Origin: Alkalitalea saponilacus
Lineage (GTDB): Bacteria; Bacteroidota; Bacteroidia; Bacteroidales; Marinilabiliaceae
Reading direction: 5' to 3'
Assembly (NCBI RefSeq): GCF_900168165.1
Contig: NZ_FUYV01000004.1
Span: 51,048-115,047, forward strand
Length of the DNA: 64,000 nucleotides
The notes beneath the pieces were generated by a model that saw only the letters and a list, made by a program, of their open reading frames with translations, ran no database searches and was not told the DNA's origin. A program made the translations under genes and the position numbers. Shown here in pieces: positions 1 to 64,000 of the stretch; position 1 is the first letter of the stretch; every line of letters begins with the position of its first letter.

Positions 1-3000
1 AGAACTTATTGTAAATGAGAATCCGACTGTTCTTATTGATAGTGATAATAGTCCCGAACATCAGGTTTGTTTGGGAGAAGATCTTGAGTTGGAAGCTACA
101 CCGTCGGGAGGAAGCGGTAATTATGTTTACCGTTGGTACCGTGCAGGCGTTGTAATAGCTGGAGAAGAGAATTCAACTTACACCATAACCAATGCACAGT
201 TTACTGATGCAGTTGAATATACTGTAGTTGCCATCGACAGCGACACCGGTTGCGAAAGCGATCCGGCATCCTTAACTGTTGTTGTAACCCAAGCATCTGC
301 TACTTTGGATGGAGCAGCAATTTTTTGTGAAAACACTTCTGAGACTTACACCGCTGGTGGAGGAGTTTCTTACGAGTTTAGTATACCTGGGATTGGAGTT
401 GTTCAAGCCATGTCAGCTAATAATGAATACACCACTGATCCAACTTTATCTGCCGGTATTTATACATTAAGAGTTGACATTGTAGATGAAAACGGCTGTG
501 AAGATTTTGAAGAGATTAGCTTTGCGATCAACGCTGCACCCGAGGTTACACCTATGGCAGATTTCGCCGTATGCGAAGGAGACAATTTTACTTTACAAGT
601 TACCGTTTCCGGTGGTGCCGGTCCTTATAACTTTGAATGGGAAGGGCCTGATAATTTTGAATCAGATGAGGAACAGCCTCAATTAAATAATGTTAGCTTG
701 TTAGCTTCAGGTACATACACTGTTGTGGTTACAGATGCCAATGGTTGTGGAAGTGCTACTGCTGAAATTGATGTCACAGTAAATGAGCGTCCTGTAATTT
801 CCTCATTAGATAGCGACTCTCCACATGCAACTTTACATCAGGTTTGTAGAGGTGGAGACCTTACATTAACTGCTGAAGCTATTGGAGGAACCGGTGTATA
901 TACATACACATGGATATTTGATGGAAATACCATCCAAACCGGTTCAGACAATACACTGATTATTAATAATGCAGATGAAAATGCTGATGCAGGTACTTAT
1001 ACCGTTATCGTTAATGATGGAAACTGCGACAGTGATCCGATGGACATCGAAGTGGTGGTTACGTTTGCAACAGCTGCACTTAATGTTACCGATGATGCCG
1101 TTTGTGAAGGAATATCTGTTACATTCTCTGCCGGTGGAGGTGTTTCTTATGAATTCTTTGTTAATGGTTCTTCTGTTAAAGGGCCGGGAGCATTAAACAC
1201 ATATACTACCTCCGATTTATCTGATGGAGATATTGTTTTAGTTGAAGTTACAGATGCCAATGGATGTGTGGATACAGAGCAGATTACAATGACCATTTAT
1301 CCATTACCTGTAGTATCGCTTTCAGCCGATCTAAACGATGTTTGTTCCGGAGAAACCATTACAATAGAAGCAACACCGGGGTATGTCAATTACGATTTCA
1401 GAATTAATGGGACTTCTATTCAGAATTCCGAATCCAATATATTTGAATATTCTAATTTCGTCGATGGCGATTTGGTCTCGGTTAGAACCAGCTCAGAATT
1501 TTGTTCTACGCTAACTGGACCTTTGACCATAGAAATACGTGATTTACCTGAAATTACTCTGGAAAGCGATCAGACAAATGACATTGCTTGTGAAGGTGAA
1601 GACGTTATATTTACTGCTGGTGGAGGTGTTGATTATCAATTCTATCTTGATGGTGATTTGGTTCAGGACTTTGGAAATGGAAATGTCTGGACAACAAATA
1701 GTTTAGTAGATGGGCAGGTAGTGAGAGTTGTGGGTGAAGGAGCCAATGGTTGTTTTAATGAAGCTTCTGTTACAATGGAGGTTAATACACCCGTTGCAAC
1801 AATGGCTGTTTCACCAAACCGACCTGAACATTGTGCCAATGAAACTGTGCGTTTTACCGCATCAGCCGGAGAACTCTTTGAGTTCTTCCTAAACGGCAAT
1901 TCTCAAGGCGAAACAACAAACCCTGTATTTGAACACTTCCCACCTGCAGATGGAGACGAAATTTATGTTATTATAACCAATGAATTTGGTTGTGTAGCTA
2001 CTTCAGATGTGAGACAACTAATTGTGAATCCAGTTCCAACAGTAAATCTGAATGTTGATGCAACCGATGAAACCATTTGTGAAGGGGAAGAGGTTATCTT
2101 TACTGCCACGGCTGGTTTGGGATGGAACTATCGATTCTTTGTTCTTAGAGATGGTAGTGATATAGAGGTTCAGGATGGAGAACTCAACACTTATACAACC
2201 TCTGATCTTCAGGATGGTGATGAAGTATATGTAGTTGTGCGAGATGAAAATTCATGTAACGGGATTTCACCAAGTGTAATAATGACTGTCAATCCAAATC
2301 CTGAAGTAACACTTAACGTGTTACCTTCAAACCATATTTCAGAAGGACAGGATGTTACACTTGAAGCGACAGGTAATGGTATAGAATTTTTATTCTTTAT
2401 AAACGATGTACAAGTGCCTGAAGGATGGATTACTGACAATACTTATGATTTTCTGAATCCTGAGGACGGTGATTTTGTTTATGTTGATGCTCGTTCAGCA
2501 TTTGGTTGTATCACCAGGAGTGATACAATAGAAATCATGGTTGATGCACTTCCGATAGTATTCGATATTCTACCTGAAGATCCTTATTATTGTGCTGATG
2601 AATCAGGTGTTCAGCTTTTTCTGAATAATTATGAGGAAGGTGTGAGATACGACCTTTATGAAATTTCTGATCTGGATACGCCTTTTGCAACCGGAGTTGT
2701 AGAATCCGATGTCTTAGTTTGGAACGATGTTCCTGCTGGCACTTATCGTGTTCGTGCAACTCGTCTAATTGGTGTAGAGCCTAATATTTGGTTCCCTGAT
2801 GATGTAACTGTAACTGAAGAAGCAACACCGGTTATTTTTGATGTTACACCTAATGGAGTTGTAACTGAATGTCCTGTTACAATTGAACTGCTTGGTTCAG
2901 AGGAAGATTTTATCTATACCTTATACAGGGATGGAATGCCATTAGCTGGTTCAAATGTTATTGGAACTGGTGGCGATCTTATATTTGGTGATTTTGATAT

Positions 3001-6000
3001 GGTTGGTGTTTATACCATTCTTGCTACAAATCCCGAAACGGGATGTACTTCATGGATGAATGGAGAAGTTGATTTGGATTTACCACCGGTTGGAGATATT
3101 TATGACTTACTAACCGATCCCGAGAATGGCGCCTTTTGTGAAGGCGGAATTGGTGTTAGCTTATATCTTGCAGAATCCACAATAGGAGTAAATTATCAAT
3201 TGTATTATGGAGGTTTACTTCAAGAAGAAGTAGTAAGCGAAGATGGCGGTGAGATTAACTTTGGAATGTACACAGCACCTGGTGTTTATCAGGTATTTAT
3301 AGAGGTGGGTAGTGGATGCCGATATCCAATGTCTGCGACAGAGATTATTATGAATCCATTGCCTGAGCCAAGAGGCATTGAGGCTGACAACAATGGACAT
3401 TTCTGCGAAGGAAGTGATGGTGTTGAAATCCGACTTATTGGTTCTCAGGCTAATGTACGGTATGAGTTGCAACGTAATACAAATATTGTAGCAGAACTAC
3501 CTGCTCTTCCTGAAGATGATGCAGAAACACGTGCCTTTGATGGATTGGTTAATGTTGCTGGCACATATACTGTCTTCGGTTTCACTGAAAATGATTGTAT
3601 AGGAATCGTTGCAACAATTGAGATTGTTCAGGATGATCTGCCTAACATTTATTCTGTTTTTTCAATACCTGCCGGTGGTTTCTGTGAAGGAGAAACAGGC
3701 ACTATTGTTGTGGATGGTTCCCAACCTGGTGTTACGTATAATTTATATCTTATTGGCGACAGTGATCCTATTGATAGTCAATCCGGCGATGGTGGTATCA
3801 TTGAATTTACCGGTATAGATGCTGAAGGCACTTATTTTGTTGAGGCTGTTAATAATTTAACTGGTTGTTCAAGAATACTTAATGAAGAAGGACTTGTTAT
3901 TGACGTTATTCAATTGCCTGACACTGCAATTGATATAAATATAATTATAGGGGATGAAAATTGTGACCCGGTTGTTGTGGAAATAGTAAATCCAGAGATT
4001 GGTGTTTTCTACGAACTGCTGCGTTATGAAGATGGAAATTTATACTCAACAAATAACTTCACACTAACACCCGATGGATCATCAGTTAGCTTTAATGGCA
4101 TTATTGATTCAGATGGTTATTATAATATCATTGCGATTAGAAATGGTTGTTCTGTATTGATATATGATGATTTTGATGATTATATTCACATCGATGTGCC
4201 CGGGGCCATACGTCAGTTTGAGGTAACTGGATTCGATAATCTTTGTGAAGGTGAGGGGGGCGCAATTATTAGTTTAAGTGGTTCAGAGGTGGGTGTCAAT
4301 TATGAGTTATGGAGGATGGGAGATGATATTCCTGTTGAAACTCGTGACGGTGATGGTGATGCAATTATTTTTAACGAAATATATAGTGAAGGTCAATATT
4401 ATGTAAGAGGAGATAATGGTATATGTCCCGCTCAAATAGGAAGTTCATTTGAGGTAACATTCCATCCTTTACCGGTTGCTTTCCAGTTGTATGGTGATGA
4501 AGCATTTTGTGGTGATCATGAAGCAAGGATTTATTTAAATGGTATGGAACCAAACACCACTTATATCCTTCAATTCCGTTCTGAAACTGATGGGTTCAAA
4601 TCCCTTCAACAAACCATTACAACAGGAAATGAGGTCATCGATGAACCTCTGGCATTTTTACCAGTAGTTGTTGAAGGTTATTATACCGTATTTGCCCGCT
4701 CTCAGTTTGGATGTACTTCCAGCATGAATGGAGAAGTTCATGTTGAAATGAGGGATCTCCCGAATGTATCAGGTATAACGATTACAGGGCATGACAATCC
4801 TTTCGATTGTGGTTACGCAGAGATTCATTTATCTGGTGTTGAAAGTGGAGTCCTTTATTCATTGTATCATGATGATGATTTAGTCCGTAGCATTCCTGTC
4901 ACTACTCAAAGCAGCATATTGTTTGGTAGTATTACTGACTCTGGCGATTATACCATTTACGCATCATATAATGGGGCTTGTGAAGTTGAAGTAACTAGTT
5001 TTGATATAATTATAGAAGATGTTCCTGCGATTGGCGTACTTACTAAAAGCGAAGATGGTTGCGTCAGTTCAGTTACTTTAACTCTATCTGAAAGTGCAAT
5101 GGGAGTTAACTATTATCTATCAATAGATGGTAATAAGCTTGAGGAGAGAATGCTTGAAGGAAATGGCGAAACATTGGAATGGATTATAGAAGATCAAGGC
5201 TCTGCACTTTATGGTATTATTGCAGAGACTCCTGGAAGTCAGTGTCCTTCATATAGTAATCAAGTTCTGGTTAATATAATTTCAGGAAGAGAATCCATAG
5301 TTTCATTCCCTTATGGCACCGAATACTGTTCCGATGGTATTGGTATCTCAATTGAAATTGGTAATACTGAACCTGGGGTTTATTATGATTTATACATGGA
5401 TACTCCATTTGGAATGATGTATCAATTTACCAGACGTGGTAATGGCGGTTTTGTTTCATTTGATGAACTAACCGGATCTTTGGAAGGAACCGATTATTCA
5501 ATAGTCGTTAGTTCTGGTTGCGTTACCGTTGATCAACCTCAATTCACCGTAACCGCGTTACCATCACCAGAAATATTCCGTCTTACACGTACCACTGATT
5601 CACAGGAATTTGTGCTTAGTGGCTCAGAGGCAGGAGTATGGTATTTCTTGCTCAGAAATGGACGATTTATATTTGATGATATTAACTATATCCGTCCTGG
5701 TACTGGTTCGCCTGTCAACTTTGGCTACATCGATATCCCTGGTTATTATTCTGTTGTTGCGCAACACGAAACCAGCGATTGTGAGGCGTTTATGGATAAC
5801 ATCATACATATTGACAGTGAATTGCCTGATTTTAGAGCCAATGATGATGTGTTCTATCTTGGTATAGACAGGTTCTCTGGAATTATCGATGTTGCCAGAA
5901 ATGACCGATTTGATCCATTCCTTGATGAAGGTCATCTAGAATTTATGCTCATTGACCCGATGTTGGAGGCTGAGGTTGAACGATTCACTTTGTATTTGGA

Positions 6001-6514
6001 TAACGATGTTGCCAATGTTCCAATAGCTGAATTGTCAATTGATACTGAGACTGGTGAAGTATCATATTCTAAGCTCCAGGTTAGTTATTTCGGTATCGAT
6101 TCAGTTCAATACAGTGTACGAAATACTCAGCCTGGATTGCAGAATCGTTATGACACTGCAAACATTACAATAGTTGTTGGAAACAAGGATATTGATGAAC
6201 GTTTATCGTTTATTTTACCCAATGCTTTCTCACCAAATGGTGATGGCTTAAATGATTTTTTCATCATACAAGGATTGGACAACACATATGAGTCTAATTT
6301 AGAAGTGTTCAATCGTTGGGGAACTGTTGTTTATAGAAGCAGAGGTCGATGGTATAATAACGATTGGGATGGAACCGCCAATTCAGGAGACATGGTTTCT
6401 ATTGGAAAAGAACTACCTGTTGGAGTCTATTTTTATGTGTTTAGTGTAAAGGTTTATATTGATGAAGAGTTAATTAACAGAACCTTTAGCGGATTTATTG
6501 AATTGAGAAGATAA
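1..6514 (+). CDS. Giant T9SS type B adhesin (5' truncated)
   Basis: The reading frame is open from base 2 to the TAA at 6512-6514, so the true start lies before the window; the TTG at 71 is only an internal codon. About 2,170 residues are visible. The first third consists of roughly 85-100-residue Ig/PKD-like repeats, each with a CEG or CxG motif followed by a GGGVSYEF-type strand, as in SprB-like gliding adhesins. The middle holds about a dozen repeats with the pattern FCEG..GV.I.L.GS..GV.Y.L. A cadherin-like domain (about 5820-6200) precedes the C-terminal CHU_C/type B sorting domain (about 6205-6514, containing NAFSPNGDGLND and FNRWG). Known for the family: type B domains export very large surface adhesins through T9SS and depend on a neighbouring SprF-like protein, here the next gene. 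It is probably cell-surface or secreted; the ligand is unknown. Confidence 0.93.
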   Translation, partial: ELIVNENPTVLIDSDNSPEHQVCLGEDLELEATPSGGSGNYVYRWYRAGVVIAGEENSTYTITNAQFTDAVEYTVVAIDSDTGCESDPASLTVVVTQASATLDGAAIFCENTSETYTAGGGVSYEFSIPGIGVVQAMSANNEYTTDPTLSAGIYTLRVDIVDENGCEDFEEISFAINAAPEVTPMADFAVCEGDNFTLQVTVSGGAGPYNFEWEGPDNFESDEEQPQLNNVSLLASGTYTVVVTDANGCGSATAEIDVTVNERPVISSLDSDSPHATLHQVCRGGDLTLTAEAIGGTGVYTYTWIFDGNTIQTGSDNTLIINNADENADAGTYTVIVNDGNCDSDPMDIEVVVTFATAALNVTDDAVCEGISVTFSAGGGVSYEFFVNGSSVKGPGALNTYTTSDLSDGDIVLVEVTDANGCVDTEQITMTIYPLPVVSLSADLNDVCSGETITIEATPGYVNYDFRINGTSIQNSESNIFEYSNFVDGDLVSVRTSSEFCSTLTGPLTIEIRDLPEITLESDQTNDIACEGEDVIFTAGGGVDYQFYLDGDLVQDFGNGNVWTTNSLVDGQVVRVVGEGANGCFNEASVTMEVNTPVATMAVSPNRPEHCANETVRFTASAGELFEFFLNGNSQGETTNPVFEHFPPADGDEIYVIITNEFGCVATSDVRQLIVNPVPTVNLNVDATDETICEGEEVIFTATAGLGWNYRFFVLRDGSDIEVQDGELNTYTTSDLQDGDEVYVVVRDENSCNGISPSVIMTVNPNPEVTLNVLPSNHISEGQDVTLEATGNGIEFLFFINDVQVPEGWITDNTYDFLNPEDGDFVYVDARSAFGCITRSDTIEIMVDALPIVFDILPEDPYYCADESGVQLFLNNYEEGVRYDLYEISDLDTPFATGVVESDVLVWNDVPAGTYRVRATRLIGVEPNIWFPDDVTVTEEATPVIFDVTPNGVVTECPVTIELLGSEEDFIYTLYRDGMPLAGSNVIGTGGDLIFGDFDMVGVYTILATNPETGCTSWMNGEVDLDLPPVGDIYDLLTDPENGAFCEGGIGVSLYLAESTIGVNYQLYYGGLLQEEVVSEDGGEINFGMYTAPGVYQVFIEVGSGCRYPMSATEIIMNPLPEPRGIEADNNGHFCEGSDGVEIRLIGSQANVRYELQRNTNIVAELPALPEDDAETRAFDGLVNVAGTYTVFGFTENDCIGIVATIEIVQDDLPNIYSVFSIPAGGFCEGETGTIVVDGSQPGVTYNLYLIGDSDPIDSQSGDGGIIEFTGIDAEGTYFVEAVNNLTGCSRILNEEGLVIDVIQLPDTAIDINIIIGDENCDPVVVEIVNPEIGVFYELLRYEDGNLYSTNNFTLTPDGSSVSFNGIIDSDGYYNIIAIRNGCSVLIYDDFDDYIHIDVPGAIRQFEVTGFDNLCEGEGGAIISLSGSEVGVNYELWRMGDDIPVETRDGDGDAIIFNEIYSEGQYYVRGDNGICPAQIGSSFEVTFHPLPVAFQLYGDEAFCGDHEARIYLNGMEPNTTYILQFRSETDGFKSLQQTITTGNEVIDEPLAFLPVVVEGYYTVFARSQFGCTSSMNGEVHVEMRDLPNVSGITITGHDNPFDCGYAEIHLSGVESGVLYSLYHDDDLVRSIPVTTQSSILFGSITDSGDYTIYASYNGACEVEVTSFDIIIEDVPAIGVLTKSEDGCVSSVTLTLSESAMGVNYYLSIDGNKLEERMLEGNGETLEWIIEDQGSALYGIIAETPGSQCPSYSNQVLVNIISGRESIVSFPYGTEYCSDGIGISIEIGNTEPGVYYDLYMDTPFGMMYQFTRRGNGGFVSFDELTGSLEGTDYSIVVSSGCVTVDQPQFTVTALPSPEIFRLTRTTDSQEFVLSGSEAGVWYFLLRNGRFIFDDINYIRPGTGSPVNFGYIDIPGYYSVVAQHETSDCEAFMDNIIHIDSELPDFRANDDVFYLGIDRFSGIIDVARNDRFDPFLDEGHLEFMLIDPMLEAEVERFTLYLDNDVANVPIAELSIDTETGEVSYSKLQVSYFGIDSVQYSVRNTQPGLQNRYDTANITIVVGNKDIDERLSFILPNAFSPNGDGLNDFFIIQGLDNTYESNLEVFNRWGTVVYRSRGRWYNNDWDGTANSGDMVSIGKELPVGVYFYVFSVKVYIDEELINRTFSGFIELRR

Positions 6515-6532
6515 GAATTAAGATAGTAACCC

Positions 6533-6562
6533 AATTGCAACAGGTTTAAACCTGTTGCAATT
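6533..6562. repeat. Perfect 30-bp palindrome
   Basis: The sequence is its own reverse complement with no spacer; the core is CAACAGGTTTAAACCTGTTG. It lies 18 bases after the adhesin stop and 13 bases before the ATG of the PorP/SprF gene. There is no T-run, so it is not a classical terminator. It could be an RNA processing site, a REP-like unit or a protein-binding site. It overlaps a TTG that would extend the next gene, which argues for the downstream ATG. Confidence 0.7.
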
Positions 6563-6575
6563 AAGTCCCTATATT

Positions 6576-7511
6576 ATGATTAAAAAGTATCTGATATTAA
6601 TAGGTTTAATGTTGACTGTGGGTGGAGGAATGATCATTGGTCAAAATCAATATCAATTCAACCATTACATTGCCAATCAGGGTTTGTTAAACCCTGCTTA
6701 CAATGGTACCAGGGACATTATTAGCGGACTGATGATTCATCGCAGTCAATGGGTTGGTTTGGATGGTGCTCCTATGAACCAGGCCTTAAATGTACACGGT
6801 CCAATTGAAGATACCGATGTCGGCCTTGGATTGTCCATCGTGAATGATCGCATTGGATTTACCAATACATTGGATTTGTTTGGTGCTGCTTCATATAAAC
6901 TCCAATTGGATCGAGATGAAAAGTTTCTTTCATTTGGTCTTCAGTTTGGACTAAGTTCAATGATTTATGATGGAACCGACGCAGTTATCATCGACTACGA
7001 AGATCCATTGTTCTCAGGTAAGGAAACAAAATTGAATTTCAATTTTGGTTTTGGTGCTTATTATTTTGCTGATGATTATTTTATTGGTTTTTCTATCCCT
7101 AAATTTTTTACTGATCAATTTGATGAAAGAAGCGAAGGCTTTAAGAACTCTATAGATTATAAGAATATACATAAATATTTGTATGGAGGTTATGTGTTTG
7201 ACTGGCATCCTGTGAAAGTTAAACCTACGCTTATGATTAGAGAAGTTTATGGCGCGCCTTTGGTTTTTGATGTTTCCACATCTGTACTTTTGGCTGATCA
7301 GGTATGGGTGGGGTTGGCCTATCGTTCCATATCCGATATGGTATTCTTGTTGGAATATATCATTAATCGACAATTTACAGTCAGATATTCGGCAGATTAT
7401 CCGTTTAATTCTATGAACAGACATGCAAAATTTGGATCACATGAAATAAGTCTCCAATTTGATTTTTCATTCAATCGGAGGCCTGGAATGCGTTCAATCA
7501 GGTATTTCTAA
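6576..7511 (+). CDS. PorP/SprF family T9SS outer-membrane protein
   Basis: About 311 residues starting MIKKYLILIGLML, a signal peptide ending near GQ. The mature N-terminus has the family hallmark QYQFNHYIANQGLLNPAYNG, followed by alternating beta strands typical of a PorP/SprF membrane barrel. The ATG at 6576 is preferred over TTG 6555 because the latter falls in a palindrome and would add residues before the signal peptide. Known: SprF-type proteins are needed for export or surface attachment of the adjacent type B adhesin. Its position directly after the adhesin fits that pairing, so it is more likely a cargo-specific partner than the core T9SS PorP. Confidence 0.92.
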   Translation: MIKKYLILIGLMLTVGGGMIIGQNQYQFNHYIANQGLLNPAYNGTRDIISGLMIHRSQWVGLDGAPMNQALNVHGPIEDTDVGLGLSIVNDRIGFTNTLDLFGAASYKLQLDRDEKFLSFGLQFGLSSMIYDGTDAVIIDYEDPLFSGKETKLNFNFGFGAYYFADDYFIGFSIPKFFTDQFDERSEGFKNSIDYKNIHKYLYGGYVFDWHPVKVKPTLMIREVYGAPLVFDVSTSVLLADQVWVGLAYRSISDMVFLLEYIINRQFTVRYSADYPFNSMNRHAKFGSHEISLQFDFSFNRRPGMRSIRYF

Positions 7512-7517
7512 TTGGTT

Positions 7518-7537
7518 GTATCCTGAATTCAGGATAC
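7518..7537. repeat. Perfect 20-bp palindrome
   Basis: GTATCCTGAATTCAGGATAC, 6 bases after the PorP/SprF stop, again with no spacer and no following T-run. It is a second hingeless palindrome in the same cluster, in the equivalent position after a gene. Role unknown. Confidence 0.65.
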
Positions 7538-7620
7538 GCAGTATAGTTAAATAATATCACAGATGTTTTTTAAGAAGTTTGGATACATCTGAAAATCTAT
7601 AGAAAATAAATCTTTACGAG

Positions 7621-9672
7621 ATGAGACCATACCTAAAGTCCATATTTATTTTTCTCTTTCTGTTAAGCTCTACGCTTGCCTGGAGTCAGGGAGCTCTATT
7701 ACGCCGGGCTAATAATGAGTACAACAGGGGAGAGTACTATGAAGCGCTTCAACTATTTCAAAGAATTGTTGCTAGTGGCTATGAACTTGATATTGAATCC
7801 AGGATCAAAGTTGCACATTGTCATTACGACCGGAATAACATCATGGAAGCGTGGAGTATTTTTTCTGAATTGGAAGATCATTTAACCGGTCACTATCTTT
7901 TTCTATACGCTTCGAGCACTCATAAAATTGGTTTTTATGAAGGAGCAATTAACTTATACCGACGAGCAAGACCTGAAAATCCCAGAATTCAAGGTCAAAT
8001 AGATGAGCTGATCAGGGCTTGTGAATGGGCGCTTGCTAACCCAATATTTGATCAGGATGTTAATGTTCTGCCATCGTTAATTCCTACGTTTGGTCAGTCA
8101 TTTGGATTACAATATTATGGTGATGGAGTTGTTTATTCTTCTGCATCGCCCGAAGATGAAGGTCAGCGAGGACGCCGCGACCGTACAGGAAGAAGTATGT
8201 TAGACTTATATTATTCAGATCTTACCAATGGTAGTGTTTCATCTGAACGGAGACTTTTTTCTCAAAATCTGGTTTTTCCTGAACACGTAGGAGCAACTTC
8301 TTTTTCTCCTGATCAAAAAAGAATGTATTATACCCGTGTTGTTCGAGTTCGTGGAGGATCTGTATTCAAGATTTTTTCAGTAGAGCATGATGGAAGGGAC
8401 TGGGTAAATGAGCGAGAACTTCCATTCAATAGCAACGATTTCGATACTGGTTATCCTGCCGTATCGCCCGACGGGAAATTTCTTTATTTTGCTTCAAATC
8501 GTCCGGGTGGTTATGGAGGTATGGATATTTATATGGTTGAAATTCGTGGCAGAGGAAACTATGGTCCGCCACGTAATCTTGGACCAGAAGTTAATACATT
8601 TGGAAATGAGGTATTCCCGTTTATTAGTCAGGATAATGTATTATATTTTTCAAGTGATGGACACATTGGTTTCGGCGGTCTTGATGTTTTTAAAGCTTCC
8701 AATGTAAATGGGAACTGGAGAAACATTGAGAATATGATGCAGCCTATGAACTCTTCCTTTGATGATTTTGCTTTTGTTATTAATCCGGAAAATCCATCAC
8801 ATGGGTTCTTTTCAACTAACAGAAGGGGAGATGGTGATAACGATGAATTTTATTCTGTAAGACTGCGTGAACAGGAAGAAAGGATTGAAAGTGAACCTAT
8901 CGACGCTATTCCTGTCATTGGATTGCCCGATTCAGAACCAGAACCTGAGCCTGTAATTGAAGAACCGATTATTGAAGAACCTGTAATTGAGGAGCCAACA
9001 ATTGATCTTTCGATGTTTCCATCATCTTTTGGAACAATAGTTAATAGTTCTTTTGATGAGGATGCCCTAGAAAATGCGTCAGTTCGGCTTTTAGATTCTT
9101 TTACAGGCAGTGTTGTTGCTCGTGGTTCAACCGGTTCTAATGGTCGGTTTTTGATTACCATTCCTGATAGTTACAGAAGAGAGGGACAGGAGTTTGAAAT
9201 TGAGGTTTCTAAATCAGAATATCATACACGAAAACTTGTCGCCAATATTCTCGAATTAACAGAGATTGAGAGAAATGGTATTACCCTTACTCGCATATTC
9301 AGGGAAGCTGCGCTGAATGAAATCAGTGGTTTAATTATACCATATGTTGGTTCCGAAATTACCCAGGAAGGATACAGAATTTTAGATCAAGTGGCAGGTT
9401 ATTTAGAAAACAACCCTCATGTTGTAATTCGTCTTAATGCGCATACAGATGCACGAGGTGATCGGATGAATAACCTTACCACTTCACAGAATGTATCTGA
9501 AACTGCGAAATCATATCTTGTATCTAAGGGTATTTCTGGAAATAATATAATTGCCAGAGGTTATGGAGAAAGATATTTATTAAATAATTGCAGTAGAGGC
9601 AAGCTATGCAGTGATTCTGAACATTTGGAAAACCGACGTGTGGAAGTTGTGATCTGGCGGTTTTTGCAATAA
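7621..9672 (+). CDS. PorE-like OmpA-family lipid/peptidoglycan-linked T9SS protein
   Basis: 683 residues. Order of parts: signal peptide (1-22, ending AWSQ), TPR-like helices (about 25-135), a PD40/WD40-like propeller (about 150-420, with SPDQKRMYYTR, SPDGKFLYFASNRPGG and related blades), an acidic Pro/Glu-rich linker with repeated VIEEP (about 425-462), a carboxypeptidase-regulatory-like beta domain (about 468-560), and an OmpA C-terminal domain (about 570-683). This order and length match PorE of the T9SS, which anchors the machinery to peptidoglycan. In cargo clusters such paralogues are common, so this may be adhesin-specific. Odd point: the OmpA motif keeps Asp (HTDARG) but the usual LSxxRA arginine region reads LTTSQNV, lacking the Arg that contacts diaminopimelate. 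Confidence 0.88.
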   Translation: MRPYLKSIFIFLFLLSSTLAWSQGALLRRANNEYNRGEYYEALQLFQRIVASGYELDIESRIKVAHCHYDRNNIMEAWSIFSELEDHLTGHYLFLYASSTHKIGFYEGAINLYRRARPENPRIQGQIDELIRACEWALANPIFDQDVNVLPSLIPTFGQSFGLQYYGDGVVYSSASPEDEGQRGRRDRTGRSMLDLYYSDLTNGSVSSERRLFSQNLVFPEHVGATSFSPDQKRMYYTRVVRVRGGSVFKIFSVEHDGRDWVNERELPFNSNDFDTGYPAVSPDGKFLYFASNRPGGYGGMDIYMVEIRGRGNYGPPRNLGPEVNTFGNEVFPFISQDNVLYFSSDGHIGFGGLDVFKASNVNGNWRNIENMMQPMNSSFDDFAFVINPENPSHGFFSTNRRGDGDNDEFYSVRLREQEERIESEPIDAIPVIGLPDSEPEPEPVIEEPIIEEPVIEEPTIDLSMFPSSFGTIVNSSFDEDALENASVRLLDSFTGSVVARGSTGSNGRFLITIPDSYRREGQEFEIEVSKSEYHTRKLVANILELTEIERNGITLTRIFREAALNEISGLIIPYVGSEITQEGYRILDQVAGYLENNPHVVIRLNAHTDARGDRMNNLTTSQNVSETAKSYLVSKGISGNNIIARGYGERYLLNNCSRGKLCSDSEHLENRRVEVVIWRFLQ

Positions 9673-9757
9673 TATCAATTTTTGAAACCATTGAACTTTC
9701 ATAATTGAATGAAAATGTCGAATTTTGAAGATTGAACCTAATACAAAATTTAAAGTG

Positions 9758-10387
9758 ATGAACCTGATAAAGAGCATTATTATAATTCCACTGTTGTTTT
9801 GCACGATATTTGCTTATGGTGACAAACTTGAGCATTTACGTTCAGCTCGCAGAATAATTACAGTGCATGATATTACTGCACCATATTTTACCATTCAGAT
9901 TTTGGCCTTAGCAGAGCCACCCGGAAATCCTGGGTTTTTCAATGATATTGATGTAGCAAGGGAGTTTATATCAACCGATGGGTTTGTACGTTACACAGTA
10001 GGGGAATACAGTACATTTTCAGAAGCTGCTAGTGATTTGGATCAAATGAAAGCTAAAGGTTATCAGGATGCTTTTGTTTTAAATTTGAGAAGAATAACTT
10101 TGAAAGGAAGTAATTATCAGTCAACAGGAGTTGATGGATTTGTACCTGATCCTAGTTTGGAATATACTATTCAGCTAGCAGCCTACAGGTTTCCGGTTTA
10201 TGTTTCCGAATTTGAGCAATTTGATAATGTATATGAGTTCTATATGCAGGATCGTATCTTTAGATACACAACCGGACGTTTCCGCGGAAACGTTGCTGTT
10301 CAGGAATTGGAAGAGGTAAAAAGAAAAGGTTACCCGGATGCCTTTCTGGTTAGATTTGATCAGTATGAAAGGTATCGTATAGAATAA
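9758..10387 (+). CDS. Secreted protein with two SPOR-like repeats
   Basis: 209 residues from the ATG at 9758 (MNLIKSIIIIPLLFCTIFAYG, a signal peptide); an upstream TTG at 9725 would add residues before it. Two repeats share the pattern FTIQILA..., a central Y.VG.Y/Y.TGRF segment and a closing KGYQDAFVL/KGYPDAFLV helix-strand, which resembles SPOR domains that bind denuded peptidoglycan glycan. It sits 85 bases after the PorE-like gene on the same strand and ends 8 bases before rnpB. A role in the periplasm with the adhesin cluster is inferred; SPOR assignment is by pattern only. Confidence 0.72.
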   Translation: MNLIKSIIIIPLLFCTIFAYGDKLEHLRSARRIITVHDITAPYFTIQILALAEPPGNPGFFNDIDVAREFISTDGFVRYTVGEYSTFSEAASDLDQMKAKGYQDAFVLNLRRITLKGSNYQSTGVDGFVPDPSLEYTIQLAAYRFPVYVSEFEQFDNVYEFYMQDRIFRYTTGRFRGNVAVQELEEVKRKGYPDAFLVRFDQYERYRIE

Positions 10388-10395
10388 AATATATT

Positions 10396-10767
10396 GCAGC
10401 AGGTCGGTCTGTCGCTGCAAACTGTCGTTTGCAGAGGAAAGTCCGGACTACAAAGAGCAACGTGCTTCCTAACGGGAAGATACTCGTGAGGGTATTTCAG
10501 CGTAACAGAAAATAACCGTTCCGGCTTGCCGGAATAAGGGTGAAAAGGTGAGGTAAGAGCTCACCGGTTCCGGTGGTGACATCGGAAGCCGTACGTCACA
10601 CGTGTTGCAAGACCATGTATACCCCGGTTTCTTTATAGAAGCAGGGTTGCTCGCCCTGTTGATTCCAGCCGGGGAGGGTAGGTCGCTGGAGATTGTGGGT
10701 GACTGCAATCCTAGATAAATGACAGACACTGTTAATCAGTACAGAATCCGGCTTACAGACTTGCTGC
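10396..10767 (+). ncRNA. rnpB: RNase P RNA, bacterial type A
   Basis: The catalytic RNA of RNase P, which matures the 5' ends of tRNAs. The universally conserved GAGGAAAGTCCGGAC lies at about 10434-10448, and the 3' P4 partner ACAGAATCCGGCTTACAG at 10741-10758. The 5' end GCAGCAGGTCGGTCTGT pairs with the 3' ACAGACTTGCTGC to form P1, which sets both ends. A T-rich tract (TTTTTCTTTT) follows at 10768 as terminator. Open frames across this region are shadows. Confidence 0.97.
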
Positions 10768-10800
10768 TTTTTCTTTTCCTAATTTTTTAATTGTTCGCAC

Positions 10801-12111
10801 GTGAAAAATAAAATAGATCAGGTAAAGAAATTTGTGCAGGAGGATATTTGGCGCATCAGGAAAGAAAAAACGTCTAAGCGGCAATATTTGACCATCCGAC
10901 TTTTCCGCATTTTTGTCCTTGCCATTAAAAGATTCATGGTAGACAACTGTCAGGTGAAGGCATCTGCACTTACTTATTACTCGCTTTTATCTGTGGTGCC
11001 AGTTGTAGCTCTGGTCTTTGCAATTGCTAAAGGATTTGGTTTTCGTGAGCGGCTTGAAGAAGAACTTCAGTCAAAACTTACAGGCCATGAGGAGGTGATG
11101 ATTTGGGTACAGGAATTTGCTCTCAGCTATCTCGACAATGTGCAGGGGGGAATGATTGCAGGGATTGGTATTGTGATTCTTCTTTGGAGTGTAATGAAAA
11201 TTCTAGGTAGCATCGAAGAATCCTTTAATGATGTTTGGGATGTAAAGCATGCCCGTACGATGGTGCGCAAATTCAGCGATTACATATCGTTTGTTTTGGT
11301 TGCTACCGTTTTATTGATGCTTTCCTCCAGTTTTTTGGTTTTTATTACCAATAGCATCGAGATTTTTGATGTAGGCCGTATTGCCACACCAATCATCGTT
11401 TGGGCCTCACCTTATGTCGCCATCTGGATGGTGTTTTCCTTGATGTTTATTTTGATGCCAAACACAAAGGTTAAACCTACTGCCGGTTTCTTTGGAGGAT
11501 TCATTGCCGGTTCTCTGTTTCTCCTTGTTCAGTTTGCATATATTACCTTTCAGATAGGAATGTCGAAGTATAATGCCATTTATGGTAGTTTTGCCGCTTT
11601 GCCGTTATTTTTGATTTGGATGAACATATCTTGGCTTATTGTTTTGTTAGGGGCAGAGTTATCGTACGCCTTTCAGAATGAAAAGAGTTTTGAATTTGAA
11701 GCTGATACCCAGAAAATGAGTTTTCATTATCGACGTTTGGTTAGTTTACTCGTTGTAAAATATCTGGTTGATGCATTCAGGGATGAGAAACCTGCCCCAA
11801 CTATGAGTGAAATTTCGGTTAGTCTTAAGCTGCCAATTCGTTTGGTTTCTGAACTTCTAAGGAAACTCGAAGAAGCAGGTGTTTTAGTGGAGGTATTATC
11901 GATTGATGACGACAGAGATATAGGTTATGCCCCAGCATTTGACATCGATAAAATGTCTGTTAATTGTGTCATTGATAAAATAGAATCACATGGTTCGTCG
12001 GATTTCCATTTCGAGGAATCTGAAGGTTACCAAACTTTAAAAGATATTCTTGATGCCTTCTCAAAACAGAAATCAGAAATGAAGGAGAATGTTTTATTAC
12101 GGGATTTGTAG
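10801..12111 (+). CDS. YihY/BrkB family inner-membrane protein
   Basis: 436 residues with a GTG start 33 bases after rnpB. A basic N-terminus is followed by VKASALTYYSLLSVVPVVALVFAIAKGFG, the signature of the YihY/virulence factor BrkB family (often misnamed RNase BN). Hydrophobic segments run to about residue 300 (including ILLWSVMKILGSIEESFNDVWDV and PLFLIWMNISWLIVLLGAELSYAFQNE). The 130-residue cytosolic tail looks like a winged helix (SVSLKLPIRLVSELLRKLEEAGVLVE). The molecular function of the family is not established. A terminator follows at 12137. Confidence 0.9.
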   Translation: MKNKIDQVKKFVQEDIWRIRKEKTSKRQYLTIRLFRIFVLAIKRFMVDNCQVKASALTYYSLLSVVPVVALVFAIAKGFGFRERLEEELQSKLTGHEEVMIWVQEFALSYLDNVQGGMIAGIGIVILLWSVMKILGSIEESFNDVWDVKHARTMVRKFSDYISFVLVATVLLMLSSSFLVFITNSIEIFDVGRIATPIIVWASPYVAIWMVFSLMFILMPNTKVKPTAGFFGGFIAGSLFLLVQFAYITFQIGMSKYNAIYGSFAALPLFLIWMNISWLIVLLGAELSYAFQNEKSFEFEADTQKMSFHYRRLVSLLVVKYLVDAFRDEKPAPTMSEISVSLKLPIRLVSELLRKLEEAGVLVEVLSIDDDRDIGYAPAFDIDKMSVNCVIDKIESHGSSDFHFEESEGYQTLKDILDAFSKQKSEMKENVLLRDL

Positions 12112-12136
12112 TGATACATTATATCACAATTATAAA

Positions 12137-12170
12137 ACAAAAAAAGCAGCATATTTATGCTGCTTTTTTT
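12137..12170. terminator. Bidirectional rho-independent terminator
   Basis: AAAAAGCAGCAT, a short loop and ATGCTGCTTTTTTT. The stem is flanked by A-run and T-run, so it works on both strands: for yihY on + and for the 6S-like RNA on -. Confidence 0.85.
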
Positions 12171-12173
12171 ATG

Positions 12174-12353
12174 GGGCCGCATCAACTGAGACTAATTAAA
12201 CTCCTAAATGACAGGAATTTGAGTGCACCCTAATCGCGAAGATCCTCTGTGCTCCGAAAAGCAACCCGAAGGTTGAGGCCTGTCCTTGAAAAGGATAGCT
12301 TTCTCGGTATGTTATTAGTGTTGAGTTTAACAATCACTAGCAGTTGATGCGGT
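12174..12353 (-). ncRNA. Structured RNA, 6S RNA-like (6S-Flavo type suspected)
   Basis: About 180 nt whose two ends pair over 12 bp (CCGCATCAACTG with CAGTTGATGCGG). Inside, TTAAACTC pairs with GAGTTTAA, then comes a large unpaired stretch and a hairpin CAACC-TTCG-GGTTG. The rod with closing stem, central bubble and distal hairpins is the 6S RNA plan, an RNA that binds RNA polymerase. The minus strand is chosen because it gives the stable cUUCGg tetraloop, has a good promoter at 12413-12443 and a terminator at 12137-12170. Against this, a TTTTATTTT tract follows the closing stem on the + strand. The 6S identity is inference from shape. Confidence 0.5.
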
Positions 12354-12412
12354 TTTATTTTCAAGTAACTAAACCTGATTCTGTTCCGCTCTTTATTTCA
12401 ATGAACCTATAA

Positions 12413-12443
12413 CAAATATAATGGTTTCAAAGGTTTTTTGCAA
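12413..12443 (-). promoter_or_regulatory. Bacteroidota-type promoter for the 6S-like RNA
   Basis: Read on the minus strand: TTG (12443-12441), 20 bases, TATATTTG (12420-12413), an exact TAnnTTTG -7 box with usual spacing to a -33 TTG. Transcription would begin near 12406, about 50 bases before the RNA's closing stem, leaving a leader that would need processing. It lies between the stop of the UPF0316 gene and the RNA. Confidence 0.6.
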
Positions 12444-12465
12444 GAAAATACTGCTGTTTTAGGAA

Positions 12466-13047
12466 CTATTTCCCTTTTCGCCATGGAAAATTTCCATTGC
12501 CTCGCATCATTGACCTGACAGGGAATACGCCCATATTAGCAAACCTTATATCTTCGAGTGTGTAAAAGGCATTCGGGTTATATTCCTGTATGATATCCGC
12601 AACCAGTTTGTAATCGCTTCTTTTAATAACACAATAGATAATGTTTACCCTTGATCTTGTACCTTGTGCTTCTGAAGAAGTAATACCAAAACCTTCGTTT
12701 GCAAGTCGTTTGATTAATGCATCTCCCTGCTCGTGAGTTATAATGCGAAGGTTCATGAATCCTAGTGCCAGTTTCTCTTCTATTATTAAGCCGATGTAGT
12801 TTCCCACTGCAAATCCGGCTGAGTATGCTACGTAATACATCCAATTATCAAGATTCTGGAATATTTTCCCCATGGCCAGTAACCAAATGAATACTTCAAA
12901 AAATCCCAATATCGGTGCAAGTATCTTATATCCTTTGGAAATGAAAACGATACGCAGTGTTCCGATGGTAACATCGGAAACACGTGCTATAAATATCAGA
13001 AAAGGTATAATAACCCATGTAAACCAGAAAGTATCGTAAAATTCCAT
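12466..13047 (-). CDS. UPF0316 / DUF2179-DUF5698 membrane protein
   Basis: 193 residues from the ATG at 13047 (a TTG directly before it would add one residue). Three to four hydrophobic helices occupy the first 95 residues (WVIIPFLIFIARVSDVTIGTLRIVFISKGYK, then FEVFIWLLAMGKIF and AYSAGFAVGNYIGLIIEEKLA), followed by a soluble DUF2179 domain with VNIIYCVIKRSDYKLVADIIQEYNPNAFYTLEDIR. This is the UPF0316 (YebE-like) architecture. The start lies 4 bases after the stop of the thioesterase gene, so the two are translationally coupled. Function unknown. Confidence 0.85.
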   Translation of the reverse strand: MEFYDTFWFTWVIIPFLIFIARVSDVTIGTLRIVFISKGYKILAPILGFFEVFIWLLAMGKIFQNLDNWMYYVAYSAGFAVGNYIGLIIEEKLALGFMNLRIITHEQGDALIKRLANEGFGITSSEAQGTRSRVNIIYCVIKRSDYKLVADIIQEYNPNAFYTLEDIRFANMGVFPVRSMMRGNGNFPWRKGK

Positions 13048-13051
13048 CAAG

Positions 13052-13447
13052 CTATTGTTTTACAATTGAAGCGTGAAAAAGTTCAATGTCGACTACGTAT
13101 CGACTATGAGCACCAATGGCAATCTCTTCAAGACTTTCATCCAATACAACTACATCAAAAAACAACTTGTTATTCTCTATAAATTTGAGATGAACCATGC
13201 ACCGCACTAGTTCCCCTTTACCAACCGGCTTAAAATGTTTTACATTAATTTCGGAACTAACAGTTTCCTTATTCTCGTCTAAATATGGCTTAATGAGGTT
13301 GGTCACAGCTTTTTCTATAAACAAAATAAGTGCTGACGTCGAAAATGCTTTAACACCAGAAGTTCCCAGTCTATTTGCCAAATCCTCTTCATCAACTCTT
13401 TTCTCCAATGTCAGTCGTAAGCCTTCTTCTATTTTGTTTGTACTCAT
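13052..13447 (-). CDS. FlK-like hotdog thioesterase
   Basis: 131 residues. The N-terminal half (VDEEDLANRLGTSGVKAFSTSALILFIEKAV) is the pattern of the fluoroacetyl-CoA thioesterase-like hotdog family, with a conserved Glu in the central helix; the second half supplies beta strands (INVKHFKPVGKGELVRCMVHLKFIENNKLFFDVVVLD). It probably hydrolyses or binds a small acyl-CoA; the substrate is not predictable. First gene of a two-gene unit with the UPF0316 protein. Confidence 0.8.
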   Translation of the reverse strand: MSTNKIEEGLRLTLEKRVDEEDLANRLGTSGVKAFSTSALILFIEKAVTNLIKPYLDENKETVSSEINVKHFKPVGKGELVRCMVHLKFIENNKLFFDVVVLDESLEEIAIGAHSRYVVDIELFHASIVKQ

Positions 13448-13552
13448 ATGTGATCCTTATTAAGACATTCAATTGTTATTTTTATACTATTCACTCAAAT
13501 TTATAGTTATTCCTAGTAATAACAAACTTCCAACATATGTTTTTAAGTATTT

Positions 13553-13785
13553 ATTAGGAATGATTAGTGTCCGGTAAAAAGTTGTTTTGTCCCTAACGGG
13601 GCAATAGTTTTTTTTTCAACTAATTGTTTTACCGATCTTTAGTCTCAAACGGGACTGTGCCGTCGGTACAGAATATCGGTAAAGAAAAATTAACCCCCAA
13701 TTTCAAGTGTCCTTTAGGGACACAACAATTTGCAGGCATTTTAGCATCTTGTCTGAAAATTTACCGGACAGTAATGATTAGGAAT
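13553..13785. mobile_element. MITE-like element with 9-bp target duplication
   Basis: A 215-bp non-coding element (13562-13776) is bounded by 17-bp terminal inverted repeats that differ at two positions (left GATTAGTGTCCGGTAAA, right reading inward CATTACTGTCCGGTAAA). Both ends are flanked by the direct repeat ATTAGGAAT (13553-13561 and 13777-13785). Inside are short hairpins such as GTCCCTAACGGGGC and GTGTCCTTTAGGGACAC. No transposase is encoded, so it must move in trans. Apart from this element, the 13448-13948 intergenic stretch shows nothing recognisable. Confidence 0.7.
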
Positions 13786-13948
13786 ATATCAAACTTAATA
13801 TCTATGATGTTTTACCCTAAATAGAATTTCGGTTTTTGATGTAGTAATAATGCCATTTAATAAAAGATTGGTCATGACCCCTATAAGATATTCATCCCAC
13901 CAATATGGCGATAATGATTTATTTTAACACGAAAATAAATGAAGCGTT

Positions 13949-15526
13949 TTAAAATTCGGAGGTAAAATAAAAACGAATATCTTTAAAATTTTCCTGAGCC
14001 ATTTGCAGCATATAGGAGCTGTCTGCTAAAAATACATCCCGGCCATGTTTGTCTTTGGCCATGTATTGGGTTTTCCGTTTTTTAAAGTCTTCCAATTCAG
14101 CTTTGTTATCGGAGGTTATCCAACAAGCTTTATATAGGTTAATTGGTTCGTATCTACATGAAGCTCCGTATTCATGCAACAAACGATGTTGAATGACTTC
14201 AAATTGAAGAACTCCCACAGTACCAATTATCTTTCGACCATTGGATTGATTAATAAATAGTTGTGCAACACCCTCATCCATTAGCTGATCTACGCCTTTT
14301 GCAAGTTGCTTGGCTTTCATTGGATCTGCATTCTCAATGTACCTGAAGAGTTCAGGTGAAAAACTTGGCAATCCTTTATAGTGCAGAATTTCGCCTTCTG
14401 TCAGTGTATCTCCGATCTTAAAATTTCCTGAATCGGGAATCCCGACGATATCGCCGGGGAATGCCTCATCAATGATTGATTTCTTTTCGGCCATAAATGC
14501 TGTGGGACTACTGAATTTCATCTGTTTGCCCTGTCGGATATGCAAGTAGTTGGTGTTTCGTTTAAAGTGCCCGGAGCAAATTTTTACAAATGCCAGACGG
14601 TTTCTGTGGTTTGGATCCATGTTGGCATGGATTTTAAACACAAAACCGGTGAATTTATCTTCATAAGCATCAACAACTCTCTCTTCTGCTTTAGAAGGAA
14701 GAGGAGAGGGGGCTATTTTTAAAAATGCGTGCAGTAATTCTCTTACGCCAAAATTATTCAATGCACTACCGAAGAAAACAGGAGCTAGGTTGCCAGCCAG
14801 ATACTCGTTTTTATCAAATTCCGGATACACTCCCTCCAGAAGTTCCAATTCCTCCCTCAGACTTGAAGCACTTGTTTTACCTACGTACTCTTCAATTTCA
14901 GGATCGTTGATGTCGGAGATCTCAATGCCATCCTCTAAAACTTGTTTGTTAGGTGAAAAAAGATAGAGGTTCTCTTCCAAAATGTTGTAAACACCTTTAA
15001 ACTGATCGCCATTGCCCATTGGCCATGCCAATGGGCGCACTTTTATCTGTAATTCTTCTTCTACTTCATCTAATAGTTCAAAAGCATCTTTTCCGGGCCT
15101 GTCTAATTTATTAATAAAAACAATTACCGGAGTTTTTCTCATACGGCAAACTTCCATAAGTTTGCGGGTTTGAGCTTCAACACCTTTGGCTCCGTCAATT
15201 ACAATGATTACACTGTCAACTGCAGTAAGTGTCCTGTAAGTGTCTTCTGCAAAATCTTGGTGACCAGGCGTATCAAGTATATTAACCTTGTATCCGTTAT
15301 AATTAAATCCCATGACCGAGGTGGCAACGGAGATTCCTCGTTGCTTTTCAATTTCCATGAAATCGGAGGTGGCCGTTTTTTTAATTTTATTAGATTTTAC
15401 GGCTCCTGCTACATGAATGGCGCCTCCAAAAAGCAATAACTTCTCGGTAAGAGTGGTTTTTCCGGCATCGGGGTGACTGATGATTCCAAAAGTTCGCCGA
15501 CGTTGTATTTCTTCTTTAAATGTCAT
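13949..15526 (-). CDS. prfC: Peptide chain release factor 3
   Basis: 525 residues, close to the usual 525-530. A translational GTPase that recycles RF1/RF2 from the ribosome. Visible motifs: G1 [13 protein letters not shown] near residue 17, [17 protein letters not shown], then domain II/III with [12 protein letters not shown]. The frame stays open upstream to 15850, but the family starts at [19 protein letters not shown], which is the ATG at 15526, and a -7 promoter box lies inside the would-be extension. Divergent from the PHP phosphatase gene. Confidence 0.97.
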
Positions 15527-15545
15527 CTGTTGTTTTTTGAGGCTG

Positions 15546-15553
15546 CAAAAATA
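15546..15553 (-). promoter_or_regulatory. -7 box of prfC
   Basis: TATTTTTG on the minus strand, an exact TAnnTTTG, 20 bases before the prfC ATG. No clear -33 TTG at the expected distance. Supports the 15526 start. Confidence 0.5.
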
Positions 15554-15652
15554 GCGGTTTTTTTTCGGCCATCCATTTAATGTCCCTGATAATTCTACTT
15601 TTTTATTTGGTTGAATTTTGCGTACTTTGAAGTTAGATGTAAAGATGATGTT

Positions 15653-16513
15653 ATGAGTTGGAGCAATTATCACGGACATAGCTTTTATTGTGACGGGCGA
15701 AAAGCACCGGAAGAATATATACCCGCCGCTTTGGAGCAGGGGATGAAGATTATCGGATTTTCTTGTCACGCACCGGTTCCTTTTGAAACCGGGTGGACAA
15801 TGCCTAAAGATAAACTTCCTCAATACCTTTTGGATATTGAACAACTGCAAAGTAAAAATTTCAATGGCCTTCTGGTACTAAAATCTCTGGAGGTGGATTA
15901 CATTCCGGATATTGCTGGTCCACTGCACCCCGACATTTTGTCGGCCAAACTGGATTATGTTGTTGGTTCCATTCATTACGTTGATCAGTTTCCATCCGGC
16001 CAACATTGGTCAATAGATAACAGCAATGAAGAGTTTGAACAAGGTATTGCTGAAGTTTTTAACGGAAATGTGAAAAGCGCTGTCACGCGATATTTTCATT
16101 TACAGATGGAGATGCTCCGTTATCAGCCTCCAAGCATCATCGGTCACATGGATAAAATACGAATGCATAATGTTGTTAAACAGCATTTTAATGAGGATGA
16201 TGACTGGTACGTTGAACTGGTTCGTGAGACCATGTTAATGGCTAAAGATAAAAATGTTATAGTAGAGATAAATACCAAATATTTTGCCAAAAATGGTTTG
16301 CTTTTCCCGGATCATAAGCATTTTAAATGGATGTTTGAAAATGATATCCCGGTTACCATTAACAGTGATGCCCATGACCCGGAGAAATTGACTTCAGGAT
16401 TCTCTCAGGTAGCTAAATTATTGATGGAAGCAGGCTATACCAGGCTGATGGAATGGAAGGACGGAAAGTTTATTCCAATGCCCTTTAATGAAAAGGGCAT
16501 TAAATGGGAATAA
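15653..16513 (+). CDS. PHP-domain histidinol-phosphatase-like phosphoesterase
   Basis: 286 residues from the ATG at 15653; a TTG at 15611 would overlap the promoter region shared with prfC. The protein begins [15 protein letters not shown] with the HxH metal motif at residues 7-9, then has GFSCHAP, the SLEVDYIPD segment, [22 protein letters not shown] and the late NSDAHDP motif, in the order of the HisK-type PHP family. Known family members dephosphorylate L-histidinol phosphate. No his genes are nearby, so the substrate is uncertain. A perfect 10-bp inverted repeat (16477-16501) sits inside its last codons, 6 bases from the convergent next gene's stop. Confidence 0.88.
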
Positions 16514-16519
16514 CATAAT

Positions 16520-17026
16520 CTAATTGCTTTTAATATGTATCAGGGATTGTCCTTCTTTGACAAGGCTTTCCTCTGAAACGTCGATTTTCTCAACAGTTCC
16601 TGCTATCTCACTCGTGATTTCGTTTTCCATTTTCATGGCCGAAAGTACTATGAGCGGAGTGCCGGCTTCTACTGTATCTCCTTTTTTTACTTTAAGTTTC
16701 ACAATTTTTCCGGACATAGGCGCTTTCACCAGTAGGTTTTTCAATTTTTTAGCATTTCCGTTGGTGCTGGATAGAATTGCTGGAATGACTTTTAACTCAA
16801 AGTAATTATGCAAAGTATTAACTTTATAATTGCCTGCCTCACCACTCTCAATCATCTCCATGCCGATACTACGACCTTTATATAAAATTGAATAAACCCC
16901 TTCCGCTGCTTTTACAACATCAAGTTCATAAACTTTATTATTTATGGATACTTTAAATATATCACCTTCTTTTTCAATTACTTTAACGGTTTTATTTATT
17001 TTACCGTTTTGAACCATCATTTTCAT
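16520..17026 (-). CDS. Biotin carboxyl carrier protein of an acyl-CoA carboxylase
   Basis: 168 residues. The C-terminal 80 residues form a biotinyl domain (LVKAPMSGKIVKLKVKKGDTVEAGTPLIVLSAMKMENEI) with the biotinylated lysine in AMKM. The N-terminal half matches the linker portion of carrier subunits of propionyl/acetyl-CoA carboxylases or decarboxylases. It lies 117 bases downstream of biotin carboxylase on the same strand, so the two make the biotin half of a carboxylase. The carboxyltransferase subunit is not in this window. Confidence 0.92.
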   Translation of the reverse strand: MKMMVQNGKINKTVKVIEKEGDIFKVSINNKVYELDVVKAAEGVYSILYKGRSIGMEMIESGEAGNYKVNTLHNYFELKVIPAILSSTNGNAKKLKNLLVKAPMSGKIVKLKVKKGDTVEAGTPLIVLSAMKMENEITSEIAGTVEKIDVSEESLVKEGQSLIHIKSN

Positions 17027-17143
17027 GTGTCTATGTTTAAGTTATTTAAGGCCACATGAGACTCGCCCTGGAGTTACATCCTTGTTTAAAATACTCTCTC
17101 ACACGGCTCGTTTCATGGCTACAATTATAATTTAGACAGATTG

Positions 17144-18655
17144 TTAGTAAGGATTGTGTCGGAACAGTCGTCCAAAGTTTTTCCAATTGGAATGATGTTT
17201 TTGTTGATGAGTCACGAAATCCTTACGCTTATTTTGTTTGTTTTGGTAATCAAGATATGCTATGATCATGGCTATATCTTCAATCTCTTTAGATTGCTCT
17301 GATGGTTGTAATAAAAAGTCCAGATTTTCTTCTATAAAATGTGTGTTGTAATTACCATCAATAAAATCTTTGGCCTCCATAATGCGCTGAATAAATGCGA
17401 TGTTGGTTTTTATGCCTGTAATTTTATATTCATATAAGGCACGCTTCATCCTGTCAATAGCTTCGGACCGTGTGGGTGCCCAAATAATCAGTTTCGAAAT
17501 AAGCGGATCGTAGTAAACCGGAACTTCATAGCCTTCAAAAACATAGCCGTCGGTTCGCATACCAAGTCCTAATGGTTCTGAAATGTGACGAATCAATCCG
17601 GAACCCGGCATAAAATTGTGGTAAGGATCTTCGGCATATATCCTGGCTTCTATGGCATGTCCTGACTGCTTTAACTCCTCTTGTTGAAGATGTAACGGCT
17701 CATTGTTGGCAATGTGAATTTGCGCTTTTACCAGATCAACTCCTGTCACACGCTCGGTAATTGGATGTTCTACCTGTAAACGTGTGTTCATTTCGAGGAA
17801 ATAGAAATGATGGTGCTTGTCCATGAGAAACTCAATGGTTCCTGCTCCGGAGTAATTAACTGACTTAGCTGCTGAAATGGCATGTTTTGCCATTTCCTGT
17901 CTGGTTTCTTCTGTTAAAAATGGGGAAGGAGTCTCTTCAATTACTTTCTGATGTCGACGCTGAACGCTACACTCTCGCTCGAACAGATGAATAACATTTC
18001 CATGATTGTCTGCCAAAATCTGAAATTCAATGTGGTGAGGTTCTTCCAGATATTTTTCCAAATAAACCGCATCGTTTCCAAAGGCTGAAGCCGCTTCAGA
18101 TCGGGCGCGTCGGTATGAACTGATCAAATCTTTAGAAGAATGAACAAGACGCATCCCCTTTCCACCCCCACCTGCTGAGGCTTTAATCATGACAGGATAG
18201 CCAATTTTTGATGCCAATTGTTTTATTTGTGCTTCATCATCGGGCAGGGCCCCTGTACCGGGAACAACCGGTACCTCAGCTTTTTGCATCAGTTCACGGG
18301 CTCTCATTTTATCTCCCATGGCTATGATGGCTTCCGCTGATGGACCAATGAAAATGAGTCCGGCTTTCCGTACTTTTTCTGCAAACTCTGCATTTTCAGA
18401 TAAGAAGCCATAACCTGGGTGTATGGCATCTGCTTTTGATTTTTTGGCAATCTTGATGATTGCATCCATATTTAAATAACTCTCTGCCGATGGAGGAGGA
18501 CCAATGCGGTATGCTTCATCAGCATATCTCACATGCAACGAAGTTCTGTCTGCGTCTGAGAAAACGGCTATGCTTTTTATGTCCATTTCGCGACAGGTAC
18601 GGATAATTCTTACTGCGATCTCTCCTCTGTTTGCTACAAGAATTTTTTTTATCAT
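17144..18655 (-). CDS. accC: Biotin carboxylase subunit of acyl-CoA carboxylase
   Basis: 503 residues, the normal size for an AccC-type subunit with a short C-terminal extension. It carboxylates biotin using ATP and bicarbonate. Seen: MIKKILVANRGEIAVRIIRT at the N-terminus, the glycine-rich ATP-grasp loop KASAGGGGKGMR, ERECSVQRRHQKVIEE and EMNTRLQVEHPITE. Paired with the carrier gene downstream. Whether the enzyme is acetyl-, propionyl- or another acyl-CoA carboxylase depends on the missing carboxyltransferase; the symbol is used for the family. Confidence 0.93.
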   Translation of the reverse strand: MIKKILVANRGEIAVRIIRTCREMDIKSIAVFSDADRTSLHVRYADEAYRIGPPPSAESYLNMDAIIKIAKKSKADAIHPGYGFLSENAEFAEKVRKAGLIFIGPSAEAIIAMGDKMRARELMQKAEVPVVPGTGALPDDEAQIKQLASKIGYPVMIKASAGGGGKGMRLVHSSKDLISSYRRARSEAASAFGNDAVYLEKYLEEPHHIEFQILADNHGNVIHLFERECSVQRRHQKVIEETPSPFLTEETRQEMAKHAISAAKSVNYSGAGTIEFLMDKHHHFYFLEMNTRLQVEHPITERVTGVDLVKAQIHIANNEPLHLQQEELKQSGHAIEARIYAEDPYHNFMPGSGLIRHISEPLGLGMRTDGYVFEGYEVPVYYDPLISKLIIWAPTRSEAIDRMKRALYEYKITGIKTNIAFIQRIMEAKDFIDGNYNTHFIEENLDFLLQPSEQSKEIEDIAMIIAYLDYQNKQNKRKDFVTHQQKHHSNWKNFGRLFRHNPY

Positions 18656-18911
18656 AAAGCAATTTGATTTTATTAAAGGGGAAGTTCAGATAATTTTACA
18701 ACATTACAAAGTGAATGCATTTAATGATTGTATAATCAGTAATTTATTCATGTGTCAGAATGTTACATTTTTGTAACATCCAACTAATGAAACATTCCAG
18801 TTTGCAAATTGTTTAATTAGAATAATTCCAAATTAGGCATTTTAGTTGATATAATTGAACTTTTCACTGTTTTTTGAATTAATATTGATAAACCAATTAA
18901 ACTAATTAACC

Positions 18912-19418
18912 ATGCTTAATAAGAAAGTAGAAAAAGCTTTGGTAGCGCAAATAGAAAAAGAAGGTTATTCATCCAACCTCTATTTAGCCATGGCCAGTTG
19001 GGCCGAAACCAAAGGAATGGAAGGTGTATCCAAATGGATGTATGCACAAGCGGATGAAGAACGTATGCATATGCTTAAATTTATTGCATATGTTAACGAA
19101 AGAGGTGGTAAAGCCATTATCCCGGCATTTGAAAAGCCCCCGGTTGATTTTGATAATGTTCATAAGATGTTTGAGCAGGTATTGTCACATGAGCAGTATG
19201 TTACAAAGTCCATCAATGACATTGTTGGTGTATGTTTAGGCGAAAAGGACTTTACCACACATAACTGGATTCAGTGGTTTGTGGAGGAACAAATTGAGGA
19301 GGAGGCTTCTGCCCAGACTATTATTGACAAACTTAATCTGTTGGGTGATGGTGGATTGTATCTTTTCGACCGAGATATCCTCTCCATGCGAACTGAAAGC
19401 GAGCCAGGGGCGGAATAG
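18912..19418 (+). CDS. ftnA: Bacterial ferritin
   Basis: 168 residues, the standard four-helix ferritin length. It oxidises and stores iron in a 24-subunit cage. Ferroxidase ligands are visible: E in KEGYSSNLYLAM, ExxH in ADEERMHMLKF, the E in QVLSHEQYV and EEQIEEEAS. It is monocistronic, with a 250-base A/T-rich upstream region and a strong terminator after it. No Fur box was identified with confidence. Confidence 0.96.
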   Translation: MLNKKVEKALVAQIEKEGYSSNLYLAMASWAETKGMEGVSKWMYAQADEERMHMLKFIAYVNERGGKAIIPAFEKPPVDFDNVHKMFEQVLSHEQYVTKSINDIVGVCLGEKDFTTHNWIQWFVEEQIEEEASAQTIIDKLNLLGDGGLYLFDRDILSMRTESEPGAE

Positions 19419-19452
19419 TTTTATCCATTTAGCAGACATATAGAACAAATTG

Positions 19453-19486
19453 CAGGTTAAACCTTTTTTGAGGTTTAACCTGTTTT
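19453..19486 (+). terminator. Terminator of ferritin gene
   Basis: CAGGTTAAACCT, loop TTTTTG, AGGTTTAACCTG, then TTTTATTT: a perfect 12-bp stem and T-run starting 35 bases after the ferritin stop. Confidence 0.85.
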
Positions 19487-19515
19487 ATTTAAATCGATTT
19501 AACCGATGATTTTAC

Positions 19516-19523
19516 TATTTTTG
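19516..19523 (+). promoter_or_regulatory. -7 box upstream of rRNA methyltransferase
   Basis: TATTTTTG matches TAnnTTTG, 31 bases before the TTG start of the next gene; no convincing -33 TTG. Confidence 0.45.
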
Positions 19524-19554
19524 CATCATAAAAGTTCATTTAAAAATACCTGTT

Positions 19555-20730
19555 TTGAAACTTGTTGCTAAAACTTTTCACGGACTGGAACCCGTTCTGG
19601 CTAAAGAGCTGGAAGAGATGGGAGCCAGAGATATTAAAATTTTAAAAAGAGCGGTTTCTTTTGAATCCAACAAAGAGTTGTTGTACAAAAGTAATTTGTG
19701 TCTGCGTACGGCCATCCGAATTCTTCAACCGCTAACTACTTTTACAGCCAGAGATGAGCAACAATTGTATGAAAAGGTGAAAGCGTTCAATTGGGCACCT
19801 TATTTACGCAATGATCAGACCTTAGCCATTGATGCTGTTGTTTTTTCGAAATACTTTCAGCATTCTAAATATGTAGCGCTTAAGACAAAGGATGCCATTT
19901 GTGACCAGTTTAGGGAAAGCACCGGAAAGCGACCATCCGTCGATGTGGAGCGACCCAATTTGCTGATAAATGTCCACGTGGCCGAAGATAAATTTACCTT
20001 GTCGATGGATAGTTCTGGTGAGCCACTTAACAGAAGGGGATACAGGGGAGGCGAGCATCCGGCTCCTATTAATGAAGTGCTGGCTGCCGGAATGATTCTC
20101 TTATCGGGGTGGGATGGCGTTCGTCCGTTTCACGACCCTATGTGTGGATCGGGAACCATCGTTATGGAAGCAACCATGTTTGCGGCCAATATGGCTCCCA
20201 ACATCAACCGAAATGAATTTGGGTTTTCCAGATGGAACAACTTTGATCCGGAGCTGTGGAAAAATGTTCTCGAAGAAGTCAAAAGTAAAGTTAAGCGTCC
20301 CGAATGCAGAATTACAGGAAGTGATATATCGAAGAAATCCATAGACATCGCAAGGCAATCTGCGTTAGATTTTTCGCTGAAACAATACATCGATTTTCAG
20401 GTATCTCCATTTAGTGAAACCCATCCGATAGGAAAAGGAGGTGTCCTTATGATGAATCCGCCATACGATGAGAGACTGAAAACCAAAGATATTGTTGTTT
20501 TGTACGAAGGGGTGGGAACCAAACTAAAGCATGAATACACCGGTTGGGAGGCGTGGATTATTAGTTCCAATCTGGAGGCTTTAAAATTGGTGGGGCTTAA
20601 ACCATCTGAAAAGCATACGCTTTTCAATGGCGCTTTAAAATGTGGATTTCATAAATTTGGATTATACGAAGGATCGAAAAAACGAGTAAACCGCTCTCTT
20701 CAGAAAATTCGCGAGAGTAGGGGAGAATAA
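19555..20730 (+). CDS. THUMP-domain 23S rRNA guanine-N2 methyltransferase (RlmL N-half type)
   Basis: 391 residues with an N-terminal ferredoxin-like/THUMP region and a Rossmann methyltransferase. Motifs: DPMCGSGTIVMEA (SAM binding), GSDISKKSIDIAR, and the catalytic MMNPPYDERL. This is the COG0116 family, equivalent to the N-terminal half of E. coli RlmL, which makes m2G2445 in 23S rRNA. The start is TTG: it gives MKLVAKTFHGLEPVLAKEL, exactly where the family begins, and there is no earlier ATG. The hydrolase gene follows after 11 bases, suggesting cotranscription. Confidence 0.9.
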   Translation: MKLVAKTFHGLEPVLAKELEEMGARDIKILKRAVSFESNKELLYKSNLCLRTAIRILQPLTTFTARDEQQLYEKVKAFNWAPYLRNDQTLAIDAVVFSKYFQHSKYVALKTKDAICDQFRESTGKRPSVDVERPNLLINVHVAEDKFTLSMDSSGEPLNRRGYRGGEHPAPINEVLAAGMILLSGWDGVRPFHDPMCGSGTIVMEATMFAANMAPNINRNEFGFSRWNNFDPELWKNVLEEVKSKVKRPECRITGSDISKKSIDIARQSALDFSLKQYIDFQVSPFSETHPIGKGGVLMMNPPYDERLKTKDIVVLYEGVGTKLKHEYTGWEAWIISSNLEALKLVGLKPSEKHTLFNGALKCGFHKFGLYEGSKKRVNRSLQKIRESRGE

Positions 20731-20741
20731 TTTCCAGACTA

Positions 20742-21743
20742 ATGAAACGTGGTACAAAATACTTTTTCGCAGGTATATTATTGACTTTTGCTTTGGTATT
20801 GTTTCTAGGGCCCAAACCTGAAACACCATTGTATCACACCTTTGTTCCGAAAACGCCCAAAACAACACTAGAAGCCGAAGCAATACTGACCGCTCGTGAA
20901 TCAAACTTATCCATTAAGCCCAAAAACGAAGCCTCCATAGTATGGGTTTGCGACTCCTCCAAGGCTCGCACCAGACAGGTTTTAGTTTACCTCCATGGCT
21001 TTGGTGCCAGTCACGAGGAGGGAAATCCCGTTCATCGTCATGTTGCAGATAGGGTAGGAGCCAATCTTTTACTTACCCGACTATATGATCACGGTTTAAC
21101 AGATACGTTGCCCATGCAGCACTTTTCTGTTCAAAAATTTTGGGATGATGCCCTTGAATACCTTTCAATTGCCAGAGCATTGGGAGATGAGATTATTCTG
21201 ATGGGAACCTCTACCGGTGCTTCATTAGCCTTATTGATGGCTTCTCATTTTGATGATGTGAATGCCATTATTTTGCTTTCACCCAATATTAGGGTCAACG
21301 ACCCTAATATATGGATTATGAATCAACCCTGGGGACTTCAACTGGGGAGAGCAATTACGGGAAGTAACAAAACAATTTCAGATCACCCTGCTGAGTGGTA
21401 CGATAAATATTGGTATCGTCAGTACAGCTTAAATGCAGTGGCTGAACTCCAGCAATTCCTCAAAATAGCCATGAAGCCAACTGTCTTTAAAAGGGTATTT
21501 CAACCAGCATTAATGCTTTATTACTACAAAAACGAACAGGAAAAAGATGATGTGGTTCGTGTTGATGCCATGTTGAAAATGTTTGATGAGTTATCCACCC
21601 CGTCGCATTTAAAATTGAAGCAAGCTATCCCCGAGGCAGCAGACCATGTAATTGGCTGTCACCTGCGATCTGGAGATATTGATGCAGTAAAGCTTGCACT
21701 GGAAGTTTTTATTGATGACATTTTGAATGCAAATGTAGACTAA
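20742..21743 (+). CDS. Membrane-anchored alpha/beta hydrolase
   Basis: 333 residues. An uncleaved N-terminal membrane segment (YFFAGILLTFALVLFLGP) is followed by an alpha/beta hydrolase fold: oxyanion region YLHGFGASHEEGNP, nucleophile elbow GTSTGAS, and a late DHVIGCH with the likely catalytic His. It resembles carboxylesterase/monoacylglycerol-lipase-like proteins facing the periplasm. Substrate unknown. Starts 11 bases after the methyltransferase gene. Confidence 0.8.
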   Translation: MKRGTKYFFAGILLTFALVLFLGPKPETPLYHTFVPKTPKTTLEAEAILTARESNLSIKPKNEASIVWVCDSSKARTRQVLVYLHGFGASHEEGNPVHRHVADRVGANLLLTRLYDHGLTDTLPMQHFSVQKFWDDALEYLSIARALGDEIILMGTSTGASLALLMASHFDDVNAIILLSPNIRVNDPNIWIMNQPWGLQLGRAITGSNKTISDHPAEWYDKYWYRQYSLNAVAELQQFLKIAMKPTVFKRVFQPALMLYYYKNEQEKDDVVRVDAMLKMFDELSTPSHLKLKQAIPEAADHVIGCHLRSGDIDAVKLALEVFIDDILNANVD

Positions 21744-21972
21744 TTGTCTTTTTTAACTCTTCTCCATTTCTTTGCAGTGTGAAATATTGTAAAAACAATG
21801 GGCAAGTATTACTTTTACGACTAACAAAGGGGTCAGGAAGTGCGATGACTCATCCTCTTCTGTAAACAAACTATGCAACCTACATTTTAAGATGAGCTAA
21901 GCAGCCCATCTTCAGTTTTGGTGGTGTTATTATTCTGTGTATAGTTTAATTTTAATGAATGAGGAGTATATT

Positions 21973-24165
21973 ATGCGTATGAAGAGTCTTATAACGGTTT
22001 GTTTATTTATCTTGACCATAAATCTTTCTGCACAATCCGTTTCTGAAATATCGCGAGAGGTTGACACATGGACAACCAGTATTGATGGGACGGATGTTTA
22101 TATAGGTAACCTTTTTGATGATGCTTTACAAAAAGCAATAGATGAAATGGGTGCGGGTGTCATAAACATTCGAAACAGTGCGACATTATCCAGAAGAATT
22201 CATTTACGAGAGAATCAAACAATTGATTTTCATTCACACGAAATTCATTCATCCGGAAATTTGCGTGGATACCATGTGAACGGTGTGACCATTCGTAACC
22301 TTCACATGACCGGGAGTCCTACACACTCTTTGTTGTTTCATGGTTGTTCCGATATTCATTTGCACAATATCAGATTGGAATTTTCAGGTCCGGCAGGTGG
22401 CGTACGTATAGATAATGATCGGTATGCTAATTTGGTTGTAACACGAAATCTGAAGGTTACCGGAGAAGTATACATCCAAAATACACGTGGACACGCTTTT
22501 GAAACTTATGGAATCGACGGAATAGAAATAGAACAGATTGAAGCTCACCATACAGCCGGTTGTGGACTTCTGTTAAATGAATCGAAAAATGCAGTCATTG
22601 GCTCTGTTGTTGGTACATATAATAATCAAAGTGGTGGTTATGCTACATTTAGGGTTGCTAACGATAATGGACCCAACATTAGGGTTGAAAGTCTCTATTC
22701 TCTCCATTCGGGAAGAGGTTTTTTTAGCGTTTCCCGAAGTGGGGATTGTGTCATCCAGCATGTGGATATTGCCAATAGCACCCGGCAGGGAATATTTCTT
22801 GAAGATGCACATGATACCTTTGTGATGAGTGGTACGGTTGTGGATGGCAATCCCAATGTTCAGCTGGTTCGAACCAGAAATTGTGGAGTTTTTGTAAATG
22901 GCGCTGTTCCTCCGCCCTCAGAGGTGTTATTAGGTGATGGAGTCTTTTTTAAAGATTTAATCCTTTATGAAACATATAATTATGAAGGTTGGAATATCAT
23001 GTCTGATTTAAATGAGGGTGATGTAGTTTATGGTGATCGGTCATTTACTTTTGCAAGCATTCCAGAGACTCTACATGGCGCTGAATGGATTCAAACAGCT
23101 AACAACTCCAGAGATTTGACGTTTCCATATACATATGCCGAGTTTGAAGTGGTTAAATCCGGATATGTTTATGTCGCACATTCTGATCGGGTTTCAGATA
23201 AGCCCGAATGGTTATTGGATTATGATTTAACCAACTTGTCTGTTGTTGTTCAGGAAAATGAAGCTACGCAAAGAACATTTTCTGTTTACCGAAGAAAAAT
23301 TGAAGTAGGTGAATTCATCAATTTGGGAATCAATTCAAACAATGGTACGACCAATAGTTTAATGTATTTCGTAATTTTTAATGAGGATGAGCATGGTGGA
23401 ATTCAGAAGGTTGAGCTAGGGGACGGAGAGTTTTTTGAAAACTTAGTTGTTTTCGAAGCATTAAATGGAGAAAATTGGAGTATTATGTCGGATTTAGATG
23501 AAGGTCAGGTTGTCTTTGGGGACAGAGCATTTACATTCGCTTCTATTCCGACAGGTCTGGTTGGCCGTGAATGGATACAAACAGCAATGAACTCACGTGT
23601 TTATACACATCTTGATGCATACGCAGAGTTTAAGATGAAGAAGAACGGCGTGTTGTATATTGCACATGCTGATCGGGTTCAGACTAAGCCTGCATGGCTT
23701 TCTGATTACACAGAAACAGACATGTCTATAGTTGTTCAGGAAAATGCAACTACGCAAAGATTTCTTACTCTTTATGAAAAAGAAGTTTCGGAAGGTGATG
23801 TTATTAAAACCGGCATCAATTCCAATAATGGAACTACTCAAACCCTGATGTATTTTATGATATTTTCTGACGATAGAGTAACTTCAATTAATGAAGTCAA
23901 TTCTTTTAATTCAGATTTAAAAATATATCCAAATCCCTTCAGAACATCAACCAGTGTATTGTTTGATTTACAAAAAGGAACTGATGTAGACATAAAATTG
24001 CATGCACTAAACGGAGTTTTTATAGAAACCATATTTTCAGGATTTAAACCTGCCGGAAATCACTCAGTTTTGCTGCAAACTGCCAAACTTCCTTCTGGAG
24101 TATACATTGTTAGTTTAAGATCAGATGAAAATCAGGTAGAATATCGAAAAGCAATTGTTAAGTAG
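21973..24165 (+). CDS. Secreted right-handed beta-helix protein with T9SS type A signal
   Basis: 730 residues. The ATG at 21973 gives MRMKSLITVCLFILTINLSAQ, a clean signal peptide, and is preceded by GAGGAG (21961-21966), a rare Shine-Dalgarno-like site here; GTG 21937 is less likely. Residues about 35-300 form a parallel beta-helix (repeated short I/V-rich turns such as NGVTIRNLHMTGS). Two tandem modules of about 150 residues follow, both containing GDG.FF..L....N.E.W.IMSDL.EG.V..GDR.FTFASIP and EWIQTA.NSR. The end (IYPNPF...KLPSGVYIVSL) is a type A sorting domain. It probably binds or cleaves a polysaccharide outside the cell. Confidence 0.85.
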   Translation: MRMKSLITVCLFILTINLSAQSVSEISREVDTWTTSIDGTDVYIGNLFDDALQKAIDEMGAGVINIRNSATLSRRIHLRENQTIDFHSHEIHSSGNLRGYHVNGVTIRNLHMTGSPTHSLLFHGCSDIHLHNIRLEFSGPAGGVRIDNDRYANLVVTRNLKVTGEVYIQNTRGHAFETYGIDGIEIEQIEAHHTAGCGLLLNESKNAVIGSVVGTYNNQSGGYATFRVANDNGPNIRVESLYSLHSGRGFFSVSRSGDCVIQHVDIANSTRQGIFLEDAHDTFVMSGTVVDGNPNVQLVRTRNCGVFVNGAVPPPSEVLLGDGVFFKDLILYETYNYEGWNIMSDLNEGDVVYGDRSFTFASIPETLHGAEWIQTANNSRDLTFPYTYAEFEVVKSGYVYVAHSDRVSDKPEWLLDYDLTNLSVVVQENEATQRTFSVYRRKIEVGEFINLGINSNNGTTNSLMYFVIFNEDEHGGIQKVELGDGEFFENLVVFEALNGENWSIMSDLDEGQVVFGDRAFTFASIPTGLVGREWIQTAMNSRVYTHLDAYAEFKMKKNGVLYIAHADRVQTKPAWLSDYTETDMSIVVQENATTQRFLTLYEKEVSEGDVIKTGINSNNGTTQTLMYFMIFSDDRVTSINEVNSFNSDLKIYPNPFRTSTSVLFDLQKGTDVDIKLHALNGVFIETIFSGFKPAGNHSVLLQTAKLPSGVYIVSLRSDENQVEYRKAIVK

Positions 24166-24188
24166 TAAATTATTAGGTCAATATGAAG

Positions 24189-24216
24189 GAGTGATGCCGA
24201 TTTTCGGCATCATTCT
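24189..24216 (+). terminator. Convergent terminator hairpin
   Basis: TGATGCCGA, loop TTT, TCGGCATCA followed by TTCTTTATT. It overlaps the stop region of the convergent dehydrogenase gene. Confidence 0.6.
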
Positions 24217-25109
24217 TTATTCTGAATAAACTCTTCTATGTTTTTGAGCACTTTTTCACTTAGTCGCTCAAATGCTTGTTTTGTTCTTCCCGATGAAATA
24301 CCCATACATTTCACGTTAGGGTGATTGGCCAGATTTTCTCCTCCCAAAGCTTCAATGGAGTCGCAGAAACATAAATTTTCATTATTTATCCATTTTTTAA
24401 AATCCTTTTCATCCCATGCGGGAGATAATCCTACATTAAAAAGAATTTTTCTATTTCCTAAATGTCTGAATTGTTCCTTGTGAAGAAGAACCGTGTTTTT
24501 GTTGAGACAGCAAATGATGACATCGTTGTGCGACAGTAAATTATTGAGCGGCATGTAACGAAAGCCTTTAGCATTGGCTTCATGTTTTTCACTACGTGAA
24601 AAATATGATATTTCTGCACCAAAAAAGCTGAGTGCATCGGCAATCATCCCCCCAACTTTTCCCATACCAATAATGCCGGTTTTTAAACCGGTTATTTCTG
24701 AAGGCATTCCAAACCATGGTTTGGAGTGGGCTCCAAAACCGTGCAAACAACAAACCAATTCACTTAAAACATATTCAACTACTCCTTCATCACCATAATC
24801 CCGAATTCCTGTTACAGATATATCATTTTCTTCTGCATATCGAATATCCACGTTGGCACTTTCGGGAGAGTATAGCGAGCAACACATTCCGATGTATTGA
24901 ACATTGGGACATTTTTTCAAAGTTTCAGAATCAAGTGTGGTGGTATAGCTTAATAAAACCGCATCGGCATCGCCAATACGTAAAGCTATTTCATTCGAGC
25001 CATTGGGAATGTCCTGATGCATTATTATTTCTTTGGCAAATTGCTTCAATTTAATTTCAGCCTGAGGAACTAAGCCGATAGGTTCAATGGCTACCAGTTT
25101 TCTAAACAT
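24210..25109 (-). CDS. D-isomer-specific 2-hydroxyacid dehydrogenase family protein
   Basis: 299 residues. An N-terminal substrate-binding part is followed by a Rossmann domain with GIIGMGKVGGMIADALSFFGAEI, and late motifs ILFNVGLSPAWDEKDF and SIEALGGENLANHPNV. Family members reduce 2-keto acids with NAD(P)H. The usual catalytic Arg/Glu/His set is not clear here (FNVGLSP replaces NxxRG), so the activity may be altered. Its start is 13 bases after the hydrolase stop, indicating an operon with it. Confidence 0.75.
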   Translation of the reverse strand: MFRKLVAIEPIGLVPQAEIKLKQFAKEIIMHQDIPNGSNEIALRIGDADAVLLSYTTTLDSETLKKCPNVQYIGMCCSLYSPESANVDIRYAEENDISVTGIRDYGDEGVVEYVLSELVCCLHGFGAHSKPWFGMPSEITGLKTGIIGMGKVGGMIADALSFFGAEISYFSRSEKHEANAKGFRYMPLNNLLSHNDVIICCLNKNTVLLHKEQFRHLGNRKILFNVGLSPAWDEKDFKKWINNENLCFCDSIEALGGENLANHPNVKCMGISSGRTKQAFERLSEKVLKNIEEFIQNKE

Positions 25110-25122
25110 TATAATTTCATTT

Positions 25123-26517
25123 TTATGGAATGGATATTGTTTGGGTAAGTATCCATTTGGTTATCTCATCTAAAGCAACCGGGGCAAAAGTTTGCTCTAT
25201 TTGACTGTATTCAGAAGGTAAACCCGTTTCACATTCCTGAAAAAGATGGTTTAATCCATCAAACTTCACAATTTTATAGCTTTTATTGCCACTTTGTAAA
25301 AGAGCTTCTTCTATGGCTTGCAAATTTTCGATTGGAGGAACCTGAAGATCTTTTTCACCATTCACTGCTAATACAGGACATTTCACCAACTTTAATGGGT
25401 TTATGGGATTGTGATTTAAGAAAAACCGCATCCAGGGCGTTGCCCACATGTTAACCTGATAGTTAATAATGTCGTCAGTTATTACTCCTCCCGGTATTTG
25501 TTCGGATGGGATACTTTTGTAATAGATCTCGAGTTTTGATTTTAAATCATTAATATCCTCAGTCTTGCTGACGATATTAAAAACATTCCTGTTAATTTTT
25601 AATGACTTCTCTATTTCAGATTCTTGCATTCCGGAGGCGCGGCTAATTAGTTTAACTTGAAGATGCAGCAGATCACTTCCTTTCATGCCGGTTCCGGCTA
25701 GAAGGACTATAAATGCAATCTTTTCATTTTTTGCAGCTACCATAGGAGCAATCATTCCTCCCTCGCTGTGACCAATCAAACCAATTTGCTTGCTGTCAAT
25801 TTCCGGGCGGGTCATAAGATATTCAAAAGCACTTTGCACATCGGATGCAAAATCCTGCGATGTTGCAATGGAAAAATCGCCTTCCGATTCTCCATAACCC
25901 CGATCGTCAAACCTTAAAACCGCAATTCCATGCCGGGTTAAATAATCTGATAATACCAGGAATGGTTTGTGTCCAAAAATCTCCTGATTCCGGTTTTGTG
26001 CACCACTACCTGTTATTAGAACAACTGCCGGGTGTTTTTTATTGCCGTATGGGAAAGTTAGTGTTCCGGCCAGTTTAATTCCTGCTTCTTTATTTTTGAA
26101 AATCACATCTTCAGAATGATAAGGAAATGGAGGAGTGGGTTCTTGTGGTCTTTGTAAAGGTTTTTTTTCAGGTTCGTTGCGTGTTAATATCAACGGAGTA
26201 TCAAATCCCGCTTGTGAAAATGTTCCTTTAATTTCTTCGTTTTCAAATTCTCCTGAGTATTTCAGAAATAATCCTGGAATTTCAATTGTTAAAATGCCTT
26301 CAACAAATGTTGTTGTTTTAACCTCTATTCCATAAGCTCCCTGGTCAGGGCTGTCGAGGGTTGACACAAATCCATCATCGGTTTCCTCAATATTAAAAAC
26401 AATAGGTAACGAAGCTCCGGGAACTTCTACTATTCCGTACCATTTTCCTGATACGTCCTGAGCATTTACACCAATGGTTGTCAAAAATATAACCATTAAA
26501 ATAACTGTTGCTTTCAT
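25123..26517 (-). CDS. Secreted alpha/beta hydrolase (S9/dienelactone-hydrolase-like)
   Basis: 464 residues. Signal peptide (MKATVILMVIFLTTIGVNAQ), an N-terminal lipocalin-like/DUF3887-type beta domain (about 20-115, WYGIVEVPG...), then a hydrolase domain with VVLITGSGAQNRNQE, FDDRGYGESEG, nucleophile GHSEGG and late GLNHLFQ. Extracytoplasmic esterase or peptidase activity is likely; substrate unknown. First gene of a pair with the dehydrogenase. Upstream lies a duplicated leader of about 98 bp. Confidence 0.82.
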   Translation of the reverse strand: MKATVILMVIFLTTIGVNAQDVSGKWYGIVEVPGASLPIVFNIEETDDGFVSTLDSPDQGAYGIEVKTTTFVEGILTIEIPGLFLKYSGEFENEEIKGTFSQAGFDTPLILTRNEPEKKPLQRPQEPTPPFPYHSEDVIFKNKEAGIKLAGTLTFPYGNKKHPAVVLITGSGAQNRNQEIFGHKPFLVLSDYLTRHGIAVLRFDDRGYGESEGDFSIATSQDFASDVQSAFEYLMTRPEIDSKQIGLIGHSEGGMIAPMVAAKNEKIAFIVLLAGTGMKGSDLLHLQVKLISRASGMQESEIEKSLKINRNVFNIVSKTEDINDLKSKLEIYYKSIPSEQIPGGVITDDIINYQVNMWATPWMRFFLNHNPINPLKLVKCPVLAVNGEKDLQVPPIENLQAIEEALLQSGNKSYKIVKFDGLNHLFQECETGLPSEYSQIEQTFAPVALDEITKWILTQTISIP

Positions 26518-26707
26518 CCGAAAATAATTTAGTTAATTAATTGGCCGAATGGAACTTCCATGAGGTGTTATTTTCATTTTCTTGTTGTGAGTTTCCCACT
26601 CATGGGCGTTTCATTTGAAAATAATTTGTTTAAGTCATTGGCCAAATGGAACATCCATGAGGTGCTATTTTCATCTTCTTGTTGTGAGTTGCTCACTCAT
26701 GGGCGTT
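26513..26707. repeat. Two tandem copies of a ~98-bp leader sequence
   Basis: Unit 1 (about 26513-26609) and unit 2 (about 26610-26707) both run TTTCAT..GAAAATAATTT, GGCC.AATGGAAC.TCCATG, AGGTG.TATTTTCAT.TTCTTG, TTGTGAGTT...ACTCATGGGCG, with roughly 85-90% identity by eye. A decayed third start follows to about 26790. Each has two hairpin-forming parts (ATGGAAcTTCCAT and TGAGT..ACTCA). The first unit reaches the hydrolase start codon. No ORF is present in 26518-26858. Confidence 0.7.
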
Positions 26708-26858
26708 TCATCTGTTTATAATTGCTTGTTCCATCCCGAAGCCTCAGAACTCGCTTCATCTGGAAATTATTTAGTTAATCCATAGTTAAGCTGTGCGTTG
26801 AGATAGTATTTGTGTGCATATTTTGACTCTGCCTTTTCAAATATAAACAATGTTACGT

Positions 26859-27656
26859 TTAATACTCATAACTTTCTCTTATAAATCCCCCTTCTGAATG
26901 AATAATTTGGCCTGTTATCCAATCGGCATCTTCATTTACAAGAAATCCAACCAGTTTAGCTGCATCAGCAGGCAGGCCAAATCTTCCTTGAGGAAATCTT
27001 TTTCGAAAAATCTCGGTTTGCTTTTGGTCTAACAAACCGGAGTTTATCCACCCGGAATCAGTTAAGCCAGGATTGACTGCATTTATTGTGATGTTCATAA
27101 AACCAAGTTCATGCTGCATGGTTTTAGTAAATGTTTCTATTCCTCCCTTAGTAACTGCGTAGGCTATTTCGTTGCTCATTGCACTCAAACTTTGGCCTGA
27201 TGTGATGTTTATAATTCGTCCATGGGCATTTCCATCATATTGCTCTACAAATTTTTGTGTTAGCAGAAGTGGTGCTTTTAGGTTAACCATGTAATGGTTA
27301 TCCAGATTCTCCGATGTAATGTTTTTAATATCTGTTTGCGTGCTGTAGGTAGCATTATTTATTAAAATAGAAGCCGAACCAAAGTTTTCTTTTATTATTT
27401 TAAATATCAGTTCGATACTTGATTCATTCATTAAATCAGCTTCATAGTGCTTACAATGAACACCCAGATCTGATATTTCATCTTTAATCATTTCCGGTTC
27501 ATTATCACTAATCCCCCATGGCATGGATTTGTCATATTGTCGCCAGTAGGTGAAAAAAATGTCTATTCCTTGTTTGGCCAATTCAATACATATGGCTTTC
27601 CCAATACCTTTAATTCTACTTACACCTGTTACTAATGCAACTCTTTTTTTATTCAT
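26859..27656 (-). CDS. Short-chain dehydrogenase/reductase
   Basis: 265 residues. Nucleotide motif TGVSRIKGIGKAICIELA, NNAT, the catalytic Ser in NITSGQSLSAMSNEIAYAVTKGG with YxxxK, and NAVNPGLTDSGW. This is a classical NAD(P)-dependent SDR oxidoreductase, annotated in relatives as 3-oxoacyl-ACP reductase-like. The long insert KSMPWGISDNEPEMI after the second strand is typical of one SDR subgroup. The start overlaps the stop of the upstream membrane-protein gene (ATGA). Substrate unknown. Confidence 0.87.
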   Translation of the reverse strand: MNKKRVALVTGVSRIKGIGKAICIELAKQGIDIFFTYWRQYDKSMPWGISDNEPEMIKDEISDLGVHCKHYEADLMNESSIELIFKIIKENFGSASILINNATYSTQTDIKNITSENLDNHYMVNLKAPLLLTQKFVEQYDGNAHGRIINITSGQSLSAMSNEIAYAVTKGGIETFTKTMQHELGFMNITINAVNPGLTDSGWINSGLLDQKQTEIFRKRFPQGRFGLPADAAKLVGFLVNEDADWITGQIIHSEGGFIRESYEY

Positions 27657-28135
27657 GAATTTGTGTTAGGATATATTATTTGAATTTCATTTTTTTCTGC
27701 ATAATGATTTACAGATTCCTTAATAATCTGAACCCGATGATAATCATCTGTGGGGATATCTATATGTATGATTTCGTTATTATTCATACCTATTTTATAT
27801 TGAGCCGATTTGTATTCAATTGTTTTAACATGATTCCATTCAATTTCTTTTTCTTTGGAAAACGCATCTTTCTTAATTTTTAAGCCGGAATCTCCAATAT
27901 GAACAAATGCTTCTCTATTTAAAAATGTGGAAAATGAAAATCCATACCCTTCAATCAGATGGCCAATGCCCAGTAGCATAAATACTATAACATATACCCA
28001 ATCAAAGGTGCTGATGTGGCCATCTTTAAGTGGTTTAATAATTAAAAATGAAATTGAAAAGAGTACAAGGATTATCCCATAAAAGATTCTGGTTCTTGAC
28101 TTTTTATTTTTCAAAAGGTTGATTTGTAGCTCCAT
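27653..28135 (-). CDS. Two-helix membrane protein with PH-like domain
   Basis: 160 residues from the ATG at 28135; a TTG at 28156 would add seven. Two transmembrane helices (IFYGIILVLFSISFLIIKPL and WVYVIVFMLLGIGHLIEGYG) are followed by a beta-rich domain (VHIGDSGLKIKKDAFSKEKEIEWNHVKTIEY) like bacterial PH domains. Not recognised as a named family. It overlaps the SDR start by 4 bases, so the pair is cotranscribed. Confidence 0.65.
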   Translation of the reverse strand: MELQINLLKNKKSRTRIFYGIILVLFSISFLIIKPLKDGHISTFDWVYVIVFMLLGIGHLIEGYGFSFSTFLNREAFVHIGDSGLKIKKDAFSKEKEIEWNHVKTIEYKSAQYKIGMNNNEIIHIDIPTDDYHRVQIIKESVNHYAEKNEIQIIYPNTNS

Positions 28136-28231
28136 TTGTTTGTTTTTATACGACAAAAGGCGATTGATAAACTGTAATTTAAAATGCCTGATACTAAGAA
28201 TAAAGATAAAGTATTTTTGTTGAAGTTATGT

Positions 28232-29155
28232 TTAGTACTCTTCAAACCAGTTAAATTTATTTTTTATAATATTATCCTTCTCTTTTTCGATATATTTTAA
28301 ATAGGCTGAAGCTAATGGTGTAAGCTTTTTATCTTTTAACCATATTAAATACCATGTGGAAATTATCGGGAATCCTTCCACCGGAATGATTTGTAGCTGT
28401 CGATTCAGTAGTTCGTTTTTTATACCAATCAGGGGCATAATAGAATAGCCCAACCCGGCAATGACTGCCTGCTTTACAGCTTCATTGGTGGTAAGTTCCA
28501 TTTTTTTTGTGACGGGAAGGTTGTTTTCCAAAATGAAATTTTCCATAACGTGCCTTGTTCCAGAACCTTGTTCGCGGTATATAAGTGGCATGTTTTCAAA
28601 TATTCTTTTGTCATATTTTTTCTTGGTGAACGGTTCATCGGTATTTCCTACCACAAAAAGTTTATTTTGCATTAATCCCATTTTTTCAATGTTTAGGTTG
28701 GTTGGTAAAACACTTACCAATGAAAAATCAACAGCATTTCTTTCCAGGCTATTCATAACCTGTGCCTTGTTTTTTACATCCAGCAATAGTTCTACGCTCT
28801 GATGTTGTTTAATAAAATCGACAATAAAAAATGGTGCTACGTATTTTGCTGTGGAAACAATTGAAAATTTCAATTTTCCGGTAAGCAACCCTTTATGTGC
28901 TTGCATCATATAGTTTATGGCGTGCACTTCAGATAAAATTTTTTCTGCGGCGGAGGCAATCTCTTTCCCAAAATCAGTCACAAAAATCCTCCGGTTTATA
29001 ATTTCAATCAATGGCACTTCGAACTGTTCCTGAAAGTTTTTCAATTGAATTGAAACTGCCGGTTGGGTGAGATGCAACTCTTCTGCAGCTTTTGTGATGC
29101 TGTTTGTTTGCACCACTTTCTGGTATATCCGTAATTGATTAAGTGTGTAGTTCAT
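28232..29155 (-). CDS. LysR-family transcriptional regulator (intact copy)
   Basis: 307 residues. N-terminal winged helix (LRIYQKVVQTNSITKAAEELHLTQPAVSIQLKNFQEQF) and a C-terminal periplasmic-binding-like effector domain (about 90-295, CbbR/CysB type). It is divergent from a truncated icd copy, and a second, decayed copy of this gene lies at 33048-33625 divergent from the intact icd. LysR proteins usually control the divergent gene, so icd is the likely target (inference). Confidence 0.93.
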   Translation of the reverse strand: MNYTLNQLRIYQKVVQTNSITKAAEELHLTQPAVSIQLKNFQEQFEVPLIEIINRRIFVTDFGKEIASAAEKILSEVHAINYMMQAHKGLLTGKLKFSIVSTAKYVAPFFIVDFIKQHQSVELLLDVKNKAQVMNSLERNAVDFSLVSVLPTNLNIEKMGLMQNKLFVVGNTDEPFTKKKYDKRIFENMPLIYREQGSGTRHVMENFILENNLPVTKKMELTTNEAVKQAVIAGLGYSIMPLIGIKNELLNRQLQIIPVEGFPIISTWYLIWLKDKKLTPLASAYLKYIEKEKDNIIKNKFNWFEEY

Positions 29156-29169
29156 AAATATTATTTATG
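29153..29169. promoter_or_regulatory. LysR-type operator candidate
   Basis: CATAAAT-ATT-ATTTATG, an inverted repeat with T-N11-A form overlapping the lysR start codon. In the right-hand duplicate (33623-33639) one base differs. Confidence 0.4.
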
Positions 29170-29247
29170 TATAGTATTGCAAGTTTGAATAATAATTTAT
29201 GAATAATTTTTCTCAATTTGTGTTTGTTTAATTCAAAATATTTAAAA

Positions 29248-29391
29248 ATGACCAGAATAGCAGTTGCAAAAGGGGATGGCATTGGCCCCGAAATAATGGA
29301 TGCTACACTAGCAATCATAAAGGCTGCCGGAGCATAAATTGAAGTGGATGAAATCGAGGTTGGAGAAAAGGTTTATCTGGCCGGCAATACT
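29248..29391 (+). pseudogene. Truncated 5' copy of isocitrate dehydrogenase
   Basis: 144 bases aligned to the first 48 codons of the intact icd at 33719, with about six differences. Codon 30, AAA in the intact gene, is TAA here (29335-29337), and homology stops at 29391, where an IS21-like end begins. It cannot make a working enzyme. Confidence 0.9.
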
Positions 29392-29452
29392 CCGAAATGA
29401 CTGTCCGCAATTAAACGAAATGACTGTCCGAATTGCTCCGGAATATGCAAGT
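29392..29452. mobile_element. Remnant terminal end of an IS21-like element
   Basis: Homology to icd breaks at 29391. The sequence CGAAATGACTGTCCG then occurs twice (29393-29407 and 29416-29430, 23-bp period), followed by AATTGCTCCGGAATATGCAA. Multiple short repeats close to a terminus and a ctCCGGAATatgcaa-like tail resemble IS21-family ends. No transposase genes remain; assignment is from memory of the family pattern. Confidence 0.45.
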
Positions 29453-29453
29453 A

Positions 29454-32150
29454 TTACTTTACAGCATTCTTGTTAACATCTATAAGCCGTAAAATCTGCA
29501 TAGCAGCAAGTCCCCATTGAGCCGCATAATTAGTAGAAATATCAGGTGCTTCAATTATTGGATTTAAAGAATAAAGCGATTTAATTTCAACAGTCTTAGG
29601 TATTTTTAAAGATCTTTCAGCATCATTAAGTATGAATTCTTCCCAGGCGCGTAAAGCCAATTCTTTATCTGATTTTTTCATTGAAGCATAAGCTGTTAAT
29701 CGAGAATGTCCTTGCCTAAGGCCTCTGTTGCGCGAGACTGTTCCCAATACCGCATATTGCTCTTCATCGGAAGCATTATAAAGTTTGCAATACTGCAACC
29801 ATGCTTCTTCAAATTCAGGAATGTCAATCAGGTCAATAAGTTCAGCAACAATTTCAACCAGACCAAAAACGGCATTTAAATGGGAAACAACAATTTGATC
29901 GCTCTCGGAGATTTCAAAAGCTCCTGACTCAACATCCATCATACCAACACCGGTAAAGAAGCCCTGAGGTTGGGCGGCTATTGATTTCATTCCATTGCGA
30001 ATTCTGTTGTATGATGCTTTGTTCTTATTGCGCTCCCAATCGGTTAGCCAGGCTGACACGATTGATCCCCAGTCTGTTCCAAAACTTAACAATACTTTGG
30101 AGGGATCACTTAAATCAACATCAACTCTTTTTCGAAGTGGGGGCACATCGTGAAGTGACCGATGAGCCTCAATCTGAGCATCCATTAAGTCTCCTACACG
30201 TTCATCGGCTGTGAGATAGTAATAATATCGCCTGTTAGCAACCGTGCTGATTCTTAATTGTTTGGCACTGCACCCCCAATGTAGGACATTATGCCGGGAG
30301 CCTAGTGGCGCAAATGATCCAATGTGATGAACATCAACTTCTCCGGTGTGACGTGTCATGGCCTCAGCCATCCTAAATGCATCCGCTCTGCCGGAATGGA
30401 GAAAATAGTACCATAACCAAATATCTGTAGCAAGTTCTGAATTGTCCCAGGCATACCCACCAACATCATATCTCCACACATGGCGGTCATAATCGTAGGT
30501 GTGCATAAAATCACCATAATCCCAGAAACCATACCAATTATGCATATCCACGCTTTTCTTATAATAATCAAATAGCCAATCTAACTTGTCGGTAACTTGA
30601 TTTCTAATTGGATCTGTGTCAGATGAATCTTTTACAGTCCATAAACCACCAAAAACTCCTGCATCATGGATATGTTGAAGATCGGCTATCAATATAGGCG
30701 GCTTGGCAACGGAGGCAGCGTAACTAGCAAATTTTTCTCTTGGGGGAGTTTTACCCGGAACCCATAAATCCAGTTCACTGGTTCTGGCGACACCTATGGG
30801 ACGACCAAAACCTGGTTCATAATCCTCATAAATGATCTCAAGACCTTCCCATTGTTTCTCGTATGTATCCATACCCATTCCGTCGTGATAAAATCGCAGA
30901 TCCATAGGATCTGATTCAGGTGCCCATAACCACAAAGTAACTTGCGCGTTGTCGGTATTTGCCTTTCGTATATCGATTTGAGCAGGATAAGATTGCCAAA
31001 AATTCCTAATTCCAAATCCCACACCTCCCAAGGGTGAACCTACAAAACCAGCTCCGGAGGAGCGAGAACCATTACCTGCATTTAGCCATGCATGACCCGG
31101 TGCAGTTCTTTTTCTTATTCTGAATGCATTTGCGGAAGATTGAAATAGGGTATAATCACCAAAAGTCGGAATATAAGGTAAGCCACGACGCACTCTTTCA
31201 GGAAACTCTTCAACAGCAGGTGTCATCCGGCCCTCCAATTGAGCTGAAATAATTTCCGGTCCGGGATCACGGCGTAATCCTGTCAACCCTTTAACTGCTT
31301 CTGCAAAAATACCATCATTCTCTCCAGAAAAACGGATGTGCCGATCGTGCATTTGTGCATTGTGCATGGGAACATCAAAACGAACTCCGATACCACGAAT
31401 AAAATCTTTCTCTTCATCTCCATCATATGTAATGGAGTGCATAATTCTAATATTTTCTGATCCCGCATAAAAATACAAACGAACTGAAAAAGGCATGAGC
31501 TGAGTATTATTATCCGATTGATGAATACCTGATAGTTTTACAACAGATCGTATCGGTCCGTCTTGCTCCAATAACACATCTTTGATTTGTCCCGTAAAAT
31601 GGGTTGTTACAACTGCGAATTCCGGACTTAATTCAGGTGTGTTTTGGTGCAAAACCACCAAATGTCCATTTTTTGCAGATATCACACCTTCGCGAGATAT
31701 GGACTCAAAAATGTTTGATCCGGATTTGTTAATGGTAACTTCCACTATTCCGGTTTTAATGGTTATTGATTTTTTATCTTCAATTACTTTAAGAGAGTTC
31801 TTGTATATCGGATTTAAATCCTCAATTAACTTTAGGCTTTCAGGCAAATGGTCGTGGGGGCTAACTGCTACTGCAGTCCACTTAACTGAACCATCTGGCC
31901 AGAATGCGAATGGCCAGGTTTGAACATCAAGAGATGTATGTTCATCACTCATTAGTTTAAAGGTCAGGTCTGGTTCAATTAACCCGCGCTCCCAAGGTAC
32001 ACCAAAGGTTGTACCTGAAAAGTGAGATGGAGCAGACTGATCAAGCCAATTTATGTTGGCTCTTTTATTAGGGTTTTCTGCAAATCCAATATTGAAGTTG
32101 GTTAGGATGATGGATAAGATCCACACAGGCAAAAGTTTATTTTTTTTCAT
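29454..32150 (-). CDS. Exo-rhamnogalacturonan-lyase-like (PcRGLX/YetA family) secreted protein
   Basis: 898 residues from the ATG at 32150 (MKKNKLLPVWILSIILTNFNIGFAEN, signal peptide); the frame runs 48 bases further upstream to a weak start. The N-terminal beta-sandwich has FGVPWERGLIEPD and QTWPFAFWPDGSVKWTAVAV, the hallmark of PcRGLX/YetA-like proteins. A central beta domain and a C-terminal alpha-barrel-like region (WYGFWDYGDFMHTYDYDRHVWRYDVGGYAWDNSE) follow. Known relatives are exo-acting pectin/rhamnogalacturonan lyases; ulvan-type substrates are possible. It lies between the duplicated lysR-icd ends and downstream of the DUF6250-like lipoprotein, with no SusC/SusD genes nearby. Confidence 0.78.
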   Translation of the reverse strand: MKKNKLLPVWILSIILTNFNIGFAENPNKRANINWLDQSAPSHFSGTTFGVPWERGLIEPDLTFKLMSDEHTSLDVQTWPFAFWPDGSVKWTAVAVSPHDHLPESLKLIEDLNPIYKNSLKVIEDKKSITIKTGIVEVTINKSGSNIFESISREGVISAKNGHLVVLHQNTPELSPEFAVVTTHFTGQIKDVLLEQDGPIRSVVKLSGIHQSDNNTQLMPFSVRLYFYAGSENIRIMHSITYDGDEEKDFIRGIGVRFDVPMHNAQMHDRHIRFSGENDGIFAEAVKGLTGLRRDPGPEIISAQLEGRMTPAVEEFPERVRRGLPYIPTFGDYTLFQSSANAFRIRKRTAPGHAWLNAGNGSRSSGAGFVGSPLGGVGFGIRNFWQSYPAQIDIRKANTDNAQVTLWLWAPESDPMDLRFYHDGMGMDTYEKQWEGLEIIYEDYEPGFGRPIGVARTSELDLWVPGKTPPREKFASYAASVAKPPILIADLQHIHDAGVFGGLWTVKDSSDTDPIRNQVTDKLDWLFDYYKKSVDMHNWYGFWDYGDFMHTYDYDRHVWRYDVGGYAWDNSELATDIWLWYYFLHSGRADAFRMAEAMTRHTGEVDVHHIGSFAPLGSRHNVLHWGCSAKQLRISTVANRRYYYYLTADERVGDLMDAQIEAHRSLHDVPPLRKRVDVDLSDPSKVLLSFGTDWGSIVSAWLTDWERNKNKASYNRIRNGMKSIAAQPQGFFTGVGMMDVESGAFEISESDQIVVSHLNAVFGLVEIVAELIDLIDIPEFEEAWLQYCKLYNASDEEQYAVLGTVSRNRGLRQGHSRLTAYASMKKSDKELALRAWEEFILNDAERSLKIPKTVEIKSLYSLNPIIEAPDISTNYAAQWGLAAMQILRLIDVNKNAVK

Positions 32151-32239
32151 TGTAATATGAGGTGTTTGGTACATCGTCTTTAATGAAAGAAGTTCCAAGT
32201 GAATGATTTATTAAATTGGGCTAACAAGTTTTTCAGAAA

Positions 32240-32941
32240 CTAGTGGATTTTATAAATATTTATAAAATCAATGTGGTGTCGTGACCATGTTGACCGAAAA
32301 CCAAAATATCCACTGGTGAGTGGTTCCGAGTCCTCATACTCAAAATAGCACAGATCATTCATCCAAAATGATATGTTACCATTATTTACTTTAATTTTCA
32401 CATTATATGTGGTATTTGCTTCAAGTAAATAGGGTGGTTCATTTTTTTCTTCAATAATTATCCTTTCGCCATACCCATCATACTTTCTGAATCTGGTTGT
32501 GGTGTTATAGTTTCCTCCAACTCCAACATAATATTGAGATAAATCATCATATTCCTCAAATTTCCCAGATCGGGTGAAGAGGTTTTCATTATTTGGATCA
32601 GATGCCATCCAAAATTGATTCAGATCAGATAAACGGTCGTTTATTCCATCTTCAACCATTACGGTTCTCTGGTATTCAATGATGTAGTTTCCACTCAGTT
32701 CTTTGTTGAGCCAAACTGTTACACCTCCCTCTGTATCGGTAATAAGTTGACCATTTTCAACATAAACCCTTGATTGTGGCGTGGAGTCGATTTCAACCAC
32801 CCATTTCATTTTATTCAGGCCATTTGAAAAATCGTCGCTGAATATTAATTCCTTTGTTATATTAACTGAAGAGGAAGATCCGCCACAGGATGAAAGGGCG
32901 ATAATTAACAGTATTGATAAAATTGTACTTACTTGTTTCAT
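32240..32941 (-). CDS. DUF6250-like lectin-fold lipoprotein
   Basis: 233 residues. Lipoprotein signal with lipobox LSSCGGSSSS (Cys about residue 19). The rest is beta-rich: LIFSDDFSNGLNKMKWVVEIDSTPQSRVYVENGQLITDTEGGVTVWLNKELSGNYIIEY, and near the end GYFGFRSTWSRHHIDFINIYKI, a concanavalin-like jelly roll as in DUF6250 proteins of polysaccharide loci. It probably binds or trims glycan at the outer membrane. It is 89 bases upstream of the lyase-like gene on the same strand. Confidence 0.7.
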   Translation of the reverse strand: MKQVSTILSILLIIALSSCGGSSSSVNITKELIFSDDFSNGLNKMKWVVEIDSTPQSRVYVENGQLITDTEGGVTVWLNKELSGNYIIEYQRTVMVEDGINDRLSDLNQFWMASDPNNENLFTRSGKFEEYDDLSQYYVGVGGNYNTTTRFRKYDGYGERIIIEEKNEPPYLLEANTTYNVKIKVNNGNISFWMNDLCYFEYEDSEPLTSGYFGFRSTWSRHHIDFINIYKIH

Positions 32942-32951
32942 GATAAAGGCA

Positions 32952-32977
32952 TTTTGTATTTAACGCAAAATACAAAA
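32952..32977. promoter_or_regulatory. Inverted repeat upstream of the DUF6250-like gene
   Basis: TTTTGTATTT, AACGCA, AAATACAAAA: a perfect 10-bp inverted repeat 11 bases before the start codon, containing a TATTTTG on the minus strand that resembles a -7 box. Could be an operator for the cassette. Confidence 0.4.
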
Positions 32978-33047
32978 ATCAAAGAAGTTTTTAATGATAA
33001 TTCACAAAAACATGTCATAACAAGTTTGGTTTTATTAATTAATATAT

Positions 33048-33625
33048 TTCAAACCAGTTAAATTAATTTATTATATTATTATCCTTCTCTTTTTCGATAT
33101 ATTTAAATAGGCTGAAGCTTACGATGTAAGCTTTTTATCTTTTTTCCAGATTAAATACCATGTTGAAATTATCGGGAATCCTTTCACCGGAATGATTTGT
33201 AGTTGTCGATTCTGTAGTTCTTTTTTTATACCAATCAGGGGCGTAATAGAATAGCCTAATCCTGCAATGACTGCTTGTTTTACAGCTTCATTGGTGGTAA
33301 GTTCCATCTGTTTTGTGATGGGCAGGTTGTTTTCAAAAATGAATTTTTCCATAACGTGCCTTGTTCGCGGTAAATAAGTGGCATGTTTTCAAATATTCTC
33401 TTTTCATATTTTTTCCGCAGCAGTGGCTATCTCTTTCCCAAAATCAGTCACAAAAATCCTCCGGTTTATAATTTCAATCAATGGCACTTCGAACTGTTCC
33501 TGAAAGTTTTTTAGTTGAATTGAGACTGCCGGTTGGGTGAAATATAACTCTTATGCAGCTTTTGTGATGCTGTTTGTTTGCACCACTTTCTGATAAATCC
33601 GTAATTGATTAAGTGTGTAGTTCAT
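33048..33625 (-). pseudogene. Decayed second copy of the LysR regulator
   Basis: Aligns to 28232-29155. It has lost the last codons, a 13-base segment between CCTTGTTC direct repeats (near 33361), and about 320 bases of the central region (junction in the T-run near 33410). Further frameshifts and a TTATGC stop-creating change near 33552 are present. Upstream sequence and operator remain next to the intact icd. Confidence 0.88.
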
Positions 33626-33718
33626 AAATATTCTTTATGTATTGTATTGTAAATTTAAATAAAAACTTATGAATAAATTTTCTCAATTTGTGTTTGCTTA
33701 ATTCAAAATTTTATAAAA

Positions 33719-35155
33719 ATGACCAGAATAACAGTTGCAAAAGGGGATGGCATTGGCCCCGAAATAATGGATGCTACACTAGCAATCATAAAAGCTGCCG
33801 GAGCAAAAATTGACGTGGATGAAATTGAGGTTGGAGAAAAGGTCTATCTGGCCGGCAATACTGCCGGTATTGCAAAAGAGTCGTGGGACATCATTCGCAG
33901 AAATAAAATATTTCTGAAAGCTCCCATCACTACTCCACAGGGGGGAGGATATAAAAGTCTGAATGTTACCACCAGAAAATTTTTAGGATTGTATGCCAAC
34001 ATTCGTCCTTGTATCAGTTTGCATCCATTTGTGAAAACCAAACATCCACAAATGAACATTGTAATTGTACGTGAGAATGAAGAGGATCTTTATGCCGGTA
34101 TTGAGCATCAGCAAACCGATGAAGTTGTGCAATGCTTGAAGTTGATTAGTCGTCCCGGATGTGAGAAAATTGTTCGTTATGCATTTGAATATGCAAAACA
34201 ATATGGTCGGAAAAAAGTAACATGTTTCACCAAAGACAACATAATGAAACAAACCGACGGTTTGTTTCACCAGGTGTTTGATGAAATAGCAAAAGATTAT
34301 CCCACCATAGAAAATGAACATTGGATCATTGATATTGGTGCTGCAAAAATGGCTGATACTCCGGAGGCTTTCGATGTCATTGTGATGCCCAACTTGTACG
34401 GTGATGTTTTGAGTGATGTCGCTGCTCAAATAGCCGGTTCTGTTGGTTTGGCCGGCTCAGCAAACATAGGAGAGGAGTGTGCCATGTTCGAAGCCATACA
34501 TGGTTCCGCTCCGAGAAGAGCAGGACAAAATATGGCCAATCCTTCTGGTTTGTTGCAAGGAGCTGTACTCATGCTGGTTCACATTGGCCAGGTTGAAGTA
34601 GCCGAGAAAGTTCAGAACGCGTGGCTTAAAACCATCGAGGATGGAATACATACTTACGACATTTTTAAAGAAGGTACCAGTCGAGAAAAAGTGGGGACAA
34701 AGGAATTTGCAGATGCAGTGATCAGCAATCTTGGTCAAAAACCATCGCAATTACCCGCTGTCAGTTTATCCGGAAATGCAGCCCTTAACCTTCCAAAGTA
34801 TCAGAGGAAACCTGCCCAGAAAAAGGAACTTTTGGGTGTCGATCTGTTTGTTCACTGGAACGGTTCCAGCTCCGATGATCTGGCAGACATTCTTAAAAAA
34901 GTTAACACCCCTTCTGTGCAATTAAGTATGATAACCAATCGCGGAATTAAAGTCTTCCCCGATGGTTTTTCTGAAACTTTTTGCACCGATCATTGGCGAT
35001 GCAGATTCAAGCATATAGATGAAAAAAATATTTCCAAACAGGATATCATTCAACTAATGCAAACTGCTGTTGATAATGATATTGATGTTATAAAAACTGA
35101 AAATTTGTATGCTTTTGAAGGGAAGCCTGCTTTTTCATTGGGACAGGGTCAATAA
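33719..35155 (+). CDS. icd: Isocitrate dehydrogenase
   Basis: 478 residues. Oxidative decarboxylation of isocitrate to 2-oxoglutarate in the TCA cycle. Seen: MTRITVAKGDGIGPEIM, VRENEEDLYAGIEH (substrate region), TCFTKDNIMKQTDG, NLYGDVLSDVAAQIAGSVGLAGSANIG, FEAIHGSAPRRAG. About 140 residues of C-terminal extension (from KYQRKPAQKKELLGVDLFVHW) match the longer Thermus/Bacteroidota IDH type. The promoter region and lysR remnant upstream match the left-hand duplicate. Confidence 0.95.
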   Translation: MTRITVAKGDGIGPEIMDATLAIIKAAGAKIDVDEIEVGEKVYLAGNTAGIAKESWDIIRRNKIFLKAPITTPQGGGYKSLNVTTRKFLGLYANIRPCISLHPFVKTKHPQMNIVIVRENEEDLYAGIEHQQTDEVVQCLKLISRPGCEKIVRYAFEYAKQYGRKKVTCFTKDNIMKQTDGLFHQVFDEIAKDYPTIENEHWIIDIGAAKMADTPEAFDVIVMPNLYGDVLSDVAAQIAGSVGLAGSANIGEECAMFEAIHGSAPRRAGQNMANPSGLLQGAVLMLVHIGQVEVAEKVQNAWLKTIEDGIHTYDIFKEGTSREKVGTKEFADAVISNLGQKPSQLPAVSLSGNAALNLPKYQRKPAQKKELLGVDLFVHWNGSSSDDLADILKKVNTPSVQLSMITNRGIKVFPDGFSETFCTDHWRCRFKHIDEKNISKQDIIQLMQTAVDNDIDVIKTENLYAFEGKPAFSLGQGQ

Positions 35156-35164
35156 ATATTAATG

Positions 35165-35190
35165 CCACCAGCCTCATTTGAGGCTGGTGG
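35165..35190. terminator. Hairpin between convergent icd and DUF2867 genes
   Basis: CCACCAGCCTCA, TT, TGAGGCTGGTGG: perfect 12-bp stem 9 bases after the icd stop and 16 bases from the stop of the convergent gene. No long T-run on either strand, but the position suits a shared terminator. Confidence 0.55.
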
Positions 35191-35205
35191 ACTTATAACA
35201 TCAAG

Positions 35206-35763
35206 CTAATTATTCAATATCTCTCTTTCTAATTGTTGAATGGTCTTTTTTAGGGAAGCCCGAACCAATAGTTTGTGAATGGGTTTAACGGGGAAAAAAT
35301 AGATGTTTCCAAAAATGTTGTTGAATTTTACTGCAGTGGTAATGGTTAATTTTGTTTTGTTATTTCCATTGCCTCCATTTTCAGTCAATAAGGAAACTCT
35401 GAAATTTAAATGTTTGTCGTTTTCTCCTAGTATATATTCATTTTCTGACTGGTCGAATAATTTAAAAATACCTATTTGTTCTCCAATCAAATATTCAGTC
35501 TTATCTAATTGCTTAGTCGCATTTGTTGTCTTATTCGATGTTTTTAAGCCAAATATCCCCACAATTTTATCTCTAAGAACCAACAATTGATCGCCCCATC
35601 TAGGACCACTGTTCTTGAATTGATTAAGAAAATCTACCTTGTTGATTTTCTTTCCATTTGTAGTGATAAAACCACAAAAACTATCAATGTAATTAAAAGG
35701 TTCTTCAATTTTGTTCAAAATTGAAGCTTTAGGAATTTTGTTCTGTTTTGTAATTGTAATCAT
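35206..35763 (-). CDS. DUF2867-type protein
   Basis: 185 residues, no signal peptide. Alpha/beta composition with RWGDQLLVLRDKIVGIFGLK near residue 60, then FKLFDQSENEYILGENDKHLNFRVSLLTE and VKFNNIFGNIYFFPVKPIHKLLVRASLKK, the pattern of the DUF2867 (SRPBCC-like) family. Function unknown. Convergent with icd. Confidence 0.7.
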   Translation of the reverse strand: MITITKQNKIPKASILNKIEEPFNYIDSFCGFITTNGKKINKVDFLNQFKNSGPRWGDQLLVLRDKIVGIFGLKTSNKTTNATKQLDKTEYLIGEQIGIFKLFDQSENEYILGENDKHLNFRVSLLTENGGNGNNKTKLTITTAVKFNNIFGNIYFFPVKPIHKLLVRASLKKTIQQLEREILNN

Positions 35764-36088
35764 TCCAGTGATTTATATTAATAGTTTTTTAAAGATACTC
35801 ATTCTTTGGCAATTTAATTATCATATTTGGCGGTATGAAAGTGAATAACTTAATTTGCTGATCCAAAAAAAATCATAACTTTATGAAACACCCAATTTCA
35901 ATTAATAGAAGAGAATTTGCGGACTAATGTTGAGGTTTTTTTGGGAAATATTTATTTTAACTTTACGAAATATTAAATACTAATTTATCATCATATGAAA
36001 TGGTTTTTTAGTGATTTATTATTCATTAATTTAACTTTTATAGACTTGGTTGGGAAGCGAAACCAATAAAATATCGACATTCTGGATA
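35764..36088. other. AT-rich intergenic region
   Basis: 325 bases without a supportable ORF. TTTTAACTTTACG near 35955 resembles a weak -7 box (TAACTTTA) for the histidine kinase. Nothing else recognisable. Confidence 0.5.
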
Positions 36089-37501
36089 ATGAATAATAAA
36101 GCAGATCAAAGATACTTTAAGGAAGATTTTGAAAGATATTTGGGACGAGTTTTTTTGAAAAATCTAACTCTGGTTCTTTCACTTGGTATATTGATTTTAA
36201 CCTTTTACATTTATTCCGATTGGAACGTCAGGCAAAACCCTTTGGCTGTAACTACACGTCTGCTTCCTTTATCATTGATTGTTATTCTATTAATTACTCA
36301 CCTGATATCCAAACATAAATACTACAAATTTAAGAGTTATATATATGTGTCAATTTATTTGGCACTTCAGCTGATGATGTATGGAAAGTGTCTCATTCAC
36401 TTGCATGACGATGGATTAGCTCCAAGTGTAACAGGAACCATATTGGTGATTTTCTTAATTTCTCTGGACATAAAACAGAGCGACAGATTAACGGCTTTCA
36501 TTTATGCATTTCCAATCACTGTTTTTTCGCTGATTCTTATTTTTATTCATCAACCTTCCAGCAAGGAATTTATTGTTTTGGCCGATATATATCCAATAAT
36601 CGCTGTCGGGTTTATCATAAATAGAATGCAATACAGACTAAGATTCAGGCTTTTTAAATCCAATAAACTATTAAACCTGGAGCGGTCAAGAACTAAGACT
36701 TTGTACGACGAAACCTTATTGGCCAATGACCTGCTTGAGAAAAAAGCAGTAGAATCTTTTCAGATTAAAGAAGAAATTGAAAAGAAAAACCAAGAGCTTG
36801 AAAAATTGAATCAAGCTAAAGATAAGTTTCTTGGCATTATAGCCCACGATTTAAAGAACCCAATCAGCACCATATGGGGCCTCTCGGATTTACTGATGTT
36901 GAAAAACGAACTTGATGAAAAGAATAAAGTAGAATGCATTCAAACAATTAATGAAAGCATTAAACACACTCATGGTTTGTTGGAAAATTTGCTGGATTGG
37001 GCCAGAGCTCAGAGTAATACAATTGTCTTCAAACCAATACATTTTAGACCATATGAGAAAGTAGAGAAGGAACTAAGATTATTGCATCAAATGGCTGAAA
37101 AGAAGTCAATCTCTTTTAAAAATACAATACCCTGTGGCTTTGTAATGTTTGCTGATGAAAATATGTTTGAAACCATTGTTCGAAACTTGATATCAAATGC
37201 AATAAAGTACACACAAAAAAACGGGAAAATTGAAATATCAGCTCAATTGATTCAAAAAGAAAGTGATGAGAAAGTTCTGCTTTCGGTAGCTGATAATGGT
37301 ATTGGCATGAATAAATCCCAGTTATCAGGCTTGTTTAGAATATCAGATAATACTTCTACCAAGGGAACCGAAAATGAAGCAGGAACCGGATTGGGCTTAC
37401 TATTATGTAAAGAATTCATTGATATTCATAATGGAATAATCTGTGTTAAAAGTAAACCTGGAGAAGGAAGTGTTTTTCAATGTTTTTTCCCTCTTAATTA
37501 A
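36089..37501 (+). CDS. Membrane sensor histidine kinase
   Basis: 470 residues from the ATG at 36089 (a TTG at 36050 is possible). About six transmembrane helices between residues 25 and 190, then a coiled coil (LLEKKAVESFQIKEEIEKKNQELEKLNQAKDK), a HisKA domain with the phospho-His in FLGIIAHDLKNPIS, and a HATPase domain with NLISNAIKYT, DNGIGM and GTGLGLLLCKEFI. No response regulator adjoins it, so it is an orphan kinase here. Its catalytic half resembles that of the TPR kinase at 48090. Confidence 0.92.
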   Translation: MNNKADQRYFKEDFERYLGRVFLKNLTLVLSLGILILTFYIYSDWNVRQNPLAVTTRLLPLSLIVILLITHLISKHKYYKFKSYIYVSIYLALQLMMYGKCLIHLHDDGLAPSVTGTILVIFLISLDIKQSDRLTAFIYAFPITVFSLILIFIHQPSSKEFIVLADIYPIIAVGFIINRMQYRLRFRLFKSNKLLNLERSRTKTLYDETLLANDLLEKKAVESFQIKEEIEKKNQELEKLNQAKDKFLGIIAHDLKNPISTIWGLSDLLMLKNELDEKNKVECIQTINESIKHTHGLLENLLDWARAQSNTIVFKPIHFRPYEKVEKELRLLHQMAEKKSISFKNTIPCGFVMFADENMFETIVRNLISNAIKYTQKNGKIEISAQLIQKESDEKVLLSVADNGIGMNKSQLSGLFRISDNTSTKGTENEAGTGLGLLLCKEFIDIHNGIICVKSKPGEGSVFQCFFPLN

Positions 37502-37605
37502 TGAAGTTATTGATGCCAATATGATATTATTTTTCTTTCTTCAGAATTGTCTTGCTTTCGCTACAACAAAATTTTCAATTTGTTTGTTTACTAACAGATT
37601 GGTAA

Positions 37606-37656
37606 ACCTTTCCTGATTTCTGGTGAAAACTTATGATTTGTAAAATCAGGAAGGGT
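37606..37656. repeat. Inverted repeat in ilvD upstream region
   Basis: ACCTTTCCTGATTT (37606-37619) and AAATCAGGAAGGGT (37643-37656) form a 14-bp stem with one G-T pair around a 23-base loop. It may terminate the kinase transcript or act in the ilvD leader; no leader peptide was found. Confidence 0.45.
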
Positions 37657-37702
37657 AAATTAGTCTTACCTATATAAGTAAACAACAACTAAAACATTAA
37701 TC

Positions 37703-39382
37703 ATGGCAGAAAAGCTTAATAAATTCAGCCGCATAATAACTCAAGACGATAGTTTACCCGCTGCTCAGGCAATGCTCTACGCCATAGGCATGGATGAAAA
37801 CGACCAGAAAAAAGCACAGGTTGGAATTGTGAGTACCGGATTTCAAGGGAATCCCTGTAACATGCATTTGAACGATTTGGCAACGAGTGTTAAGAAGGAG
37901 GTCGATCGACAAGAGGATTTATACGGACTTATATTTCATACAATTGGAGTGAGTGACGGCATAACCAATGGTACCACCGGTATGATGTATTCATTGCCGT
38001 CCAGAGATTTGATTGCCGATTCCATTGAAATTGTAGTGAGTGCTCAATTTTACGATGCTGTTGTGCCTATTGTGGGGTGTGATAAAAATATGCCAGGAGC
38101 GATGATTGCATTAGGACGACTCAATCGGCCAGCTATTATGATGTATGGAGGAACGGTAAAAAAAGGTCAATGGAAAGGCCAGGATTTGAATATTGTATCT
38201 GCCTTTGAAGCATATGGAGAGCGTTTGCGGGGAAATATTTCCGATTTCGACTATAAAGGGATAATCAAACATAGTATCCCCGGAGCAGGTGCCTGTGGTG
38301 GAATGTATACTGCAAATTCAATGGCCGCGGCCATTGAATGTATGGGAATGAGTTTGCCTTACTCCTCTTCGAACCCTGCGGTGAGTCCACAAAAATTCAG
38401 CGAGGCTGAACGCATCGCAAAAGCAATACGAGTGGTTCTTGAATTGGATCTGAAACCACGTGATATCATGACCCGAAAAGCTTTTGAAAATGCCATTTCA
38501 CTAATAATGGCTTTAGGAGGCTCTACCAATGCCGTAATTCATCTTATTGCCATGGCAAAAGCTGTCGAGGTTCCTTTGAGCATCGATGATTTCCAGACGA
38601 TCAGCGACAGGGTTCCTTATCTGGCAGATTTAAAACCAAGCGGAAAGTATCTTATGGAGGATTTGCATGACATTGGTGGAATCCCGGGTGTAATGAAGTT
38701 TTTATTAAAAGAGGGGTTGTTAGATGGCTCGTGTATGACGGTTACCGGAAAAACACTTAGCGAAAATCTTGACGCAGTGCCCGAATTTCCTGCCGATCAG
38801 AATATTATAAGACCCGTTAGCAATCCGTTAAAAAAAACTGGTCATTTACAGATTTTATACGGAAATCTGGCAGAGAAAGGTGCCGTGGCCAAAATCACCG
38901 GTAAGGAAGGCTTGCGTTTTGAAGGCCCTGCCAGAGTTTATGACAATGAATCAGCAGCCATTGAGGGAATTAAAAATGAAGTTAAGCCGGGTGAAGTGAT
39001 AGTTATTCGTAACTGTGGACCAAAAGGTGGCCCGGGAATGCCTGAAATGCTCAAACCTACTGGTGCTGTAATGGGAGCCGGACTAGGTAAAGATGTGGCA
39101 CTGATTACCGATGGACGATTTTCCGGCGGTTCTCATGGTTTCGTTGTTGGCCACATAACTCCTGAAGCATACGAAGGAGGCGTGATAGGCCTTTTGAAAA
39201 ATGGAGATTTGATAACAATAGATATCACTAAAAATAGTATCTCTGTAAATCTCTCAGAAGAAGAGATTGCCGAAAGACGTAAAAGATGGAAACGCACAGA
39301 AGGTTTGGAACTTATAGGGATTCTCAAGAAGTTTCGTCGTTCTGTAAGTTCTGCATCGGATGGGTGTGTAACGGATGGGTAG
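37703..39382 (+). CDS. ilvD: Dihydroxy-acid dehydratase
   Basis: 559 residues, the usual length. Iron-sulfur enzyme of valine, leucine and isoleucine synthesis, converting dihydroxy-acids to 2-keto acids. Seen: [61 protein letters not shown], and near the end [14 protein letters not shown] and [15 protein letters not shown]. The cluster-ligand cysteines are present. No other ilv genes adjoin it. Confidence 0.96.
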
Positions 39383-39410
39383 GTTGGTTTATCAATTAAA
39401 CAATTAAACA

Positions 39411-39733
39411 ATGGAGACAGATATTCCTTTGTATGCCGTTATGAATATGGCTGCCGGAGGGAAACTGAAACAGCTTTCGTCAATTATAGCGCAAAGTGTT
39501 CCATTTTAACCTAATATGACAAAAATAGCTACAGCACTATCAGTCAGCCGGAATAATATTGCTGATTATTGCCTTTTTATAGAAGAAGCAGGGATGATTG
39601 CACAACTGAGGAATTCAACCGGAGGTATTAAAGGACTTGGATAAGTTGATAAATATATCTGGATAATACCAATCTGATATACAATTTAGCCAGTGAAAAC
39701 GCCAATGTTGGTAATATTCAAGATGTGCTTTAA
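39411..39733 (+). pseudogene. Fossil of an AAA ATPase with DUF4143 domain (C-terminal part)
   Basis: Reading from 39411 gives METDIPLYAVMNMAAGGKL, then KQLSSIIAQSVPF, a TAA stop (at about 39507), then in the same frame MTKIATALSVSRNNIADY, CLFIEEAGMIAQLR, a second stop after GIKGLG, and after a frameshift NLIYNLASENANVGNI. These match the DUF4143 part of archaeal-type/Bacteroidota AAA ATPases (svPf, sr.tl..Y, KIYLDN.NL.Y.L...N.GN.RE). The gene has at least two nonsense changes and one frameshift and lacks its ATPase domain. Confidence 0.75.
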
Positions 39734-39847
39734 TCAAACCTTTTAATTCCAGGTTTTTAATGGTTCTTTCCCCATGGTCGATTTTTGTTATGGGAACTTA
39801 CTTTTGAGGTAGGAGTAATGAATAAACAAAAGAGAGGATAATCAAGG

Positions 39848-39901
39848 GGCGAAACTATGTGTTTCCAATTAAATTACTGGGGAAATGCACATAGATTCGC
39901 C
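39848..39901. repeat. Inverted repeat after the BspA-like gene
   Basis: GGCGAA and CTATGTG (39848-39861) pair with CACATAG and TTCGCC (39888-39901), one mismatch between them. It is 21 bases beyond the stop of the minus-strand gene and could end its transcript; no T-run. Confidence 0.45.
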
Positions 39902-39922
39902 TGTATTTAGAATATCTAAGGG

Positions 39923-42418
39923 TTATTTGTTTATAAAGATATTTCTGCTCAAAACTCCTTTCTCTGAGCTGATTCTAATGATGTAAATATCATTCTCCAA
40001 GTTTGAAACATTAAGATTTACATTTCCGGACTGGTTTTCCAAACGCATCATTTTTGCTCCTGTGATTGAGAATATCTCAATGGTGCTGTTTTTATCCAAA
40101 CCGGAAATATTAATATGGTTTTGCGCCGGGTTGGGGTAGATTTTTACGGGGTTAGCGTAATCCGCTTCCGTAATGGATGTAGTTTCTGAAAAATTAGCGG
40201 TAATAGTAACAACCTCAGCGGGCATTGTAAAAAAGTAAGTTTCATCATCGGATAGAATATTTTCGCCATCTGTCCAATTAATAAACCCATAGCCTTCATT
40301 TGCTGTGGCTGCTAATGTAACCTCCTGGTTCATGATATAAGCGCCTTCCCCGGAAACACTGCCTGCGCCTTCAGGATTAATATTTACGGTAAGTTGGTAA
40401 TCAATATGGGAAAAGTTGGCGGTAAGGCTTACTGCTTCTGCCGGCATGACAAATACAAATTCTGCCTCTGTGTCCACTTCTTCACTATCATTATCAGTCC
40501 AGTTAGCAAATTCATAACCCATATTAGCAAACGCTTTAACATCAACATTATCGTCTGAATAGTACAATCCTTCGCCTTCAACTTCGCCGGCATATTTTGG
40601 GTTGGCATAAAGGGTAAGCAGGAACACTTCATTTCCGGTGTTGCCATCATCATTGAACGTCCAGCCAAACTCATCAATAATAAACTGCCTTTTTTCCTGG
40701 GGCAAGCCCAGGTCATATTTGCTGTTACCCCCACTAAAGTTGATTCCTTGTTGTAGGTCTAGTTCCGACCATTTTATTAGCAGCTTATTATAGTTTTCGG
40801 TTGAAAGTTCTGACACTGATAGAAAAGAACTAAAATTTTCCACATTAGAAACATCCCAGTTGCTAATGTCCTGGTTAAAATCGGAGAGATAAAACATTCC
40901 CTGCATATTTGTAACGCTACTAACATTCCAACCCCCTATATCTTGGTTGAAATCAGAATAAGCAAACATGTCACTCATAGTTGTAACATTGCTCACATCC
41001 CAACCGCTAATGTCCTGATTGAAATCTGAACCCCAAAACATATACATCATATTATTAACATTGCTCACATCCCAACTGCCTATATCCTGATTAAATTCAG
41101 AGCCACTAAACATTTCCTGCATGTTTGTAACACTGCTAACGTCCCATCCTCCAATATCCTGATTGAATTCAGAATTTCGGAACATACGCATCATATTAGT
41201 AACATTGCTCACATCCCAACTGCTAATATCCTTGTTGAAAGGAGTTCCATCAAATAATTCTAACATATTAATAACCTTACTAACATCCCAGTTGCCAATA
41301 TCCTGATTGAAATTCGAACCACCAAACATAACAAGCATATTAGTAACATTGCCCACACCCCATCCGCCAATATCCTGATTGAAATCTGAATTTCGAAACA
41401 TATTACTCATATCCGTAACATTGCTCACATCCCAATCGCCAATGTCTTGATTGAAGTCTGAATTTCGAAACATACTGCTCATGTTAATAACATTGCCCAC
41501 ATCCCAATCGCCAATGTCTAGATTGAAAGCAGAATAGCCAAACATCCAAAGCATGTTGGTAACACTGCTCACATCCCAGCTTGCTATTGAACTATTGAAT
41601 TCTGAATAAGCAAACATATATCTCATAGTTGTAACATTGCTAACATCCCAACCATCAATTTCTTGATTAAAGTCTGAATTGTGAAACATATCAGACATAT
41701 TTGTAACATTGCTTACGTCCCAAGAGCCTATGTCATGGTTGAAATCAGTGTGGCTAAACATACCGTTCATATTTGTAACATTGCTAACGTCCCATACTCC
41801 AATATCTTGATTGAATTCGGAATGCCGAAACATACCGCCCATGCTAGTAACATTGCTAACATCCCAATTGCTAATATCCCTATTGAAAGAGGTTCCCCTA
41901 AATAATTCTGTCATATCAGTAACATTGCTAACATCCCATCCTCCAATGTCTTGATTGAAATCTGAGTCTTGAAACATACCTCTCATATCAGTAACATTGG
42001 CAGAAGCATCGTCAAAAAAGTCTGCTGCGGTAAAACTTTCCACAGTTGTTCCCCTGAACATATTCCATGCACTGGTGATACCGGTAATGCCATCCGAGAC
42101 GGATGTTAAAATGTCTCTGAGCATTTCAGCATACTCACAGTTCCAACCGGTCCGGAAGCTAATACGGCTTGCCTCGCCACTTACTTTAATTGTCCATAAG
42201 CCCGCTTCGCCAAAATCGTGGATGGGTGAATCAGTTCCATTATAGGTATCGGAGCTTCCATTGCCCCAGTCAACCTCTAAATCAACAGCATTATCAACCA
42301 CAAATTTGTATTGGGTTTTGTCTTCGGTAGTTTCTATTACAAAGTTAAATGTGCTTTCTTTCTGTCCGAAAACCAGGTTAACAGAAAAAGCCAGTAGTAT
42401 AATTAGTAAGTTTTTCAT
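39923..42418 (-). CDS. BspA/DUF285-repeat surface protein with T9SS type A signal
   Basis: 831 residues. Signal peptide (MKNLLIILLAFSVNLVFG), a beta domain (20-110), then 16 repeats of 24 residues with consensus FNQDIGxWDVSNVTxMxxMFxxSx (about 135-545), the DUF285/BspA-like family of surface repeat proteins. Two divergent InlB B-type repeats (about 590-735, each ending with MPAE.V.LTANFS) follow, and a type A sorting domain (KIYPNPAQN ... IYIIRISSEKGVLSRNIFINK). It is secreted by T9SS; adhesion is likely. The 72-bp DNA repeats make it prone to repeat-number change. Last of three cargo genes in a row. Confidence 0.9.
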   Translation of the reverse strand: MKNLLIILLAFSVNLVFGQKESTFNFVIETTEDKTQYKFVVDNAVDLEVDWGNGSSDTYNGTDSPIHDFGEAGLWTIKVSGEASRISFRTGWNCEYAEMLRDILTSVSDGITGITSAWNMFRGTTVESFTAADFFDDASANVTDMRGMFQDSDFNQDIGGWDVSNVTDMTELFRGTSFNRDISNWDVSNVTSMGGMFRHSEFNQDIGVWDVSNVTNMNGMFSHTDFNHDIGSWDVSNVTNMSDMFHNSDFNQEIDGWDVSNVTTMRYMFAYSEFNSSIASWDVSSVTNMLWMFGYSAFNLDIGDWDVGNVINMSSMFRNSDFNQDIGDWDVSNVTDMSNMFRNSDFNQDIGGWGVGNVTNMLVMFGGSNFNQDIGNWDVSKVINMLELFDGTPFNKDISSWDVSNVTNMMRMFRNSEFNQDIGGWDVSSVTNMQEMFSGSEFNQDIGSWDVSNVNNMMYMFWGSDFNQDISGWDVSNVTTMSDMFAYSDFNQDIGGWNVSSVTNMQGMFYLSDFNQDISNWDVSNVENFSSFLSVSELSTENYNKLLIKWSELDLQQGINFSGGNSKYDLGLPQEKRQFIIDEFGWTFNDDGNTGNEVFLLTLYANPKYAGEVEGEGLYYSDDNVDVKAFANMGYEFANWTDNDSEEVDTEAEFVFVMPAEAVSLTANFSHIDYQLTVNINPEGAGSVSGEGAYIMNQEVTLAATANEGYGFINWTDGENILSDDETYFFTMPAEVVTITANFSETTSITEADYANPVKIYPNPAQNHINISGLDKNSTIEIFSITGAKMMRLENQSGNVNLNVSNLENDIYIIRISSEKGVLSRNIFINK

Positions 42419-42543
42419 TTTTTTGTGTTTAAGGTTTGCAAATGTTATTGGTTTACTGTGAAGCCCTGTGCATTATGCTGTGATTTAAGAAAGAGTCTCG
42501 CAGAGGAATGCACAGAGCACACAGAGGCGTACTATCCGCCCAG

Positions 42544-44322
42544 TTATTTCTTGATAAATATTTTCCTGCTCACAAACCCTTTTTTAGAATTGATTTTTAT
42601 GATATAAATTCCATTCTCCAGGTTTGAAACATTAAGGTTTACATTACCTGACTGGTTATCTAAGCTCATCATTTTTGCTCCTGTGATGGAGAATATCTCG
42701 AGGGTGCTGTTTTTATCCAAACCGGAAATGTTTATTTGGTTTTGCGCCGGGTTGGGGTAGATTGAGATGTTTAAATCAGTAATATTATTGATGGAAGTGC
42801 CGGTAGCAAGGGTTGTTACTTCAATTACATTTGAATAATCAGAACGGCCGGAATCATTGCAAGCCTTGATTTTGTATTGATAGGTTGTGCCCGATTCCAG
42901 ACCATCAATTTCGAGGGAGAGCGTCCACCAGGCTGTTCCCCATTGGCCACTAATGTATGTGTCAAAATTATCATCAGACACATAGATTCTATAAAATATG
43001 CCGTTATCAACTTCTTCCCAGCGTGCAGTAAATCCATTCTCAGTAACTTCGATGGCACCTAGTGCTAAAGGTGGTGCAGGGATTTCAGGCATAGGGGTTG
43101 TGGATGCTTCAATCGTATTTGAGAATAACGACTCGTAACCATTAGCCACCGAAGTTAGCCTGTATTGATAGGCGGTCGCAGGGCTAGCATCGTCGAAAAG
43201 GTAATTAAGGTTCTCAAACGGGAAAGCATCTCCATAAACAACAAAACCATCATAATCCGGAACATGGCTTGCGAAATTATCCGTTGAGATATATACCTTA
43301 TAATGGTCAGCATTCTCCACTTCTTCCCAGTTAATCAGGAACCAACCTCCGGATGCATGTGTGGCTTCCAAAGCCACAGGAGGTTGCGGCATGTTTTCAT
43401 TAATCGTAGTAACCTCAATAATGTTTGATTGTGTTGAGCTCAGATCGCCTGCAACCGACATAACCGAGTATGTGTAAGTTGCTTCAGGATTAAGCCCTGT
43501 AACAGTTTTGAAGGTATCGTTTACTATTGCGGGATAAAAGCCATCTACAGGTTGATGATTGGAATCTACCACCCAGAGTTTGTAGCCGGTTGCATTGACG
43601 ACACTTGTCCAGTTTGCGGTGAATTGGTCGTGTTTTACAGGTGAGGCTGCCAAGGCAACAGGAGGGGTTAATTTGGTAGTGACTTCCCGTGTTTGAGAGA
43701 ATGTAGACTCGTTATCCAATGCTTTTGCTTTTACCTTAAATTTATAGGTGGTCAGGGGTTTTAAACCCGACACAGTGATGTTGGTTACAAGCCTGAATTC
43801 AAGGTCAAACCCAGGAACAAGCGTTAGGAAGTCATCATCGGAAACAAGAAGCTGGTAATATACATTCTTTCCCGCAATGCTACTCCAGCTTACGTCAAAA
43901 CTTGTCCCGGTTATATTGGTTGCTTCTTCCAAAACGGGTGGATCAACATTGGGTTCTTTGGTCGTAACTTGTACATAATTTGAGTTGGCAGATTTATCAT
44001 TGTCGTTATACGCCATAATAAAACACTCATATGTTTTTTCATGATTAAGGTTAATAACCCAGGCGTTGTTTGATGTGATTATCTTACCGTTGTATAGAGG
44101 CAGATACGAAGTCTGAGAATCTTCCTTATAATCGCTAACCCATATTTTGTAATAGGTTGCACCTTCCACGGCATCCCAGCTAATCCTGAATTCATTCACG
44201 CCTAGCGTCTCAGCATCCAGACTTATAACAGGTGTATCAAGGCTTTTGCCTGCAAAGGAGTTTGTGGTAAAGAACATGAACAGAAATGCATAAAACAATG
44301 GCTTTGTAGTTTTATTTTTCAT
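42544..44322 (-). CDS. Fibronectin type III repeat protein with T9SS type A signal
   Basis: 592 residues. Signal peptide (FLFMFFTTNSFAG), five fibronectin III-like domains of about 95 residues, each with a YKIWVS/YRIYVSDDNF strand and a TYxYxI/V...S..SN.IEVTT ending, and a C-terminal sorting domain. That domain is almost the same as in the BspA-like gene downstream (shared SGLDKNSTxEIFSITGAKMM and QSGNVNLNVSNLEN). It starts 25 bases after the stop of the YCF48-like gene, so both are probably cotranscribed. No catalytic domain is seen; extracellular binding is likely. Confidence 0.88.
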   Translation of the reverse strand: MKNKTTKPLFYAFLFMFFTTNSFAGKSLDTPVISLDAETLGVNEFRISWDAVEGATYYKIWVSDYKEDSQTSYLPLYNGKIITSNNAWVINLNHEKTYECFIMAYNDNDKSANSNYVQVTTKEPNVDPPVLEEATNITGTSFDVSWSSIAGKNVYYQLLVSDDDFLTLVPGFDLEFRLVTNITVSGLKPLTTYKFKVKAKALDNESTFSQTREVTTKLTPPVALAASPVKHDQFTANWTSVVNATGYKLWVVDSNHQPVDGFYPAIVNDTFKTVTGLNPEATYTYSVMSVAGDLSSTQSNIIEVTTINENMPQPPVALEATHASGGWFLINWEEVENADHYKVYISTDNFASHVPDYDGFVVYGDAFPFENLNYLFDDASPATAYQYRLTSVANGYESLFSNTIEASTTPMPEIPAPPLALGAIEVTENGFTARWEEVDNGIFYRIYVSDDNFDTYISGQWGTAWWTLSLEIDGLESGTTYQYKIKACNDSGRSDYSNVIEVTTLATGTSINNITDLNISIYPNPAQNQINISGLDKNSTLEIFSITGAKMMSLDNQSGNVNLNVSNLENGIYIIKINSKKGFVSRKIFIKK

Positions 44323-44347
44323 AATATTTAAGTTTTGGGTAAAAAAA

Positions 44348-46513
44348 TTATTTGTTTTTGATAATTTTGAAATTTTGTGTGTTTTGATTATTGGTCAATC
44401 GCAATAAATAAATTCCATTTGAGATGCTTTGTGTGTTTATATAGAAGGTTTCTTCTCCAAAAGTGTTATGCTCTGTTTGATATATAAGGCGGCCATGAAT
44501 GTCGTAGATATACACTGTAACGGTTGAGCTATGCTCAAATCTTCCTTTAATGATTATATGGTTATCAAAAGGATTGGGATATACCCGGAAAGTATTGACA
44601 TCTCTGTTTAGAAATTCGATAGATGTTGGTGGTTCCTGGTCATCATCCTCATCAAGCGGGGTTTCCTCCGGTCCGGTATATTTCCTGAGTATAGTTCCAT
44701 TAAAACCCACTGCTACAACTGTATTTCCATTTCTTGCAGCTAAGCCGCTTATACTGGGAGATCCCGGCAGTGGGTTGAGCTCCCAGCTTTCGCCTCCATC
44801 ATGGGTAGTAAACATATAATCACTTCCGGCGAGATAACCAACTTGTTCAGAAATGAAAACCATATCACGCATAATCCTGTTGGGAGAACCGGGCAAGGAT
44901 ATCCAGATCCAATTTTCTCCCGCATTAATTGTTTTTACCATTCCCCACCCTCTTACTGCAGCAAAACCTATAGAGTTATTGATAAAAGATATGGCAAACA
45001 TACCGTCGGTAGTTGGAGTATTCGCTATTGTCCATGTATCACCGCCATTTTTGGTTTGGACAATTGTACCGCTGCTTCCACAGGCGTAACCGGTATTGGC
45101 ATCGGTAAAAAATACCGAATTCAGCTGAACACTAACACCGGATTCCTTTGAAACCCAGTCTTCACCCCCATTGGTGGTTTTGTATATTACTCCACCAGAA
45201 CCCACAGCATATCCTGTGTTGGCATTGGGAAAATGAATACCCCTTAATCTTTCTCTAAAATTATTTGATTCTTCAGAAGTAGAAAATAATACCGATCTCC
45301 AGCTATTGCCTCCATCATCTGTTTTAACGATCCTGTGGCCCCAATTTTCCTCTGAGTAAGAATTCCCTACTGCAAAACCGGTATTTTCATCAATAAAATG
45401 AACTCCTTCGTATTGTCCCGGGGGGTTAAAGGTTTGCACAGTCCATGTTCTTCCGTTGGTATTTGACCGTGCTAAAAGACTGTTGTTTCCGACAGCCACA
45501 ATGGTAGTATCATTAATAAAGACAGCACCTTTGATGTCATGGGTTGTTATGCTTTGAGTATGACTATTATAGGTATTAGATTGCATATCAAGCTGGGTAA
45601 TATTTTCGAAACCTACCAGTATCCCATGATTTTCATTTTCGAAAGCTATGGCTTTTTCACAGGAACTTAAATGGCACAAGAAATAGTCAGGCAACAGGTT
45701 GGTGTTGGTCCACGATTCTCCCCCGTCAACAGTTTTATAGATGCGCGACAGATGCCCAAGTACATACCCCGTTGTTTCGCTTACAAAAGAGAAATTGGCC
45801 ATTTCTTCATCATCAGGAGCTAACTTTTCTTCCCAATTTACACCTCCATCACTGCTTTTGAATATACCTCCATAAGATGCCAGCAATATGGTTTGAGCAT
45901 CAATAAGGTGCATATCGTTGATATAATAAAAACTAAGCTCCTCCTCAATTACTTCCCAGTCTTCGCCTCCGTTTGTGGTTTTGGCAAACAGTCCATGCAT
46001 GCTGGCAACATAGCCTGTGTTTTCGTCGAAGAACTTAATTAACCTAAGATGTTGCCATACATCCGGCACTTCCTGAAGCGACCAGTTTTCGCCACCATCT
46101 GTGGTTTTAAACACCCTTCCTCCATTAGCGGCTATAAAGCCCAATTGCTCATTTACAAAGAAAATATCCCAAAAGGTGGACTCGGTACCCGTATTCATTT
46201 CCTGCCAGCTGTTGCCTCCATCAGAGGATTTTAAAAGCAATCCGTCATCACCCACCACAAAGCCGGTTTCAGTATTTAGAAATAATACTTTATTTAAATT
46301 TGTAACAGAAGGATGTGCTGTCTGCATCCATGATCTTCCTCCATCTTGAGTTTTTAAGATTAAACTTTCCCCCATCGTAACATATGTTTGTTCAGTAACA
46401 TGTGCTACAGATTTGTAATGAGTTTCTGGTGGCATAGGGTTTATCCATTGCCACTGTGCATTTGCCGGCAAAATGTGGCAAAGAATTGCTGCGATAAGTA
46501 TAAGTTTTTTCAT
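44348..46513 (-). CDS. YCF48/BNR-like propeller protein with T9SS type A signal
   Basis: 721 residues. Signal peptide (MKKLILIAAILCHILPANAQ). More than ten repeats with the pattern V.F.....G..VG..G.I.KT.DGG..W, as in YCF48/photosystem II stability factor-like and sialidase-type propellers, fill residues 25-610. A Pro/Glu/Asp linker (EETPLDEDDDQEPP) leads to a type A sorting domain (RVYPNPFDNHIIIKGR...NGIYLLRLTNNQ). Secreted surface protein; no enzymatic residues recognised. First of the three tandem cargo genes. Confidence 0.88.
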   Translation of the reverse strand: MKKLILIAAILCHILPANAQWQWINPMPPETHYKSVAHVTEQTYVTMGESLILKTQDGGRSWMQTAHPSVTNLNKVLFLNTETGFVVGDDGLLLKSSDGGNSWQEMNTGTESTFWDIFFVNEQLGFIAANGGRVFKTTDGGENWSLQEVPDVWQHLRLIKFFDENTGYVASMHGLFAKTTNGGEDWEVIEEELSFYYINDMHLIDAQTILLASYGGIFKSSDGGVNWEEKLAPDDEEMANFSFVSETTGYVLGHLSRIYKTVDGGESWTNTNLLPDYFLCHLSSCEKAIAFENENHGILVGFENITQLDMQSNTYNSHTQSITTHDIKGAVFINDTTIVAVGNNSLLARSNTNGRTWTVQTFNPPGQYEGVHFIDENTGFAVGNSYSEENWGHRIVKTDDGGNSWRSVLFSTSEESNNFRERLRGIHFPNANTGYAVGSGGVIYKTTNGGEDWVSKESGVSVQLNSVFFTDANTGYACGSSGTIVQTKNGGDTWTIANTPTTDGMFAISFINNSIGFAAVRGWGMVKTINAGENWIWISLPGSPNRIMRDMVFISEQVGYLAGSDYMFTTHDGGESWELNPLPGSPSISGLAARNGNTVVAVGFNGTILRKYTGPEETPLDEDDDQEPPTSIEFLNRDVNTFRVYPNPFDNHIIIKGRFEHSSTVTVYIYDIHGRLIYQTEHNTFGEETFYINTQSISNGIYLLRLTNNQNTQNFKIIKNK

Positions 46514-46548
46514 TTTAGTAGATGTTTATGAAAGTCAGACATAATGGG

Positions 46549-46671
46549 TTATGATTCGTATTTGTTTGGCAGGTTTATCCTTACATCTCTTACTCCGCAG
46601 ATTTTGGATGTGGCGGGCAATGCAAACCATATGATAAGAGTGACCAGTAATAGATTTTGCAGTGTTTTCAT
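46549..46671 (-). CDS. Possible 40-residue secreted peptide
   Basis: ATG at 46671 encodes a 40-residue product starting MKTLQNLLLVTLIIWFALPA, a convincing signal sequence, followed by only about 19 residues (SKICGVRDVRINLPNKYES) with one Cys. It lies 35 bases upstream of the YCF48-like gene on the same strand. It may be a real small secreted peptide or the surviving 5' end of a lost cargo gene. Confidence 0.35.
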   Translation of the reverse strand: MKTLQNLLLVTLIIWFALPATSKICGVRDVRINLPNKYES

Positions 46672-46734
46672 AATTGTTTTTAGTTTAGAAGTAAAATCTC
46701 AGATGGATTGATAATGATTATCTGTATGCATTAT

Positions 46735-47001
46735 TCATGGTTTTTTATGAATATTGTGTTCTAAATGGATGCTTTTTATCATGTCGTGAATTATTCTGTT
46801 TCGGCATATCTCATTTTTCATTCCGATCTTTTGTAAAATTTTGCTGGCAGGTCTTTTTTTTTGCCATGCAGCCAGCAATTCATCAACTTTTAATGTCAGA
46901 TTGGAGGCTTTTATGAGCTTTCCATTTTTCCGGTATTCTTCTGCCTGCTCATTTAGTTTTCTGACGGTTGCAATGATTGTTTTTAAATAAGGCTTTTTCA
47001 T
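46735..47001 (-). CDS. Small basic hypothetical protein
   Basis: 88 residues, rich in Lys and Arg and predicted mostly helical (TIIATVRKLNEQAEEYRKNGKLIKASNLTLKVDELLAAWQKK). No family recognised. ATG start; the candidate operator repeats lie about 67-130 bases upstream. It could be the first gene of the T9SS cargo unit. Confidence 0.45.
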   Translation of the reverse strand: MKKPYLKTIIATVRKLNEQAEEYRKNGKLIKASNLTLKVDELLAAWQKKRPASKILQKIGMKNEICRNRIIHDMIKSIHLEHNIHKKP

Positions 47002-47067
47002 TTTACGAACTGATAGTCAGATAAACCATTTTATGTATAACACAAAGCTAAGACCTAATGGCAAGTC

Positions 47068-47133
47068 ATATCAATCGGTTGATATACGGAAATTCAGATA
47101 GGTGAAATCCCGGATGAAGTAGGTGAAATCCCG
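47068..47133. promoter_or_regulatory. Palindrome and 21-bp-period direct repeats
   Basis: ATATCAA-TCGG-TTGATAT (47068-47085) is followed by AGGTGAAATCCCG twice (47100-47112 and 47121-47133), start-to-start 21 bases or two helical turns. On the minus strand the unit reads CGGGATTTCACCT. It lies upstream of the minus-strand small gene and cargo genes, next to a two-component system, so a response-regulator site is plausible. The rest of 47002-47426 shows nothing else. Confidence 0.45.
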
Positions 47134-47426
47134 TATTTGGTTGGTCTCTGTTTTTGTTATGATAAAACATGAGTCCTAACAAGGGGTGGAATAAACTGTC
47201 CGGCTCAGCGAAGAGCTTGTCTAAAAAAGTAGTAAACGTTAGAAAATGTTACAAAGACTTTGGGGCACAAAGAAGCACAAAGCGCATAATGTCAATCAGA
47301 TATTTACTTAGTGAAACATGGAGCCATTGTAATTGAGTGGCGGAAATATGACTTACGAGACAACCTCTTTGGGCAAGAGATATAACTTGTAGAAATGAAT
47401 GCTTCCTTTTTGTTGTGAGAGGGGAG

Positions 47427-48083
47427 TTACAAATCTATAATTCCGTTTTTAATGGCATATTTCACCATTTCAATGGTGTTCTTTAGTTCAAGTTTGTTGA
47501 GGATGTTAATTTTATGGGATTCCACTGTTCTGGGAGAGATGCATAGTTTGTCTGCAATTTCTTTAAAGCTCAGTCCTTCGGAAAACGCTTTGAGAACGTC
47601 TGATTCCCGTTCAGTCAGTTCTTCTGTTCTTTTTGGGGATTCTTTATCTCGAAGAATATTGACATAACTCCGATAAATAATGGAGGCAATGGATTCTCCA
47701 TAATAATTTTCACCCCGGGAAATATGACGGAGGGCTTTGATGAGTTCTCCGCTTGAGCATTCCTTGGGTAAAAATCCTACAGCACCGGCTTTTATGGCTG
47801 AAACGATCCAGTCTTCACTTGCATTGGCACTCAATATTAAAACTTTGACGGCGGGGTATTCCCTGTTCAGCTTCCCGGTAATCTCAACACCGTTCATTTC
47901 TGGCATTCCAATATCCAGTATCACAATATCGGGAGTTAATGAATTGAGTTGTTGAAAAAGTTCTTTTCCTGAGGCCAAATCACCAACCACAGAAAATGAT
48001 TTGTTGCACAACAACATGGCCCGGATGCCGTCTCTTACAATTTTGTGATCATCAACAATGATTATCTTTTTGGTATTGATCAT
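47427..48083 (-). CDS. NarL/LuxR-type response regulator
   Basis: 218 residues. Receiver domain with acidic pair DD near residue 11, phospho-acceptor Asp in IVILDIGMPEMNG and the late Lys in GAVGFLPKE; then a LuxR helix-turn-helix (LTERESDVLKAFSEGLSFKEIADKLCISPRTVESHKINILNKL). Starts 6 bases after the stop of the TPR histidine kinase, so the two form a two-component operon. Confidence 0.95.
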   Translation of the reverse strand: MINTKKIIIVDDHKIVRDGIRAMLLCNKSFSVVGDLASGKELFQQLNSLTPDIVILDIGMPEMNGVEITGKLNREYPAVKVLILSANASEDWIVSAIKAGAVGFLPKECSSGELIKALRHISRGENYYGESIASIIYRSYVNILRDKESPKRTEELTERESDVLKAFSEGLSFKEIADKLCISPRTVESHKINILNKLELKNTIEMVKYAIKNGIIDL

Positions 48084-48089
48084 GATTCG

Positions 48090-50093
48090 TTATTTTGGTT
48101 GTTTGTTTGGCAATACTATTTGGAAAATAGTCCCATTACCGGGTTGACTTTCGGCTCTTATTTCTCCATTGTTCTTGTCTATAAATTCTTTGCATAGAAA
48201 CAGTCCGAATCCCATACCTTTATCATTGCTATTCCCAATTCTGGATGGGTCATTGCCGATATCAAATAACTTTGGCAGATCTTTTGGTAGAATTCCAATT
48301 CCGCTGTCCGATATTTTTATCTCCGTATGGATTGATTGCATATTGCTTTGGATTTTTATCCATCCGTTCTCAGGAGTAAACTTAATCGCGTTTGAGATGA
48401 TATTTCGGAAAATGGTATTTATCATGTTCCTGTCTGCCCAAACAAGATGTCCATTAGGTATGTCCACACTTATGCTTAGTTTCTTAGACTTTGCCATAGG
48501 GCTGCAAAGATCGACTAATTTTTCAAATAGCGGTTTAAGCTCAATCGAGTCTGCTTTAGGTACAAGTCGACCGGTGATGGATGCTGCCCATTTTAAAAGG
48601 TCGTCTAGGAATGCACACAATTTCTCAGATGTGTTTTTAAGTTCACCGGTGTAATATTTTAAATCTTCTCTGCTAAGTTCAGCATAGTTCTCGTGAACAG
48701 AAGTTGAAATGTTTCGGAATGCATAGATCGGGTTTTTTAGGTCGTGAGCAAGGATAGTAAAAAACTTGTTTTTGGTTTGATTCATTAGATTAAGCTGCCT
48801 GTTTGCTTCAGAAAGTTTAATTTGAGCACGCTTTTTAATTTGAAATCTGCTGTACAAAGTGCCAAGTAGAAATATCAAAATGGTAACGATCCCAAACATT
48901 AAAATGTGCTGTTGTCTGGCTTGATTTAATTTTAGTTGGTCTTCAAGCCTTTTTTGGTTCATAATTGCCAGCTCTTTTTCTTTATGTTCACTTTCGTATT
49001 TCACCTGAAAGTCGAGCAACTGTCGGCGGGCTTGTTCGGTAAATGCGGAATCTCTGATAGCTACAAATTGCTTGTAATACTCAAGGGCTTCAGAGTAGTT
49101 CTTTTTTTTCTGCATGAGTGATGAAAGCTCCCTCAGGTTTTTTTGTTTCATATTATTGAAGCCTGTTTGCTCTGCTATGGCAAGGCTTTCAATATAGCGG
49201 TTCAACGCGTTTTCATAATCATTTTTCTTCATGTAGTTGAATCCAATGTGATTAAGAACGATGCTTTCAGAAACAAGAATTCTGTTATTCCGGAAAATTT
49301 CCAAAGCCGAAAGCAGCTTCTCTTCGGCTTTTTCAAAATCCCCCAGAATTGTAAAGATTTCACCCATTTGATCCATCCTGTAGCCCATGCGCACTTCATT
49401 GTTTAATTCAGTTTCAAGTGCCAGAGATCTCTCAAGATAATCAAGAGCCAGATCGAAATTTTGCATTGATTTGTAAGCAGATGCTATGCTGGCCTTTCTT
49501 ATGGCTATCTGATCAAGATTATTTAGGTGTTCAGCAATTGCAAGAGACTGATAAAAAAAGTCCAACGCTTTGTCAAATTGCTTCCACAGCTCATGAATTT
49601 TCCCTATTGCATTCAGACTTATGGCTATGTTTTCATATGCATTAAGCTTCGTATCTATTTCCAGGGCGTTTCTATATGCCTCAAACCCCTGCTCATAGTT
49701 TCCTGCTATTGTCGATCTGTAACCCAGCTCACGATAACCTATCGACAAAAGGGTTGAATCTTTAATTTGCATTGCAATAGCAAGCGCTTTTTCCAGTACT
49801 ACTATGCTTTCCACTGTTTTACCTTCGTCCCCAAAGCAAAAGCTTTTTTTTAGGTAGGCTCTGCAAAGCAATACTCGATCAGTCTCGTCAAAATTGGCAT
49901 ATTGTTCTAAAAGTTCATGAGTCAGGACACATGCTTCTTCATAAAGCAATAATTGCTCCAGAGAATCAATCTTTGTCATTAGGTCTTCGGGTGATTGAGC
50001 AGTATAACCTGTCCTGGCAGAAGAGAAAAGATAAAATGTGGAAATAAAAAGAAACATGGAGGTATAATAAAAGCATTTTTTCTTTTTCATCAT
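48090..50093 (-). CDS. TPR-containing sensor histidine kinase
   Basis: 667 residues. An N-terminal signal or anchor segment, about seven TPR units (40-350, such as YENALNRYIESLAIAEQTG), a coiled coil, one transmembrane helix (HILMFGIVTILIFLLGTLYS), HisKA with FFTILAHDLKNPIYAF and a HATPase with NIISNAIKFT, DSGIGI and GMGFGLFLCKEF. The periplasmic TPR sensor is typical of Bacteroidota. Partner: the LuxR-type regulator downstream. Signal unknown. Confidence 0.94.
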   Translation of the reverse strand: MMKKKKCFYYTSMFLFISTFYLFSSARTGYTAQSPEDLMTKIDSLEQLLLYEEACVLTHELLEQYANFDETDRVLLCRAYLKKSFCFGDEGKTVESIVVLEKALAIAMQIKDSTLLSIGYRELGYRSTIAGNYEQGFEAYRNALEIDTKLNAYENIAISLNAIGKIHELWKQFDKALDFFYQSLAIAEHLNNLDQIAIRKASIASAYKSMQNFDLALDYLERSLALETELNNEVRMGYRMDQMGEIFTILGDFEKAEEKLLSALEIFRNNRILVSESIVLNHIGFNYMKKNDYENALNRYIESLAIAEQTGFNNMKQKNLRELSSLMQKKKNYSEALEYYKQFVAIRDSAFTEQARRQLLDFQVKYESEHKEKELAIMNQKRLEDQLKLNQARQQHILMFGIVTILIFLLGTLYSRFQIKKRAQIKLSEANRQLNLMNQTKNKFFTILAHDLKNPIYAFRNISTSVHENYAELSREDLKYYTGELKNTSEKLCAFLDDLLKWAASITGRLVPKADSIELKPLFEKLVDLCSPMAKSKKLSISVDIPNGHLVWADRNMINTIFRNIISNAIKFTPENGWIKIQSNMQSIHTEIKISDSGIGILPKDLPKLFDIGNDPSRIGNSNDKGMGFGLFLCKEFIDKNNGEIRAESQPGNGTIFQIVLPNKQPK

Positions 50094-50822
50094 ACTATTT
50101 ATTTTGTTGGAATATAAATATACACAACTGCTTTTTTAAAAGGTGATAAATATTAAAATAATATCTATTCCGCATTGCAAACAGATGATTAGTAGTAAGT
50201 ATGAACAAAGTTTTAGCTTTGATATATTACGCTTTTTCTTTTATACGTATTAAATATATTCAGAATTTTAGTTATTGTAAAATGTTGTCAGATCTTTTTC
50301 AAGAAAAAAGGAATCGTTTTGTTTAAGGTCTTTCTACATGTTTTTTGTTAACATAAGCTATTTGTTAGGCATTATATACCTTTAGATACGATTTATTTAT
50401 ATCCCTGAGATTTTTATATTGAATATAGATTTGGTAATTTATTTGATTTTTGGGGACAGAGAGTTTCTAGATTCAAATTATCACAATCAGCCACAACAAT
50501 TTGTTTAATCTATTTTGGTGTCAAAAAGGTTTTATCTAATAGCGGTTTGTTGCATTGAACGATACTTGAAAACAGTTGAACTAATTCTGAAATCCTGCAT
50601 TTGAATTTTCATCATTGTTTAAATCAGTGACTATATCATCATTTTTGTTTTTTTAATAAACATCAATCACAGCATCATTCCGATTCTTATAATACTCCCC
50701 CATATGCACATATCCCGATACAGAAAATGCTAATAGGTTTCAAAGTTCATATTGACAGCGCTTTGAGTTGGCCGATATGATTTCAAATTGTAAATATGCT
50801 GTAAATATATCATACATGCAAT
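50094..50822. other. Long AT-rich intergenic region
   Basis: 729 bases with no intact gene. A decayed metallophosphoesterase end is at 50653-50736; otherwise no ORF, RNA or strong hairpin was recognised. Probably accumulated decay at the edge of an accessory island. Confidence 0.5.
50653..50736 (-). pseudogene. C-terminal remnant of a metallophosphoesterase
   Basis: On the minus strand the bases encode ...GYVHMGEYYKNRNDAVIDVY and a TAA stop, matching the end of the intact metallophosphoesterase at 53947 (CYVHLGEHFNYRSDAYIKL). Homology fades upstream after about 28 codons. The level of divergence suggests a different paralogue, not a recent copy. Confidence 0.55.
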
Positions 50823-51770
50823 CTACTTATGAAACAATGTTTGATACCGATTTTTCAATAGTTCCAAATACTTTATTTTCAACGGTTCCGATAGGAAAGA
50901 AGCTTCAATCAGGTTTTCAGCTTTGGGTAAATTCTTGAGAAAACGACTGAATACACTTGATATTTGTTTTTCGTTTAGCCCCATCTCTTTTGCAAAACCC
51001 TCAAAGATCGGACGGGTGAGTTTGCTTTTCTTACCATTAAGTGTCAATGCCAACTCTTCTGTATCATCAGGAAGAATGATAGTCACGTTCAGCAAATCAT
51101 AAGCAGGAGCCAAGCCCCATTTCTCATGATTTTGATTCATGGAGAAATTTTTCAGGTGCATATCGTTGTTCCCGGTCAGAAAACTGAAAATTGTTAGTTC
51201 AAAGAGAAACAGCTTATCGAGCAGTGGATTGGCAGAGTATGAACCCAAAGCCTTTCCAACTTTTTCCATGGAACTTTTGTACTTGTCGAATGCCTCCGTT
51301 ATCTGAAACATATCAAGCATGTGTACTTTTTGGCCGTCCCTTGTCCGGTCAATCCTTTTTGTGATGTACGAAAGCTCTCCCGAATGGAGCCTTATCAGAC
51401 TGGATGGAACCACATTAATGCCATAAGCCTCAGCAATGCGCATGGTCACATGTTCATTGGCAGGCATTTCCGGGAAATCAGTTGATGGTGGTTTAAAGAT
51501 GAAGTCTCCACCAAGAGCGCCTACTACTGTTAGCCTTTTGCCTTTTAGGTTTTGAGCATCTTTAATGATGCTCATGGATAGTTTTGGCTGAACCCCGGGA
51601 ACGGCAATGCTTCTTTGAACCACCTCTTTCGCCAGCTCAGTCATTTCATTGTAAGAGTATGGAATCACAGGCGGTTGCGGCGAACCAAAAAACTTGCGGC
51701 TGCAAGATTCATGAAATTCGCTATCACCCGTTATGGGTTCGTAACAATACAGGCATTTATGATGGTTCAT
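50823..51770 (-). CDS. hipT: HipT-like Ser/Thr kinase toxin (HipA C-terminal type)
   Basis: 315 residues from the ATG at 51770, which overlaps the HipS stop by 4 bases. A CxxC...HxxSC motif lies at residues 6-23. The kinase core has the Gly-rich-loop region GVQPKLSMSI with an SxS pair (Ser65, Ser67) like the autophosphorylation motif of HipT, then FIFKPP, the catalytic loop GNNDMHLKNFS, and APAYDLLN (metal binding). It lacks the HipA N1 subdomain, which is encoded separately by the next gene upstream. Known HipT/HipA toxins phosphorylate aminoacyl-tRNA synthetases and stop growth. Confidence 0.88.
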   Translation of the reverse strand: MNHHKCLYCYEPITGDSEFHESCSRKFFGSPQPPVIPYSYNEMTELAKEVVQRSIAVPGVQPKLSMSIIKDAQNLKGKRLTVVGALGGDFIFKPPSTDFPEMPANEHVTMRIAEAYGINVVPSSLIRLHSGELSYITKRIDRTRDGQKVHMLDMFQITEAFDKYKSSMEKVGKALGSYSANPLLDKLFLFELTIFSFLTGNNDMHLKNFSMNQNHEKWGLAPAYDLLNVTIILPDDTEELALTLNGKKSKLTRPIFEGFAKEMGLNEKQISSVFSRFLKNLPKAENLIEASFLSEPLKIKYLELLKNRYQTLFHK

Positions 51771-52096
51771 AACTCTTCTTTCATAGGTAACACACTCACA
51801 GCGCCGATACAATTTCCACAACAGGCCAGCAATAAACCCATGCGGTCATTATGATTAATTCTCCAACTTTGAGAGGCAATCTCCAAAAGCCATCCCTCAG
51901 GTATAAGACCTTCAAAGAAAGGAAATAGCCGGTTAGAATTGTATGTTTTATTGGAAACAGGCATGGTGAAAGTTAGAAACTGATTTGGGTATTTCTGAAC
52001 ATAGGCTTTGTCGTAAGTGAACTCATATTCACCATCGTCCGTTTCAACCAATAATCCGGCATATATGTCCTGATAATATATCCTGGCTTTTCTCAT
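51767..52096 (-). CDS. hipS: HipS-like antitoxin (HipA N-terminal domain protein)
   Basis: 109 residues forming a HipA N1-like domain: MRKARIYYQDIYAGLLVETDDGEYEFTYD and SNRLFPFFEGLIPEGWLLE. In the tripartite HipBST system this separate domain is the antitoxin that neutralises HipT. It overlaps both neighbours by 4 bases (ATGA), showing translational coupling in the order hipB-hipS-hipT. Confidence 0.85.
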   Translation of the reverse strand: MRKARIYYQDIYAGLLVETDDGEYEFTYDKAYVQKYPNQFLTFTMPVSNKTYNSNRLFPFFEGLIPEGWLLEIASQSWRINHNDRMGLLLACCGNCIGAVSVLPMKEEL

Positions 52097-52305
52097 GACT
52101 CACGCGGTTTATTAATGGCAACCGGGCCCACCTCATGGCCAAACATGGCCAGAACCTGATTCACCTTATCCAGATTTAAACTGGTTTTTCCCTGTTCTAT
52201 CTTCCGTATGACAGTTAAAGCCACTCCTGCTCGCTCAGCAAATTCTTCCTGAGTGAGTTTTACCTCTTTACGGCGCTGTTTTACAAAGTTGGCTAATTGG
52301 TTCAT
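52093..52305 (-). CDS. hipB: HipB-like XRE-family DNA-binding protein
   Basis: 70 residues, a single Cro/C1-type helix-turn-helix (FVKQRRKEVKLTQEEFAERAGVALTVIRKIEQGKTSLNLDKVNQVLAMFGHEV). First gene of the hipBST operon and its likely autorepressor. The operator array directly upstream carries three TAGATATA half-sites at 40-bp spacing. Confidence 0.92.
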   Translation of the reverse strand: MNQLANFVKQRRKEVKLTQEEFAERAGVALTVIRKIEQGKTSLNLDKVNQVLAMFGHEVGPVAINKPRES

Positions 52306-52403
52306 TATATGTCTTTAGATATACTTTTTGCAAATATATGAAATTTATATCTATTTAGATATAAATTTTGCAAATTTAGTTGATTTGTATGCGAATAGAT
52401 ATA
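52306..52403 (-). promoter_or_regulatory. hipBST promoter with three-operator 40-bp array
   Basis: TAGATATA starts at 52316, 52356 and 52396, exactly 40 bases apart. The middle one is the right half of a palindrome with 13-bp arms and a 2-base centre (52341-52368; core TATATCTATTTAGATATA). The outer sites keep only one good half. On the minus strand TATATTTG at 52338-52331 is an exact -7 box about 26 bases before the hipB ATG; the palindrome covers the -33 region and the first site covers the start of transcription. Confidence 0.72.
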
Positions 52404-52628
52404 AATTAGTGGAATGATTTTAAAGAATTAGTTGCTAAATTACTTTTGAGAGCGGCTTATGAAAATGGAAGGTGAATCCGATTCATTTCCTTTGTTTTCT
52501 TTTCGTTCATTTCTTTAAAAACGTTAATTTAGGGTGTGTAAATTCCTGCCGGGATTGTTCCGGTGTTCTAGATTTTAGATATTCAATTATTAATTTATTT
52601 TGTAAATGGCTATACAAAACCTAAAACC

Positions 52629-53369
52629 ATGGCCGATAAATTCCAGAATAAATACCGAATAGAATCCACCCGTTTACAAAATTGGGATTACGGATGGAAT
52701 GCGGCCTATTTTATTACAATTTGCACAAAAAGCCGGGTACATTATTTTGGAGATATAGTGAATAGTAAAGTGAATTTGTCTGGCATTGGTATAATTGCAG
52801 AACAGTTGTGGTACGAAATTGTTAACCATGTAAAAAATGTGGAATTGGATGAATTTGTGGTTATGCCCAACCATATCCATGGTATTTTAATTTTAAATGG
52901 AAAAAATAAACATGATCCAAAAAACGAAAATATCGATAATATTGATGTCGGTGATGACGTCCATCGCAATTACGATATTGCCGATTGTGGTGATGGTTTG
53001 GATAACGGGCGCGATGACGGTAATGGTTTGGATAACGTAGAGACAAGGCATGCCTTGTCTCTACAATGCCCGCAATGCCCGCAATGCCCACCAACAATAC
53101 AAACATTCCATCCGCCACAACCACCAACCATTGGACAACAACGATTCCAAAACCAGGGAAAAAACACCCTGTCATCGATAATTGGTTCGTATAAATCGGC
53201 AGTTACCAGACACGTCAAACGTTTGGGATACGATTTTTCGTGGCAACCACGTTTCTATGACCATATTATTCGTGACCACGATTCGTTTCTACGAATCCGT
53301 AAATATATTGTAAATAATCCGGCAAAATGGAATGAAGATACCTTTAATAACTACAAAAATAAACATTGA
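52629..53369 (+). CDS. REP-associated tyrosine transposase (RAYT, Y1/IS200-like)
   Basis: 246 residues. N-terminal Y1 transposase pattern: YFITICTKSRVHYFGDIV, the HUH-type metal motif in VMPNHIHGILIL, and downstream SSIIGSYKSAVTRHVKRLGYDFSWQPRFYDHIIRD with the candidate catalytic Tyr, then IRKYIVNNPAKWNED. This is the RAYT family linked to REP palindromes. Between the two halves lies a low-complexity insertion (about residues 98-180) rich in Asp/Asn/Gly and then CPQCPQCP; it holds a perfect 28-bp palindrome in frame. Probably a domesticated or still active single-copy enzyme; activity cannot be judged. Confidence 0.88.
   Translation: MADKFQNKYRIESTRLQNWDYGWNAAYFITICTKSRVHYFGDIVNSKVNLSGIGIIAEQLWYEIVNHVKNVELDEFVVMPNHIHGILILNGKNKHDPKNENIDNIDVGDDVHRNYDIADCGDGLDNGRDDGNGLDNVETRHALSLQCPQCPQCPPTIQTFHPPQPPTIGQQRFQNQGKNTLSSIIGSYKSAVTRHVKRLGYDFSWQPRFYDHIIRDHDSFLRIRKYIVNNPAKWNEDTFNNYKNKH
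53037..53064. repeat. Perfect 28-bp REP-like palindrome inside the RAYT gene
   Basis: Centre GACAAGGCATGCCTTGTC, extended by GTAGA and TCTAC to 28 bases with no spacer or mismatch. It is read in frame as VETRHALSL. Upstream is a direct repeat GGTTTGGATAAC (two copies, about 52996 and 53026); downstream AATGCCCGC is repeated almost three times (53065-53089). Confidence 0.9.
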
Positions 53370-53893
53370 TGACAACATTTGGACAATTGGTTAAATCCCA
53401 TTCATGGCTGAGCATTAAGCTGAAATTGGAGACTCTGTTCCCGGATCAAAATGATTTATTGGATGATTATGAAAATGTGTTTTGCAAGCTGCAAACAATA
53501 CCGATACAGGAGAGCAATGTTACAATAGATGTGCAATGGGTTCATGATGATTATGACAATTCTGAGTATGTTGATGTTTCAGGTTATTATACAAACCCGA
53601 ATGAGAGGACAGATGAATACTCAAATTCACTTGCAATAGAATTCACGCCATGGCAGGAATGGATGGGAATGCCTGTTAATCCTGAATCATTGAAGTTATT
53701 TTCAGAACTTGAGATTATTGCATATTGTCTTAACGAAATGACATTTGCAGGATTTGATCAGGAAGAGATTCATGGAGAAATGAACAAGATTAGACAAATT
53801 GCGAAGGAGTATGATGAAATGACTCCAGAAGAAAAAAAACTGAACACAACCAGATTAGATGATGTTATTAAAAAACATCAAAAAAACAGATGA
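53369..53893 (+). CDS. Hypothetical protein coupled to the RAYT gene
   Basis: 174 residues from the ATG at 53369, which overlaps the transposase stop by one base (TGATG). Acidic, soluble, no signal peptide. Segments: TFGQLVKSHSWLSIKLKLETLFPDQ, VHDDYDNSEYVDVSGYYTN, EFTPWQEWMGMPVNPESLKLFSELEIIAYCLNEMTFAGF. It resembles a small Bacteroidota family I recall as DUF6557, but I am unsure. Function unknown; translation is probably coupled to the transposase. Confidence 0.7.
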   Translation: MTTFGQLVKSHSWLSIKLKLETLFPDQNDLLDDYENVFCKLQTIPIQESNVTIDVQWVHDDYDNSEYVDVSGYYTNPNERTDEYSNSLAIEFTPWQEWMGMPVNPESLKLFSELEIIAYCLNEMTFAGFDQEEIHGEMNKIRQIAKEYDEMTPEEKKLNTTRLDDVIKKHQKNR

Positions 53894-53946
53894 AAACATT
53901 CGATTCTTCAGACGTTTAAAAATCTAAACTTGCGTAAAGTGTTGAT

Positions 53947-54708
53947 TTAAAGTTTAATATAAGCATCGCTCCGATAATTAAAGTGTTCACCCAAATGCAC
54001 ATAACATAGCTGATTGGTTACAAGCCTTGTATTATCCATCAGCGTTTCCGGCATATTGGCATGATGATGACCATAAATCCAATAGTCAGGTTGGTGGTCA
54101 AATATAAGATCTGCTTGCTCGGAAACAAAAGCACTATTTATATCCGAATTTTTATATTCCTGAGGGTTGACTATATGACTGGGCACATGGTGACTTGCCA
54201 CAATTTTATATCTTGCAGTTGACCTAGAGATGCTCTTTCGCAGGAATTCAATGCTTCGGGCATGTAGATGATTAAAAGTGTTAGCAGTCAGTTGTCGGTC
54301 ATGATATTTAATCAGACGAAAATCACTGACGCAAGATTCTACAACCAAACTCTTTTCTTCAGGAATATGTGACCAGAGGGCAGTAAAGAACAAATCACAA
54401 TCGTCTAATGATACGACCTCATTATTAACCAGGAAAACATTCTCCCGAATAGCCTCTTTTACTGGTTCATCCAAAATTCTCAAGTCCTTCCCGGAATAGA
54501 ACTCATGGTTTCCGGGAACATAATATACAGCCTTCCAATTATCGGCTACATAATCGAAAAACCAATGTTTAAAGTGTTTTTTACTCCAATAGGTAATGTC
54601 TCCGGCCAGAATAAGAATATCTCCGATGGGTTTAATTGGGTTTTTGTGTAAGAACAGAGCATTTTGTGCAAATTCTAAATGCAAATCTGAGCAGTATTGT
54701 ATCTTCAT
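53947..54708 (-). CDS. Calcineurin-like metallophosphoesterase
   Basis: 253 residues from the ATG at 54708 (the frame extends 11 codons further). All family motifs are present in order: CSDLHLEF (DxH), LAGDITY, VPGNHEFY, SHHVPSH and YGHHHANM, so a two-metal phosphoesterase is expected. Substrate unknown. A diverged remnant of a related C-terminus lies on the other side of the hipBST-RAYT stretch, same strand, at 50653. Confidence 0.88.
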   Translation of the reverse strand: MKIQYCSDLHLEFAQNALFLHKNPIKPIGDILILAGDITYWSKKHFKHWFFDYVADNWKAVYYVPGNHEFYSGKDLRILDEPVKEAIRENVFLVNNEVVSLDDCDLFFTALWSHIPEEKSLVVESCVSDFRLIKYHDRQLTANTFNHLHARSIEFLRKSISRSTARYKIVASHHVPSHIVNPQEYKNSDINSAFVSEQADLIFDHQPDYWIYGHHHANMPETLMDNTRLVTNQLCYVHLGEHFNYRSDAYIKL

Positions 54709-54848
54709 AAAAGAGCAAGAATGTTTACTATTACCTATCAAATATACGATTTTTTATTGACTTATACGCTTGACTATCAAATCAAAGAAGTATATCAAAG
54801 AATGTTTATATCTTTTGATTCTTTTCTGAACTACTCTATTTTAGTTTG

Positions 54849-56261
54849 TTACTTTCCGATACAGAAATTCTTAAAAATATTTCCTAAAATCTCATCTGTT
54901 GAGATCTGGCCTGTGATGCTGCCGAGGTAGTGTAGCACTTCTCTGATGTCCTGAGCCAAAAAGTCACCGGAAATGTTGCTGTTAAGGCCTTCTTTTACGC
55001 GGGTTATACTTTCCAAAGCATTGGAAAGGGCTTCATGATGGCGTGCATTGGTTACAATTACATCATCGGAATCAATGGCACTGAGATTAACTGTACGCAG
55101 AAGCTCAATTGTTAGATTGTCGAGGTTTGTTTTGAATTTTGCTGATATTGGTAATATGGTATTATTACCGGTAAGTTCTTTGAAAGCATTATGGGAGAAA
55201 CGTCTTTCTATCTCATCGTCTTTCGCCAGATCGGTTTTGTTTACAACCACAATTAATTGTTGATGGTCCGATTCCAGTTTTGAAAGAATATTTTGAATGG
55301 CTTCATGAATTTTCTCATCGGCATCTGTTACATCTACCAACAAAAGGACTATTGAGGCCTGTTTTATTTTGCTATAAGTTAATTCAATACCAAGGTTTTC
55401 GATGGCGTCGGCCGTAGAGCGAATTCCTGCTGTATCAATGAATCTGAAAGAGATGCCTTCTATGTTAATGGTATCTTCAATGGCATCACGGGTGGTTCCG
55501 TGTATGTCTGATACTATGGCTCTTTCTTCATTCAACAAAGCATTTAACAATGTACTTTTGCCGGCATTGGTATGGCCGGCTATAGCTACAGGAATGCCGT
55601 TTTTGATGGCATTACCAAGGGAGAATGATTTCACCAATCTTTCAATATGTGAGGTGATTTCATCTACTAATTCATTAAGCTCATCACGATTGGCAAACTC
55701 AACATCTTCTTCACTAAAATCAAGCTCCAGCTCAATCATAGATATAAACCAAAGAAGCCTTTCACGCAGTTGCATAAGTTCAGATGAAAACCCACCGCGC
55801 ATTTGTTGTAGAGCAACTCTGCGAGCTGCTTCGCTTTGCGAAGCAATTAGGTCTGCCACCGCTTCAGCCTGGCTCAAATCCATTTTTCCGTTTAAGAAAG
55901 CGCGTTGGGTAAATTCTCCCGGCTCTGCAAGCCGGGCTCCATGTTTTGTGAGCAGCTGAAGCAATTGTTGTTGTATGTATGGCGCTCCGTGACAAGCAAT
56001 TTCAATAATGTCATCCCCAGTAAAAGAGTGAGGAGCCTTAAAAACCGATACTAAAACTTCGTCAATCTCACTATCGCCATCGCAAACTGTCCCAAAATGA
56101 ATGCTGTTGGCCGGTTGCTCTGTAATGATTTTACCTTTTTTTGCCGGTTTAAATATGATGTCGGTTATTTTAAATGCATTTTCCCCTGCAATTCTTATTA
56201 CAGCAATGGCTCCCATTCCTTTTGCAGTGGATATGGCACAGATGGTATCGTTGGTTGTCAT
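54849..56261 (-). CDS. mnmE: tRNA modification GTPase MnmE
   Basis: 470 residues. With MnmG it makes the 5-carboxymethylaminomethyl group on U34 of tRNAs. N-terminal folate-binding domain (TICAISTAKGMGAIAVIRIAG), helical domain, inserted G domain with GHTNAGKSTLLNALL, DIHGTTRD, DTAGIRST and NKTD, and the C-terminal FCIGK with the conserved cysteine. Single gene, no overlap with neighbours. Confidence 0.97.
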   Translation of the reverse strand: MTTNDTICAISTAKGMGAIAVIRIAGENAFKITDIIFKPAKKGKIITEQPANSIHFGTVCDGDSEIDEVLVSVFKAPHSFTGDDIIEIACHGAPYIQQQLLQLLTKHGARLAEPGEFTQRAFLNGKMDLSQAEAVADLIASQSEAARRVALQQMRGGFSSELMQLRERLLWFISMIELELDFSEEDVEFANRDELNELVDEITSHIERLVKSFSLGNAIKNGIPVAIAGHTNAGKSTLLNALLNEERAIVSDIHGTTRDAIEDTINIEGISFRFIDTAGIRSTADAIENLGIELTYSKIKQASIVLLLVDVTDADEKIHEAIQNILSKLESDHQQLIVVVNKTDLAKDDEIERRFSHNAFKELTGNNTILPISAKFKTNLDNLTIELLRTVNLSAIDSDDVIVTNARHHEALSNALESITRVKEGLNSNISGDFLAQDIREVLHYLGSITGQISTDEILGNIFKNFCIGK

Positions 56262-56553
56262 GTGGCTACTAAACTATATTCGATGAAATTTTCCTGTATT
56301 TAAATGTTGTCAACTAATAGGCTGTCAAGCGAAGAATATTTAGTCATTTGTAAATGAGTATCTTTTTGATTTATAAATTTTAAACAGCCAATTCAGGTGC
56401 CAAAGGTTTAATTCTAAAATGCTTCTTTCTAAAACTCTGTTCTTGTTACAAAGTTATTATTTTTAATCGTTCATGGGCAATTAAATGAACATTGCGATTT
56501 GGAACCTGTTATAACAAATATTAAATTTAATCCGAAACTTAACTTTTTTACTT

Positions 56554-57423
56554 ATGAGCGTATTGGTAGATAACAATTCAAAAATAATAGTACAAGGATT
56601 TACCGGGGGAGAAGGAACTTTTCATGCCGGACAAATGATGGAATACGGTACCAATATTGTTGGCGGTGTTACACCCGGTAAGGGTGGAACAATGCATTTG
56701 GGGCTTCCGGTATTTGATACCGTTCAAATGGCAGTAGAGAACACCGGAGCCGACACTTCGGTGATTTTTGTGCCACCGGCTTTTGCTGCCGATGCCATTA
56801 TGGAGGCCGCTGATGCCGGAATTAAAGTTATTATCGCCATCACCGAAGGCATTCCGGTGTCGGATATGACCAAGGTAAAAGCTTTTCTTGAAAATAAAGA
56901 GAGCATTTTAATTGGGCCCAACTGTCCCGGAGTTATTTCACCCGGAAAAGCAAAGGTCGGAATCATGCCCGGGTTTATTCACAAAGAGGGGAGGATTGGT
57001 GTTGTAAGTCGATCAGGTACATTGACCTATGAGGCTGTTGATCAGTTAACCAAACTTGGATTGGGACAAAGTACCTGCATTGGAATTGGTGGCGATCCGG
57101 TGATTGGAACTACCACTTTGGATGCAGTTAAAATGCTGATGAATGATCCCGACACCGAAGGCATTATCATGATAGGGGAGATTGGCGGAAGCATGGAAAC
57201 CGATGCCGCGCGTTGGATTAAAGAACATGGGACAAAACCTGTAGTTGGATTTATTGCCGGACAAACAGCTCCTCCCGGCAGACGCATGGGACACGCCGGA
57301 GCCATCGTAGGTGGTAAAGACGATACAGCTGCCGCAAAAATGAAAATCATGAAAGAGTGTGGTATCCATGTGGTGGATAATCCTGCACATTTAGGTAAAA
57401 CCATGCAGGAGGCGATGAAATAA
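56554..57423 (+). CDS. sucD: Succinyl-CoA ligase alpha subunit
   Basis: 289 residues, normal length. TCA-cycle enzyme making ATP/GTP from succinyl-CoA. Seen: [22 protein letters not shown] (CoA site), [26 protein letters not shown], and the active-site His in [12 protein letters not shown]. The beta subunit gene is not adjacent. The 56262-56553 upstream stretch shows no ORF. A hairpin GTGACCA-TTTC-TGGTCAC (57455-57472) and a terminator follow. Confidence 0.96.
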
Positions 57424-57520
57424 TGAATTAGATATGAAAAAATATAGGTCTTTCGTGACCATTTCTGGTCACAAAACTTATCGCTGAAACATATAATCAA
57501 ACAAAAAATGCTTAAGTAAT

Positions 57521-57565
57521 ACACCATTTACAAAGGAGCAATCTTTTATAAATGGTGTTTTGTTT
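57521..57565 (+). terminator. Terminator downstream of sucD
   Basis: ACACCATTTA and TAAATGGTGT around an 18-base loop, then TTTTGTTTTT. It is about 100 bases after the stop. Confidence 0.65.
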
Positions 57566-57636
57566 TTCATACATCAAATTTTCAGTATGATAGCAAATCC
57601 TCAAACCTATTCAGCTCGAGACAGTCCTCAAGCTAT

Positions 57637-57677
57637 AAACCCTAAACCCTAAACCCTAAACCCTAAACCTTAAACCT
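57637..57677. repeat. Telomere-like AAACCCT tandem repeat
   Basis: Four exact AAACCCT units followed by AAACCTT and AAACCTA. The surrounding 57600-57875 stretch continues with degenerate AAAC-CT words (AACTTTAAACCCTCAACTCT, AAACCTTAAACTTCAAACC) and shows strong strand asymmetry (C/A on +). No ORF. Function unknown. Confidence 0.75.
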
Positions 57678-57875
57678 AGAACTTTAAACCCTCAACTCTA
57701 AACTTAAAACTATCCCTCCTCGCTTTCCCCTAGCCCCCTATAAGGGGAATTCCACGCATACATCTCATTTCACCAGAACCATCAACTACAAACCCGCAAC
57801 TCAAAACTTTTCACCATAGCGGGACTACGCTACGCGCATAAACCTTAAACTTCAAACCTAAAACCTATTCTATCA

Positions 57876-59039
57876 TCAACCCTTCACCACTGCCAGCGGT
57901 TCTAGTTTAAGCTTAATTTTAACCAGGTCGGATTGGTTCATCATCACTTCATCAATGTCTTTGTATGCTCCGGCTGCTTCGTCCAGATCCCTTTGTGTTC
58001 GTATGGAATGAATAATTCCTTTATCGTTAAGTTTTTGAACTTCTGTAGTAAAATCAAGTTGCCGTTGTGCCTGTCGCCTTCCAAGACGACGACCTGCACC
58101 GTGGGAACACGACATAAAACTTTCAGGATTTCCAACACCTTCTACAATGTAGGATGAGGTTCCCTGTGAACCTGGTATGATACCCGTTTCACCGGGAAAA
58201 GCTCTTGTAGCTCCTTTTCGGTGTACCAAAACCTTCTCGTCAAAATGAGTCTCAAAAGAGGCATAGTTGTGTGCGATATTAATGATGCCTCCGAAAGATA
58301 TCTCTTTACCAATGGCCTCATTGATGGCTTCCTGAACAAAATGCATCATTAGTTTTCGGTTGGCCAATGCAAAATCGATGCAGTAATTCATCTCTGAGAT
58401 GTAGTCCTTTGCTTCCTCCGAATCGAGCGATAAAAAAGCCAGATCCCACTGCTTAGGAACTGATGATTGCCATTTCTCGTTCAGTTTTCTGGCCAGCTTA
58501 TTGTAGTAATCGGCCACGGTTTTACCCAGATTTCGACTTCCTGAGTGAATCATAATCCATATAAAACCATCGCTGCCTTTTTGAATTTCTATGAAGTGAT
58601 TACCGCCACCCAGAGTTCCTACCTGAGTTCTGGCTTTTTCAAATTCTTGTTCTACAATATTTGGGAGATTTTTCCATTTAGGCATATGATGCATATCCTG
58701 CATCTTTTTATGGCTTTTCATGCCAACGGGTATTCGTTTACGAATACCCGACAGAACCTCCTTTAGTTGAGGAGGTGAAATTTCTCTTAACTCTGTTGGA
58801 ACTGCACACATTCCACATCCAATATCTACACCCACCGCATTAGGGATGACATGATTTCTTGTGGCTAAAACACCCCCGATGGGCATTCCAAATCCTGTAT
58901 GGGCATCGGGCATTAAAGCAACATGACGAAAGGTAAAGTCCAGATTGGCCAAATGCCGGGCCTGCTCTAAGGCATCTTCATCAATCTCTTTAAGCCACAG
59001 TTTGATGGGGTGTTTTTCAGTGGAAATCACCTTTTCCAT
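57876..59039 (-). CDS. rtcB: RtcB-family RNA-splicing ligase
   Basis: 387 residues, at the short end of the RtcB range. Joins 3'-phosphate or 2',3'-cyclic phosphate to 5'-OH RNA ends using GTP and Mn2+. Seen: MPDAHTGFGMPIGG, the metal cysteine in VDIGCGMCAVP, GGGNHFIEIQ, the guanylylated-His region SCSHGAGRRLGRRQA and the end LEPLAVVKG. No RtcA or archease gene adjoins it. The M48 protease gene follows after 18 bases. Confidence 0.94.
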   Translation of the reverse strand: MEKVISTEKHPIKLWLKEIDEDALEQARHLANLDFTFRHVALMPDAHTGFGMPIGGVLATRNHVIPNAVGVDIGCGMCAVPTELREISPPQLKEVLSGIRKRIPVGMKSHKKMQDMHHMPKWKNLPNIVEQEFEKARTQVGTLGGGNHFIEIQKGSDGFIWIMIHSGSRNLGKTVADYYNKLARKLNEKWQSSVPKQWDLAFLSLDSEEAKDYISEMNYCIDFALANRKLMMHFVQEAINEAIGKEISFGGIINIAHNYASFETHFDEKVLVHRKGATRAFPGETGIIPGSQGTSSYIVEGVGNPESFMSCSHGAGRRLGRRQAQRQLDFTTEVQKLNDKGIIHSIRTQRDLDEAAGAYKDIDEVMMNQSDLVKIKLKLEPLAVVKG

Positions 59040-59057
59040 GGCTATCGGTTTAGATTT

Positions 59058-59852
59058 TTAAGGGAGTAATTGTAAAAATTCCTGGTAGCGTTTAGTAAAT
59101 GGATTACCTTCTTTTCCTCCCAATCGCTGATGGTGTCTGTGAATTTCAGAAATACGGTCGCCTGGATCGGGGTGCGTACTTAAATAAGTAACAACACGTG
59201 ATTGTTTGGCCAAATCCATTTTTTCAAAAAAGTAAGCAACGCCTCTGGAGTCCAATTCGGTGGGGTAGAGGTAGCGAACGGCATATTCGTCTGCCTCAAA
59301 TTCATCCTGTCTGCTAAAAGCCAAAGCGGTAACCCCGGTTGCCAAAGATTCCGCGATATCTCCCAACAGAGATTCATTATCTCCTCTAAGCACCGAAAAT
59401 AAAATGCTGAAACCGTACATTTTTGTCATTCGGTTGGTGGCATGCCTGCGATCAACATGGGCAATTTCATGTCCCATAACCCCGGCCAGAGATGCTTCAT
59501 CATCCAGATATTTCATCAGTCCGGTGTAATAGAAGGTAGGGCCACCCGGCAAAGCAAAAGCATTCAAAACATCCTGATCGATGATATAAATATCCCATTG
59601 AAACCGGTCTCTGTATCGTATATCCTTAGATGCAAGTATTTTATCCCGAATGCCTTCGAGGTAGGCATACGCCTCTTCGTTTCCTTGTCGCGGCAACACA
59701 TTATATTCTTGTGGATTTGCAAGAATTTCTGCCACCACCTGTTGGCCAAACTCCACGTCCTGATTCAGGGTGAAAAAATTAACTTTCCCATCATTACAGC
59801 TGCTTAGTAACACAACTGTTAACAGCGTAACAAAAAATCTATTTCTCTTCAT
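59058..59852 (-). CDS. M48-family lipoprotein metalloprotease
   Basis: 264 residues from the ATG at 59852; the open frame continues upstream over the PaaI-like gene but lacks coding character there. Lipoprotein signal MKRNRFFVTLLTVVLLSSC. Zinc motif HEIAH in GVMGHEIAHVDRRHA and the third ligand Glu in RQDEFEADEYAVRYL. This is the BepA/LoiP-like group of periplasmic M48 proteases involved in envelope quality control. Starts 19 bases after the upstream gene's stop; likely part of a minus-strand operon with the hotdog genes. Confidence 0.92.
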   Translation of the reverse strand: MKRNRFFVTLLTVVLLSSCNDGKVNFFTLNQDVEFGQQVVAEILANPQEYNVLPRQGNEEAYAYLEGIRDKILASKDIRYRDRFQWDIYIIDQDVLNAFALPGGPTFYYTGLMKYLDDEASLAGVMGHEIAHVDRRHATNRMTKMYGFSILFSVLRGDNESLLGDIAESLATGVTALAFSRQDEFEADEYAVRYLYPTELDSRGVAYFFEKMDLAKQSRVVTYLSTHPDPGDRISEIHRHHQRLGGKEGNPFTKRYQEFLQLLP

Positions 59853-59871
59853 GCTTTTGACTGTTATTAAA

Positions 59872-60357
59872 TTATTTTGTGAAGAACGCATCAATCCCGG
59901 GATAATTGAATTTTGTTTTGGCCATCTCTTCCGGAAACAGCACATAAACAATGGTTCCGGATGTGCATAACTGGTTACCGCACAATATTTCGGTTTCTAT
60001 AGCCACTTCACGCCTGTTTTGCTTTTTATGTGAAACAGCTCTGATAAGAATTGGTTCAGAACTGATTCGACAAGGCTCATGGTAATGAGTGGATAAACTT
60101 TTGGTGACACCTGCGGTATTTAATTGCGTGTAGATATACCAACTTGCAATTTCATCCATCATGGTGGCTTGTATGCCACCATGAATTACTCCATTATAGC
60201 CTTCAAATTTCTTATCCGGAAACCATTCTGAACAAACCATTCCGTTCTCTTCAAAAAAAGACATGTGCAATCCAATGGGATTATGCTCTGAACAGCCAAA
60301 ACATATTCCTCTCTCATCTATTTTCGTGCCAAACGGATTTACAATGGCTCTTTTCAC
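59872..60357 (-). CDS. PaaI-like hotdog thioesterase
   Basis: 161 residues with a GTG start at 60357, 6 bases after the MaoC-like stop. Core motif YNGVIHGGIQATMMDEIASW is the PaaI/4HBT-family active-site helix; an N-terminal CFGCSEHNPIGLHM segment with two Cys is common in this subgroup. Likely hydrolyses acyl-CoA thioesters. Confidence 0.87.
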   Translation of the reverse strand: MKRAIVNPFGTKIDERGICFGCSEHNPIGLHMSFFEENGMVCSEWFPDKKFEGYNGVIHGGIQATMMDEIASWYIYTQLNTAGVTKSLSTHYHEPCRISSEPILIRAVSHKKQNRREVAIETEILCGNQLCTSGTIVYVLFPEEMAKTKFNYPGIDAFFTK

Positions 60358-60363
60358 AACAAA

Positions 60364-60831
60364 TTATGAGTTAAAATGGTACAGAAATACAATTTCCCCC
60401 TCGTAGGCCGGTTTTTTATTTCCCTCTATTTCAAGTTTAACACCAATGTTGGCTTTGGTAACTCCGCGAAGATTAATAGCGCTTATAACTTTGGCTGCCA
60501 ATCGCACCTTGCTGTTGACCAATACAGGCTGGTTGAATTTGAATTTTTCAATACCGTAATTCACCTGCAGCTTCAGATTCCGGACTTCCACTATCTGGTT
60601 CCATAAATGTGGCAACATGGATAGCGTAAGATATCCATGGGCAATGGTGTCTCCAAATGGAGATTCTTTTACAGCGCGTTCTTTATCTGTGTGTATCCAT
60701 TGATGATCTAATGTAGCATCGGCAAACAGGTTGATTTGCTCTTGGGTAAATTCATGGTATTCAGAAATTCCTAAATCGTGACCTACCAGTTTTTCCAGCT
60801 CCTCGAAACTATTGATGATAACTTTGCTCAT
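60364..60831 (-). CDS. MaoC-like dehydratase
   Basis: 155 residues, single hotdog domain with the hydratase 2 motif: FADATLDHQWIHTD...SPFGDTIAHGYLTLSMLPHLW (catalytic Asp and His). (R)-specific enoyl-CoA hydratase-like; substrate unknown. First gene of a minus-strand run MaoC-PaaI-M48-rtcB. Confidence 0.92.
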   Translation of the reverse strand: MSKVIINSFEELEKLVGHDLGISEYHEFTQEQINLFADATLDHQWIHTDKERAVKESPFGDTIAHGYLTLSMLPHLWNQIVEVRNLKLQVNYGIEKFKFNQPVLVNSKVRLAAKVISAINLRGVTKANIGVKLEIEGNKKPAYEGEIVFLYHFNS

Positions 60832-61255
60832 TGAATTTTAGTTTTGATTTTAATTAAGATAAAGCTACAAAACTAATAAAAGAAGTGAAACAACCATAAT
60901 AGAATTGTTTTCATCGGATTTTGATAACCATAAGTTATCACTACTGACCGACTAAATAATATAGATTTCTCGCTCTGCTCGAAATGACAAAACTTTCAAG
61001 AGGTCAAAGTGGGGGATTGGGTGATGGCGGCTTTGCCACCATCTCCCAATCCCCTATCAAAACGTAATAGCCTGTTGTTTACAGCTAGGTGAGAAAGCTA
61101 TTACAAGATTATCATTATAAAAAAACTTAATCAGATAGCAGTGAATTCTATTATCCCCTTCTTTGAGTAGGGTTTTATTTGTTGGCCGGAAGGAATTCGT
61201 AATTGGAATGAACTATATTTATAATCTACTATTCAATTTAAATTACACCAATTCT
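60832..61255. other. Intergenic region with a strong hairpin and REP-like motif
   Basis: GGGGATTGGG (61012-61021) pairs with CCCAATCCCC (61045-61054), and the interior ATGGCGGC-TTT-GCCACCAT extends the hairpin. Just before it, at about 60965-60989, ATTTCTCGCTCTGCTCGAAA resembles a repetitive Bacteroidota intergenic word. The hairpin lies between divergent genes, so it is not a simple terminator. Confidence 0.5.
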
Positions 61256-61900
61256 ATGACTGCAGAATTTCAGATATTACTATTAACTGCCGCATCACTT
61301 GGATTCGTGCATACCATACTTGGGCCTGATCATTATTTACCTTTTGTTGCCATTTCCAAAGCACGTGATTGGAGTGTGGGGAAAACAATTTGGTGGACTT
61401 TTATCTGTGGAACAGGTCATGTATTAAGTTCTGTAATCATTGGATTGGTTGGAATTGCAATTGGCTCTCAACTTGAAAAACTTGTTTTGATTGAGGAGTT
61501 CAGAGATGGACTTGCTGCCTGGGGCTTGATTGCTTTCGGCCTTATATATGCCTTGTGGGGAATGCGATACTGGGTATCAAACAAGAGTGGAGATCTTAAA
61601 CAGAACAATCAAGGAAAAAAGATAACTCCATGGGTGCTATTCATCATATTTATATTGGGTCCATGCGAGGTGCTGATTCCGGTTTTGATGTATCCTGCCG
61701 CTAATGCAAGCACGGGGGCTTTAATTTCTGTATCCCTGGTGTTTGGAATAACTACTCTTTTAACGATGATGGGGGCTGTATTTATTATGATTTATGGTTT
61801 ACGTTATGTGTCGTTAAAACCATTGGAGAAATACAGTCACACCATCGCTGGAATTGTAATATTTATGTCAGGATTAGCTATTGAAGTGTTGGGATTATAG
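61256..61900 (+). CDS. SafE/UreH-like membrane transporter
   Basis: 214 residues from the ATG at 61256 (MTAEFQILLLTAASLGFVHTILGPDHYLPF); starts at 61163 or 61208 are possible. Six hydrophobic helices. The H-x4-DHYLPF motif in the first helix and GPCEVLIP in the fourth are typical of the NiCoT-like UreH/HupE and TauE/SafE group, which exports or imports Ni2+/Co2+ or sulfur compounds. Substrate not predictable; no urease or hydrogenase genes nearby. Confidence 0.78.
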   Translation: MTAEFQILLLTAASLGFVHTILGPDHYLPFVAISKARDWSVGKTIWWTFICGTGHVLSSVIIGLVGIAIGSQLEKLVLIEEFRDGLAAWGLIAFGLIYALWGMRYWVSNKSGDLKQNNQGKKITPWVLFIIFILGPCEVLIPVLMYPAANASTGALISVSLVFGITTLLTMMGAVFIMIYGLRYVSLKPLEKYSHTIAGIVIFMSGLAIEVLGL

Positions 61901-62107
61901 ATAATCAGGGCAACTAGACCGAATCACATACATCTAGTCTTCGGTTGCACTTCGGAAAATTTCACTACGTTCAATTTCCGGTCTTTGGTTCCGCTGTGCG
62001 GAATTTCGCTACACTTCATCTCCGTTCTCCGGCTTCCGTTCTCCGACAACTCTTCGCCTCTCAACCTAATGTCTAACAACCTCTTCACCTATCTACCTAA
62101 CAGCCTA

Positions 62108-63544
62108 TCAACCTTCAAAATTTTTCTTTTTCGAAGCGCAAAAATAGCTTGAATTATCCCAACAATGCGTACATAATTTCTCTTTTGGCAGTCCAATGGC
62201 TTTTACTAAATCATCCAATTTCTGAAACTTTAACGATGTTAAACCCAAATCCTTACGGATTTGTTCCACCATATCAATATATTTCTGGTTTTTGATGTCA
62301 GTGTAAGGTCTCAGATCTACGTCTTCATTTCCTTCAATATGGGTGATGGCTTTCCTGGTGGCCAAATCGAGGGTTGTTCTCGATCTGCTGAAATTGAGAA
62401 ACTCACATGGATAAATCAAAGGCGGACAAGCTATGCGCATGTGAATCTCTTTAATTCCACCGGCATGTAAATCCTTTACATTGTCTCTTAATTGCGTCCC
62501 TCTTACGATGGAATCGTCCAGAAATATTCCTTTTTTATCCTTGATAACTGATTGGTTGGTAATGAGTTTCATTTTAGCCACCAATTCGCGGGTTTCTTGA
62601 TTTTGAGGCATGAAACTGCGAGGCCAGGTGGGGGTATATTTCGAATATGGCCTTTTAAGAGGAATTCCGGTTTTATTGCTGAATCCCATGGCATGACCGA
62701 TTCCTGAATCGGGTATGGCAGCCACAAAATCAGCTTTAACATCTTCATCCACTGCCATAACTGCGCCACATTTGTATCTCGATTCATCAACATTGATTTC
62801 TTCGTAAAAGGATGGAGGATACCCATAATAAACCCACAAAAACGAACATATTTGCATGTCTTTCCCGGCTTCCTGAAGTTGGGTGTATCCGTCTGCTGTT
62901 ATTTCAACAATTTCGTTGGGACCCAAATTGTGAACCATTTCATATCCAAGATTGGGAAAGGCAGATGTTTCAAAGGTAACGGCATGTCCATTATCTTTTT
63001 TTCCGACAACAATAGGGGTTCTTCCTAAACGATCGCGTGCAGCAATGATTTTATCTTCTGTTAAAATCAATAGAGAGCACGAACCTTCAATATGATCAAA
63101 AACATTGTTTATTCCGGAAACAAAATCGCTGCATTCTGCGATCAGTTTTGAAACCAGTTCGGTTGGGTTCACGGCTCCCTGACTGGTTTCGGCAAATGTG
63201 TGACGTTGATCAATAAACCGCTGCTCCAATTCATCAATGTTGGCAATTCGGCATACTGAAACAACGGCAAAACGCCCAAGGTGGGACGAAACGAGTATGG
63301 GCTGAGCTTCATTATCACTAATTACACCAATTCCAGAGTTCCCTTTGAAACCTTTTATATCATTGTCAAACTTATTTCTGAAATATCCATCTTCAAGACT
63401 GTGTATGGCTCTTTGAAAACCTTTTTTCTCATCGAAAAAAGCCATCCCGGCACGTTTGGTTCCCAGGTGGGAATGGTAGTCGGTGCCATAAAAAACATCC
63501 ATTACGCAATCGCTTTTGGTGATGCTGCCGAAAAATCCGCTCAT
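62108..63544 (-). CDS. Amidophosphoribosyltransferase-like protein lacking the catalytic Cys
   Basis: 478 residues. N-terminal class II glutaminase-like fold begins MSGFFGSITKSDCVMDVFYGTDYHSHLGTKRAG; in active PurF a cysteine follows the initiator Met, here it is Ser. The C-terminal phosphoribosyltransferase domain keeps the PRPP loop GIFLDDSIVRGTQL and PDSGIGHAMGFSNKTGIP. The end has a Cys cluster (LCTHCWDNSSYFC). It looks like the short PurF paralogue of Bacteroidota. It may use ammonia, work with another glutaminase, or have another role. Confidence 0.85.
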   Translation of the reverse strand: MSGFFGSITKSDCVMDVFYGTDYHSHLGTKRAGMAFFDEKKGFQRAIHSLEDGYFRNKFDNDIKGFKGNSGIGVISDNEAQPILVSSHLGRFAVVSVCRIANIDELEQRFIDQRHTFAETSQGAVNPTELVSKLIAECSDFVSGINNVFDHIEGSCSLLILTEDKIIAARDRLGRTPIVVGKKDNGHAVTFETSAFPNLGYEMVHNLGPNEIVEITADGYTQLQEAGKDMQICSFLWVYYGYPPSFYEEINVDESRYKCGAVMAVDEDVKADFVAAIPDSGIGHAMGFSNKTGIPLKRPYSKYTPTWPRSFMPQNQETRELVAKMKLITNQSVIKDKKGIFLDDSIVRGTQLRDNVKDLHAGGIKEIHMRIACPPLIYPCEFLNFSRSRTTLDLATRKAITHIEGNEDVDLRPYTDIKNQKYIDMVEQIRKDLGLTSLKFQKLDDLVKAIGLPKEKLCTHCWDNSSYFCASKKKNFEG

Positions 63545-63641
63545 GATAAATTGAAGTTTATTTTTGAGGCGGTAAAGATAGTTTAAAAATTGGTATCAGG
63601 TGGCTAATAAAGGCAATTCAAACAGCTTCTATGCACAATAT

Positions 63642-64000
63642 TTATAATCGAATTCCTATAAGTAAAACATCATCAACTTGTTCCTGACTCTCTCTCCAGG
63701 TTTCAAAATATTCATCATAGATTTTGAGTTGTTCCTGCATGGGAAGATGATAATTGTTCAGCAACATTTCCCTGAATCGTTGGTGTTTGATTTTTTTATT
63801 GTTTGGGCCGCCAAACTGGCTCACAAAACCATCGGTAAACAGATAGAAACAATCTCCCGACTGATATTGAATGGCGTGATGAGTGTATGGATTATCGGTT
63901 TCACCAATGGATACCGGCATATGATCGGCAGGAAAAACAGTGATTTTGTTATCACGTATTTTGTATAAAGGATTAAATGCTGCAGCATACTCCAGAACTC
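63642..64000 (-). CDS. SpoIIE-family PP2C-like phosphatase, C-terminal part
   Basis: Minus-strand frame open to the window edge; its start lies beyond base 64000. 118 codons visible plus stop. Sequence ...LEYAAAFNPLYKIRDNKITVFPADHMPVSIG, DCFYLFTDGFVSQFGG and EQVDDVLLIGIRL are the last motifs of the SpoIIE/RsbU PPM phosphatase domain, including the metal-binding Asp pair. In Bacteroidota it is often fused to TPR or two-component sensor domains, which would be outside this window. Confidence 0.9.
   Translation of the reverse strand, partial: VLEYAAAFNPLYKIRDNKITVFPADHMPVSIGETDNPYTHHAIQYQSGDCFYLFTDGFVSQFGGPNNKKIKHQRFREMLLNNYHLPMQEQLKIYDEYFETWRESQEQVDDVLLIGIRL

Follow-up and report, generated by a model that had tools for sequence, protein, structure and literature searches.

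A REP palindrome carried in frame by a RAYT gene of Alkalitalea saponilacus, and its counterparts in related transposase genes

REP-associated tyrosine transposases (RAYT, or TnpAREP) bind REP hairpins in single-stranded DNA, with loop and stem positions both of importance for the S. maltophilia enzyme and cleavage abolished by GTTG or GTAC feet (PMC8266576, available sections). The closest described relatives of the arrangement considered here are the genes of TnpAREP subclass 2.4, among which, according to the accessible passages of Quentin et al. 2018 (PMC6006769), in-frame REP insertions between the HuH and Y motifs predominate, internal REPs being unique to this subclass, and for which the motifs NH[IFV]H, WQ and YIxNNP are given. 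The same passages deem the insertion region peripheral, with perhaps little effect on activity, and place REPs within 1000 nt of a large majority of genes, so that flanking REPs appear usual rather than required. REPs inside many other genes, including the Rickettsia RPE elements, are treated in the accessible part of Di Nocera 2013 (PMC3733652). The words inside, internal and Bacteroidetes are absent from the text of Nunvar 2010 (PMC2817692), and a search of titles and abstract openings, with most subscription journals outside its coverage, found no later publication on internal REPs.

The stretch of DNA analysed here (the window) comprises 64,000 nt of the Alkalitalea saponilacus contig NZ_FUYV01000004.1, and the gene of interest occupies the following positions within it.

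52629..53369, plus strand: intact RAYT (TnpAREP) gene, 246 aa (open reading frame; Y1_Tnp, REP_Tyr_transpos, and 4er8 profile and fold matches)
52872..52880, plus strand: HUH motif, H82-I-H84 (H82 and H84 invariant in 63 relatives)
52899..53168, plus strand: variable linker from beta3 to alphaC, about residues 91-180 (mean pLDDT by block 40-76, versus 94-98 in the parts that flank it)
52982..53037, plus strand: 26-nt unit twice in tandem, second copy 85% alike, directly 5' of the palindrome (repeat search)
53037..53064, no strand assigned: double-foot REP palindrome GTAG...CTAC, encoding V137-L145 (inverted repeat, 100% complementary)
53065..53089, plus strand: 9-nt AATGCCCGC units directly 3' of the palindrome (read from the sequence)
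53169..53222, plus strand: helix alphaC, residues 181-198 (AlphaFold2 model)
53241..53246, plus strand: subclass WQ motif, W205-Q206 (nearly invariant in 63 relatives; motif of subclass 2.4)
53304..53321, plus strand: YIVNNP, residues 226-231, with the likely catalytic Y226 (Y226, I227 and N230 invariant in 63 relatives)

Family models match the encoded protein, with Y1_Tnp of Pfam scoring 24.0 bits, just above its cut-off of 23, and REP_Tyr_transpos of NCBIfam 57.7 bits (E 1.2e-15), below the model cut-off of 80. A profile built from 63 relatives matched a single PDB sequence at E <= 0.01, that of E. coli TnpAREP (4er8; E 4.1e-09), which is also the top structural match of the AlphaFold2 model (E 1.4e-05, TM 0.62 by target length; mean pLDDT 78.3, residues 21-90 and 181-240 mostly 91-98). 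In that model the low-confidence residues, about 91-180 and including the peptide encoded by the palindrome, stand between a strand (82-89) and a helix (181-198), and the linker is predicted to be disordered. By its motifs and its beta3-alphaC insertion the protein agrees with TnpAREP subclass 2.4 (RAYT group 4): NHIH at residues 81-84 corresponds to NH[IFV]H, the WQ and Y motifs are present, and the in-frame REP between HuH and Y bears the feet of the subclass, GT[AG]G and C[TC]AC.

A perfect 28-bp palindrome in frame within a RAYT gene, set in low-complexity sequence between the HUH half and the Tyr half, was the core of the original prediction. The palindrome (GTAGAGACAAGGCATGCCTTGTCTCTAC) does consist of two perfect 14-nt arms without a spacer, translated in frame as VETRHALSL (residues 137-145), and the tandem 26-nt unit and the AATGCCCGC units bear out the low complexity. 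Its placing between the two motifs also stands, with the correction that Y226 is probably the catalytic tyrosine, given the YIxNNP motif of the subclass and its invariance in 63 relatives, which puts the palindrome between HUH (H82/H84) and alphaC, well ahead of the Tyr motif. At up to three mismatches it occurs at one place in the window and in 0/100 dinucleotide-shuffled windows, and no REPs lie beside the gene within 250 nt on either side. The fold predicted for it as single-stranded DNA is a 12-bp stem capped by a 4-nt loop (-11.6 kcal/mol, z -4.7), and the RNA from 53000 to 53100 likewise has a stable predicted fold (-35.1 kcal/mol, z -3.2).

The neighbourhood has features of its own. On the minus strand, 50823-52305 carries three adjacent genes matching HTH_3, the HipA N-terminal and the HipA C-terminal families, a split HipA arrangement that we take to resemble HipBST toxin-antitoxin systems, and a 28-nt AT-rich inverted repeat with 13-nt arms (52341-52368), directly upstream of the HTH gene start, is likely its operator. 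Downstream, a DUF6557 gene (53366-53893) overlaps the RAYT stop as TGATG, suggestive of translational coupling; a partnership of DUF6557 with the RAYT was rejected, since the compared loci show the gene nowhere but in copies of the locus in the window.

Internal palindromes proved to be common among related genes. Protein similarity supplied 110 loci (30 of the window's family and 80 named records, ranked by similarity to the window protein with the linker included), of which 101 were intact by their HUH and WQ motifs and nine were dropped (seven without a WQ-like motif, two without HUH or with N; five of the nine have a linker palindrome). A near-perfect palindrome (score 11 or more) lies between HUH and WQ in 76 of the 101, namely 19/25 in the window's family, 31/39 in the first forty named loci and 26/37 in the second forty, counted after the drops. 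An internal REP is thus not the rarity that had been supposed, internal copies having already been described for this subclass (PMC6006769), and a unique self-insertion in the window gene was rejected on the same grounds. Across the order, the generic pattern GTAGAGAC-N6-18-GTCTCTAC was found in 92/247 genomes and its reversed control in 4, with a second place in the window's own genome.

Palindrome density reached 3.14/kb in the linker (in these counts everything from the HUH to the WQ motif, alphaC included), compared with 0.081/kb in the rest of the gene and 0.032/kb in 324 neighbouring ORFs, about a hundredfold below the linker. Counted by GTAG feet, there were 54 REPs in 26.1 kb of linker (2.07/kb), 9 in 14.3 kb of 5' and 7 in 14.7 kb of 3' non-coding flank (0.63 and 0.48/kb), 2 in 37.2 kb of the remaining RAYT genes, 5 in 122 kb of other intergenic DNA (0.041/kb) and 5 in 396 kb of other ORFs (0.013/kb). 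Flanking REPs keep to narrow intervals, with 10/14 of those on the 5' side at 57-95 nt ahead of the match start (measured between REP centre and tblastn match start, which is not a proven start codon) and 8/9 of those on the 3' side at 13-34 nt past the stop.

What the relatives share at this place is a palindrome, whose sequence and frame differ between genes. The 80 type-labelled palindromes (five of the labelled sequences having been found by palindrome pattern rather than by protein, and label L129 being a double-palindrome artefact) have 25 central six-mers and occupy two reading frames (56 and 24), with none in the third, where GTAG would create a TAG stop. On a tree of 107 core sequences, built with the linker removed and with 46/104 inner branches under 80% support, the frame switches 13 times, compared with a mean of 20.7 and a minimum of 16 in 200 shuffles. 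Among codons for the same amino acid, 42/908 differ in the REP and 2798/6109 in the core, a roughly tenfold lower synonymous change from a count in which pairs exceeding 90% similarity in the core were excluded on the REP side only and in which the groups share six central bases, making the central codons partly circular; for the window's own REP type the figures are 0/125 and 337/803. When the count is restricted to outer codons, which are independent of type, 461/2968 and 90/832 differ, a smaller contrast with the core. These comparisons show a palindrome conserved or renewed at the level of DNA rather than as a peptide, which does not by itself demonstrate selection.

An ordinary conserved peptide that happens to be palindromic is accordingly hardly credible. 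Seven RAYTs do share the AAGGCA type in one frame with VETRHALSL or something close to it; relatives, however, encode unrelated peptides there in two frames (GRDAMHCVS, VEMQNFASL, VETHGRASL, VGAGFKPAP), synonymous sites in the REP scarcely vary and the segment is predicted to be disordered. This reading was rejected because frame and peptide shift while the palindrome is kept. The circumstances under which the original prediction was to fall, a palindrome absent elsewhere in the genome and present in orthologues as a conserved protein segment, were found in their first half alone. The shift of place and sequence between relatives also tells against a regulatory hairpin, in which the palindrome, in the mRNA or bound by RAYT in the gene, would slow or limit expression of the transposase. 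Such control would have a parallel in the hairpin-regulated IS110-like transposase gene of P. putida (PMC8450116, in the part available) and would draw on the strong predicted RNA and DNA hairpins, but the position is in the middle of the gene and not at its start, and we consider this explanation improbable.

REP type, defined by the four bases at the centre, switches 34 times on the tree of core sequences, whereas 200 shuffles average 58.6 switches and never go below 54, an agreement that is partly plain inheritance since the internal REP belongs to the gene. Support for cognate pairing that is independent of such inheritance comes from REPs outside the gene at the same locus, which share 10.2 of 12 bases with the internal centre (5.3 when shuffled, the highest of 300 shuffles being 7.5) and reach 10 or more matching bases in 13/15 loci, being clearly different in two (L095, L119). 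Five REP cores (A AAGGCATGCCTT, B AGGGCATGCCCT, C GCAAAATTTTGC, D GCACGGCCGTGC and E GCAATGCATTGC) were followed across 23 genomes. Type B is found in all four genomes whose RAYT carries it (2, 1, 1 and 16 copies) and in two others, with 4 copies in G054 and 3, bearing other feet, in the window's own genome. For type C there are three genomes with a C-type RAYT, and single copies in G039 (inside another RAYT match) and G292 (194 nt from one). Type E occurs in two genomes with an E-type RAYT, and in G033 (3) and G169 (1), with no RAYT match at the fetched loci; in these last two, as in G054 for type B, the first-found RAYT carries another type. The same is true of type D in G249, G281 and G248 (25, 7 and 4 copies), some copies there lying within about 200 nt of other RAYT matches.

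Within its own 4.56-Mb, 96-contig assembly the window REP is a single copy, as the genome-wide count suggested by the original prediction now establishes, whether sought at up to three mismatches over 28 nt or by its 20-nt core at up to one mismatch, and at the former threshold no population of this type was found beyond the internal copy. The core does occur in 29/393 genomes of the order, with up to 46 copies in one, making it a dispersed REP outside the window's genome; at one core locus per genome, a RAYT match overlaps 6 of the 29 (weak or partial in 3 cases), lies 42 to 1214 nt away from 3 and is missing at 20. With closeness set at up to one mismatch over the 20-nt core, and the partial or weak cases L198, L205 and L215 excluded, 12 of 18 genome/type cases, the window's own included, showed no close copy besides the RAYT-internal one, a tally in which draft genomes and the threshold let distant or unassembled copies be missed (in G277 a REP with two mismatches beside its RAYT gene falls below detection).

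Internal copy the sole close copy: G000/A, G069/A, G249/B, G277/B, G282/C, G048/C, G039/C, G247/E, G289/D, G033/D, G048/D, G054/D
Internal copy not sole: G033/A, G248/B, G029/B, G289/C, G039/E, G294/D

Taken together, the sequence comparisons show that REP type follows the clade of the transposase and mostly agrees with the REPs beside the gene, and that the internal REP is often the sole close genomic copy. Three places in the window's own genome with a related core (AGACAGGGCATGCCCTGTCT) were rejected as siblings of the window REP because their feet are GTAC, CAAC, GTTG or GTTT and not GTAG. REP-like palindromes with GTAC/CAAC-like feet were seen with three cores in three genomes (L147, L151 and L154 in the window's own; L163, L164 and L178; and the L116 linker), those of the own genome adjoining a longer repeat with an ORF that ends GLTSLFGMGRGGTPAL. 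Around a second RAYT of the same genome (G000:C48:167983-168567), the surrounding 3.2 kb yielded no inverted repeat whose arms are separated by 40 nt or less.

Locus-specific inverted flanks of 5 bp or more extend past the feet in 22/155 REPs, compared with 79/20000 in the control, and extra arms stand on their own side of the palindrome (left arm upstream in 18/75, right arm downstream in 8/75) far more often than on the wrong side (2 and 1 of 75; 0 when shuffled). Either hairpin template switching or insertions nested in the centre of the hairpin would fit both traces. Copying of one flank is favoured by L026 against L001 and L070, and by G348 against G195, which lacks the REP as well as the inverted flank; G248 and G249 both have REP-like sequence, hence no empty site. 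A clean empty site was likewise absent from G143, the one same-genus genome searched, which has about 7 kb between the same flanks: this insert (L194), matching the window at about 52350-54848, has no RAYT-like ORF, marks a variable spot and, from its ORFs as read without a family search, is taken for a type III restriction-like system. Separately, REPs were observed at the centre of longer locus-specific palindromes (L084, L087, L121, L038, L056, L176, L225 and others), L087 having three REPs, each with different inverted flanks, and tandem half-REP arms directly ahead of the full linker palindrome (L067, L055, L072, L076, L033).

Much of this could be had by passive tolerance, with REPs landing at random, a disordered linker in which they do no harm, and arms kept perfect by hairpin template switching during replication rather than by use, a reading that stands close to that of Quentin et al. 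in the passages available (PMC6006769). Hairpins are known to arise and be maintained through template switching (PMC8794818, in part), which could keep the arms perfect without selection; the inverted flanks and extra arms suggest it, the linker is predicted to be disordered, and length beside the palindrome is highly variable even among near-identical genes. Decay, too, is in evidence, 14 of the 25 intact genes without a palindrome retaining a relic, defined as a sequence whose likeness to a known REP exceeds that of 95% of codon-shuffled linkers (sought with REPs of even length, at 40 shuffles apiece), and 11 having none by the same test. Against it, the linker is 3.3 and 4.4 times denser in GTAG-footed REPs than the 5' and 3' non-coding flanks, where no reading frame has to be kept, such REPs are almost absent from other ORFs, and a near-perfect internal copy persists in the 12 cases that have no other close copy. 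Passive tolerance is an explanation we hold possible but doubtful; the linker excess suggests something more, either retention or preferred re-insertion at a resident hairpin.

The explanation we favour, with moderate confidence, is that the window gene is a subclass 2.4 RAYT and the palindrome its cognate double-foot REP, held in frame in the sole part of the protein that tolerates it, with binding and reinsertion inferred. A double-foot palindrome would offer GTAG on both strands, and the transposase, acting in cis, would bind the hairpin wherever its own gene or the flanks are single-stranded, repeatedly inserting or renewing its REP there. Insertions elsewhere in the gene would break it, while those in the flanks, or in the linker in two of three frames, would survive; the linker copy, sharing the fate of the gene, would last longest, outlive dispersed copies and travel with the transposase, so that the gene always carries its own target along. 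Weighing against this account are the copies of types B, D and E in genomes whose first-found RAYT is of another type, the two loci whose outside REPs differ in type, the 25 intact genes with no near-perfect palindrome, 11 of them devoid of a relic too, and the lack of REPs beside the window gene itself. Among the three possibilities originally raised for the internal palindrome (self-targeted insertion, an mRNA hairpin and a source for dispersal), self-targeted insertion or renewal fits best; a source for dispersal is possible, and stays at that because the window's genome has no dispersed copy.

A bolder and rather speculative extension, to which we give slightly less credence than to passive tolerance, would make gene and REP a self-contained replicator pair. 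The in-frame hairpin would be a protected founder copy under element-level selection, genomes with a single copy would be dormant or newly seeded hosts in which a REP population can restart, and new REPs would prefer the tip of the resident hairpin, renewing the copy and leaving nested arms and inverted flanks. The matter bears on how REPs spread and on what holds RAYT and REP together: a transposase gene that contains its likely recognition hairpin pairs enzyme with target for many clades at once, and RAYT specificity would then be predictable from sequence.

Among known systems, IS200/IS605 TnpA has its fold and Pfam family in common with the window RAYT, but belongs to insertion sequences with subterminal hairpins, whereas 52400-53700 of the window holds, besides the palindrome, just two short imperfect inverted pairs. 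E. coli TnpAREP with its REP (4er8) is the best match by profile and by fold; in the passages of PMC6006769, however, it is assigned to subclass 2.2, whose REPs have bulged stems, and internal REPs are confined to 2.4. The GTAG REPs and RPE elements (PMC3733652, in the part available) are similar as palindromic repeats translated in frame within coding genes, and differ in affecting many unrelated genes, often of DNA repair, while the RAYT case concerns one place in the transposase itself. With subclass 2.4 as characterised in those passages, the window gene shares the HUH, WQ and Y motifs, the variable beta3-alphaC insertion, the double-foot REP and its in-frame internal position, differing in the absence of an adjacent REP and of a second REP copy in the assembly; beyond the passages, the present work adds counts of frame, synonymous change and sole copies. 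The arrangement is thus of a known kind, and these quantitative comparisons speak for the internal REP as a DNA element that forms a pair with the transposase encoded around it.
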